This document shows, piece by piece, positions 1 to 34,775 of a DNA stretch of 34,775 nucleotides (positions within the stretch are counted from its first letter, which is position 1; every line of letters starts with the position of its first letter). Made by a program: the position numbers and the translations under genes. The notes under the pieces were generated by a model. That model was given only the letters and a program-made list of their open reading frames with translations, searched no databases and was not told the origin of the DNA. This DNA comes from a virus, in IMG/VR virus record IMGVR_UViG_3300042541_001668, positions 1 through 34,775 of that record, one strand, 5' to 3'.

Positions 1-1
1 C

Positions 2-352
2 ATCGCCCTCGGCGCAGGCACGACCGGCGCGGAGCTGTTTGGGGCGGCGGATGTGCCAGCGGCGAACACGATCCTCGCGAACAACATCGTCACCAAAGCC
101 GACAACTTCACGCTCGCGCAGACCGACGCCGGAACCTACATGCGGCTAACCAAGACCGGCAGCACGCAGACAATCACGCTGCCGACATCAGGCATCTCGG
201 CGGGCGCGGAGTTTCAGTTCTACCGAGCCACGACCGTATCCCTCGCGTTCTCAGGCGGCACTGTCAACGGCACGGCGAACCTCGCGAGCGTCCCGACCAA
301 CGGCGCGTTCGCCCTGAAACACATCGCCAGCGGAACCTACGATTTCATCTGA
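2..352 (+). CDS. Tail fibre / tail structural protein, C-terminal part (cut by window edge)
   Basis: The frame is open from the window edge to a TGA at 350-352, so only the C-terminal ~116 residues are present; an internal GTG at 53 is not needed as a start. The text is low in charge and rich in Gly, Thr and Ala, with GTTGAELFGAADVPAAN followed by a beta-rich stretch around TYMRLTKTGSTQTITLP. That is typical of the distal part of phage tail fibre proteins. The stop overlaps the next ATG by one base, so the two are probably co-translated. Receptor binding is an inference from position and composition; no catalytic motif is seen. Confidence 0.7.
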   Translation: MALGAGTTGAELFGAADVPAANTILANNIVTKADNFTLAQTDAGTYMRLTKTGSTQTITLPTSGISAGAEFQFYRATTVSLAFSGGTVNGTANLASVPTNGAFALKHIASGTYDFI

Positions 353-1131
353 TGTCTTCCCTCTCATCCATCATGGCAGCGAGTCGCAGGCGCGTCGATC
401 CCGACGCCGCCGACTACTTCGCCCGCATCGTGGCGGCAGGCAGCAGCATCAGCGCAGGCAACAAGGCGGCGGTGGACGCCTTCGTTCGAGGATGCAAAAC
501 CGACGGCATCTGGACCGCGATCAAGGCGAGTTGCCTGCTCGCCGGACCGGATGACCTGACCGGGGCGCTGGTGCCTCTGGTGGGGGCGGCTCCGACGAAT
601 GTCGGCGGATTGTTTGTCAGCGGCGATTACAACCGGACGACCGGACTCATCGGAAACGCTTCGACAAAATATCTGAATTCTAACCGAGTCAACAACGCTG
701 ATCCGCAAAATAATCAGCATCTAGCAGTTTATCAAACTGTAGCTACCGCAGGCACCTCGTTTGAAGGATGGATAGGGACGGGCAACGTGACTGCTAGATC
801 CCAGGTTTTCCGAAATTCAGGAACAGGAAACGTAGCTGCATTCTTCCGGTCTAGGAACGACAGCGGAAACTCGATCGCCGCCGCAAGCTCGTCTGTTGGT
901 TTAAAGGGCCTTTCAAGATCAATTAGTAGTTCGATTGATGCGCGAGCTAATGGTTCGGACTACACGCTAAACCATATATCAGCATCTCCAACAAACGCGT
1001 CAATTTCGGTTTTTGGACTAGGGACTTCCGATAAGACTGCATCACGTTTGTCTTTCTACTCCATCGGCGAAAACCTCAACCTTGCGCTCCTCGAAGCCCG
1101 CCTCGCAACCTACATGTCATCCCTGTTCTAA
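352..1131 (+). CDS. Phage tail-associated structural / adhesin-like protein
   Basis: The 259-residue product begins with a helical part (residues ~17-65, [19 protein letters not shown]) that I know from proteins next to tail fibres in many metagenomic phages. The rest is Ser/Thr/Asn-rich and likely beta. Its ATG overlaps the upstream stop (TGATG). DNA from about 660 to 1060 is visibly richer in A and T than both flanks and uses more codons such as AAT, TCT and AGT, as if the middle of the gene had been exchanged. A role in host recognition is inferred from position between fibre genes; no enzyme motif is seen. Confidence 0.6.
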
Positions 1132-1135
1132 TCCT

Positions 1136-1606
<471 letters not shown>

Positions 1607-1608
1607 CC

Positions 1609-3291
1609 ATGGCCGAAATCACCACTACTCAAACCATGGGCAACAAAACGATCACGACGACGATCAACACGGCGGCAAGGGGGCCGGTTGGACCAGCAGG
1701 GGCGAATGGCACGAACGGAACCAACGGCAGCGATGCCAGCGTTACGGCGGCGAACATTGCAGCCGCGCTGCCAGCAGCAACAGCCGAACAGGAAATTTCA
1801 ATTCGCGAATCAATCAAATCAGCAAATTCAATTCCTGAGCTTTTCGACGATTTCACGATCCGGGCCAACGGCACCGTCTATCAGGACGGAAGCCTGCCGA
1901 TCATCGGCACCGCTTACCAGATGATCGGAGCGCAGGCGACGGCAACGGTGGGCAATACGACCGTCGCGCCGGTCGTGACTGCCGGGGGGTTTACGACCGG
2001 CGAAACCTACATCATCACGACGGTAGGAACTACCAATTTTACTTCGATCGGAGCCTCCGCCAGCACGGTTGGGGTGATCTTCACCGCTACCGGAGCAGGC
2101 ACGGGAACGGGGACGGCGACGCCGTGGGAACCCGCGCTGCTACCGGACACGAACAGCCTTTACTATCTCGACTGCACGCTTGACGGAATCGTTCGGAACT
2201 TCGCTGTCGAATACGCTCACAAAGCGATTTCAGGCGGAACCGGAGTAACGCAAAGTGGCATCGTGCTGGGGATTTCTCAAGCCGGGGTCATTGCGTCCAA
2301 CCTGATCCACATCCGACTCAACCGGAATTCGGTTTACGTTGACACCGGGTCGCCGGGCTCGTTCAATTTCATCTATTCGTGGGCTCCTCCGAGTCGCCTT
2401 GGCCTCACGTCCATGCCGCTCGGTTTGCCAACTGTTAGCCGGATTGAGATCCACGATGACACCCTGCTGATTTACCACGAAGGGCGAACCCACACGATCA
2501 AGCACGCCGACATTGCGAGCTACAACGGGAGCCATGTTTTCGTCGAATGCACGTCGGTCGCGGCGACCATGAACGCGCAAATTGGAGTGCTTCGACTTTG
2601 GGGTAACGCGCCGGATGGGATGTTTCCGCAAGATTCAATTTTTGAATCTATCGTTCACGGCGCGCCTAAATTTCCCGGTCGGGCATGGATCGGCACGACT
2701 GATTTTGCATGGTTAACCGGCAGCACGCCAACGACCGTGGACAACTACGGAGTCGCTACCCCTGGCGCGATGCTGACCAATAAAGGGTATTTCTGCTACC
2801 CTGAAGCAAACACGGCCTTCTATCCTGTCGAGCTTGTCACGACGCCGGTCTCAACGGAAATTTCTTGCGCTGCCGGGACCGATCAAACGCTTTCAAGCAT
2901 GAATATTTTCGACTTTGCGTGGGCTGTCGGGAAGGGGATGGAATACATCATCTACGGGGTGACAGCCGCCAACGCGAACACCAAGCGGATCAAGCTCCGT
3001 AACTTCGCTTTTGGGGACATCGCCGGACTCGGGGCCGGTGTCGTGTTCGATTCGGGGGACTTCACCGACAACGCGAAACCATTCCGGCTTAAAATGAAAA
3101 AGCGGAGACTCACATCTCACGGCCATGTCTGGTTTTTCGAGTGGCAGGTCGGCAGCGGAACGCCTGTGATTTCCCACGCGCTAAACGTTGGATTTGCAGG
3201 ATCAGCCGCGACGCTTTCATTCCTCACTACAGCAACGAGCGCGGGCGATATGAAATTTTACGACGCGCACGGGCGGTTCAATTACTTCTGA
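1609..3291 (+). CDS. Large tail fibre / adhesin protein with collagen-like stretch
   Basis: A 560-residue protein starting two bases after the previous stop. Residues ~25-40 form short Gly-X-Y triplets (GPVGPAGANGTNGTNG), the collagen-like motif often found near the N-terminus of phage fibres where it trimerises. Residues ~120-165 hold a Gly/Thr-rich beta module ending in VIFTATGAGTGTGTA, a unit I know from many phage tail proteins. The remainder looks like a beta-sandwich. It is followed by the lysis genes, so it closes the late structural block. Receptor binding is inferred; the receptor cannot be read from the sequence. Confidence 0.75.
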   Translation: MAEITTTQTMGNKTITTTINTAARGPVGPAGANGTNGTNGSDASVTAANIAAALPAATAEQEISIRESIKSANSIPELFDDFTIRANGTVYQDGSLPIIGTAYQMIGAQATATVGNTTVAPVVTAGGFTTGETYIITTVGTTNFTSIGASASTVGVIFTATGAGTGTGTATPWEPALLPDTNSLYYLDCTLDGIVRNFAVEYAHKAISGGTGVTQSGIVLGISQAGVIASNLIHIRLNRNSVYVDTGSPGSFNFIYSWAPPSRLGLTSMPLGLPTVSRIEIHDDTLLIYHEGRTHTIKHADIASYNGSHVFVECTSVAATMNAQIGVLRLWGNAPDGMFPQDSIFESIVHGAPKFPGRAWIGTTDFAWLTGSTPTTVDNYGVATPGAMLTNKGYFCYPEANTAFYPVELVTTPVSTEISCAAGTDQTLSSMNIFDFAWAVGKGMEYIIYGVTAANANTKRIKLRNFAFGDIAGLGAGVVFDSGDFTDNAKPFRLKMKKRRLTSHGHVWFFEWQVGSGTPVISHALNVGFAGSAATLSFLTTATSAGDMKFYDAHGRFNYF

Positions 3292-3309
3292 CCAATCAAT
3301 CCCCCTATC

Positions 3310-3669
3310 ATGACCGTAGCATCCGTAGCAGAATCAGCCGGGACATCCGAGAGCGTCTTAATCTGGACGCTGATCGGTGGCCACGTCGTCACGCTCGCAA
3401 CTCTCGCAATCAAATCACTGATCGACCAGGCCAACCGAGTGCAAGACCGCCTCGACTCGGAAAGCAAAGCGCGGATTATACTCGCCGAGGGAGCGAAACG
3501 CGAAGAGCGCATCAATGCGAAGATCGACCAGAACACCGCCGTCAACGTCGAGGCAATCAAAGTCGCGAACGGCCACAATGAGAAAATTGTCGCTTTGACT
3601 GAAACGGTGGCGAAGAGCGTGGGCGATGGACTCAGGGACGTTCACGTTACAATCGACCGCGAGAAATGA
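3310..3669 (+). CDS. Holin-like one-TM membrane protein
   Basis: A 119-residue protein with one hydrophobic segment (residues ~16-34, VLIWTLIGGHVVTLATLAI) followed by a long charged helix, residues ~40-110, that looks like a coiled coil. Its stop overlaps the start of the amidase gene (ATGA). A single N-terminal membrane anchor with a cytoplasmic or periplasmic helix directly before an endolysin fits a class III holin or a spanin-like protein. Holins share little sequence, so this rests on topology and neighbourhood. The leader is A/C-rich with no Shine-Dalgarno. Confidence 0.6.
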   Translation: MTVASVAESAGTSESVLIWTLIGGHVVTLATLAIKSLIDQANRVQDRLDSESKARIILAEGAKREERINAKIDQNTAVNVEAIKVANGHNEKIVALTETVAKSVGDGLRDVHVTIDREK

Positions 3670-4319
3670 ACCTCATCGCCGCATTCACCTCTTGGCTGGT
3701 TGGCCGGATCGGGGATGCGGTCTTTCCCAACCACAGAACCATGCCACCGGAATCACTCGTTGCAATCTGCGTCGGACACAGTCGCCACATCAACGGCAAG
3801 CGGGACGGCGGGGCTGTCTCTGCCGGTGGCGTTTCGGAGTGGACGTTCAACCGTGACCTCGCGTTCCAGATCGACCGCATACTGCGCGAAAAGGGCGTGC
3901 AATCGTTCGTGATCGACGACTATCGTGGCAGTGGTTACACCGACTCCATGCGCTGGCTTGCGAGCGAGATCAAGGCCAAGGGGGCGACGGTTGCCATTGA
4001 ATGCCACTTTAATGCAGCCACAGGCACCGCAAAGGGCCATGAGTGGCTTTTTTGGCAAACCTCCAAGGGCGGCAAGGCGCTAGCAACCGCATTGCGCGGG
4101 GCATACGAGGAAGCCTTTCCGCTTTCCGTCAATCGCGGCATTAAAGCCAAGGTCAGCGGCGAGCGAGGCGGGGAGTTTTTGAAGCTAACGCACTGCCCTG
4201 CCGTCATCGCGGAACCATTTTTTGGCGACAACGCGCAGGAATGGCAAACGGCATCCTCCAGCGTTTCCGCGATGGCCGAGGCGATGGCAACCGGCATTTG
4301 CGACTACCTGACCGCTTGA
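3666..4319 (+). CDS. Endolysin: N-acetylmuramoyl-L-alanine amidase (Amidase_3 type)
   Basis: The 217-residue product carries the zinc amidase pattern of the Amidase_3 family. His38 in CVGHS, Glu58 in GVSEW and His114 in IECHFNA are the expected metal ligands, and Glu183 in VIAEPFF is the expected catalytic acid. This enzyme cuts the amide between muramic acid and the peptide stem in peptidoglycan. Residues 1-22 are hydrophobic and amphipathic without a clear signal peptidase site, so export may rely on the holin-like protein encoded just upstream (4-bp ATGA overlap). It is the last rightward gene before a convergent junction. Confidence 0.9.
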   Translation: MNLIAAFTSWLVGRIGDAVFPNHRTMPPESLVAICVGHSRHINGKRDGGAVSAGGVSEWTFNRDLAFQIDRILREKGVQSFVIDDYRGSGYTDSMRWLASEIKAKGATVAIECHFNAATGTAKGHEWLFWQTSKGGKALATALRGAYEEAFPLSVNRGIKAKVSGERGGEFLKLTHCPAVIAEPFFGDNAQEWQTASSSVSAMAEAMATGICDYLTA

Positions 4320-4366
4320 GCCGGAAGCCATCCCTGAAACCTGCGCGTGTCCGTCGCGCCCCGGTG

Positions 4367-4389
4367 GCCCGCCGTGGCTAGCGGCGGGC
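4367..4389. terminator. Convergent hairpin between endolysin and methyltransferase genes
   Basis: A perfect 8-bp inverted repeat GCCCGCCG / CGGCGGGC with a 7-nt loop (TGGCTAG) lies where the rightward lysis genes meet the leftward operon. It overlaps the methyltransferase stop codon. There is no strong T-run on either side, so it may work in both directions but with limited strength. Confidence 0.55.
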
Positions 4390-5187
4390 AAGCGCACGCA
4401 TCAGGATTGAGGGATCACCCGGCGGGCAATGCACGAATCGCGTAGAGGATTCCGTCTCGCTCTTCGAGTTCCCATCCTTCGTCTTCGGCATTACTTGGTC
4501 CGACGCATTCGCATTCGCCGTAGTGTTCCATGTGAACAGCGCACCAAGGCTCGCCGCAGCATTCGCACTCTGACAGGTCGCTTGCGAAGACGATACGAAC
4601 GCACTCCATTGGAGTGCCATCGCTTGCGCTATACCGCTGTATGTGGTTGATCTGATTTTCCATCGGTCGTCTGAAGGTGCGAGCTTGTTTTGTCCGCCGT
4701 CTGTCTGGTTTGCCCATCGAGGCTTGCCGTTGACCATGCGAGGCAGAACGGATTCGGTCGGCAGAAGATTCGGCAGATTCTTCAGCCACAAGCAAGTCGC
4801 CTTGCTCGCATCGTGGCCGAATTGGTGCGGGTGAACGATTTGGTCCGGCTTGCGGATGCGGCTGGAAATGATCGAAACCGGATTCTCCAGCGCGATGTGG
4901 GGAATGTCAGCATCGAGCAATAGACGCACGAAATCTAAGGCGTCTTCGGTGCCTTGCCATCCGCGCCCACGATTGTTCCAGTGGATGCCTGAGACGCTCA
5001 GGAAAGTGCATGGCGGGTGAGCGATCATCAGATCCCACCCCCCCCCAAGAACATCGCGCACATCTCCCTGGTAGTGCGGTCCCGGTGAATCTGTCGGCAG
5101 CAGGTCGCAGGACATCGCGTCGTGACCGAGTGCGATGAAGGCATCGCGAACCGTGCCGGAATACTCGCAGGCGACTAGGATTTTCAT
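4378..5187 (-). CDS. DNA cytosine-5 methyltransferase-like protein
   Basis: The 269-residue product starts at the ATG at 5187, preceded by GGAGG about 13 nt upstream and overlapping the stop of the 58-residue gene (ATGA). It has the cofactor-binding start MKILVACEYSGTVRDAF, a Pro-Pro-Cys catalytic motif (IAHPPCT, Cys60) and an ENPV motif near residue 101. These match the short phage-type m5C methyltransferases. Methylation of phage DNA to resist restriction is the usual role. The family-like body ends near residue 195; residues 196-269 look like translation of the overlapping small gene in another frame. Confidence 0.8.
   Translation of the reverse strand: MKILVACEYSGTVRDAFIALGHDAMSCDLLPTDSPGPHYQGDVRDVLGGGWDLMIAHPPCTFLSVSGIHWNNRGRGWQGTEDALDFVRLLLDADIPHIALENPVSIISSRIRKPDQIVHPHQFGHDASKATCLWLKNLPNLLPTESVLPRMVNGKPRWANQTDGGQNKLAPSDDRWKIRSTTYSGIAQAMALQWSAFVSSSQATCQSANAAASLGALFTWNTTANANASDQVMPKTKDGNSKSETESSTRFVHCPPGDPSILMRALARR
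4415..4663 (-). CDS. Small Cys-rich (zinc-ribbon-like) protein nested in the methyltransferase 3' end
   Basis: An 82-residue ORF read out of frame inside the last third of the methyltransferase gene. It has a cysteine cluster (C33, C35, C36, C41, C51, C53 in SECECCGEPWC and YGECEC) followed by an acidic tail ending in DGILYAIRA, a layout I know from small proteins beside phage methyltransferases. A second ATG lies at 4609. No strong ribosome site is seen, so translation may be coupled to the methyltransferase. Its protein-like composition makes it more convincing than the methyltransferase tail in the same DNA. Confidence 0.65.
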   Translation of the reverse strand: MENQINHIQRYSASDGTPMECVRIVFASDLSECECCGEPWCAVHMEHYGECECVGPSNAEDEGWELEERDGILYAIRALPAG

Positions 5188-5360
5188 GCCGCGAAAAAGT
5201 CCTCCGCTTTGTATCCTTTGCCAAGGAAGGCAACGTGACCGTTGGCGCAGTAGATCCAAAAGTCGCCATCACTTCCCTTGCGGACCGTGTAGCTGGTGGA
5301 TTTCCAGTGGATAGTTGATCCGTTTTCGACTGCGGCCTTGACTTGTTCGATGCTGTTCAT
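5184..5360 (-). CDS. Small conserved-looking phage protein, 58 aa
   Basis: The chosen start is the ATG at 5360; a longer frame to 5498 would overlap the upstream gene. The leader CAACCAACACC is A/C-rich without a Shine-Dalgarno. The product is a compact mix of strands and helix (IHWKSTSYTVRKGSDGDFWIY) ending in a helix EDFFAA. Its stop overlaps the methyltransferase ATG (ATGA), so the two are probably translationally coupled. I do not recognise a function. Confidence 0.7.
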   Translation of the reverse strand: MNSIEQVKAAVENGSTIHWKSTSYTVRKGSDGDFWIYCANGHVAFLGKGYKAEDFFAA

Positions 5361-5419
5361 GGTCGGTGTTGGTTGACGGCGCAAACCTACCGCGCCTGAT
5401 GATTTCCGCAAGAAAAGAA

Positions 5420-5671
5420 TCAAGTTTCTGCGCAATCGTTGGAAGCAGTAGGCATTTTTTCCATCGCCCACTTCAAATAACAGGCCTGATCTAGGCATTC
5501 TTCGTAGGCGTGCTGGAGTCTCGCCCGCAATTCCAGATCGTTTTGCGCGAGCGTCATTCCATACTTGGCGATCCCGATCCGCTGGCGATCCGCGATGTCC
5601 GCGCAGACCTGGGCTTCGATGCCGGTTGGTTCTTCGATGTTCATTGGTTGGTTGGTTGTTAGCTGGTTCAT
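5420..5671 (-). CDS. Conserved phage protein, 83 aa, unknown function
   Basis: The start at 5671 overlaps the HNH gene stop (ATGA); a second ATG at 5644 sits behind AACCAACCAACC and could be the main start. The core contains RQRIGIAKYG and LQHAYEECLDQACYLKWA, a pattern I know from a widespread family of small phage proteins. Its spaced acidic and His/Tyr residues on helices recall all-alpha NTP pyrophosphohydrolases, but that similarity is only suggestive. It is part of the leftward operon with the HNH and methyltransferase genes. Confidence 0.75.
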   Translation of the reverse strand: MNQLTTNQPMNIEEPTGIEAQVCADIADRQRIGIAKYGMTLAQNDLELRARLQHAYEECLDQACYLKWAMEKMPTASNDCAET

Positions 5672-5985
5672 GGGCGATCTAGATGGTCGTTCATGGCTTC
5701 CATCTGAAATCGCGGGTTGCGTTTTCTACGGCGTTTTTTGTGTTCCGGTCGAGTAATTTTAGACTTTTCGTGGAACAATGAATGGCAAGGCCAACAAAGG
5801 CAGGTCAGATCATCGAGGTGTTCCATTTCATTTCCCTTGTTCATGTAGGTCCGATGATGCGCGGTCAGTTGGTTCGCGCTATTGCAGACTTGGCATCGGT
5901 AGCCAGCCCGCTCCTTCACGGCTTTCGCAACCTCTTTCCAGTATGGGCTTTCGAGGTAGTCGTGGTATCGTTCTCGCTTTGTCAT
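5668..5985 (-). CDS. HNH endonuclease
   Basis: The 105-residue product has a helical lead-in (ESPYWKEVAKAVKERAG), then the HNH fold: zinc pairs C31/C34 and C64/C67, the catalytic His pair H43-H44 (LTAHHR), and a final CHSLFHE with H68. The C-terminus is strongly basic (KKRRRKRNP) and should bind DNA. It is the first gene of the lower leftward operon. Possible jobs are nicking during packaging or replication, cutting competing DNA, or pairing with the methyltransferase two genes downstream. Neither pairing nor homing can be shown from sequence alone. Confidence 0.85.
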   Translation of the reverse strand: MTKRERYHDYLESPYWKEVAKAVKERAGYRCQVCNSANQLTAHHRTYMNKGNEMEHLDDLTCLCWPCHSLFHEKSKITRPEHKKRRRKRNPRFQMEAMNDHLDRP

Positions 5986-6380
5986 CGGTGTGTCTAATTA
6001 CAATCAGTTCGCTTCGCTCATTCACCGGATTCCTTCGGAAGGGTTTGAATTCAAAGCCGCCTCTTCAAACGGAAAACTGAGTCAGATTCAGGAACCGTAA
6101 TCGGCCCTTTCGGAATTTCGCTCTTCCTTGCGGAATGGGATGAACCACAACGCGCTCGGGGTGATAGGCGGCAATCAGTGCCCGACGAGCTTCCTAGAAT
6201 CCATGAGGCTTTCGCCCCTTTGCCTCCGAAGGATTGGCGGCGCTTCGCAGCGGGACCGTTCCGATGTCGGAACCCGCTAAAGCTAAGGCCCGATCCGGGT
6301 TGGCTACGGATCGGGCCTTGCGCCGGATTTCTCCGGGAGGTGGGAAGATTCGTCTTAGTGCCAACCGAGACGCCCGACAA
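5986..6380. other. Gene-poor gap with several hairpins
   Basis: About 395 bp between two leftward genes with no convincing ORF; open frames here have unusual composition and no family look. The gap holds a strong inverted repeat at 6287-6317, a second at 6249-6278 (GTTCCGA / TCGGAAC with outer AGCGG / CCGCT), and a short one near 6032-6042. On the minus strand, AT-richer sequence just before 5985 (TGTAAT) could be part of the HNH promoter. A small RNA is possible but not demonstrated. Confidence 0.55.
6287..6317 (-). terminator. Hairpin terminator candidate after the upper leftward operon
   Basis: A perfect 10-bp stem GGCCCGATCC / GGATCGGGCC with an 11-nt loop lies about 64 nt past the stop of the last gene of the leftward operon. 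On the minus strand it is followed by TTAGCTTTAG, a weak T-rich tail. It probably ends transcripts coming from 7575. Confidence 0.6.
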
Positions 6381-6803
6381 CTACCCCGGAAGGCCGATGC
6401 GGTCAAGCGGATTCTTCTCCGCCCACTTGGCGAGCGCATGGGCGATGGCATCCAGCTTCTTGGCAGCAGCGTCCGGGGACAACTGCGCGCCCTCCTTGGC
6501 GCGATGATAGCCTGTAATCGCCCCTTGAAACCTCGGGCTGATTCCAGCGTGCGCGGACCACTCGTTTGTTTCGATGTTGGCGACCAGGCGCATGGTGACG
6601 GTTTTCTCGCGGTAGAAATCCATAAACATTCGCAGATCGTCCATGTCTGCGATCCGGAATGAAACGCAACACTCGTCCTCGTCGGCCCAGTAGTTCGCTT
6701 CGATGCGGCGTTCCAATTCTGGTTCAGTTTTGCCGTTAATCGGCCAAACCTGCGCGGGGTTTGAGGATGAAACGTGAAGGGTGAATTTGATTTCAGGTGT
6801 CAT
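6381..6803 (-). CDS. Hypothetical phage protein, 140 aa
   Basis: The start is taken at 6803 (MTPEIKFTLHVSS); a longer frame to 6833 lies inside the upstream gene, and even this start overlaps that gene by 11 nt. The N-terminal half looks like alternating strands (KFTLHVSSSNPAQVWP, CCVSFRIADMDDLRMF), the C-terminal half is helical (SPDAAAKKLDAIAHALAKWAEKN). It is the last gene of a leftward five-gene operon. I do not recognise its function. Confidence 0.7.
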   Translation of the reverse strand: MTPEIKFTLHVSSSNPAQVWPINGKTEPELERRIEANYWADEDECCVSFRIADMDDLRMFMDFYREKTVTMRLVANIETNEWSAHAGISPRFQGAITGYHRAKEGAQLSPDAAAKKLDAIAHALAKWAEKNPLDRIGLPG

Positions 6804-7008
6804 GGTTTCTTTGTTTGAGTTCGTGTAGTTCAATAAAAATACTGATGGCGTTTTCGCGCTCGGAGTCGAGTTCTTCGCGCAGGATTTTGGCTTCGTGCTT
6901 CCACACCGCCAGCTCGCGTTCCATCGACTCGGCTAAATCGCGGAGCGCGTAGCTCCATTGGCCATTGGATGCCTTGATCGCGGCTTCGGTGCGTGGTGTT
7001 GGCGTCAT
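6793..7008 (-). CDS. Small coiled-coil protein of the 'TPRTDA' type
   Basis: A 71-residue protein beginning MTPTPRTEAAIK and continuing as a charged amphipathic helix (ESMERELAVWKHEAKILREELDSE). The short N-terminal tag followed by a coiled coil recurs in this window at 8059, 13708 and 15515. The start overlaps the upstream stop (ATGA). Function unknown; a helical adaptor is the most one can infer. Confidence 0.75.
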   Translation of the reverse strand: MTPTPRTEAAIKASNGQWSYALRDLAESMERELAVWKHEAKILREELDSERENAISIFIELHELKQRNHDT

Positions 7009-7154
7009 GGCTTGTCGTGCTGTAGCCTAAACATGGCGAGCTGCTCGTCCCATTCGGCAGGGCAAAGGTCGCCAATGTCGTCGAACTGCTTAAACCACCC
7101 CTCAAAGTCGGCAAGCTCCTTGATGCGGTCAAAAATGAATTCGTCTAGGTTCAT
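7005..7154 (-). CDS. Small acidic protein, 49 aa
   Basis: The ATG at 7154 overlaps the stop of the 34-aa gene (ATGA), and its own stop overlaps the next start at 7008. The product is a compact acidic helical protein rich in aromatic residues (DEFIFDRIKELADFEGWFKQF). Tight coupling on both sides supports it as real despite its size. Function unknown. Confidence 0.65.
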   Translation of the reverse strand: MNLDEFIFDRIKELADFEGWFKQFDDIGDLCPAEWDEQLAMFRLQHDKP

Positions 7155-7255
7155 GGTTTCTTGCGTTCGATGTGGTTCATGATTCGGATGATCAGATTGG
7201 CGAGCCGTGGATGGCCGGCCAGGATCACGGCTAGGGATCGGGATAGGTGGCTCAT
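7151..7255 (-). CDS. Tiny coupled ORF, 34 aa
   Basis: Starting MSHLSRSLAVILAGHP and ending IERKKP, this reading frame fits exactly between two neighbours with a 4-bp ATGA overlap at both ends. It is basic and amphipathic, perhaps one or two membrane- or nucleic-acid-binding helices. The double overlap is the main evidence. Confidence 0.55.
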   Translation of the reverse strand: MSHLSRSLAVILAGHPRLANLIIRIMNHIERKKP

Positions 7256-7575
7256 GGCTCGTGCTTAAAATCGACAATTACCCGCGCCATCTGCGCTGCC
7301 GTCTTAACCGGCTTCGCCTTCTTGCCGTTCGCGCCGGCCAGCATTCCGTGCCCGCCACGCCCGTTGTCCCACAGCCACCAGTCAAGCCAGCCGTCCGGGT
7401 CGATGATTTGCACGGCGTCCTCGAATGCGCCCCAGATGGATTCGTGGAGCCTGCCTTCGCTGTCCATGCACCCGGCCTTGATCGCGGCGTTACAGGCATC
7501 GTCTAAGCGATTGTATGAGGCTGTCAGCGTTTCGATGATGCCTTGCCAGTGTTTGATTTGTTCTGTGCGGTTCAT
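7252..7575 (-). CDS. Conserved phage hypothetical protein, 107 aa
   Basis: The first gene of the leftward operon. The helical N-terminus (HWQGIIETLTASYNRLDDA) leads to a Trp- and Asp-rich middle (DPDGWLDWWLWDN) and an end HGMLAGANGKKAKPVKT. I know this layout from small proteins in other phage early regions, without a known activity. Its start at 7575 faces the rightward operon across a 224-bp divergent control region. Confidence 0.75.
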   Translation of the reverse strand: MNRTEQIKHWQGIIETLTASYNRLDDACNAAIKAGCMDSEGRLHESIWGAFEDAVQIIDPDGWLDWWLWDNGRGGHGMLAGANGKKAKPVKTAAQMARVIVDFKHEP

Positions 7576-7799
7576 GCGCCGAACTCGCTACCCCTCCGCC
7601 GGTCCCGCCTCAACAAAAAAGGAGCATCCCGCAAAAATAAACCTGACGAAAAAACTTGCCAGCGGTCCCGCCTTTACGCGCTGTAAGCCTCGCTTGCCGG
7701 TCAAGTTTTTCCCGCTGTATGACACAACTATTTTTGACGCTTTTTCTCGCCAGTCGAGCCGGTCGAGGGGATTGTGCGGCTGTCAACCGACGCAATACC
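7576..7799. promoter_or_regulatory. Divergent early control region
   Basis: No gene is seen between the leftward start at 7575 and the rightward start at 7800. The stretch holds a direct repeat CGGTCCCGCCT (7600-7610 and 7663-7673) and an inverted repeat AAAAACTTG / CAAGTTTTT (7650-7658 and 7702-7710), both plausible regulator sites. TTGACG at about 7734 could be a -35 box for the rightward operon; no good -10 follows. Promoter assignment is by position. Confidence 0.55.
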
Positions 7800-7970
7800 A
7801 TGACACCCACCCAGATCGCCAACCTTGAGGCCGAATACATCCAGCGTGCACGCATGGCCAAAGAGTTCGACGACCACTCCATCGCTGCGGCATGGGAGGC
7901 CGCTGCCTCGCTGCTTATCGAGGCCGCTAGCAAGCCACGCCGCACCCGGCGCAAACTCACCACGCCATGA
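7800..7970 (+). CDS. Small helical protein, 56 aa (start of rightward early operon)
   Basis: The start is the ATG at 7800; an in-frame extension to 7656 would cover the control region and is not supported. The product is a single long helix with a basic end (KPRRTRRKLTTP). It overlaps the next ORF by ATGA. Its motif MTPTQIANLEAEYIQRARM is related in style to the TPRTDA tags. Function unknown; the basic tail could bind nucleic acid. Confidence 0.65.
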   Translation: MTPTQIANLEAEYIQRARMAKEFDDHSIAAAWEAAASLLIEAASKPRRTRRKLTTP

Positions 7971-8062
7971 GCATCCTTGCCGCCGTCTTTGTCTGGGCTG
8001 GTTTGTCCATCCTCGCCCTTGTCGCCTTCAACCTTCTTTCCCGATCCAACTATTACCGATGA
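7967..8062 (+). CDS. Single-pass micro-membrane protein, 31 aa
   Basis: The frame begins MSILAAVFVWAGLSILALVA and ends LLSRSNYYR, giving one hydrophobic segment of about 20 residues with a short basic tail. ATGA overlaps join it to both neighbours. The role is unknown; it may sit in the inner membrane early in infection. Confidence 0.6.
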   Translation: MSILAAVFVWAGLSILALVAFNLLSRSNYYR

Positions 8063-8277
8063 ACACACCGATCACTGATGCAGCTCTAGATAAGTGGGCA
8101 TGCGGAGGAACCTCCAGCGAAACGATCATTCCGGCAATGCGCCGCCTTGAACTCGACCGCGCCGCGCTGATGGACGCTTTGTGTGAAATCCACATCCTCT
8201 CCCATGATTACAGTGGAGAGGGATCCATTGCGCTGAAAGCCATTGAAGCCGCCCGCGCCAACTTTCCAAACGCATGA
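8059..8277 (+). CDS. Small 'TPxTDA' protein, 72 aa
   Basis: The start overlaps the previous stop (ATGA) and the stop overlaps the ParB-like start. The N-terminus MNTPITDAALDKW resembles the TPRTDA tag of other genes here, followed by helices (PAMRRLELDRAALMDALCEI). Function unknown. Confidence 0.7.
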   Translation: MNTPITDAALDKWACGGTSSETIIPAMRRLELDRAALMDALCEIHILSHDYSGEGSIALKAIEAARANFPNA

Positions 8278-9056
8278 AACACCACGAATACGCCAACCTG
8301 TTCCCGATGCTCCCAGACGCGGAGCTTCAGTCTCTTGCTGCCGACATTGCGGCTAACGGACTCGAGACTCCAATCACCACGCTGGACGATATGATCCTCG
8401 ATGGTCGCAACCGGCATCGCGCCTGCGAGATTGCCGGGGTCGATCCGACTTTTCAAGAATACCTCGGCGGCGACGCCCTGGGATTTGTAGTTTCCCACAA
8501 CTTGCACCGCCGCCACCTGACCAATGGACAACGGTCGATGATCGCGGCACGGCTGGCGGATTTGAAGGTAGGGAATCCAAACCTAATCGCACCAATTGGT
8601 GCGATTGTATCCGAAGGCAAGACCCGCGATGAGGCCGCCGCCCAAATGAAGATTGGCCGAAGCAGCTTGGACCGCGCCAAGAAAGTTCAGCGCGATGGCA
8701 TCCCTGAGTTGGTGCAAGCCGTCGATTCGGGCGAGATTTCCGTTAATGCCGCGTGGGGGGTTTCGAGTCTTCCCGCAGATGAGCAAGCCGCCGCCCTCGC
8801 CGATGGTGTTAAAGCGGTGAAAGCCAAGGGGAAGAAGGCCAGGGAAGCAGCAAAGAAGCCGGGACAGGGAAAGCCTCAAGCGCAACCTGAATCCAAACCT
8901 GCCCGCAAATCAGCGGTTCCCTCTAAGGAAGAAATTCTCAAAGACCAGCGGCGGGTGCTAGGCAACCTGAAGGCTGCATGGTCCGCAGCGCCAACCGCTA
9001 TTCGCGAGGAATTTCTTGCGTGGGTTGAGGCCACAAAGATTTCTACAAATGCGTGA
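8274..9056 (+). CDS. ParB-like nuclease-domain / partition-like DNA-binding protein
   Basis: The 260-residue product opens with a ParB/Srx-type N-terminal domain: a helix (DAELQSLAADIAANGL) followed by the signature ILDGRNRHRACEIAGV at residues ~41-56. A helix-turn-helix follows near residues 115-140 (TRDEAAAQMKIGRSSLDRAKK), then a Lys/Ala/Pro-rich linker and a short C-terminal helix pair. In the ParB superfamily this Arg/Gly box binds CTP or DNA. It could be a transcription regulator, a partition protein or a replication accessory. It lies in the early operon beside a second protein with a DGQHRI box. Confidence 0.85.
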   Translation: MKHHEYANLFPMLPDAELQSLAADIAANGLETPITTLDDMILDGRNRHRACEIAGVDPTFQEYLGGDALGFVVSHNLHRRHLTNGQRSMIAARLADLKVGNPNLIAPIGAIVSEGKTRDEAAAQMKIGRSSLDRAKKVQRDGIPELVQAVDSGEISVNAAWGVSSLPADEQAAALADGVKAVKAKGKKAREAAKKPGQGKPQAQPESKPARKSAVPSKEEILKDQRRVLGNLKAAWSAAPTAIREEFLAWVEATKISTNA

Positions 9057-9084
9057 TTTTAGAAGCACTACACCAAATAACAAA

Positions 9085-9858
9085 ATGAAACGAGACACAA
9101 GAAGCCTGTTTAAGATCGAATGGAAAACACCGCAGCAACTGGTGGTGAAAATTACTCCTGAGGACGCCGAGAAGATTCTGGCAAACTACAACCACGGAAA
9201 CCGCCTATTGCGGGGCGGTGGCGCGAGATACATCGCGCTTCAAATCCGGGCCGGGGAATGGGTCGAGGATCACCCGCAGCCCATTTGCTTTTCTAAGCAA
9301 GGGGTGCTTCTTGATGGGCAACATCGGATTGCAGGGATCGCGATGGCAAAAGAAGAGGTTTGGGCATCCGTCCGGTTTGGGGTTGATCCAAGTGTTATGA
9401 AGTATTTAGACACTGGAATCACCAGGTCGTTATGCGACCGTGTTCAATTTGTTCAAAACACTAACGTTAACAAGAATATCGCGTCCATGGTGTCGAAGCG
9501 GTATCAAATGACGGTCAAGGGTAAGCCTAGCCCTGAATCAGCTCTTTTCATCTATTACGAGATGGAAGATTCTTATCGGACTATTGCAGAGCTTAGAAAA
9601 ACAAACCGGTTCCTTGCGACCTCAATTGTCGCCCTTGCCTTCGCGGACTACCATAGCCGTTACGGTCAAGAGGCGCTGGAAATGTATTGTGAGCTTTTCA
9701 AAATCTCTACTACTTGCCAGCCCATTCAGGCGCTAAAGAACTACCTGACTACAACGAAGATGGTAGGCACAACCCAGTATCCATACATCGTTTCCGCTTG
9801 CCTTGCCAACCATGAGGGCCGCGAAGTCAAAGTTCTCCGGGCTGCGTCTTGGCGTTGA
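9085..9858 (+). CDS. DGQHR-box protein (ParB/Srx-like fold)
   Basis: The start is set at 9085 behind an AT/AC-rich leader; an in-frame ATG at 9049 overlapping the previous stop is also possible. Residues ~72-85 read GVLLDGQHRIAGIA, the equivalent of the ParB Arg/Gly box, and helical regions follow to residue 257. Proteins with this box are common in phages and mobile elements, mostly uncharacterised. DNA from here to about 9850 is a little richer in A and T than its neighbours. Confidence 0.75.
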   Translation: MKRDTRSLFKIEWKTPQQLVVKITPEDAEKILANYNHGNRLLRGGGARYIALQIRAGEWVEDHPQPICFSKQGVLLDGQHRIAGIAMAKEEVWASVRFGVDPSVMKYLDTGITRSLCDRVQFVQNTNVNKNIASMVSKRYQMTVKGKPSPESALFIYYEMEDSYRTIAELRKTNRFLATSIVALAFADYHSRYGQEALEMYCELFKISTTCQPIQALKNYLTTTKMVGTTQYPYIVSACLANHEGREVKVLRAASWR

Positions 9859-9881
9859 TTTCGAGTATTACGAAAAGCCAA

Positions 9882-10127
9882 ATGAACCTAACCATAACCA
9901 ACCCGCCAGTCGTCGAAACCGATCCGCTGGTAATTATCCGAACCTCGCTGCCAACCGACGCCAAATATGACTCGGAGACGAAGCGTTACAACGGCAAGCT
10001 TGCCCGCGTAAACATCCGCAACGGCTACGATCTCGCGCTGATCAAGATGTTGCGCTACGGAATCGACTACTTTGCGCCCGCCAATGGCGACGGAATCCTT
10101 GTTAACCCTGACCTACTCAAACGATGA
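9882..10127 (+). CDS. Hypothetical phage protein, 81 aa
   Basis: The start at 9882 (MNLTITNPPVVETD) is preferred over an upstream in-frame start that overlaps the 9085 gene. The product looks like a small alpha/beta domain (ARVNIRNGYDLALIKMLRYG). Its stop overlaps the next start (ATGA). Function unknown. Confidence 0.7.
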   Translation: MNLTITNPPVVETDPLVIIRTSLPTDAKYDSETKRYNGKLARVNIRNGYDLALIKMLRYGIDYFAPANGDGILVNPDLLKR

Positions 10128-10282
10128 AGACTAAAAAGAAATACCCGAACAACGGTCCGTCATTACAAGCCCAGAAATGGATGGAGCGTCCACGCTTTTA
10201 CCGCGCCGAACTGTTGGCTTATTTTAAGTCGGCCACCCATGTCACCCGCCCTGAAACCCGCGCAATCCTTGATTTGCCATGA
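10124..10282 (+). CDS. Small basic protein, 52 aa
   Basis: The frame starts MKTKKKYPNNGPSLQ and ends in PETRAILDLP. It is lysine- and arginine-rich with a helix around ERPRFYRAELLAYF. ATGA overlaps link it to both neighbours, which is the best evidence that it is translated. Function unknown, perhaps nucleic-acid binding. Confidence 0.65.
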   Translation: MKTKKKYPNNGPSLQAQKWMERPRFYRAELLAYFKSATHVTRPETRAILDLP

Positions 10283-10509
10283 CCTACCAAGAAGCCGCCA
10301 CACACCTGCTGGCATCCGCAACCTACCGCATGACCATGCCCGAGCGATCCGCCTGCGAGGCGATCCAAGCTGGTAACAACGACGACGAAAGCTGCCGCGT
10401 GATGCGCCAACTCATGACTGAGTTCGCTAAAGAGCTTGCCACGGCCCGACCAATCGAGCCGGTCGCGCCAATCGAAACCACTGACCAGGAGGGTGCTGCA
10501 TTGCTATGA
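10279..10509 (+). CDS. Hypothetical phage protein, 76 aa
   Basis: A helical N-terminal part (YQEAATHLLASATYRM, ACEAIQAGNNDDESCRVM) is followed by a Pro/Glu-rich flexible tail (PIEPVAPIETTDQE). It overlaps both neighbours by ATGA in the rightward early operon. No family is recognised. Confidence 0.7.
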   Translation: MTYQEAATHLLASATYRMTMPERSACEAIQAGNNDDESCRVMRQLMTEFAKELATARPIEPVAPIETTDQEGAALL

Positions 10510-10670
10510 CCTCCGACGCAACCAGAACCGCCAGTGCCATCGCCCTTGTGCTTTGCGTCGTTACTTTCGTGATCCTGCTCGCCACCGGATGCCGGGATTT
10601 CGAGGGCTACGTTGCCGTTTGCCTCCTTGCCGTAATGGCAATCTTCGTCGGATCAACCTCCGATGCGTAA
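10506..10670 (+). CDS. Small two-TM membrane protein, 54 aa
   Basis: The ATG overlaps the previous stop (ATGA). Two hydrophobic stretches, IALVLCVVTFVILLATG and YVAVCLLAVMAIFVG, are separated by a short polar turn (CRDFEG), giving a helical hairpin in the membrane. Its position in the early operon rather than beside the endolysin argues against a holin. Superinfection exclusion or host membrane modification are guesses. Confidence 0.65.
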   Translation: MTSDATRTASAIALVLCVVTFVILLATGCRDFEGYVAVCLLAVMAIFVGSTSDA

Positions 10671-10771
10671 CTTTCCTATGTGGGAAACCGGGCGGCATGT
10701 GCCACGTCGTTTTTCATCCGTTGAGGGTGGGATTGCTTACGACAGCCCGGAAACTTTCAACCGACCAAACT

Positions 10772-11029
10772 ATGAAAGCAAAACCAAAAAGCCAGTGCCA
10801 GCGATTGCTGGCTTACCTCAAGAAGAACCGCAAAGGGATCACCACGATGGAGGCTTTCGAGCATCTCCGCATTACGTGCGTGCATAAGCGCATCAGCGAG
10901 CTAGAGGAAGTTGGCCGATGGGATTATACCAGCGTCGTGCCACAGTGGATTCAAGCCCATTTTATCACCCGCACCAAGGAGCGCACCGCTTCCGGCTCCA
11001 TCGTCACCAGATACAAACTCACCCGCTAA
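10772..11029 (+). CDS. Winged-helix DNA-binding protein, 85 aa
   Basis: The start at 10772 follows CAACCGACCAAACT. Residues ~8-45 form a helix-turn-helix (QRLLAYLKKNRKGITTMEAFEHLRI then KRISELEEVG), and the C-terminus (TASGSIVTRYKLTR) makes the wing hairpin. Small proteins with this 'GITTMEAF' pattern are frequent in phage early regions. It may regulate the early operon. A hairpin follows nine bases after its stop. Confidence 0.75.
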   Translation: MKAKPKSQCQRLLAYLKKNRKGITTMEAFEHLRITCVHKRISELEEVGRWDYTSVVPQWIQAHFITRTKERTASGSIVTRYKLTR

Positions 11030-11037
11030 TTTCCAGC

Positions 11038-11081
11038 GCCCTTGATGCCGTCCCTTGTGGGAGACAGCACGGCACAAGGGC
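11038..11081 (+). terminator. Hairpin after the winged-helix gene (partial terminator or leader structure)
   Basis: An interrupted stem pairs GCCCTTG with CAAGGGC and, inside, GCCGT with ACGGC around a 17-nt loop. It is followed by AACCTTTTCT, a weak T-rich stretch, and then the next ATG at 11098. It may attenuate transcription within the operon. Confidence 0.5.
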
Positions 11082-11097
11082 AACCTTTTCTGATACC

Positions 11098-11376
11098 ATG
11101 ACAACCAACACACGAGAACTACTCGCCGCAAACGAAGCTTTGCGCGCCGAATATCCAACCGCTTGCATCGTTGATGCCGCGATGGATTGCAAAGGATTCA
11201 AGCTGACCGTCATCCCGGCCAGCATTTATAAAGATAGCGAGGTCGGCAGAGGCGCAACCGTCGAGGATGCAATGGCTGACCTCCGCGCCAAGTTTATCGC
11301 GAACGATCCCGTCGCAAAGATCCGCAAGCAGGCCGAGGCGCTAGGCTACGGGCTTTTGAAGCTCCCTCAAGACTAA
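11098..11376 (+). CDS. Hypothetical phage protein, 92 aa
   Basis: The start at 11098 lies just past a hairpin; an upstream in-frame start would cover that hairpin and the winged-helix gene. The product is helix, strands, helix (LLAANEALRAEYPTA, DCKGFKLTVIPASIY, GATVEDAMADLRAKF), a compact alpha/beta domain without catalytic motif that I can name. Confidence 0.65.
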   Translation: MTTNTRELLAANEALRAEYPTACIVDAAMDCKGFKLTVIPASIYKDSEVGRGATVEDAMADLRAKFIANDPVAKIRKQAEALGYGLLKLPQD

Positions 11377-11388
11377 CAAACGAACAAA

Positions 11389-11787
11389 ATGAAATCAGAA
11401 ACATTTGATGGCAAAGTCGGCCAGATGAAAACCAAATCGAACTGGCTCGCGTCCGAGGACTTCCTTGGGATTGGCGATGTCACGCTTACGATTGAAGCGA
11501 TCAAGAAACACACCGACGTTCCGATGGACGCTGGCCGCGTCGAGAAAGAACTGTTCGCGGTCCATTTCGCCGGATCTCCAAAGGGGATGATCCTCAACGC
11601 CACGAATCGCAAGTCACTCTCGGCATCATTCGGGGCCGATACGAAGAGGTGGATCGGGCAGAAAGTGACGCTCTACGTTGCTGATGGGATCAGGAAGCCC
11701 GGTGGCAAATCCGGCGAGACGACAACCGGACTGCGCATTCGTCCGATTGTCGCCAACAACCCGCTCTTGAATGGAGGTGGCGCATGA
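11389..11787 (+). CDS. Conserved phage protein of the recombination/replication block, 132 aa
   Basis: The pattern WLASEDFLGIGDVTLTIEAI, KGMILNATNRKSLSASFG, then TKRWIGQKVTLYVADG is one I know from a phage family encoded next to RecE/Cas4-type nucleases. It looks like an OB-fold-like beta domain and may bind single-stranded DNA, although no activity is established to my knowledge. GGAGG near its end serves the next gene, whose start overlaps by ATGA. Confidence 0.7.
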   Translation: MKSETFDGKVGQMKTKSNWLASEDFLGIGDVTLTIEAIKKHTDVPMDAGRVEKELFAVHFAGSPKGMILNATNRKSLSASFGADTKRWIGQKVTLYVADGIRKPGGKSGETTTGLRIRPIVANNPLLNGGGA

Positions 11788-12029
11788 GCGAGGCAAACGA
11801 CGGAGAACCGGCATTCCCAGTGCCCGTGGGTGAACGCGAATTCTGGGATCGCGAGGAAAACGGAAGCCCAAACGGGATCACGATTCGCGACTACTTCGCG
11901 GCGGCGGCTTTGCAGGGACAGCTTTCCTGCGCTCAAATAATCGAGGGGTCAGTAACTGGAAACGAAGTTGCATCATCTTGCTATGAATGGGCTGACCTGA
12001 TGCTCGCCGCGAGAAAGGAGGTCGCATGA
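11784..12029 (+). CDS. Small conserved phage protein, 81 aa
   Basis: A good ribosome site (GGAGG, 7 nt before ATG) lies in the upstream gene. The motif PNGITIRDYFAAAALQG followed by a C-terminal helix (ADLMLAARKE) recurs in many phage small proteins of unknown function. It overlaps the nuclease gene by ATGA, so stoichiometric expression with the nuclease is likely. Confidence 0.7.
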   Translation: MSEANDGEPAFPVPVGEREFWDREENGSPNGITIRDYFAAAALQGQLSCAQIIEGSVTGNEVASSCYEWADLMLAARKEVA

Positions 12030-12880
12030 CCTGGCCCGCAATCGGAATCCACCGTGACATCAACCCGACCGACTATTTCGCGCTGACCCACCTCGACGGC
12101 GCGGTCGTCCGGTCCAATTCGACACTGAAAGCATTCGACCAAGACCCGGCGCTTTTCCATGCCGGCCACCGGAAAACGCCGACTAAGGCGATGACAGCCG
12201 GGAGCCTGTTTGACTGCCTGCTGACCAGTCCCGCCCGGTTTGGCGACGAGTTCATTGTTTCGCCCTTCGACGAGTTTCGAAGCTCAGAATCCAAACAGTG
12301 GCGCGACGAGCAGACGAAGACCGTCATCAAGCAAGCCGACCTCGACCTAGCGGTTGAGTCGATCAAGGCGATTCAATCCGACCCCCGATGGCTGGCGATC
12401 ACGACCGGCGATTGCGGATTTCAGGTTGCGATGCGGGCCGACATCGACGGCAAGCCATTTAAGGCGTTGATGGACGTTCTACCGGACAAGGACGGCGCAT
12501 TCGGTGACGCCATTGTTGACGTAAAGCGATTCGGCAGCATGGACACACTCAAGGAGGTGTTGCGGAACTGCGAAAAGTTCCAATACAACTATCAAGGCGG
12601 GCTTTATCGGGGTATGGCGCGACTGCTTGGCGAAAAGCGGAATCGCTATTTGCTCTACATCGTGCCGACCAATCCGCCGATCACACCCTGTTTGATCGAA
12701 CTTGGCGAGAACATGCTAGCAACCGGCGCACATGCCATCTTGCGGATGAGTCAGCGGATGGCGGAATGCGAGGAAACCGGAATCTGGCCGGGGCGATTCG
12801 ATGGCATCAAGCGCGTTGACCAGGCGGAAGAGGGATGGGGATGGAAAGAAGTCGAAACCGAATTGGAGGAAGCACAATGA
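12026..12880 (+). CDS. PD-(D/E)XK nuclease (RecE/Cas4-like, exodeoxyribonuclease 8 type)
   Basis: The 284-residue product shows the AddB/RecE/Cas4 layout: an N-terminal motif around TAGSLFDCLLTSP (residues 58-69), the acid KALMDVLPD (D150), the catalytic pair IVDVKRF (D165, K167), and the QxxxY motif QGGLY (Q190-Y194). Such enzymes resect double-stranded ends to give 3' single strands for annealing or recombination. A strong GGAGG lies 5 nt before the ATG. No RecT-like annealase is recognisable in the window, so a partner may be one of the unknown neighbours. Confidence 0.85.
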   Translation: MTWPAIGIHRDINPTDYFALTHLDGAVVRSNSTLKAFDQDPALFHAGHRKTPTKAMTAGSLFDCLLTSPARFGDEFIVSPFDEFRSSESKQWRDEQTKTVIKQADLDLAVESIKAIQSDPRWLAITTGDCGFQVAMRADIDGKPFKALMDVLPDKDGAFGDAIVDVKRFGSMDTLKEVLRNCEKFQYNYQGGLYRGMARLLGEKRNRYLLYIVPTNPPITPCLIELGENMLATGAHAILRMSQRMAECEETGIWPGRFDGIKRVDQAEEGWGWKEVETELEEAQ

Positions 12881-13104
12881 GTGACCAAGAAACATACTTC
12901 GACGGGCTAGTCGGCAAGCGCGTCATCGTCATTTGGCGCGATCAAAGCAGCGACTGGATCGCCTTTCGACTTCTTTGGGAGGACTGCGGCAACGTGAAAT
13001 TGCAAGGCGTGGCTTCACCGGATGGAAGCATGCACGACGGCAGCTGTGTGATTTGCCCAATTAGTTACATCCGGGACATCATCGAGTGGAAGGATGATTT
13101 ATGA
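12877..13104 (+). CDS. Hypothetical phage protein, 75 aa
   Basis: The ATG overlaps the nuclease stop and has GGAGG 7 nt upstream. The product is mostly strands with many acidic and aromatic residues (GKRVIVIWRDQSSDWIAF), ending IEWKDDL. It lies between two nucleases. No family is recognised. Confidence 0.7.
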   Translation: MSDQETYFDGLVGKRVIVIWRDQSSDWIAFRLLWEDCGNVKLQGVASPDGSMHDGSCVICPISYIRDIIEWKDDL

Positions 13105-13388
13105 CCCTCTGGGCTAAACGAACAGACGGCAACCACGCCGAGATCCGGCAAGCGATGCGAGATGCCGGGGCGGAAGTCGAAGACCTATCCGGCAGCGGTA
13201 AGGGGATGCCTGATACGCTCGTCTGGACTCCCCACACCGGGCTGATGCTGGTCGAGATCAAGATGCCGAAGGGGACACTCACGGCGCACCAGGTGCGATT
13301 CCATGCGAGGTTCCCAGTTCACATCGTGCGATCCGTGGATGATGCGATGCGGCTTATACAGCAGAGTTCTAACCACGAAACGACATGA
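13101..13388 (+). CDS. VRR-NUC domain nuclease, 95 aa
   Basis: A stand-alone VRR-NUC nuclease of usual phage length. Catalytic residues are D38 (GKGMPDTLVW), E52 and K54 (LMLVEIKMPKG), followed by the helix LTAHQVRFH. The family acts on branched DNA or makes nicks. Its last residues (QQSSNHETT) come from a DNA segment shared with two unrelated gene ends at 14.2 and 15.5 kb. A second, headless copy of its C-terminal half lies 503 bp downstream. Confidence 0.85.
   Translation: MTLWAKRTDGNHAEIRQAMRDAGAEVEDLSGSGKGMPDTLVWTPHTGLMLVEIKMPKGTLTAHQVRFHARFPVHIVRSVDDAMRLIQQSSNHETT
13233..13360 (+). repeat. Direct repeat copy 1 (C-terminal half of VRR-NUC gene)
   Basis: This 128-bp stretch of the intact VRR-NUC gene matches 13736-13863 with a constant offset of 503 bp. 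I count about 13 mismatches, nearly all in third codon positions, so both copies diverged while coding for protein. Confidence 0.9.
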
Positions 13389-13711
13389 AAACCGAAACCA
13401 AAGAACTAGCCGCCGAACTCCGCAGAATCGCGGAGGGAATCTTATTTGGTCGCCCTTACCTTGTTGCTAATCAAGCCGCCGACCGGCTGGAGGAGCTGGA
13501 GCGCGAGCTTGCCGCCGAGCGGGCGCTTGCGGACAGGCTGGCGGCATCCCTTGAAGACTGCCGCGATGACTCAGCTGAGTTGCTGTCGGAACATTCATGG
13601 TGGCAGGACGAGCCACGATGCGGGTATGCCGAGCGCTACAAAGAAAACGCTAAGAATATCACAAGAGCAGTCGAGACCCTCGCCGCATGGAAGGAGGCCC
13701 GACGAGTATGA
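13385..13711 (+). CDS. Coiled-coil protein, 108 aa
   Basis: The start overlaps the VRR-NUC stop (ATGA). A long charged helix runs through most of it (ADRLEELERELAAERALADR), with a Trp/Arg-rich turn (HSWWQDEPRCGY) and a C-terminal helix. Small coiled-coil proteins like this are typical of phage early regions. It separates the intact nuclease gene from its broken second copy. Function unknown. Confidence 0.7.
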   Translation: MKTETKELAAELRRIAEGILFGRPYLVANQAADRLEELERELAAERALADRLAASLEDCRDDSAELLSEHSWWQDEPRCGYAERYKENAKNITRAVETLAAWKEARRV

Positions 13712-13912
13712 CACCAACCCCAAGAACCGACGCCGCACACCGGCTTGCTGCTGGTTGAGATCAAGATGCCGAAGGGGACGCTTACGGCGCACCAAGTCCG
13801 ATTCCACGCGAGGTTCCCGGTTCACATTGTGCGATCCGTGGATGATGCGATGCAGCTTATAGAGAACGTCAAAGATCACGAATCGCCGAAGCACGGCGGC
13901 GATTCAAAGTAA
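13708..13912 (+). pseudogene. Chimeric remnant: TPRTDA start fused out of frame to a second VRR-NUC C-terminus
   Basis: ATG 13708 has GGAGG upstream and begins MTPTPRTDAAHRLAAG, then meets a stop at 13756-13758. From 13736 another frame encodes HTGLLLVEIKMPKG and continues to a TAA at 13910-13912 with the same sequence as the VRR-NUC C-terminal half, but it has no upstream start and lacks the catalytic Asp. The junction therefore joins the head of a TPRTDA gene to the tail of a foreign nuclease allele, and neither part can make a complete protein without frameshifting. Confidence 0.8.
13736..13863 (+). repeat. Direct repeat copy 2 (VRR-NUC remnant)
   Basis: Homologous to 13233-13360 at about 90 percent by eye. 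Protein changes are limited to Met to Leu, Arg to Gln and Gln to Glu. Similarity stops sharply on the left at the TPRTDA junction and on the right where copy 1 enters its CAGAGTTCTAACC tail. Confidence 0.9.
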
Positions 13913-13917
13913 AACGT

Positions 13918-13945
13918 AACCGGCGATTTCGTGCATCGCCTTGTT
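13918..13945 (+). other. Hairpin before the 13956 gene
   Basis: GGCGAT pairs with ATCGCC around a 7-nt loop, and an outer AAC pairs with GTT across a small bulge, followed by CG. A shorter version of the same order (TAACCGG, then CC, then TTGTTC) follows the 59-bp repeat at 14192-14207. It may be a terminator, an RNA processing site or a recombination hairpin. Confidence 0.5.
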
Positions 13946-13955
13946 CGACAATTTT

Positions 13956-14231
13956 ATGACTACCATCGAAAAGAAACTGATTGAAGCTGGAGTGAAAAAC
14001 CTCCGCGAATTTGGGTATCCTGACTGCAACGTTGAGAATATCCTGACGGATCAAATCTACGGTGCGTTCTTCAAGTCCATGCTCGAAGAAAATAAGGGGC
14101 GCGGCGTGGATCGGGAGATTGACGCGCTGCTCGCTCGTTTGTCGAACAGCCCGATCACCGGCGCAACGGCGTCCGGTGCATCCCAGAGTTCTAACCGGCC
14201 ACCTTGTTCTCTGAATTTCCGAAAGCCATGA
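13956..14231 (+). CDS. Small conserved phage protein with repeat-derived tail, 91 aa
   Basis: The start at 13956 gives MTTIEKKLIEAGVKNLREFG, then NILTDQIYGAFFKSMLEEN and REIDALLARL, an order I know from a family of phage early proteins of unknown function. Residues after ~62 (NSPITGATASGASQSSNRP) are encoded by the 59-bp repeat and look appended rather than native. A TTG at 13941 is a less likely start. The stop overlaps the next ATG (ATGA). Confidence 0.7.
   Translation: MTTIEKKLIEAGVKNLREFGYPDCNVENILTDQIYGAFFKSMLEENKGRGVDREIDALLARLSNSPITGATASGASQSSNRPPCSLNFRKP
14143..14201 (+). repeat. 59-bp gene-end direct repeat, copy A
   Basis: Matches 15451-15509 with three mismatches; the last 43 bp (14159-14201) are identical. 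It forms the 3' end of the 13956 gene. It can fold: ACCGG with CCGGT around CGC / GCG, or CCGGT with the downstream ACCGG. The core CAGAGTTCTAACC (14184-14196) also ends the VRR-NUC gene at 13362-13374. Confidence 0.95.
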
Positions 14232-14437
14232 AAGACAAAGATATAACCAATGCCGAAGCTCACGGCTTCGCGTCACTTAAATGGCACGCCGCCGAAAAAG
14301 GTGACATTGAAACCGCCCTTGAAATGCAGAAGGCGGAAACCGAATCGCTCTGCCGACTGGCGGGGATGATCGAGCAACCAGACCCAGAAGATCCAACTAA
14401 AGAAGCCGACTGGTGGAAACCTGAAACCGAACAATGA
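14228..14437 (+). CDS. Small acidic helical protein, 69 aa
   Basis: Starts at an ATG overlapping the previous stop and ends overlapping the next start. Two helices (AEAHGFASLKWHAAEKGD, ALEMQKAETESLCRLAGM) are followed by an acidic tail (QPDPEDPTKEADWW). No known family. DNA here is AT-richer than average for the window. Confidence 0.65.
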   Translation: MKDKDITNAEAHGFASLKWHAAEKGDIETALEMQKAETESLCRLAGMIEQPDPEDPTKEADWWKPETEQ

Positions 14438-14721
14438 AACCGACCAGAGAAAAGCCGATATTAAAAGAAACTTCGCCATGCTTGTATGCGTGCTCATGCG
14501 GCTGGAAGGGTCCCCGATATGCGACTTGGGTGAAGCGTGGGAGCCGCGACCTGCTTTTCTGCGGTGGATGCCGAGAATCATCAATGGACCGGAAAGCTTT
14601 CATCGAACACTGCGCCAGTGATTTGCAGAACGCAATAGGTGAGGCACGGGCGGACAGCGCCACCTCGCCAATAAGCTTACCCGCCGTTCCATCCGCCTAC
14701 TTGTTCGAATTCTTATCATGA
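14434..14721 (+). CDS. Small zinc-ribbon-like protein, 95 aa
   Basis: The N-terminal half carries two cysteine groups (CLYACSCGW and LLFCGGC) spaced as in a zinc ribbon. The C-terminal part after about residue 70 (DSATSPISLPAVPSAYLFEF) is low in charge and looks appended, ending close to the next start. It overlaps both neighbours by ATGA. Zinc binding is inferred from spacing; function unknown. Confidence 0.65.
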   Translation: MKPTREKPILKETSPCLYACSCGWKGPRYATWVKRGSRDLLFCGGCRESSMDRKAFIEHCASDLQNAIGEARADSATSPISLPAVPSAYLFEFLS

Positions 14722-14924
14722 ACCTACCAAGACACGACGACCTAGAAAATCCGCCCGATTTTTGCGAACTTCGGGACGATTACTGGCAGCTATGGGATCA
14801 ACTCAAAGCGGCGGAAATCAAGATGGCTAAAATCGCAGAATCTATCTCCCCGATGGAACATGGACATCCCGATAATCTTTTCTTGTCGAACGCCTCTGTG
14901 GAGGCACGCACCAAACCGCTATGA
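14718..14924 (+). CDS. Hypothetical phage protein, 68 aa
   Basis: A helical acidic product (DDYWQLWDQLKAAEIKMAKIAESI) coupled by ATGA overlaps on both sides. Its last codons contain a small inverted repeat GCCTC / GAGGC. No family recognised. Confidence 0.65.
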   Translation: MNLPRHDDLENPPDFCELRDDYWQLWDQLKAAEIKMAKIAESISPMEHGHPDNLFLSNASVEARTKPL

Positions 14925-15178
14925 ATACACCAACCAACTCCGAGGCGTTGCCTCTCACGAATTGTTCGGCTCTTGAGATTTGGGTAAATAATCCCAACTC
15001 ATGCCTTGGGTGGGCACGCCACTCTGGACCGTTCACCAGCCGCGCCAAGACAGAAAAACGCGTGCGGGACATCAAGCTATTTGATGCCGTCAAAGGATGC
15101 CGCTTTCAAATCCGTTCTCTGCCGAACGACCCTGCTCTGGCACAGCCGGAAAACCACAATAAACCCTCGAGCACCTGA
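14921..15178 (+). CDS. Hypothetical phage protein, 85 aa
   Basis: Begins MNTPTNSEALPL, a loose relative of the TPRTDA tag, and has a compact alpha/beta middle (KRVRDIKLFDAVKGCRFQI). The early part holds a second GAGGC / GCCTC repeat that can also pair with the one before its start (AACGCCTC with GAGGCGTT). Function unknown. Confidence 0.65.
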   Translation: MNTPTNSEALPLTNCSALEIWVNNPNSCLGWARHSGPFTSRAKTEKRVRDIKLFDAVKGCRFQIRSLPNDPALAQPENHNKPSST

Positions 15179-15182
15179 AAAT

Positions 15183-15518
15183 ATGGCCGAAGAAACAGAA
15201 CATGGAACCACTGAGCGCAAGGCTGTTGACCAGCAGCGCCTTGTTCGGCCTCATTGGATCACCGCTCCAAGGGGATACGCCGAACCTGATCCGCCATACC
15301 GCTCCCGCTTCAACTTCGTGTGGTGGTTCTGGATGCCGCGCATCCACACGCAACGGCCCGACACCATGAACCCGCGTGTGATACGGATCATCTGGCTATG
15401 CTTCGCTGTGGGACTGGACATCTGGGGCAAGGAGTCGCGGATGTATTGGCCGAACAGCGGGATCATCGGCGCAACGGCGTCCGGTGCATCCCAGAGTTCT
15501 AACCGGCCAGCACCATGA
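15183..15518 (+). CDS. Trp-rich small protein with repeat-derived tail, 111 aa
   Basis: The chosen start is ATG 15183, four bases after the previous stop; ATG 15366 is an alternative. A basic N-terminal part leads to a Trp/Phe-rich segment (RFNFVWWFWMPRIH) and a hydrophobic helix (RIIWLCFAVGLDIWG), so a membrane association is possible. The last ~19 residues (IIGATASGASQSSNRPAP) come from repeat copy B. The stop overlaps the next ATG. Confidence 0.55.
   Translation: MAEETEHGTTERKAVDQQRLVRPHWITAPRGYAEPDPPYRSRFNFVWWFWMPRIHTQRPDTMNPRVIRIIWLCFAVGLDIWGKESRMYWPNSGIIGATASGASQSSNRPAP
15451..15509 (+). repeat. 59-bp gene-end direct repeat, copy B
   Basis: The second copy of the element at 14143-14201, offset 1308 bp. 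It again makes the C-terminus of a small gene and is directly followed by the start of the next gene (ATG 15515). The host genes are otherwise unrelated. Confidence 0.95.
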
Positions 15519-16051
15519 ACGACACCCCACGCACCGACGCCATTGCCCATCGAGGCTACAACGAGTCCGCCTACATCTCGGAGATGACCGGCCTAAGCCG
15601 ACAGCTGGAGCGCGAAAACAAGACCTTCCGCGCAGCTCAAAAGGCTTGCGAGGATTGCGACGCGCCACGCGTTGACCGGATCGCCGAGCTAGAGCGCGAG
15701 CTTGCTGAATCCACTGAATCGCTCGCTTTTCAGACGCAACTCAACCGCGAGGTGATCGAGCTGGAAAAAAAGACGCTTGGCGAGCGGAACGACGCGAGGA
15801 AGGAGCTTGAGCAAATCAAGGCAGTGCTAGCCGATCCTGTGGCCGTTCACCTCAACATGATGCGCGGGACGATTGCATGGACACCGGCGAACCTGCGCCA
15901 CTTGTTAGGCGATACCGGCGACGCAAGGGCGGAACTAGCCAGCCTGAAAGCCACGCTAGCCGATCCTGACGAGGTGGAACTTGCGATGATCCGTGGCGAA
16001 ATCGCGATTCCGCACCGGGTAGGGTTTGATTACATCATCGGGAACCCATGA
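15515..16051 (+). CDS. Long coiled-coil 'TPRTDA' protein, 178 aa
   Basis: Begins MNDTPRTDAIAHRGY, then a coiled coil (RQLERENKTF, ELERELAESTESLA). The C-terminal half holds two related units: LADPVAVHLNMMRGTIA at ~109-125 and LADPDEVELAMIRGEIA at ~149-165. This looks like a full-length version of the shorter TPRTDA proteins in the window. Unknown function; position just before the initiator gene may hint at replication. Confidence 0.75.
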   Translation: MNDTPRTDAIAHRGYNESAYISEMTGLSRQLERENKTFRAAQKACEDCDAPRVDRIAELERELAESTESLAFQTQLNREVIELEKKTLGERNDARKELEQIKAVLADPVAVHLNMMRGTIAWTPANLRHLLGDTGDARAELASLKATLADPDEVELAMIRGEIAIPHRVGFDYIIGNP

Positions 16052-16110
16052 AACTCCTCGTTCGGCGCGCGGCAACCTGTGAACACCGTGTGAATTGATT
16101 GCGCTTTCCT

Positions 16111-16140
16111 TGTCCCGCCTTGTCCCATACTGTCCCGCAT
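16111..16140 (+). repeat. Three TGTCCC repeats at 10-bp spacing (iteron-like)
   Basis: TGTCCC occurs at 16111, 16121 and 16131, exactly one helical turn apart, and the third copy ends four bases before the initiator ATG. The spacing puts all copies on one face of the helix, as for iterons or operators. More GTCCC units lie inside the gene (16528, 16539, 16548). Confidence 0.85.
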
Positions 16141-16965
16141 ATGGCTAGTTACACCAAACTATTTACCTCAATCGTCACATCGACCATCTGGAACGAAGAC
16201 GACAAGACCCGCATCGTCTGGATTACAATGCTCGCCCTTGCCGATAAAAACGGCGAAGTGCAAGGGAGTGTTCCGGGACTTGCTCGCGTTGCTGGCGTTT
16301 CCGTCGATGACTGTCGCGTTGCAGTGGCTAAGTTCCTCGCCCCGGACTTCGACTCAAGAACCAAGGACGACGAAGGAAGAAGGATTGAGGAGATCGAAGG
16401 AGGGTGGCATCTGCTCAACCACCGCAAGTATCGGGAAATGGCGAGCAAGGACGAGTCGAGGGAGGCGGAAGCTAAGCGGAAAGCACGGTATCGGGACAAG
16501 CTGAAGCGCAACGAAAAGTCCGGGACTGTCCCGGACAAGTCCCACGAAGTCCCAAAAAAGCAGCACATAGCAGAAGCAGAAGCAGAAGCAGACTCAAAAG
16601 CATATACAGAAACAGAAGCAAGCCAGCCTTTTAAAAGGCAGCGGGCTGGCGAGCTTTTGCCGATGGATGCGCTCAAAGTCAAAATCAACAGCCTCCGCCC
16701 CGAGTGGAAGAAGATGCCGCATCTTTCCGCGATGGAAATGCACACGCTTCAAGGCTGCGCTCATTCACTGGAATGCCTTGCGGAATCCGACTGGCAGCTA
16801 ATCCGGGACTTCCTCGCCTACGCGCCTAGGGGCACCGAAAAGCTCTACCAAGTTCGCTCGCGGGAGAAGTTCCTGCAAACGCCAGTGGACACGCTGACGG
16901 CGGCGACAGAGTGGCAGAAAAGCCAAGGAAACAGCCCAACCAAATCAAACGGAGGAAAATGGTAA
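16141..16965 (+). CDS. Phage replication initiator / replisome organiser-like protein
   Basis: Start at 16141 (MASYTKLFTSIVTSTIW); an upstream in-frame ATG would cover the TGTCCC repeats. Residues 1-105 resemble the N-terminal winged-helix domain of phage replisome organisers (RIVWITMLALADKNGEV, VPGLARVAGVSVDDCR, GGWHLLNHRKYRE). A low-complexity linker follows, with an Ala/Glu run near residues 143-150, then a helical C-terminal domain. In such phages this protein opens the origin and loads the host helicase; origins often lie inside the gene, as in lambda O. No helicase or polymerase gene is seen, consistent with host dependence. Confidence 0.8.
   Translation: MASYTKLFTSIVTSTIWNEDDKTRIVWITMLALADKNGEVQGSVPGLARVAGVSVDDCRVAVAKFLAPDFDSRTKDDEGRRIEEIEGGWHLLNHRKYREMASKDESREAEAKRKARYRDKLKRNEKSGTVPDKSHEVPKKQHIAEAEAEADSKAYTETEASQPFKRQRAGELLPMDALKVKINSLRPEWKKMPHLSAMEMHTLQGCAHSLECLAESDWQLIRDFLAYAPRGTEKLYQVRSREKFLQTPVDTLTAATEWQKSQGNSPTKSNGGKW
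16519..16650 (+). other. Candidate replication origin inside the initiator gene
   Basis: In order: a perfect 8-bp palindrome TCCGGGAC / GTCCCGGA around one T (16519-16535), two further GTCCC units, a purine-rich CAGAAG tract (from 16571), an AT-containing palindrome GCCTTTTAAAAGGC (16626-16639), nested in GCCAGCC / GGCTGGC (16622-16650). This order of binding-type repeats, purine tract and AT-rich core fits a lambda-type intragenic origin. Function is inferred. Confidence 0.5.
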
Positions 16966-17381
16966 TGAAAACGTGCATCACCTGCAAAACAGCCGAGACG
17001 AAATCCGGCCTTTGCTGCCCGACCTGCGGCAGCGTCATCAACATCATGGTCATCATCAAAAAGCACTGGGATCCTGACGAGCTAGAAAAGCTGCGCGACA
17101 CTCTCAGAGAAGACCCGGTTCTGGCCGCTCACACCAATGCCAAAAACCGGGGAGCGTCGGTCATGGCCAAGCTCCTCTGGTTCATCATCGAAGGCGCCCG
17201 ACCGCTGAAGCTCCATCCCGACACTTTCCGGTCCAAGGTTTGCGACGCGATCAACGACGAGATTTCCGGCGCTAAGAGCATCGTTGAATACGATCAGAAG
17301 CACGGTGAGAACGCATGGATGAAAGGCGTGGCGAACGCGATGGAGGGATGGGTCGGGCAAATCACGATCAACAAAGCATGA
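16965..17381 (+). CDS. Zinc-ribbon protein, 138 aa
   Basis: A GGAGG lies 9 nt before ATG 16965, which overlaps the initiator stop (TAATG); ATG 16959 is possible but too close to the ribosome site. The N-terminus holds CxxC pairs (C4/C7 and C18/C21 in TCITCK and CCPTC). The rest is helical (DPDELEKLRDTLREDPVL, ASVMAKLLWFIIEGARPL). It sits between the initiator and the DnaA-domain gene, so a replication accessory role is plausible. Family not recognised. Confidence 0.7.
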   Translation: MKTCITCKTAETKSGLCCPTCGSVINIMVIIKKHWDPDELEKLRDTLREDPVLAAHTNAKNRGASVMAKLLWFIIEGARPLKLHPDTFRSKVCDAINDEISGAKSIVEYDQKHGENAWMKGVANAMEGWVGQITINKA

Positions 17382-17692
17382 CCACCCCCGCCCAAATCCT
17401 CTCCGCCGTCCACCAGGCCACCGGAGCCGAACCCGACGAGATCATCTCCAAATCCCGCCGCCACTCCGTCCTGTTCCCTCGCTACATCGTCCTGCTCCTT
17501 CTCAGGCAGTCCCGACCGTTCTTCAGCGAGATCGAGCTGGGCCAGTTGATCGGCATCGAAGGGCACGGCTCGACCCGCCACGCACTCGGCAAGGCTAAGG
17601 AGCTACTCGACCAGGATCAGCATTTCCAGATCGCGCACGGCAAGGCGACGGCGATTCTGGGGGATTCTTTCCCTACAGCCGCAAGCGATTGA
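17378..17692 (+). CDS. DnaA C-terminal-domain-like DNA-binding protein, 104 aa
   Basis: Residues ~7-78 follow the DnaA domain IV layout: ILSAVHQATGAEPDEIISKSRR, then a long helix PRYIVLLLLRQ, then EIELGQLIGIEGHGSTRHAL, equivalent to the DnaA signature around DHTTVLHA. There is no AAA+ domain, so it binds DnaA-box-like DNA but cannot itself unwind. It may recruit host DnaA or block it. An upstream extension to 17315 is not supported. The start overlaps the zinc-ribbon stop (ATGA). Confidence 0.8.
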   Translation: MTTPAQILSAVHQATGAEPDEIISKSRRHSVLFPRYIVLLLLRQSRPFFSEIELGQLIGIEGHGSTRHALGKAKELLDQDQHFQIAHGKATAILGDSFPTAASD

Positions 17693-17790
17693 ACGATTTA
17701 TTGCAAAATGTCTTGCGGGTTTCAAGGGGGATGGTAGGTTCACCACATCGAAGCGAGCAACGCGACGACAACCACCAACCAAACGACACC

Positions 17791-17937
17791 ATGAACCAGC
17801 GCCAAGTCACAATCCACACCGCAGCCGAGTCCCTCATCACGGTCCTTAGCTGGCAGCCATGGGAAACAGCGGAATCCGCAATCGCCGCTCTCAGTAACCA
17901 GACCGGCCTTGAAATCCTCCGCTGGGAATTCAACTGA
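17791..17937 (+). CDS. Small protein, 48 aa, behind an A/C-rich leader
   Basis: The ATG at 17791 follows CAACCACCAACCAAACGACA, the clearest A/C-rich leader in the window. A TTG at 17689 in frame would give 82 residues but is less likely. The product has a helix (HTAAESLITVLSWQP) and ends LEILRWEFN. A strong terminator follows 10 nt after its stop, so it closes the long early operon. Function unknown. Confidence 0.65.
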   Translation: MNQRQVTIHTAAESLITVLSWQPWETAESAIAALSNQTGLEILRWEFN

Positions 17938-17947
17938 ACCAAAACCG

Positions 17948-17972
17948 GGCGGGGAGAAATCCCCGCCTTTTT
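17948..17972 (+). terminator. Strong intrinsic terminator
   Basis: Perfect 8-bp stem GGCGGGGA / TCCCCGCC closed by a GAAA tetraloop and followed directly by TTTTT. Textbook form. The next gene's ATG begins only three bases after the T-run, so that gene must be reached by read-through, antitermination, or an RNA starting inside the terminator. Confidence 0.93.
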
Positions 17973-17975
17973 CCC

Positions 17976-18302
17976 ATGAAACAAATCACACCTAAGCAGG
18001 CGCTGGAGCTTGCGACTTCCAACAAGTCGCGGCTAAAGAGCGAAATTTATTACTGCCAAGAAGATTGGATTCGCGGCAATGCAACCTACATCGCCGCAAT
18101 CGAATGCGGCAGGTATGACCGGACGTTGTGCGGCGAATGGCCGAAAGGATGGAAAGCTGAGATGAAAAAGGAAGCTAAGGCAATGGCGGAAAAGGCGCTG
18201 CTCGACCGATTCATTCGCGACGAATGCAAGACGCTCGACGGCGTGATTTGGCTTGGGAATTGGGAAATGATCCAGCAGCTTGAAAAGACACCAACACGAT
18301 GA
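17976..18302 (+). CDS. Hypothetical phage protein, 108 aa
   Basis: Starts immediately after a strong terminator with no room for a usual ribosome site (CCGCCTTTTTCCC before ATG). The product is mixed alpha/beta with many Trp, Lys and Glu residues (YYCQEDWIRGNATYIAAIE, EWPKGWKAEMKKEAKAMAE). It overlaps the next gene by ATGA. No family is recognised. Confidence 0.7.
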   Translation: MKQITPKQALELATSNKSRLKSEIYYCQEDWIRGNATYIAAIECGRYDRTLCGEWPKGWKAEMKKEAKAMAEKALLDRFIRDECKTLDGVIWLGNWEMIQQLEKTPTR

Positions 18303-18493
18303 AACCAGCCCAACACGGCGGCAAACGCCCAGGCGCAGGACGCAAGCCGGGAAACCCGCGCCAAAGCCTATCAATCCGCATCAGCGAGCCAGCGATGGCT
18401 AGGCTCGAGCAACTCCGCGAGTCTACCGGCATCAGCGCCGGGAAGCTGGTGGAGGCGATGATTCTCAACGAAACCAACAACCACACCCCATAA
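18299..18493 (+). CDS. AT-hook-like / ribbon-helix-helix small protein, 64 aa
   Basis: Begins with a basic Gly/Arg motif (GGKRPGAGRKPGNPRQ), similar to AT-hooks and common in small phage proteins, followed by a strand-helix-helix unit (SLSIRISEPAMARLEQLRES, GISAGKLVEAMI) typical of ribbon-helix-helix repressors. It probably binds DNA as a dimer and may regulate the operon. Overlaps the previous gene by ATGA; its stop shares one base with the next ATG. Confidence 0.8.
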   Translation: MKPAQHGGKRPGAGRKPGNPRQSLSIRISEPAMARLEQLRESTGISAGKLVEAMILNETNNHTP

Positions 18494-18819
18494 TGGCCAA
18501 GAAAATATACGATGCCGTCGCAACAGTCGGAACCTACAAGGACCGCAACGGCGAGGAAAAGAAACGCTACGTCAACGTCGGAAGCGTTTTCGAGAACGAC
18601 AAAGGGCAGTTGTCCCTGAAGCTAGACTCGGTGCCGGTCGGCAATGAGTGGAGCGGATGGGTCAGCTTCTTTGAGCCGAAAGAGCGCGATGGGCAGCAGC
18701 GGCAGGGACCGGGCCGCGATGTATCCGCGCAGGAAGCCACGCGGAAAATGCACGGGAGCGAGGCTAGGACGACGGCAAGCCAACCAGATGACTCTGACGA
18801 CTCGACCATCCCGTTCTAG
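18493..18819 (+). CDS. SSB-like protein with acidic IPF C-terminal tip, 108 aa
   Basis: Residues 1-62 form a beta-rich body (YDAVATVGTYKDRNGEEKKR, YVNVGSVFENDKGQLSLKLD, EWSGWVSFFEP), a pattern seen in small phage proteins of replication regions. A flexible linker leads to the final residues DDSDDSTIPF, matching the acidic SSB tail that recruits replication proteins. It is shorter than bacterial SSB, and I infer rather than see an OB fold. A single-strand DNA-binding role fits the nuclease and initiator genes. Confidence 0.7.
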   Translation: MAKKIYDAVATVGTYKDRNGEEKKRYVNVGSVFENDKGQLSLKLDSVPVGNEWSGWVSFFEPKERDGQQRQGPGRDVSAQEATRKMHGSEARTTASQPDDSDDSTIPF

Positions 18820-18822
18820 CCC

Positions 18823-19068
18823 ATGACAGCCACACTACAAGCGGCGGAGATCATCCGCGATGCACTACGACAGGCAGCGAGGGAATGCGACTGCAAGCCC
18901 AGCGAGGCGCTCAGGGCGAAGATCGGGAACAAGGCGGCGATTACGGCGCGCAACATCGCCGTCAGGCTCGCTTACGATCGGGGCATTCCTAGGCCGATGC
19001 TTGCCGAGGCATTCGGGCGATCGGTTAAGACGATTGGCGATGCTCTGCTGATGAGTCGGCGCGACTGA
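18823..19068 (+). CDS. Small helix-turn-helix protein, 81 aa (DnaA domain IV-like)
   Basis: All-helical product with ARNIAVRLAYDRGIPRPMLA and AFGRSVKTIGDALLM, which resembles the DnaA domain IV or sigma region 4 helix-turn-helix. Together with the 17378 gene it would be the second small DNA-binding protein of this kind. It is the last gene of the operon; a terminator begins 18 nt downstream. A role in origin control or late-gene switching is possible. Confidence 0.7.
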   Translation: MTATLQAAEIIRDALRQAARECDCKPSEALRAKIGNKAAITARNIAVRLAYDRGIPRPMLAEAFGRSVKTIGDALLMSRRD

Positions 19069-19085
19069 GGTTGTCGCTCAATGCA

Positions 19086-19114
19086 GCCCGCTCCTTAATT
19101 GGGGCGGGCTTTTT
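19086..19114 (+). terminator. Intrinsic terminator ending the replication operon
   Basis: Stem GCCCGCTCC / GGGGCGGGC (nine pairs, one G-T) with loop TTAATT, followed by TTTTT. A second small hairpin AGGCAC / GTGCCT follows at 19132-19150. Confidence 0.92.
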
Positions 19115-19212
19115 CGTGTCGGGATAGCAACAGGCACAGGACTGGTGCCTTTAAAGGATAGCTACATGGGAGGCTGTTAGGTCAAGCGCAAAATAAGCGC
19201 ATTGGCATAGCG

Positions 19213-19241
19213 TTGACAATTGCAACAAAATTGCGTTAGCT
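19213..19241 (+). promoter_or_regulatory. Sigma70-like promoter candidate before the small ORF pair
   Basis: A perfect -35 box TTGACA (19213-19218), a 17-bp spacer and a possible -10 TTAGCT (19236-19241). The spacer region includes CAATT / AATTG, a possible operator. The next ATG is only seven bases beyond the -10, so any transcript would be leaderless or nearly so. Confidence 0.5.
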
Positions 19242-19247
19242 GCCTAC

Positions 19248-19436
19248 ATGCCGAGGAAATCAGCCTACATCCGCAAGACGGAAACACCCCAGCATGAGCA
19301 ACGTGACAAGGAGGTGCAAGGCAGGAGCGACTACCTTGAAGCATCGAGGCGAGCGTCATCGTCGAGCATATCGAGGGCGTGCGATAGGTGGCTAGAGGGG
19401 CGAGGCATAGCAAGCAAGGGGTGGGGCAAGCGATGA
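19248..19436 (+). CDS. Possible small basic protein, 62 aa
   Basis: The frame begins MPRKSAYIRKTETPQHEQ and ends in GKGWGKR-like basic text (IASKGWGKR). It lies behind the TTGACA promoter candidate and overlaps a second small ORF by ATGA. Codons such as AGG, ATA and CGA are used more than in neighbouring genes, so it may be recently acquired or not translated. It occupies the slot just before the terminase genes. Function unknown. Confidence 0.4.
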   Translation: MPRKSAYIRKTETPQHEQRDKEVQGRSDYLEASRRASSSSISRACDRWLEGRGIASKGWGKR

Positions 19437-19546
19437 ATTACCATGATCCGAGCGGCCCATTCATTGGACTAAGGCGATGCTTAAGTTTTATTGACATTTC
19501 AAAAGGAGCAGAAATAAGGAATTTTTACCATAAAGTCACAAGATAA
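19433..19546 (+). CDS. Possible tiny protein, 37 aa
   Basis: Starts MNYHDPSGPFIGLRR, overlapping the previous ORF by ATGA, and ends FYHKVTR. The DNA is markedly AT-rich for this window. The overlap is the only support. It may instead be part of a control or packaging-site region. Confidence 0.3.
   Translation: MNYHDPSGPFIGLRRCLSFIDISKGAEIRNFYHKVTR
19491..19519 (+). promoter_or_regulatory. Possible late promoter upstream of terminase
   Basis: TTGACA at 19491-19496, a 17-bp spacer and ATAAGG at 19514, in an AT-rich stretch about 130 bp before the small terminase gene. The -35 is good, the -10 is weak. Sequence from 19547 to 19644 holds no gene and could include a packaging site, but no cos-like repeat is obvious. 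Confidence 0.35.
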
Positions 19547-19644
19547 AAATACCCCCATACAAGGAATCTCTTCCGTAAGTTATTGCCGAAGGCGCTGCGT
19601 CGCGCGGGAATTAAGTATGCAACAAGAAATAAGATAGGAACCAA

Positions 19645-20166
19645 ATGCCAAGGACAACAATAGCCGAAGCATGTCGCGAGCGCGGCATTAACCGAAAGGA
19701 CTGGGACGAGGCCAAAAGGCAAGGGGTTGACCCTTGGAACCGTGAGGCAATGGCTGCGTGGGCTAGTTCTAGGAACCACCGGATTCAGCCTGGCGCGAAG
19801 ATGGCGCTACCGGAAGCGACCGCTACAGCTCAAAGCCTACAAGAGATGGAGCTTGCCATCAGGCAGGCGCAGGACATCGACACAGTAAAGATCCTCAAAG
19901 AAAAGGTTCTCGCGCTGAAGGGAATCGTTGCCGTCCAGATGGAGACTCGCGAGCTTGTCCCTGTTGGCGAGGTTCGCCAGTCGATAACCCGAGTCGTATC
20001 CGCCGCTCGTGGCGAGCTACTTAAGTTCGCCGCCGACATTCCGCCGAGGGCTGAAGGATTGGAAGCGTCCGCTATCCAGAAGCTTATTCAAGCCGAGGTT
20101 ATTGAGATCCTCACCCGGCTATCCGATGAAACCAACGCCATTTATGCGGAAGAATCCAGTCATTGA
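19645..20166 (+). CDS. terS: Terminase small subunit (Nu1-like)
   Basis: A 173-residue protein directly before the large terminase. Residues 1-35 form a DNA-binding winged-helix-like head (TIAEACRERGINRKDWDEAK). A central helix pair (EMELAIRQAQDIDTVKILKE) and the segment ETRELVPVGEVRQSI leading to LTRLSDETNAIYAE match the small terminase family that pairs with gpA-type large subunits. It should recognise the packaging site and recruit the motor. Its 3' end overlaps the large subunit start by about 40 nt. Confidence 0.8.
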   Translation: MPRTTIAEACRERGINRKDWDEAKRQGVDPWNREAMAAWASSRNHRIQPGAKMALPEATATAQSLQEMELAIRQAQDIDTVKILKEKVLALKGIVAVQMETRELVPVGEVRQSITRVVSAARGELLKFAADIPPRAEGLEASAIQKLIQAEVIEILTRLSDETNAIYAEESSH

Positions 20167-21901
20167 GGGCGCGTGTTTAGGTTGGCGACCACCGACTAAG
20201 TTGACTCCGTGGGAGTGGGCTGCCGCTAACGTCAAGATTCAGAATAGCGAGCGATCCGGTAAGTTCGACCCGGAGCAGACTCCTTGGTGGAAGGGTCCGA
20301 TGGAATGCGCTGCCGACTTTGACACGCGGAACATCGTTGTCCTAGCTCCAACCGGATCGGGCAAATCCACAATGGCGGAAGCTCTGATTCCCTACGTCGT
20401 TTCCGAAGATCCCGGCCCGATGCTTTACGCGTCCCAGACCGACGAGGACGCGAAGTTCTGGGCTGAGTCCCGGCTTACCCCCGCCCTTAAATCCTGCGCC
20501 ATGCTCGCGGCACTTTGGCCCGAGGATCGCCACAAATCGAGGAAGCTCGAAATTCTTTTCCCGCACATGCCGCTTATCATGGGCGGGGCGAACCTGTCGA
20601 ACTTCCAAGAGAAGTCGATGCGCTGGCTCTACGGGGACGAGGTGTGGACATGGAAGCCGGGGCTTGTCCGCGAGTTCTTGGCGCGGCATCACGACAGATG
20701 GAACCGGAAAATATACCTCGTCTCTCAGGGCGGATACACCGGCAGCGAGTTTGACCTTGAATGGCAGAAAACCAACAAGGCGTCCTTTGGGTGGAAATGC
20801 CCAGGTTGCCGCAACCCGCGCCCCTTTTCATTTGAAGATCTCAAGTTCGACCGCATCGAGGTCGACGGCAAGCTCGACGAGCAAGCCAGCTCAGACACCG
20901 CAAGAATGCGCTGCGACTGCGGTCAGGAATACGCCGACACCGTGGCAAACCGCCGCTTGCTCTCATCGTCCAACATGGAGAACGGAGCGAAAGGCTACAT
21001 GTCACCGGGCGGGGAATCACCCGTCCGAGGCTATCGTGGCTTCCACGTTGACTCGCTGGCAGTCTGGTGGATTCCGTGGTCGAACGAGGTTCTCGGATTC
21101 TTGGAGGCGACCCGCATGGCCAAGGCCGGCGCGGTTGAGAAGCTCCGGCAGTGGAAACAGAAACGACGGGCGCAGTTCTGGTCCGAGGACATGGTTGACA
21201 CTGCCGCCCCGCTAGCCGTCTCAGGTTACAGCCGCGACGACGTAGCCGAGGGTCAGCCGCTGGATGGCGAAGCTTGCCGGGTTGCGACTATCGACGTTGG
21301 CGGCGACCACTTCTGGATGGTGATTCGCGCATGGTGGCAGGGCGGTGAGTCAACCTTGCTCTGGGAGGGTTACGTTCCCGGCAGGGGCGGCGACGAAACG
21401 GAACTGACCGAGCTGATCGCACGCTACAAAGTTGACCCAAACAAGACGTTCATCGACATCGGATACGACGAGCCGCGAATCCTTAACCTGATCGTAAGGC
21501 GTGGATGGGTCGGCATCAAAGGGGACGGATCAAGGACCGGTTGGAAGGCGGAATCGAAGTCGGGAAAGGAAATCGAGAATCCGTTTTCCAAGATTCAGCG
21601 AAAGCCCGCGCCACGCGGCGGAATCGCACGATGGGTATGGGTGGCGACTAATCCACTCAAGGACATGCTCGCCCGCTTGTCATCAGGGCAGGGCGCGGAG
21701 TGGCGCGTTTTCTCCGACGTTTCCAATGCCTACCGGAAGCACTTTAAAGCCGAGCGAATGGAAGAGTTCCAAGTTGGTCGAGAGCAGCAGGTGAAGCGGG
21801 TATGGGTGCAGAAGTCCCGCGCCAATCACCTTTACGACTGCGAGGTTTACCAGACCGGAGCGGCACGGATGTTCCGGCTTTTCGAGGGCGGGGAAGACTG
21901 A
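20126..21901 (+). CDS. terL: Terminase large subunit (lambda gpA type)
   Basis: Start taken at 20126; ATG 20144 is equally possible, and a start at 20009 is unlikely. The ATPase has Walker A VLAPTGSGKST (Lys80) and Walker B RWLYGDEVW (Asp171, Glu172). Zinc-type Cys pairs (CPGC, RCDCG) follow near residues 225 and 285. The C-terminal nuclease has acidic motifs ATIDVGGDHFW and TFIDIGYDE. It translocates DNA into the prohead and cuts it. At 591 residues it is close to the usual length for the GpA family (about 640). Confidence 0.93.
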   Translation: MKPTPFMRKNPVIEGACLGWRPPTKLTPWEWAAANVKIQNSERSGKFDPEQTPWWKGPMECAADFDTRNIVVLAPTGSGKSTMAEALIPYVVSEDPGPMLYASQTDEDAKFWAESRLTPALKSCAMLAALWPEDRHKSRKLEILFPHMPLIMGGANLSNFQEKSMRWLYGDEVWTWKPGLVREFLARHHDRWNRKIYLVSQGGYTGSEFDLEWQKTNKASFGWKCPGCRNPRPFSFEDLKFDRIEVDGKLDEQASSDTARMRCDCGQEYADTVANRRLLSSSNMENGAKGYMSPGGESPVRGYRGFHVDSLAVWWIPWSNEVLGFLEATRMAKAGAVEKLRQWKQKRRAQFWSEDMVDTAAPLAVSGYSRDDVAEGQPLDGEACRVATIDVGGDHFWMVIRAWWQGGESTLLWEGYVPGRGGDETELTELIARYKVDPNKTFIDIGYDEPRILNLIVRRGWVGIKGDGSRTGWKAESKSGKEIENPFSKIQRKPAPRGGIARWVWVATNPLKDMLARLSSGQGAEWRVFSDVSNAYRKHFKAERMEEFQVGREQQVKRVWVQKSRANHLYDCEVYQTGAARMFRLFEGGED

Positions 21902-21935
21902 TTGACATTCGCGCTCCAAGCTTGATTCGGGGCGT
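21902..21935 (+). promoter_or_regulatory. TTGACATTCGCG motif before gpW-like gene
   Basis: TTGACA begins one base after the terminase stop, in the sequence TTGACATTCGCG, and a GTG start follows 34 bases later. The same motif recurs at 24306, 26088, 27019 and 28139. If TTGACA is a -35 box, transcription would begin near the GTG. Confidence 0.45.
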
Positions 21936-22208
21936 GTGTCCGCTCGCCTTGCCAGAACGATTTACCTGACCGTCAAGGACGACGCGGTTGCGGTTGCCGC
22001 AATTCGTGCCGAGGCGTCATCGCTCGCGCTATCATTGGCAACAAGCCCCGACGCGGCTTTCGAGCTGACCAGTTCGACAGTGAACGGGCAGACTTTTTCC
22101 GGCAGGCGCACGATGTCGAACACCGAGCGTCTGACGCTTTTGCGCTACGTCATCAACCAGGTTGACGCGGGGCGACCGCTAAACACCGACACCCGAGCGA
22201 TTTTCTAA
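21936..22208 (+). CDS. Head-tail connector, gpW-like, 90 aa
   Basis: Starts with GTG in frame with the whole ORF. The C-terminal part (VNGQTFSGRRTMSNTERLTL, LLRYVINQVDAG) resembles the strand-helix arrangement of lambda gpW, and the gene lies in the gpW slot between large terminase and portal. gpW completes the DNA-filled head before tail joining. Sequence identity is low, so this is partly positional. Confidence 0.65.
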   Translation: MSARLARTIYLTVKDDAVAVAAIRAEASSLALSLATSPDAAFELTSSTVNGQTFSGRRTMSNTERLTLLRYVINQVDAGRPLNTDTRAIF

Positions 22209-22209
22209 T

Positions 22210-23739
22210 ATGGCTATCCTCGACGAATTTGGTGCTCCGGTTGTTTATTCCAGTCGATTCGCCCACGGTTCCGATCGATCCCGGTCGCGTGGGGCGCAGT
22301 TTTCGATCAACGACACGGACATCGACAAGCTGATTCCGTCAAATGACCGGCGCACGCTTGTCTCGCTGTCAAAGCGGCTGGCGGCAAACATGGGCGTGCC
22401 GAAAGCCATTGTTGCGCAGAAAGCTCAATACTCAGTCGGGCAGGCATGGATTCCGGCCTACGCGGGAGACGACACGGCAAACGGCGATGCCGTTGAACGC
22501 TGGCTTAAAAACGTTTGGATGCCCAACTGTGATGTGCGCGGCGGGATCAACGATTGGCACCAGTATCTAAACGACGCCAGCAAGGACATTGACTTCGGGG
22601 ATCATTTCACGCTCCTCACGATGACCGGGGACGGCACGTTTCCGCTTCTCCAAAACATTCCTAGTCACCGAGTAAGAGGTGGCGGGAACGAAGCCAAAAT
22701 CACCGAAGGAAGATACCAAGGCGCAAGAATCAAGGATGGAATCATTTACAACAAACAAGGTCGAGCCATTGCCTACCGTGTAGCTGGCGAAACCGACGTT
22801 GATAAATTTGAGGACATCCCGGCAAGCTCCATTGTCCACGTTTACGACAAGGATTTCAGCGATCAGGGACGAGGATTCCCGACGTTCACGCACGCCGTCG
22901 AAGACCTAAAGCACTGTCTTCAATCGACCGAATACGAGCGGATTCGCCAACTCATCATCTCGTCCATCGGGTTGATTGAATACAACGAGCATGGCGGTCC
23001 GGATCTTGATGACCCCGGCATCGCGCTTGGAAAATCCACTGAAGACTCTGGTGGCATTACATTCCAAAGCTATCAAGGCGGAATGACCCGTTACATGCGG
23101 GCGAACTCCGGTGAGAAGCTGGAAGTCATCAAGCACGACAATCCTGGCGATGTTTGGGAAAGCTTCCAGGACAGATTGAACCGGGCTTCCGTTGTCGGTT
23201 CCGGCTGGAGCTACGGCATGGTTTGGAAATCAGCCGGTCAAGGAACAGCCGAGCGGGCCGACATCCTGCGCGCCCGTCGAGCTGTGGGCGAGCGGCAACG
23301 CCTGATCCTCTTCCTTGCGAAGCGCGTTGTCTCTTACGCTGCCGCATTCGCTCAGTCGAAAGGCAAGATCACCCGCGCCAATGGATCGCAAGTCTTCCTA
23401 GCAAATCCGACCTTATGGGGATTCTCCAAGCCGCCTCGCCTATCGGTTGACGACGGGCGCGAGGATAAGGCTTTACTTGAAGGCTGGCGGGCAGGCACCC
23501 GCAATCTCACCGAAGTCATCGAGGCCAACGGTCGCGACATTGAAGAATTTACCCGCGAGCGGGCTAACGAGATCGTCTTGCGGAAATTGATAGCCGCCGA
23601 AGTGGGCGCAGCCGCTGGCGTTGAGATCGAAGACCGGGAGATGGCAATGCTCACGCCTAACGAAATGGGCGAGCAGGGCGACGCGCCCGACATGGAAGAA
23701 CCCAACCCCATCGAAGAAGATGAACCTGATTCAAATTGA
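22210..23739 (+). CDS. Portal protein (lambda gpB family)
   Basis: A 509-residue protein with portal-type features: LSKRLAANMGVPKAIVAQ near the N-terminus, then the body with IPSHRVRGG, HVYDKDFSDQGRGFP, and the stem/crown segment ANSGEKLEVIKHDNPGDVWE followed by WSYGMVWK. The order after terminase and gpW fits lambda. It forms the twelve-fold DNA entry ring and docks the terminase. The last 30 residues are acidic and disordered. It overlaps the protease start by 20 nt. Confidence 0.92.
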   Translation: MAILDEFGAPVVYSSRFAHGSDRSRSRGAQFSINDTDIDKLIPSNDRRTLVSLSKRLAANMGVPKAIVAQKAQYSVGQAWIPAYAGDDTANGDAVERWLKNVWMPNCDVRGGINDWHQYLNDASKDIDFGDHFTLLTMTGDGTFPLLQNIPSHRVRGGGNEAKITEGRYQGARIKDGIIYNKQGRAIAYRVAGETDVDKFEDIPASSIVHVYDKDFSDQGRGFPTFTHAVEDLKHCLQSTEYERIRQLIISSIGLIEYNEHGGPDLDDPGIALGKSTEDSGGITFQSYQGGMTRYMRANSGEKLEVIKHDNPGDVWESFQDRLNRASVVGSGWSYGMVWKSAGQGTAERADILRARRAVGERQRLILFLAKRVVSYAAAFAQSKGKITRANGSQVFLANPTLWGFSKPPRLSVDDGREDKALLEGWRAGTRNLTEVIEANGRDIEEFTRERANEIVLRKLIAAEVGAAAGVEIEDREMAMLTPNEMGEQGDAPDMEEPNPIEEDEPDSN

Positions 23740-24832
23740 AAACCGAACCGGAAAGGTGAAGCTGAACGATGCGGTGACGCCGTGGAGTTCCGACGACCTG
23801 ATTGGTGACATCGAAAAGCTCTACGGGGCTAAGGCTGTTGCCGAGAACCTCCGCATTGGCGAGTTCACGGCAAAGGCTGACGACGCTTTAGAGACGCTGG
23901 AAATCGAGATTAACAGCCCAGGCGGCAGCGTTCTTGACGGATACCGCGTTTACCACTCCCTCATGGGGATGCGGGAACGCGGCGTTAAGGTCATCGCCAC
24001 CGGCAACGGCATCGTCGCCAGCATGGCTTCCGTGATCTTCATGGCGGCAGACGAGCGACGAATCACACAAGGGTCGCGGATCATGATTCACGAAGCGCAG
24101 CAAACGGTCGGCGGGGATTCCGAAGACCACGCACGAGCCGCGAAGATTCTCGACGAGATGAGCGATGAGATCGCCAGCATTTACGCAGGCGTTACCGGCG
24201 CTGACAAAGACGAGATGCGCGAACTGATGAAGAAGGAGACTTGGATGGGCGCGGCGGAAGCTATCGAGCGCAAGTTTGCCGATTCCATCGTCGGGAAATC
24301 CGCCGTTGACATTGGCGGCAAGGGCGCGAAATCCGAAACCAATAACCGTATGAGCATTCTTGACCGACTCCTGCCGAATGGCGAACTTACCGCAAAGCTG
24401 GAAGCTGCAAATGGCGAACTCGTCAATGCGGCTAACGAAATCCAGACGCTTACCAACAAGCTGAAAGAAGCCGACGCCGTTCTGGCCGAGGCCGCTGACG
24501 AACTCCGCGAGTTCAAGGCGAAGGCTGAAACCGCCGAAGCTCAGGCCAAGGCTGACAAGGAAGCTCGCGAAGTCGCTGAAGCTCTCGCCAAGCCCGAAGT
24601 CATCGAGGCGAAGGCGCTGGAGCTTGTCGCGTCCGTTGAAGCTCCCGAGGCAATCGCAAATGCCATTTCCGCCAAAGCCGCCGAAATGATCGCAAGCGCC
24701 GGTCACCCTGCGGTTGATGAAATCATCAACGACAGCGACGCAAATAAAAAACTTTCCCGCGCTTCCTTCAACAATCTTTCTCACCCGAAGCGAAATGCAT
24801 TCATCCGCGAAGGCGGGAAAATCACCGAATAA
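23720..24832 (+). CDS. Head maturation protease (ClpP/S14-like) fused to scaffold
   Basis: The 370-residue product starts at 23720 inside the portal gene end. Residues 55-200 are ClpP-like: INSPGGSVLDGY, the nucleophile region NGIVASMAS (Ser101) and RIMIHEAQ (His124), then TGADKDEMRELM and an MGAAEAIERKFAD segment. Residues ~211-370 are an Ala/Glu/Lys coiled-coil scaffold. As in lambda C/Nu3, a shorter in-frame start (24350) can make the scaffold alone. The protease cleaves scaffold and itself during prohead maturation. The third catalytic residue I could not place with certainty. Confidence 0.9.
   Translation: MNLIQIENRTGKVKLNDAVTPWSSDDLIGDIEKLYGAKAVAENLRIGEFTAKADDALETLEIEINSPGGSVLDGYRVYHSLMGMRERGVKVIATGNGIVASMASVIFMAADERRITQGSRIMIHEAQQTVGGDSEDHARAAKILDEMSDEIASIYAGVTGADKDEMRELMKKETWMGAAEAIERKFADSIVGKSAVDIGGKGAKSETNNRMSILDRLLPNGELTAKLEAANGELVNAANEIQTLTNKLKEADAVLAEAADELREFKAKAETAEAQAKADKEAREVAEALAKPEVIEAKALELVASVEAPEAIANAISAKAAEMIASAGHPAVDEIINDSDANKKLSRASFNNLSHPKRNAFIREGGKITE
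24306..24317 (+). promoter_or_regulatory. TTGACATTGGCG motif inside protease gene, before scaffold start
   Basis: The 12-base motif lies in the coding sequence (VDIGG), 44 bases before the nested scaffold ATG at 24350. It could help express scaffold separately from the protease. Being inside a gene, it may also be chance codon use. Confidence 0.35.
24350..24832 (+). CDS. Nested in-frame scaffold protein, 160 aa
   Basis: ATG 24350 begins MSILDRLLPNGELTAKLEAA, right at the boundary between protease and coiled-coil parts, behind an A/C-rich leader AACCAATAACCGT. The product is almost entirely helical with heptad-like Leu/Ala spacing. Lambda Nu3 is made the same way from within gene C. Direct proof of internal initiation is lacking. 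Confidence 0.7.
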   Translation: MSILDRLLPNGELTAKLEAANGELVNAANEIQTLTNKLKEADAVLAEAADELREFKAKAETAEAQAKADKEAREVAEALAKPEVIEAKALELVASVEAPEAIANAISAKAAEMIASAGHPAVDEIINDSDANKKLSRASFNNLSHPKRNAFIREGGKITE

Positions 24833-24855
24833 CCAACTCTCAAACCTAGACCATT

Positions 24856-26028
24856 ATGGCCAACGACATCTCACTCACCGGACTGACCGAAGTCCTCTAT
24901 CAAGCCCGCGACATCGTCGCAAGGGAACCGACCGGCTTCGCCCAAGGCGTTATCGTCAACGGCGGATCTGAGGGCGTGTCCTCTGGCGGAACCGTCATCT
25001 CGATGCGGACCACCGAGCCTACGCTGGAAACCAGCTACACCCCGGCGATGACCCCGCCTGACGCAGCTGACATCACGACCAGCGCCGAAACCCTGTCGCT
25101 TTCGCTCTACGCTGGCGCAAGCATCCCCCTCAAGGGCGAGCAGTGGGCGCAGCTTGCGAACACGGTCGGCGCTGAAGCCGCCTTGCAGGCTCTCTACGCT
25201 CAGGCGATCCGCAAGATGATCAATCAGGTCGAAGCCTCGATTGCAACCGTCGCCTACCAGAACTCCAGCCGCGCTGTTGGAACCGCTGGAACGACTCCAT
25301 TCGGCTCCAACTTTGAAGTCCTTTCGGACCTCTACCGCATCCTTGAGGACAACGGCACCCCGATGTCTGACGGCATGTTGTCCTGCGTGCTGAACACCGC
25401 CGCTGCCGCCAACCTCCGCAAGCGGTCGAGTCTGACCAACGTCGGCGATGCTGGCACCGATGCCACCCTTCGCCGGGGCGAGTTGCTCAACCTGTTCAAC
25501 ATGTCGATCCGCTCCAGCGCGGGAGTCCAGTCCCACACGAAGGGCGCTGGCACCGGCTACCTGATCAACAATGGCAACGTCGCGGTTGGCTCCACCACCC
25601 TGACGGTTGACGGTGGAACGGTGAACAGCACCGGCATCAAGGCTGGTGACATCATCACGGTAGCCGACGATCCGAGCGCCGGTGCCTACGTCGTCAAGAC
25701 CGGCCTCACCGCCACCTCTGGCAGCTTGGTGATCAACCAGCCTGGATTGCGCGGGCTGATCGTCAACGACAAGGCAATCACGGTTGGTAACAGCTACACC
25801 GGCAACCTCGCATTCCACAAGAACGCGATTGAGCTTGCGATGCGCCCACCCGCCCAGCCACCCGGTGGAGATGCCGGCGAGGAGATCGCCACGCTGTTTG
25901 ACGAGCGCACGGGCTTGTCATTCTCCGCTCGCCTCTACAAGGGCTACGGAATGAGCCAGATCAAGCTCATGTCGTTCTACGGCGTCAAAGCTTGGAAGCC
26001 GGAGTTTATCGCCACCCTGATGGGTTAA
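24856..26028 (+). CDS. Major capsid protein (P22 gp5-like coat)
   Basis: A 390-residue protein whose C-terminal part (AFHKNAIELAMRPPAQPPGG, followed by LSFSARLYKGYG and YGVKAWKPEFIATLMG) matches the P22-type coat signature. The N-terminal arm (SLTGLTEVLYQARDIVARE) also fits. The middle has an inserted Gly/Thr-rich domain near residues 240-305 (VGSTTLTVDGGTVNSTGIKA), as in coat proteins with an added Ig-like or I-domain. It forms the icosahedral shell. The upstream leader is A/C-rich. A terminator follows, so capsid RNA may be kept as a separate abundant transcript. Confidence 0.88.
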   Translation: MANDISLTGLTEVLYQARDIVAREPTGFAQGVIVNGGSEGVSSGGTVISMRTTEPTLETSYTPAMTPPDAADITTSAETLSLSLYAGASIPLKGEQWAQLANTVGAEAALQALYAQAIRKMINQVEASIATVAYQNSSRAVGTAGTTPFGSNFEVLSDLYRILEDNGTPMSDGMLSCVLNTAAAANLRKRSSLTNVGDAGTDATLRRGELLNLFNMSIRSSAGVQSHTKGAGTGYLINNGNVAVGSTTLTVDGGTVNSTGIKAGDIITVADDPSAGAYVVKTGLTATSGSLVINQPGLRGLIVNDKAITVGNSYTGNLAFHKNAIELAMRPPAQPPGGDAGEEIATLFDERTGLSFSARLYKGYGMSQIKLMSFYGVKAWKPEFIATLMG

Positions 26029-26052
26029 GTTTTTCCAGCGGTTGTTCATGGT

Positions 26053-26089
26053 AAAGGGTCGGGGAGTAATCCTCGGCCCTTTCTGTTTT
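26053..26089 (+). terminator. Intrinsic terminator after capsid gene
   Basis: A 12-bp stem AAAGGGTCGGGG / CCTCGGCCCTTT (two G-T pairs) with loop AGTAAT, then CTG and TTTT. The T-run merges into the next TTGACATTGGCG motif, giving a terminator-promoter relay. Confidence 0.88.
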
Positions 26090-26121
26090 GACATTGGCGA
26101 GGTGGGCTTTGCTCTGTTGGC
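26088..26121 (+). promoter_or_regulatory. TTGACATTGGCG motif before GTG start
   Basis: The motif starts in the T-run of the capsid terminator and lies 34 bases before the GTG at 26122. Because a strong terminator precedes it, the downstream genes need a promoter here, which supports a promoter role. No consensus -10 is visible. Confidence 0.5.
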
Positions 26122-26457
26122 GTGAGCCGACTGACAGACTTTGCCTCCGCGATGTTCACGCAGTCCCGTGCCGTAATCGGTGGCGAGGCGCTCGTCATCG
26201 GCGGCGGAATTAGCGTTTCCGCCGTGTTCGCGGAATCGGAGCAGTCCCGCGAGTTTGAAGACGGGGGCTTTGACCGCTCGCAATCGCTGGACGCCGTGGT
26301 TCCGCTCGACGAGTGGCAAGCCGCCTACGCATCAGCTGACGCCGCCTACCTTGGCAAGACAGCCACCGGGCGCGGGCTGACCTGGCGCGTCGATTCAATC
26401 CGCAGCGGGCAGTCGTTCGTAACCGTCCGGTTGTCGTCACCAAGAAAGGGAAAATAA
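26122..26457 (+). CDS. Head-tail connector candidate, 111 aa
   Basis: GTG start. A short helical lead (RLTDFASAMFTQSRAVIGG) precedes a beta-rich body (ALVIGGGISVSAVFAESEQS, WRVDSIRSGQSFVTVRLSS). Size and place after the coat gene match stopper or neck proteins of siphoviruses, such as lambda FII-type joining proteins. Identity with any specific family is not clear. Confidence 0.5.
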   Translation: MSRLTDFASAMFTQSRAVIGGEALVIGGGISVSAVFAESEQSREFEDGGFDRSQSLDAVVPLDEWQAAYASADAAYLGKTATGRGLTWRVDSIRSGQSFVTVRLSSPRKGK

Positions 26458-26464
26458 AGCTTGA

Positions 26465-27022
26465 ATGCGGCAAGCGGAAAATCAAACTCCGCGCATGAAT
26501 CCCGCCCTGCTCGCCTCCGACATCCCCGCCGACGTTCGCGGCTGGTGGGTATCCGAGAAGCTCGACGGCATCCGCGCAATCTGGACCGGCACCGCATTGC
26601 TTACTCGGCACGGCAAGCGGCTCAATGCTCCCAAGTGGCTCACTGATTCCATGCCCGACATCCGCCTCGACGGCGAGCTTTGGATGGGACGCGGCACCTT
26701 CGACAAGCTGGTATCCACGATCCAGCGGAAGAACTCCGACTGGTCCGGCGTGGAGTTTCATGTCTTCGACGTTCAATCGGTCGGCACCTTTGAGGAACGG
26801 CAGCACAAGCTGAACCGTCCACTTCCGCGCCATGTCAAAGCGGTCCCGCACCTTGAATGCGCCGGTCACGATGCTCTCGACGCGATGGAAGTCGCTGTCG
26901 TCAACGCTGGCGGCGAAGGGCTGGTAATCCGCCGCCCCGGCTCCCCCTATCGCCCCGGCAGGATTGGCGATGTCGTGAAGGTGAAGCGGCTGACGGTGGA
27001 CGTTGACCGGTGGCAAGGTTGA
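26465..27022 (+). CDS. Minimal ATP-dependent DNA ligase
   Basis: The 185-residue product contains ligase motif I VSEKLDGIRA (nucleophile Lys32, Arg37), motif III LDGELW, motif IV GEGLVIRR and motif V VVKVKRL. It ends right after motif V, so the OB-fold domain is missing; it is shorter than most phage minimal ligases. ATG 26495 is an alternative start. It would seal nicks by lysine adenylation. A DNA enzyme in the head-tail joining cluster is unexpected; it might act on packaged or ejected DNA, or be a late-inserted cargo gene. Confidence 0.85.
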   Translation: MRQAENQTPRMNPALLASDIPADVRGWWVSEKLDGIRAIWTGTALLTRHGKRLNAPKWLTDSMPDIRLDGELWMGRGTFDKLVSTIQRKNSDWSGVEFHVFDVQSVGTFEERQHKLNRPLPRHVKAVPHLECAGHDALDAMEVAVVNAGGEGLVIRRPGSPYRPGRIGDVVKVKRLTVDVDRWQG

Positions 27023-27052
27023 CATTGGCGACCTAGCGCCGATGCAAGCGGC
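27019..27052 (+). promoter_or_regulatory. TTGACATTGGCG motif before GTG start
   Basis: The motif overlaps the ligase stop codon and lies 34 bases before the GTG at 27053, the same spacing as at 26088. Thirteen bases (TTGACATTGGCGA) are identical in the two copies. Confidence 0.5.
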
Positions 27053-27802
27053 GTGATCGAAGCGGAGTTTGACATCCCGAAGCTGGAAGCATCGCTAAAA
27101 AAAGCGATGGCGGCTTTTGGTGATACGAACAAGCAAGCGGTCACACGGTGGGCGGTTCAGGTCGGGCGTGAGCTTGCGGTTTCAACGCAGGTTTACGGCA
27201 AGACCGGGACGCGACAGAAACAGCAATGGGCAATCGAGAACGATGCCCGGAACGTGATTTTCCCGGTCGATTCCATGCGCCCGAGCAAGACAGGGAAGAC
27301 CGTAAGGGCGACATTTCAAGGCAAGTCTTCCAACTGGCCCAAATCGAGGGTTCTCAATAATGAATCCGAGGTAAACGACTGGATTGAAATGAACCGGACG
27401 CGGCGGCGGGCGAGGACTGCCAAGATACCGCTTTCAGAGGCAGCGATTTGCACGCTCGCCGTATTCAACAAGGCGATGAAGACGCGCTTTGCTAGGGCCG
27501 GAATGGCAAAAGGCGCATGGCTTGGTGCTGCCGATGAAGCCGCAAAAATGCAGACCGGGGCACAGCGGATCAGCATCGGCAAGAACTTCCTTAGCTACGC
27601 GCAAAAACACAAGGGGAAAGGTGACGCAAAACTCCAGCGGGGCGACGGATTCAAACCCATCGCGGAGCTAATCAATAAATCCGCGCACTCGTCCAGCCCG
27701 CACGTTTTGAGCAAGGCCGAGATTTCAAAATCAATCGGATTCGGACTCAGGAAGACAATCAACTGGTATCAATCCGCAGCTAGAAAGGCACTCGACAAAT
27801 GA
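27053..27802 (+). CDS. Neck / minor tail protein, 249 aa
   Basis: GTG start. Helical N-terminus (FDIPKLEASLKKAMAAFGDT, RWAVQVGRELAVSTQV) with a basic, Lys/Arg-rich middle and C-terminal helices (IGFGLRKTINWYQSAARKAL). Size, charge and place before a tail-terminator-like gene fit lambda gpZ or HK97 gp10-type tail completion proteins. No strong signature, so the call is mainly positional. It overlaps the next gene by ATGA. Confidence 0.55.
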   Translation: MIEAEFDIPKLEASLKKAMAAFGDTNKQAVTRWAVQVGRELAVSTQVYGKTGTRQKQQWAIENDARNVIFPVDSMRPSKTGKTVRATFQGKSSNWPKSRVLNNESEVNDWIEMNRTRRRARTAKIPLSEAAICTLAVFNKAMKTRFARAGMAKGAWLGAADEAAKMQTGAQRISIGKNFLSYAQKHKGKGDAKLQRGDGFKPIAELINKSAHSSSPHVLSKAEISKSIGFGLRKTINWYQSAARKALDK

Positions 27803-28230
27803 CAATCGACCTCGCGCTAAACGCTCTAAAGTTCTGGATTGAGTTCAACTATTCCGCCCGACCTTCACTCGCGGATATTCCGATCCACCTCCGCGACACC
27901 GAGGACGAGCGGCCTGGGCTTTGCATCGTGCTGAAGGAAACCGGAGCGGAAGAGCATCCAGTCCTGCGTGGAGTTCTCATCATGGGAATCGACGCCATGC
28001 TCGTTTCTGTTCCTGGTGACGAGGACGACGCGGCGACACCATCCGCCGATCACCAGTCGCTTGTTGCCGACCTTTACCACGTTTTCGCGGACACCTACGG
28101 CATCGAAGTCTGCTCCACCTACCCCGGTTTCAAATGCTTTGACATTCGCGGCACAGCGCCGATTTCCGAGCAAGAAAACGGATTGAGGATCACCCGGTTT
28201 GAAATGCGGGTTGTCGGCTGTCCAACTTAA
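27799..28230 (+). CDS. Tail terminator candidate (gpU-like position), 143 aa
   Basis: Alpha/beta protein: an N-terminal helix (IDLALNALKFWIEFN), strands (GLCIVLKETGAEEHP, LRGVLIMGIDAMLVS), a helix (DHQSLVADLYHVFAD) and a last strand pair (LRITRFEMRVVG). That order is close to the gpU/minor tail fold, and it directly precedes a tube-like gene. It would cap the tail tube and fit the head. Contains a TTGACATTCGCG copy at 28139. Confidence 0.55.
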   Translation: MTIDLALNALKFWIEFNYSARPSLADIPIHLRDTEDERPGLCIVLKETGAEEHPVLRGVLIMGIDAMLVSVPGDEDDAATPSADHQSLVADLYHVFADTYGIEVCSTYPGFKCFDIRGTAPISEQENGLRITRFEMRVVGCPT

Positions 28231-28243
28231 CCAATCACGCACC

Positions 28244-28672
28244 ATGTCTGCTACCGTTTACGCATCCGCCCGCTATGGCGTCACTGATGACGATACCGCT
28301 TCCGGCCTGCATCTCGCAAGCTGGTCAACCAATAGCGAAGTCGATGAGGCGACGGCAATGAACCACAACGGAAGCGTCGTTGGGTTGTCCTACTACAACG
28401 ACCGCGCCACGGTGGAATGTTCCGGCGTGGTTGCGGTTAAGGCAACCGGCCTTGCGCTCAATCTCGCGTCCGTGCTGACCCTCGCGAACACCACGGCGGA
28501 TTCGCTGAATACCAACACGGCAAACCTGTTTACGACCGCTACCGGAAACGCTGGGTTGCTAGTAAAGAGCACCAGTCTCACGCGCACCAATACGGGCTTT
28601 GAGGAAGGCAGCATTTCCGCTGCGTTCTACCCGCTCATCGCCACCAACTCACCATCGGTTATCGCTGACTAA
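28244..28672 (+). CDS. Major tail (tube) protein candidate, 142 aa
   Basis: Starts at ATG 28244 behind AACCAATCACGCACC. The product is beta-rich (GSVVGLSYYNDRATVECSGV, VAVKATGLALNLASVL, FEEGSISAAFYPLIA), a typical tube-protein texture, and lies between the terminator-like gene and the tail chaperone region. Tail tube is the only abundant tail gene expected here. Family assignment is by layout. Confidence 0.6.
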   Translation: MSATVYASARYGVTDDDTASGLHLASWSTNSEVDEATAMNHNGSVVGLSYYNDRATVECSGVVAVKATGLALNLASVLTLANTTADSLNTNTANLFTTATGNAGLLVKSTSLTRTNTGFEEGSISAAFYPLIATNSPSVIAD

Positions 28673-28690
28673 CCAACTTCCTAAAGAAAC

Positions 28691-29272
28691 ATGACACGAC
28701 AGGAAGCGGCAGGGACAAGCAGCCACGCCACGGGTGATTTGCTTTTGGCATCCGCCTTGATGGCAGTCGGCATCCCGCTGGAGCCGCGCAACGAATGCTC
28801 CGTGATCCACAAGGACGACGGCAAGAGCTATGGGCGGTTTCACATCCTGCCGCTTTCGGCGTGCGGGAAGTTTGAGACGCTCAAGCTAATGGGCGAATGG
28901 TCAACGAAGGGAACACTCCCGGCGTCGCACCCTTTCGTCTGGATTCTCGACTTCATCGCCGCTCGCCCACAGGGAGTGTCCAGCGTTTCAGACTGGCTGA
29001 ACTGGGCGCACGTTTACGCGGGGCAAGTCGGGATCTCCAAGATCGGGTTGCCGAAATCCATCGGTGACATTCCAGCATTCGTCGCCAAGAACAGCGAGAA
29101 CTTGGCCGGCCATTTGTTCGCGTTCGTCCATTGCCGGGGCGCTGCGCAGGAAGCTTTCCGGCAAGCCAAGAACCAGGTTATGATGACCAACCGAACCGGA
29201 GGCGCTGCGATCATTGACGCATCCTTGCCCATCGCCACGCGGAACAACCTCCTAGCCAGACTTGAAGGATGA
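28691..29272 (+). CDS. Tail-region hypothetical protein, 193 aa
   Basis: Starts at ATG 28691 after AACCAACTTCC. The product has several helices (TGDLLLASALMAVGIP, SVSDWLNWAHVYAGQVG, GAAQEAFRQAKNQVM) and a Lys-Asp-Asp-Gly turn. It lies between the tube candidate and the frameshifting chaperone genes, where some phages have an additional chaperone or tail protein. I do not recognise it. Overlaps the next gene by ATGA. Confidence 0.65.
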   Translation: MTRQEAAGTSSHATGDLLLASALMAVGIPLEPRNECSVIHKDDGKSYGRFHILPLSACGKFETLKLMGEWSTKGTLPASHPFVWILDFIAARPQGVSSVSDWLNWAHVYAGQVGISKIGLPKSIGDIPAFVAKNSENLAGHLFAFVHCRGAAQEAFRQAKNQVMMTNRTGGAAIIDASLPIATRNNLLARLEG

Positions 29273-29874
29273 ACCGGGCCGAAATACTATCGCACGCGCT
29301 TTTCGATTCCGGCGGCGAGATCGACGGGATCAAGTTTGGTCCGCTTTCTCAGCCGTGCCTTGTAATCCTGAAGCGGCGGAAGAACGGGCTTTTCACCGAG
29401 TCAACACGCGACCAGGACGAACACGAAGCGATTGGAGAAATCTTCTTTGTCGTAAGCCGAACGAAAGAACAGCGAGCGGCAATGTTCCGCGACTCTGCCG
29501 AGGAATGGGATTTGAAGGCGGGCGAGTTCATGGCGGGACTCGACGACAACACGCTTCCGAAATTCCGCGACGAATACCTTGGCCCTGCGCTTTCCGCCCT
29601 TGCTCTGGCTGTGGTGGAAAGCGAGATGCCGGGAAAGCCTCTGCCGACCCGCCCGACCTCGCCTTCTTCATCGAAGGCGCTGGCAGGGTCGGCATCTACG
29701 ATCTCGCCGCGAGCATCGGCGGAAAAGACATCTGGGACGTTTCAGCCAGCGCTGTCTTGCAACTCTTCCACGCGGAAGCAACCCGCAAAGGCGCAAGGCT
29801 CCGGTGGGTCAACTGGCCCGAAGCGTCACAAGAAATCATCGACCAATTTGAAGAACTCGCGAACCGCGAAGTGA
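29269..29874 (+). CDS. Tail assembly chaperone, zero-frame product (gpG-like), 201 aa
   Basis: The N-terminal ~123 residues look native (MNRAEILSHALFDSGGEIDG, EIFFVVSRTKEQRAAM), acidic and helical as expected of tail chaperones. After the slip site the zero-frame text becomes Ser/Thr/Pro/Lys-rich (LPTRPTSPSSSKALAGS), typical of out-of-frame reading of a real gene. The product coats the tape measure during tail assembly in lambda-type phages. The true functional form may be the short zero-frame protein and the -1 fusion together. Confidence 0.7.
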   Translation: MNRAEILSHALFDSGGEIDGIKFGPLSQPCLVILKRRKNGLFTESTRDQDEHEAIGEIFFVVSRTKEQRAAMFRDSAEEWDLKAGEFMAGLDDNTLPKFRDEYLGPALSALALAVVESEMPGKPLPTRPTSPSSSKALAGSASTISPRASAEKTSGTFQPALSCNSSTRKQPAKAQGSGGSTGPKRHKKSSTNLKNSRTAK

Positions 29875-29891
29875 TCTTGGAGGGACTATAG
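29269..29891 (+). CDS. Tail assembly chaperone, -1 frameshift fusion (gpGT-like), 207 aa
   Basis: Joined at a -1 slip: 29269-29637 in the first frame, then 29637-29891 in the second. After Lys123 reading continues ASADPPDLAFFIEGAGRVG and ends ANREVILEGL, with a protein-like T part of 84 residues (ASAVLQLFHAEATRKGARLR). The T part has no start codon of its own in a suitable place. The layout, order before the tape measure and slip sequence are all as in lambda G-GT. Confidence 0.85.
29631..29637 (+). other. Programmed -1 frameshift slippery site GGGAAAG
   Basis: In the zero frame the bases read G GGA AAG, an X XXY YYZ heptamer; slipping back by one gives GGG AAA and enters the T frame. GGGAAAG is the same heptamer used in lambda. 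The sequence 30-70 nt downstream is GC-rich, but no single clear hairpin or pseudoknot stands out by eye. Confidence 0.85.
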
Positions 29892-29892
29892 A

Positions 29893-30960
29893 ATGGCCAT
29901 TGGAACCACAGTCAAAGTCGGATTCGACGCTTCAGCAGTCCGCGCAGGAATGGGCGGACTGAAGGGATTGTTTTCTGGAGCAATGCGCGGGATGCGGCAA
30001 GTCGGGATCGGCGCGGCGCGGCAGATTGGAGCTGGGATGACCGACTTACTAGGTCGCGTCCTAATGGCGATTCCCGAGGGCGTGAAGGAAACCATGGACT
30101 GGGCTGGCGACCTAAACGACATGAGTCAACAAACCGGAGTTTCCATCGACAGGCTAGTTTTACTTCAGGAGGCGCTTCGATTGTCGGGAGCTGAGGCCGC
30201 CGACACTTCGCGCATGATCTCAACGCTTGCCGTAAACATTGGAGAAGCCATGCGGGAAACCGGCCCAGCTCAGGACGCACTGAGAAAGCTTGGATTTAAG
30301 ATGACCGAGTTCAAGGGAACCGGGATTGATGAGGCTTTTGAAAAGATCGGGCGCAGGGCTGGCGAAATGTCGTGGGGGATGGGCGAGCTTGAAACTACAA
30401 TGGCCGATCTTTTCGGCGCGAAAATGGGCTATAAGCTGATCCGGTTTTTCCGAGATTTCGACGGCGGGATGGAAAAGGCCCGATTAAATGTCGGGGATTT
30501 CGCGGGTCGAATTAAAGAAAGCGCCGAGGGTTACGATGACATGGGTGACGCATTGGGTCGATTTAGCATGAGGTGGAAAGAACTGATCAGCGTCGGGTTG
30601 GATGAAGTCGTCGGACTATTTGGAAAGGACTGGATTGATCAGGCTTTTGATTGGGCATCCCCCGAAAAGGTCCGCGCCGGAATATCCGCTTTGAAAGCAG
30701 GGTTCACCGAGTTTGTTGGATGGGTTCAAGGGGGCGGATTCAAAACCATATTCCAAGACATCGGGCGAATGATTGGAGACGGAATTATGGAGTCTATGAA
30801 AAGCATGAATCCATTCGGATCAAGCGGCGGAATTTGGAAGCTATTCAGCGGCAATCAATCATCCAGTAGCGGCGGCGATCTCTCGCAACTGATTACTCAA
30901 GGCGTAGAGCAAACAACCTACTTGCGGAAAATCTCCGAAAAGAAAGGCGGATGGGCATGA
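29893..30960 (+). CDS. Short tail tape measure protein, 355 aa
   Basis: Starts one base after the chaperone stop. The N-terminus (VKVGFDASAVRAGMGGLKGL, then FSGAMRGMRQVGIGA) is the typical tape measure beginning, followed by amphipathic helices and a Gly-rich hydrophobic region (FTEFVGWVQGGGFKTIF). At 355 residues it is short; by the usual rule of about 1.5 angstrom per residue, the tail would be near 50 nm. Possible alternative is a truncated protein, but flanks and frame are intact. Overlaps the next gene by ATGA. Confidence 0.8.
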   Translation: MAIGTTVKVGFDASAVRAGMGGLKGLFSGAMRGMRQVGIGAARQIGAGMTDLLGRVLMAIPEGVKETMDWAGDLNDMSQQTGVSIDRLVLLQEALRLSGAEAADTSRMISTLAVNIGEAMRETGPAQDALRKLGFKMTEFKGTGIDEAFEKIGRRAGEMSWGMGELETTMADLFGAKMGYKLIRFFRDFDGGMEKARLNVGDFAGRIKESAEGYDDMGDALGRFSMRWKELISVGLDEVVGLFGKDWIDQAFDWASPEKVRAGISALKAGFTEFVGWVQGGGFKTIFQDIGRMIGDGIMESMKSMNPFGSSGGIWKLFSGNQSSSSGGDLSQLITQGVEQTTYLRKISEKKGGWA

Positions 30961-31766
30961 GCGCACAAGTCCTGGGTATTAACAGCGGATCTCTGATCCC
31001 CGCGCCAAACTTCCTGATCGCGAAAGACGCGGAAGGAAAATACACCGCTTCCCGAGACTTTAGCGCGTTGAAGGGATCAAGCGTCACATGGGCGATTTCT
31101 AAAGGAACTCCAATCTCTTCGCTTTGCACGGACCTTCCGCCAGAGTTTTCCTTCCTCCAAGTGGAGTCCTTTGAGAGTCGGGACGCGCCCGGTGGAATTA
31201 CTGTTGTAAGCGTAAGCTTCACCGGATCGCCAGATGAAGAGGAGTTTGGATTTGATCGCGAGGTAACATATTCGCTTCGCGGGGTGACGCAAATGAAGCC
31301 AATCTGGCAGCATCCGCTATTTATTCATGATTTCGACGGTTATGACATGATGAAAAATGCGCTTGTTCAAATCTGCCTTGCGACCGCCTACGCGGAAGGA
31401 CAGACCGAAACCTCAAGCAACTGGAGAGTTTACCAGATCCCAACTGACGAGCCTCTTTTTTCGGCATGGACAGGAAGCGAAGAGCGCGATCTTTGGTGGC
31501 AGTCCATCGTGATTGACGGTGATCGCGAATACGAAGCACCGAGCTACGAATGGACGAGGGCCACAACGAACGCAGGCGGCCTTTCCGCCACGGATCTTGC
31601 GCCACTCGGCAAAAGCGATACACCACCCGGCAGCCCGCCGGAACCCAGCGGCGTTGATGGATGGTGGAGGTTGACCGACTTGAGCGATGAGCGAACGGAG
31701 GGCCAATCTAGCAACACCCTCACTTGGCGGTTTGTGGAGGGCGAGCCAAAGCACTACGAACAATGA
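30957..31766 (+). CDS. Distal tail / baseplate protein, 269 aa
   Basis: Start at 30957 (ATGA coupling to the tape measure); an ATG at 30951 is possible. Beta-rich with many Trp and Ser residues (DFSALKGSSVTWAISKGTP, WQSIVIDGDREYEAP, WWRLTDLSDERTEGQSS). Position after the tape measure fits a distal-tail or tail-tip protein. No specific family motif recognised. Confidence 0.6.
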   Translation: MSAQVLGINSGSLIPAPNFLIAKDAEGKYTASRDFSALKGSSVTWAISKGTPISSLCTDLPPEFSFLQVESFESRDAPGGITVVSVSFTGSPDEEEFGFDREVTYSLRGVTQMKPIWQHPLFIHDFDGYDMMKNALVQICLATAYAEGQTETSSNWRVYQIPTDEPLFSAWTGSEERDLWWQSIVIDGDREYEAPSYEWTRATTNAGGLSATDLAPLGKSDTPPGSPPEPSGVDGWWRLTDLSDERTEGQSSNTLTWRFVEGEPKHYEQ

Positions 31767-32992
31767 GCAAGCCCGGAATACCAACCCCGATAACGCGAGC
31801 CAAAAGAGGCAAGCAACCGGCCTTTTCATGGGCAAAATGGGTTGAGGATGAAATCAGGAAGCTGCAAAGCACCGGGACGCCGCCGTTGCGGCAAATCGCA
31901 AGCGCGACAGGGAAGGAGCCATTTTGGACAACCATCTCCCGCGTTCCCGACTCCGACCCCGCCGAGTATCAGGTTGCCGTTACCCTCGGGTATCTGAGCT
32001 ACCAGAGTAACACCCCCGCCGCGCAAGCTTCCGACCTAGGAACGACCGGTTGGATCGTCCCGACTATCGCTGGCGTTTCGATGGAGCGCGGCGAGGAAGT
32101 GCCGCCGACACAACCGGACGCGTTAGCTCTATTCAAAGCTGACCTAAAGAAGCTGAAGCTCCCGCTTCCTGCAAACGAGTCGTGGGTTTACCTCCGCGTT
32201 AAGACCGACGTTGACGGATTTCCGAAAGACGGCGAGGTGACGGTTGAAGCTTTCGACGAGGCGCAGGAGTCCATCCACCACATCCGATTGTCACCCGAAA
32301 GCGACGAGGAAGAAGGCGACTACTTCTTTCTCATCCTCAAGACCAAATCGGACGGAGGCACACCAGCTCGCCCCGTTGCCGAAAGACGGATAACCGGCAA
32401 CCGCGAGATGCCAAACCAGTTGATCGAGATTCTCAACCTTGGCGAAGAGGGCGAGGCTGGGCGGCAGGAGGTTTACAAGGGCTACGACAAGGCAATCGAC
32501 AAGCACGACCTGCGCGCGGTATTGCAACAGCAGACACCGGGAGTCGCGATCATCGAGCCGCTGGCTGCCGAAGTTCCTGCGGTCCCGCCCGTAGTGGTTG
32601 ACGGAACGGTTGTCACTCCTGGCACGCCCGCCATTCCAGCTGAAGAAGCTGGCGACTACATCCGGTGGCGCACGGTGGACGGGCGAGACTCAACCAGCGA
32701 TAATGGGTCATCAAGACAGATTGAGGTTAGGGAGCGTAAAGAGGACAATGAAGAACTCCCCGGTCAAAAGAAAAGGGTTGTTGAGGTTGTCGGAAACGAC
32801 TTCACCCAATTCACAAGCGATGAGTTCATTGTTGAAATGGAATCCAACGATGGGCTTTGCAAGAGATTCCGAGGCATTCCCTTTGGCTTAGACCGAACAA
32901 TCCGCGTTCCTGACGAATGCGGCACGCTTGTCCAGATTCTCACTTTTGAAAAAGGACTGCTCACCGCCGTCGAATTTGAAGCCACCGTGTGA
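31763..32992 (+). CDS. Tail tip / baseplate-associated protein, 409 aa
   Basis: Starts at an ATG overlapping the previous stop. Mixed alpha/beta, very acidic, with a Pro/Val-rich linker near residues 270-300 (VVVDGTVVTPGTPAIPAEE) and a beta C-terminal domain (DEFIVEMESNDGLCKRF, DECGTLVQILTFEKGL). The N-terminal 20 residues are basic and Pro-rich. It is likely a virion component of the tail end. I do not recognise a family. Confidence 0.6.
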   Translation: MSKPGIPTPITRAKRGKQPAFSWAKWVEDEIRKLQSTGTPPLRQIASATGKEPFWTTISRVPDSDPAEYQVAVTLGYLSYQSNTPAAQASDLGTTGWIVPTIAGVSMERGEEVPPTQPDALALFKADLKKLKLPLPANESWVYLRVKTDVDGFPKDGEVTVEAFDEAQESIHHIRLSPESDEEEGDYFFLILKTKSDGGTPARPVAERRITGNREMPNQLIEILNLGEEGEAGRQEVYKGYDKAIDKHDLRAVLQQQTPGVAIIEPLAAEVPAVPPVVVDGTVVTPGTPAIPAEEAGDYIRWRTVDGRDSTSDNGSSRQIEVRERKEDNEELPGQKKRVVEVVGNDFTQFTSDEFIVEMESNDGLCKRFRGIPFGLDRTIRVPDECGTLVQILTFEKGLLTAVEFEATV

Positions 32993-32993
32993 T

Positions 32994-33515
32994 ATGAACG
33001 CGCTCGTCTGGTTTTCCCATCCTCCCGACTACGCGAAACTTGCGGGGTCCGTTGAGCATTGCCGGAAACTCGACCCATCAGCACGGCGGATTGTCGTCAT
33101 CGAATCGGCGCACGAATCGCCCGACGTTGACGCGGAAATCGTCACGCGAGACTTTAGCCGTGGGCGGCACCTGGACGGCGAAGAAGCCGTGCGAGGAGTG
33201 GCGGCGACTCTTGCCGAGGTTGACGCGGATCTGGTTGTGAAGATCGACAGCGACATGCTACCGAGTCGAGCCTTCTGGCTGGATGGCGCAACGGTTTTCC
33301 AGCGGTTCAACAATTCATTCGTCGGACTCTACGCGCTGCCAAAGGTAGCGTTTCCGATCATCCGCCAGTGCATCGCAGAGCAGCCAAAACCCGGCCACCA
33401 CGAAGCGCAGGCAATCGCCTCACGCGGTCTAATCATCTGCCGCACGCTCAGCATTCCAATCAACCTAACCCGCACGCCAGAGGGAGTGTATTTCCCCGAA
33501 GTTCTCACCACCTAA
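32994..33515 (+). CDS. GT-A-like glycosyltransferase-type protein in the tail module, 173 aa
   Basis: Residues 1-110 have a nucleotide-sugar transferase look: MNALVWFSHPPDYAKLAGSV, the strand RRIVVIES, and ADLVVKIDSDMLPSRAFW with a DSD motif (Asp85-Ser-Asp87), the metal- and sugar-nucleotide-binding site of GT-A enzymes. The second half (FVGLYALPKVAFPIIRQC, then QAIASRGLIICRTL) is compatible with the acceptor part. It is short for the family. It could glycosylate virion proteins or host surface sugars, or be a tail protein built on that fold. Confidence 0.55.
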   Translation: MNALVWFSHPPDYAKLAGSVEHCRKLDPSARRIVVIESAHESPDVDAEIVTRDFSRGRHLDGEEAVRGVAATLAEVDADLVVKIDSDMLPSRAFWLDGATVFQRFNNSFVGLYALPKVAFPIIRQCIAEQPKPGHHEAQAIASRGLIICRTLSIPINLTRTPEGVYFPEVLTT

Positions 33516-33519
33516 AGCC

Positions 33520-34311
33520 ATGGCATCACGAAACCACGCATCAATCTACGGCCTAGTTGCCACCGAAACCGACGCGACCACCGGATTCACCGGCACGGTC
33601 GGCAATCAAGCGCGAGCATCCATGCCGCTTGCCGATGTCGCCTATACCATCAACATCGCATTCGACGGCAGCGGAGACGCGGCGACGATCAACCTCGACA
33701 ACGGGACCGCTACTGGCGATGTGCCCGGAGTCCAAGCAACCGGGACAATCACATTCACCGCTGCGCCTGTTGCGGACGAAACGATCACCGTCAACGCCAT
33801 TGTTTACACGTTCAAGGCGTCGGCATCGACGGCGACCCAGATCACGATCGGGGCGAACGTAACAGCAACAGCGAGCAACACGGCCAGCAAGATTGAGCTA
33901 AACGATGCCGCTGTTAATGCCGTTTCGGTTGCTGGCGTCGTCACGATTTCCGCCGCCAATACGGGAACCTACGGGAATGCGATCACCCTGACGGAAGCCG
34001 CGACCAACACCTCAGTCAGCGGCAGCGGCACCTTGACCGGCGGCATCAACAAAGTCGTCATCACCGGCGACGGCGTGGACGCTCTAGGCGATGCTATCCC
34101 GACCTGCGCTGCCATCCACGGCGTCCAAGTGACCTGCACCAGCGGCAGCGTCACGGCGGCAATCTCGACCATCGTCAAGGACACGGTGAGCGTCTCCAAC
34201 GGATTCCAGACTTGGAGCGTTCCGGGGCGCGCCGACCTACTCGAAAACCTCGTCATCACCAGCGCAGCGGTCAACACCGTCGCCAAGGTGATCGTCCGCG
34301 CTCGAGACTGA
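33520..34311 (+). CDS. Tail protein with repeated beta module, 263 aa
   Basis: Thr/Ala/Gly-rich beta protein. Residues ~72-175 (GTITFTAAPVADETITVNAI, IGANVTATASNTASKIEL, NAITLTEAATNTSVSGSGTL) form a module I know from many phage tail proteins. It may be a virion surface or tail-tip decoration domain. The C-terminus (FQTWSVPGRADLLENLVI) could form a separate small fold. Starts four bases after the previous stop. Confidence 0.65.
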   Translation: MASRNHASIYGLVATETDATTGFTGTVGNQARASMPLADVAYTINIAFDGSGDAATINLDNGTATGDVPGVQATGTITFTAAPVADETITVNAIVYTFKASASTATQITIGANVTATASNTASKIELNDAAVNAVSVAGVVTISAANTGTYGNAITLTEAATNTSVSGSGTLTGGINKVVITGDGVDALGDAIPTCAAIHGVQVTCTSGSVTAAISTIVKDTVSVSNGFQTWSVPGRADLLENLVITSAAVNTVAKVIVRARD

Positions 34312-34384
34312 TTTTGACACCACTCAAAAGCAAAGGCGGGAATCCATCCTTGCAAACGCAACCCGATTACAATAGTAAAACGCC

Positions 34385-34775
34385 ATGGCAATCACCGCAA
34401 ATTCCGCCCGCGCCTACAGCGGCTTGCAGGCCAACGCAGAGCCTACAAGCGAGGGGACGACCGGGACGCTGAGTATCGGGCAGGGAGCGACCGTGACGAC
34501 GCTGCCAACCTCGACACAGGCCGTTGTTTTGGCTGTGGAGGTGGACTCAACTTACACCGTTGCAATCGACCTTACCACATTGATTCCAACCATCACCGGA
34601 GCAGGCGTCAACCAGGTTGAAACGGCAACGGCAGCCGGGACGATCACAGCGAGCGGCAACGCGACAGTTATCGTGACTGGCGATGACATCGCCGGAAGCC
34701 CGCTGACCGTTTCCGTTGCGGTTCTCAACACCGACACGGCATCGGCGTGGGCGCAAAAAGTGCGAACCGCGCTTG
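34385..34775 (+). CDS. Tail structural protein, N-terminal part (cut by window edge)
   Basis: The frame opens at ATG 34385 (MAITANSARAYSGLQANAEP) and runs off the window after 130 codons. The text ends PLTVSVAVLNTDTASAWAQK and a following short helix, a phage tail beta module with Gly/Thr repeats. A TTGACA at 34317 lies 68 bases upstream. Its frame does not join directly to the left-edge frame, so sequence is missing between the ends. Confidence 0.65.
   Translation, partial: MAITANSARAYSGLQANAEPTSEGTTGTLSIGQGATVTTLPTSTQAVVLAVEVDSTYTVAIDLTTLIPTITGAGVNQVETATAAGTITASGNATVIVTGDDIAGSPLTVSVAVLNTDTASAWAQKVRTAL

Follow-up and report, generated by a model that had tools for sequence, protein, structure and literature searches.

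A headless VRR-NUC tail as the probable left edge of an integron-type cassette array without an integrase in a tailed phage

Clusters of attC sites lacking an integrase (CALINs) were reported in phages in 2023 (Qi et al., PMC9892861), the examples being Tetrasphaera phage TJE1, Polaribacter phage P12002L, and Pseudoalteromonas phage PH101/H101, and the attC sites of TJE1 recombine with the integrase IntI1 (PMC9892861). Here, we describe a related locus in IMG/VR virus record IMGVR_UViG_3300042541_001668; the whole stretch of DNA analyzed, 34,775 nucleotides, is referred to as the window. Directly to the right of a headless VRR-NUC tail lies an integron-type attC cluster without an integrase, made up of six sites and five cassettes at positions 13865 to 15504. 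A CALIN is defined by at least two close attC sites with no integrase nearby, and this cluster has six sites within 1.7 kb. We consider it very likely that the headless tail marks the left edge of this array, that its carrier is a tailed phage of about 35 kb that infects a freshwater bacterium, and that two loci have been fused at this place. The features of the region are listed below, with related contigs given by their L numbers.

13101 to 13388, plus strand: VRR-NUC copy 1, the intact nuclease gene, 95 aa (Pfam PF08774 and PHROG).
13362 to 13384, plus strand: scar, the right part of a type A right-end site (CAGAGTTCTAACCACGAAACGAC), by comparison with L006.
13385 to 13711, plus strand: small gene of coiled-coil type, 108 aa, whose 3' half, with the junction that follows, forms a block common to L008.
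13708 to 13758, plus strand: TPRTDA stub ORF (MTPTPRTDAAHRLAAG, then stop), by direct reading; junction also in L008.
13729 to 13864, plus strand: headless VRR-NUC tail, copy 2, by repeat comparison and allele grouping.
13865 to 13943, minus strand: attC0, arms GATCACGAATCGCC and GGCGATTTCGTGCATC, with T-N6-C read directly (not the minimum-energy fold), and by flank comparison.
13867 to 14146, plus strand: cassette 1, attC0 and the gene at 13956-14231 (MTTIEKKLIEAG...); ends TTCGACAA and TTGTCGAA, 9-nt own complementarity.
14145 to 14206, minus strand: attC1, a type A site and conserved dispersed element; fold z -2.8, T-N6-C bulges.
14147 to 14630, plus strand: cassette 2, attC1 and the overlapping genes at 14228-14437 and 14434-14721; the weakest end pairing, 5 nt.
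14629 to 14703, minus strand: attC2, bulge pattern not clean.
14631 to 14890, plus strand: cassette 3, attC2 and the gene at 14718-14924 (MNLPRHDDLENPPDF...); one moving block, 99% in L006.
14889 to 14964, minus strand: attC3, T-N6-T, holding the start codon of the next gene.
14891 to 15126, plus strand: cassette 4, attC3 and the gene at 14921-15178 (MNTPTNSEALPLTNCSA...); ends TTCGGC and GCCGAA.
15125 to 15243, minus strand: attC4, holding the start codon of the next gene (15183).
15127 to 15454, plus strand: cassette 5, attC4 and the gene at 15183-15518 (MAEETEHG..., a membrane-type protein); ends TTCGGCC and GGCCGAA.
15453 to 15504, minus strand: right-end type A site, the right boundary of the array, conserved in L003, L004, L006, L008, and L009.
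15515 to 16051, plus strand: flanking gene MNDTPRTDA..., which forms the array's fixed right flank, by gene list and flank comparison.

The two VRR-NUC copies form a direct repeat, 13226-13361 and 13729-13864, that runs over 136 nt without gaps at 89% identity and a spacing of 503. When the whole window was compared with itself, this was the second-largest repeat family, the largest being a low-complexity 12-mer run, which argues against a chance match. The first-pass annotation had given the offset as 503, with about 13 mismatches and three amino acid changes; the same values are obtained over 13239-13361, the changes being M>L, R>Q, and Q>E. Copy 1 matched PF08774 (VRR_NUC) with 32 bits against the curated cut-off of 23.8, its PHROG match was endonuclease/Holliday junction resolvase, and it agreed at 93-98% with relatives; the end of an attC-like site has taken the place of its final codons. 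Copy 2 corresponds to the intact protein from His45 onward and hence has no Gly-x-Pro-Asp part of the PD-(D/E)xK site, ExK alone being kept; a complete PD-(D/E)xK core is thus absent, and Pfam VRR_NUC gave no match to this copy.

The borders of copy 2 lie close to where the first-pass annotation had put them. The left one, said to fall in the ninth or tenth codon of a TPRTDA gene with its own GGAGG, is in the eighth to tenth codon of the stub ORF, where the match starts in GAC(G/T)CC(G/C)CACACC. This ORF begins ATG ACA CCA ACC CCA AGA ACC GAC GCC (MTPTPRTDA), with the ATG at 13708, and stops after 16 codons; the GGAGG is at 13693-13697, which is also inside the gene upstream of the stub. The right one had been placed where copy 1 enters its tail, and the match indeed ends at 13361/13864, with CAGAGTTCTAACC starting at 13362. 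This 13-mer has three exact occurrences in the window (13362, 14184, and 15492), and 0 of 100 shuffles contained as many near matches. The CAGAGTTCTAACC "tail" of copy 1 is the right-hand half of an attC-like site, itself conserved, by which the array is closed on its other side; positions 13363-13384 (AGAGTTCTAACCACGAAACGAC) are identical over 22 nt to the array end of L006. The first-pass annotation had also named tails ending HGGDSK for the second allele; this tail is read-through into the first attC and lies outside the nuclease.

The exact 26-nt junction was found in one other IMG/VR contig, L008, within a 345-nt block that is 96% identical. L008 is a 4.9-kb fragment with the headless copy only, located behind a methyltransferase gene and a small gene, and it is therefore a contig with the second allele alone, of the kind that the first-pass annotation had proposed to look for. 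That annotation had also named an assembly artefact as the outcome that would overturn it. The window is a metagenomic contig, and variable regions are a frequent end point of contigs in this group, both of which would speak for a chimera, but the identical junction recurs in an independent contig at 96% over 345 nt; an artefact of the window was rejected on this ground, and we consider the chance of a chimera negligible.

Over 126 nt, copy 2 and the headless copy of L008 share synonymous states (GGC-TTG-CTG, ACG-CTT, CAA-GTC, and CCG) that are absent in copy 1 and in the intact genes of L003-L006, and copy 1 falls with the intact L003 and L004 genes, differing from L003 by 3 nt over the same 126 nt. 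This allele grouping rules out a recent tandem duplication and agrees with the earlier proposal that copy 2 came from a separate allele. Between the headless copies of the window and L008, nine codons differ synonymously and one nonsynonymously, which suggests that the stretch is kept in frame or is refreshed from intact alleles. The first of these would be expected if the headless tail were a translated, selected small protein (e.g., 55 aa from TTG 13745), possibly one that regulates the intact nuclease or acts as its partner. However, the tail has no good start, TPRTDA is in a different frame, and the catalytic half is missing; furthermore, the L008 copy is similar in its right half to the intact allele of L004 (GCACGGTTTCC), in agreement with renewal through gene conversion from intact genes. 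We hold a selected small protein to be improbable and, because L008 has the GCACGGTTTCC variant of L004, favor putative refreshing of the tail from intact alleles by gene conversion. The locus had been called a fossil of recombination; a different allele was indeed brought in by recombination, but with a 9:1 excess of synonymous changes between the headless copies the word fossil is too strong. The earlier interpretation as a whole was right about the recombined allele and missed the cause of the break position, namely that a cassette array is flanked on its left by the 3' end of VRR-NUC.

In L062, the corresponding place holds a third headless tail of about 24 nt, joined there to another gene (..VTNASVEDAMRLIQN..). 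At positions 3296-3475 of that contig, the headless tail ..SVEDAMRLIQN.. stands on another small gene and is followed by an attC and one more cassette with 9-nt matched ends. The presence of an independent headless tail at the array edge in L062 indicates that this edge recombines repeatedly.

Comparison of the flanks defined the limits of the array. The intact VRR-NUC gene ends in ..CTTATACAG-AAC in L003 and L004 or ..CTTATCAAG-AAC in L006, and in these three contigs the end ..AGAAC falls exactly on the start of an attC; beyond it, each genome differs, and the first cassette varies between the window, L003, L004, L006, and L062. In all close relatives with an intact VRR-NUC that are covered past its 3' end, this 3' end is the left array flank, and in the window, L003, L004, L006, L008, and L009 the right end is a conserved type A site before a TPRTDA-type gene. 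Cassette 2 is also present in L006 and L062, and the 3' part of cassette 5 in L009. Reading of the sequences revealed a helicase among the cargo of L004 and a methyltransferase among that of L015. L015 (4880-5954) and L016 (4411-4714), two more distant phages with a related replication gene, have attC arrays of the same reversed type, which adjoin ERF-recombinase-like and DnaC-like genes and include the methyltransferase cassette.

Integron cassettes are recognized by the complementarity between the core at one end and the inverse core of the cassette's own attC. The units described here start just after ..G↓TTCnnn, the arrow marking the crossover, and end ..nnnGAAC, with nnn matched within each unit; the end pairs are TTCGACAA/TTGTCGAA, TTCGCTTG/CAAGCGAA, TTCTCGT/ACGAGAA, TTAGCCG/CGGCTAA, TTCATTT/AAATGAA, TTCTGCC/GGCAGAA, and TTAGGCGA/TCGCCTAA. 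For 13 cassettes taken from the window, L003, L004, L006, L008, L015, and L016, the matched ends starting GTT measured 5 to 9 nt, with a mean of 7.69 nt (G included), the ends of cassettes 2 and 3 matching over only 5-6 nt. Random re-pairing of cassette ends gave a mean of 4.43 and a maximum of 6.77, and 0 of 100,000 re-pairings reached 7.69, i.e., each cassette is matched to its own end. The type A element alone had been considered as the unit and was dropped after the cassette ends were compared.

The stretches from AAC to G↓TT form hairpins that have a few unpaired bases at the foot and single extra bases confined to the 3' arm of the plus strand. The spacing of these extra bases is T-N6-C in type A sites and L015 and T-N6-T in attC3, L008, and L015, with slight spacing differences in L016; T-N6-G in L003 and T-N6-C in attC0 were read from the arm sequences, and the predicted fold differs. 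An attC fold, with paired AAC/GTT R boxes, unpaired spacers, and two extra bases on one arm of the bottom strand, was thus found for attC0 (read directly), attC1, attC3, the right-end site, and the relatives, as well as for attC4 with an additional bulge, and attC2 was not clean. Compared with shuffled sequences, several sites folded no better (z -0.4 to -1.1, and +0.1 for attC4). With respect to the consensus GTTRRRY, the R' box GTTAGGC of L016 fits, while GTTAGCC (L006) and GTTCnnn (most sites) deviate. A detector built on the T-N6 pattern matched the arrays of the window, L004, L015, and L016 on the plus strand, plus a few scattered other places. Its sole working control was phage TJE1, in which it marked two sites flanking a small gene beside a methylase gene, in the usual orientation; in H101 and P12002L it gave no convincing site, indicating that it misses real sites and is of limited sensitivity. 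A scan for linked cassettes, confined to TTG↓TT, was barely to modestly above chance alone and noisy in AT-rich contigs, and it was not used as sole evidence.

Could these hairpins be terminators, regulatory RNAs, or boundary linkers kept for expression, with genes shuffling via homology in them? Their location between genes, the start codons that some of them hold, and the conservation of the type A element are in keeping with such a role. Nevertheless, a comparison of the hairpins with Rfam gave no match, the sites of different cassettes are mostly dissimilar, so that homology cannot drive their exchange, the complementarity joins the two ends of one gene and not neighboring genes, and the unpaired bases match those of attC. 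A role in expression is, in our estimate, highly unlikely to account for them, and we continue to treat the hairpins as attC sites.

Gain or loss of a cassette is visible between the window and L006, which have cassettes 2 and 3 in common, L006 carrying one extra cassette of 461 nt between them. When these 461 nt were removed from L006 at AA↓C, the window sequence was obtained with 1 mismatch in 210 nt. An arrangement with the attC oriented with the genes (attC after the gene) was rejected by the bulge side and by 79 mismatches, compared to 1, in this excision comparison. The mobile unit on the plus strand is therefore an attC with its downstream gene. The bulge side further makes the plus strand, on which attC0 reads AAC...G↓TT, the attC bottom strand, so that the genes run against their attC. 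All cassette genes examined are opposite to their attC, whereas TJE1 is canonical, the same orientation being usual for cassettes and not strictly defining. Start codons are located inside the upstream attC for window genes 14921 and 15183, and also in L003, L006, L008, L016, and L062, which suggests that the 5' end of these genes is contributed by the attC.

In the model that we propose, the units of exchange are cassettes, each an attC plus the downstream gene on the plus strand, and the crossover is AA↓C, or G↓TT when read on the opposite strand. The enzyme would most likely be an integron integrase that the host provides in trans, with the folded plus strand as its single-stranded substrate. 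The order of events that we infer would begin with a normal array, bounded to the left by the final VRR-NUC codons (..CAG AAC) and to the right by the type A site before a TPRTDA-type gene. Copy 1 (..CTTATACAG) would have lost its own array, what remains of the right-end site now following it directly; past the next gene comes a second array, whose own left flank is a VRR-NUC tail from another allele. The TPRTDA start may then have been joined to this tail by microhomology, through the short shared stretch GACnCCnCACACC, leaving two loci and two alleles fused. No attC crossover coincides with the left border of copy 2 (13729-13736), and this step thus needs ordinary illegitimate recombination.

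Plain phage mosaicism, the view of the first-pass annotation, in which homologous or illegitimate exchange between two phages left a truncated second copy and the repeated linkers are mere homology, is in line with a left border that sits within two coding sequences, where these share a short stretch, and not at an attC, with the occurrence of the block in another context in L008, and with the L062 fusion at the short shared stretch TC(C/T)GTGGA(T/G)G. It leaves unexplained the cassette-specific complementary ends, the one-sided T-N6 bulges, and the clean 461-nt insertion at AA↓C. As an account of the whole locus, we find it doubtful, with roughly the small chance given to the selected protein above; for the single left-border step, it is probably correct.

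No tyrosine recombinase (PF00589) was found in the window record, nor any integrase in 10 of the 11 relatives' contigs, several of which are fragments. L045 (contig 34110_000680, which also contains L007) was the only related contig with a tyrosine recombinase, in a 438-aa frame; in this contig (L045/L007, 31915-32313), no attC array lies behind the VRR-NUC gene, and a PAPS-reductase-like gene is there instead. Blast revealed no similar array in cultured phages, the exact type A pattern was not found in bacterial genomes, and when a terminase relative was sought in genomes as a handle on the host, none was confirmed among the matches listed. Tentatively, and with slightly less than even confidence, we suggest that this freshwater phage group may keep a dedicated exchange locus with backward cassettes, an attC that gives the start codon, and a cassette pool of its own, with a host integrase recombining the single-stranded coding strand at replication.

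Other parts of the window were noted in passing. L025, L026, L031, L033, L035, L038, and L048 all start at window positions 19592-19595, upstream of the terminase gene at 20129, with CTGCGTCG.., despite the divergence of several of them elsewhere. The common start has the appearance of the physical end of the genome, with a cos site beside a lambda-type gpA terminase; if so, the window is a permuted or circularized genome. A Clp-type protease frame (23621-24832) overlaps the end of a lambda-type portal gene (22210-23739), upstream of a P22-like coat protein, and an in-frame 12-nt repeat run at 1506-1600 encodes the (PE)n tail of a 174-aa protein.

The joints of phage mosaics are usually of unknown machinery; here, they fall at recognizable recombination sites, and the exact crossover is marked where two near-identical phages differ by the presence of a cassette. 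Should the cassettes be moved by host integrases, phages would be using the gene-capture system of bacteria for accessory genes of their own. Having the genes reversed, with their start codons in the attC, would amount to a mode of expression unlike that of promoter-driven bacterial arrays, and if the backward-cassette reading is true, each captured unit arrives with its own translation start. Clusters of attC sites in phages were already known; what is new is the reversed orientation throughout, the start codons supplied by attC, the reuse of one locus within a phage group, and the clean filled and empty site. No report of these features was found in the open-library literature, which is not proof of absence.

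As a nuclease, copy 1 is a stand-alone VRR-NUC (PF08774) of phage type, while copy 2 keeps the ExK half only and serves here as an array flank. Compared to bacterial integron arrays, the locus has the same attC anatomy (R boxes, unpaired spacers, L arms with T-N6-x, and a variable end), the same G↓TT crossover, and cassette-specific complementary ends; it differs in that no intI or attI was found here, the genes are reversed, the R box is mostly GTTC, and the array is hosted by phages with phage-type cargo (the helicase of L004 and the methyltransferase of L015). Like the phage CALINs (PMC9892861), it combines attC clusters and small cassettes without an integrase in tailed phages, with methyltransferases among the cassettes, as in L015. 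Unlike in TJE1, where genes and attC run the usual way, the window genes oppose their attC; in addition, the window-type attC precedes its gene, for which it often provides the start codon, and cassette gain or loss at the crossover is visible here between close relatives.
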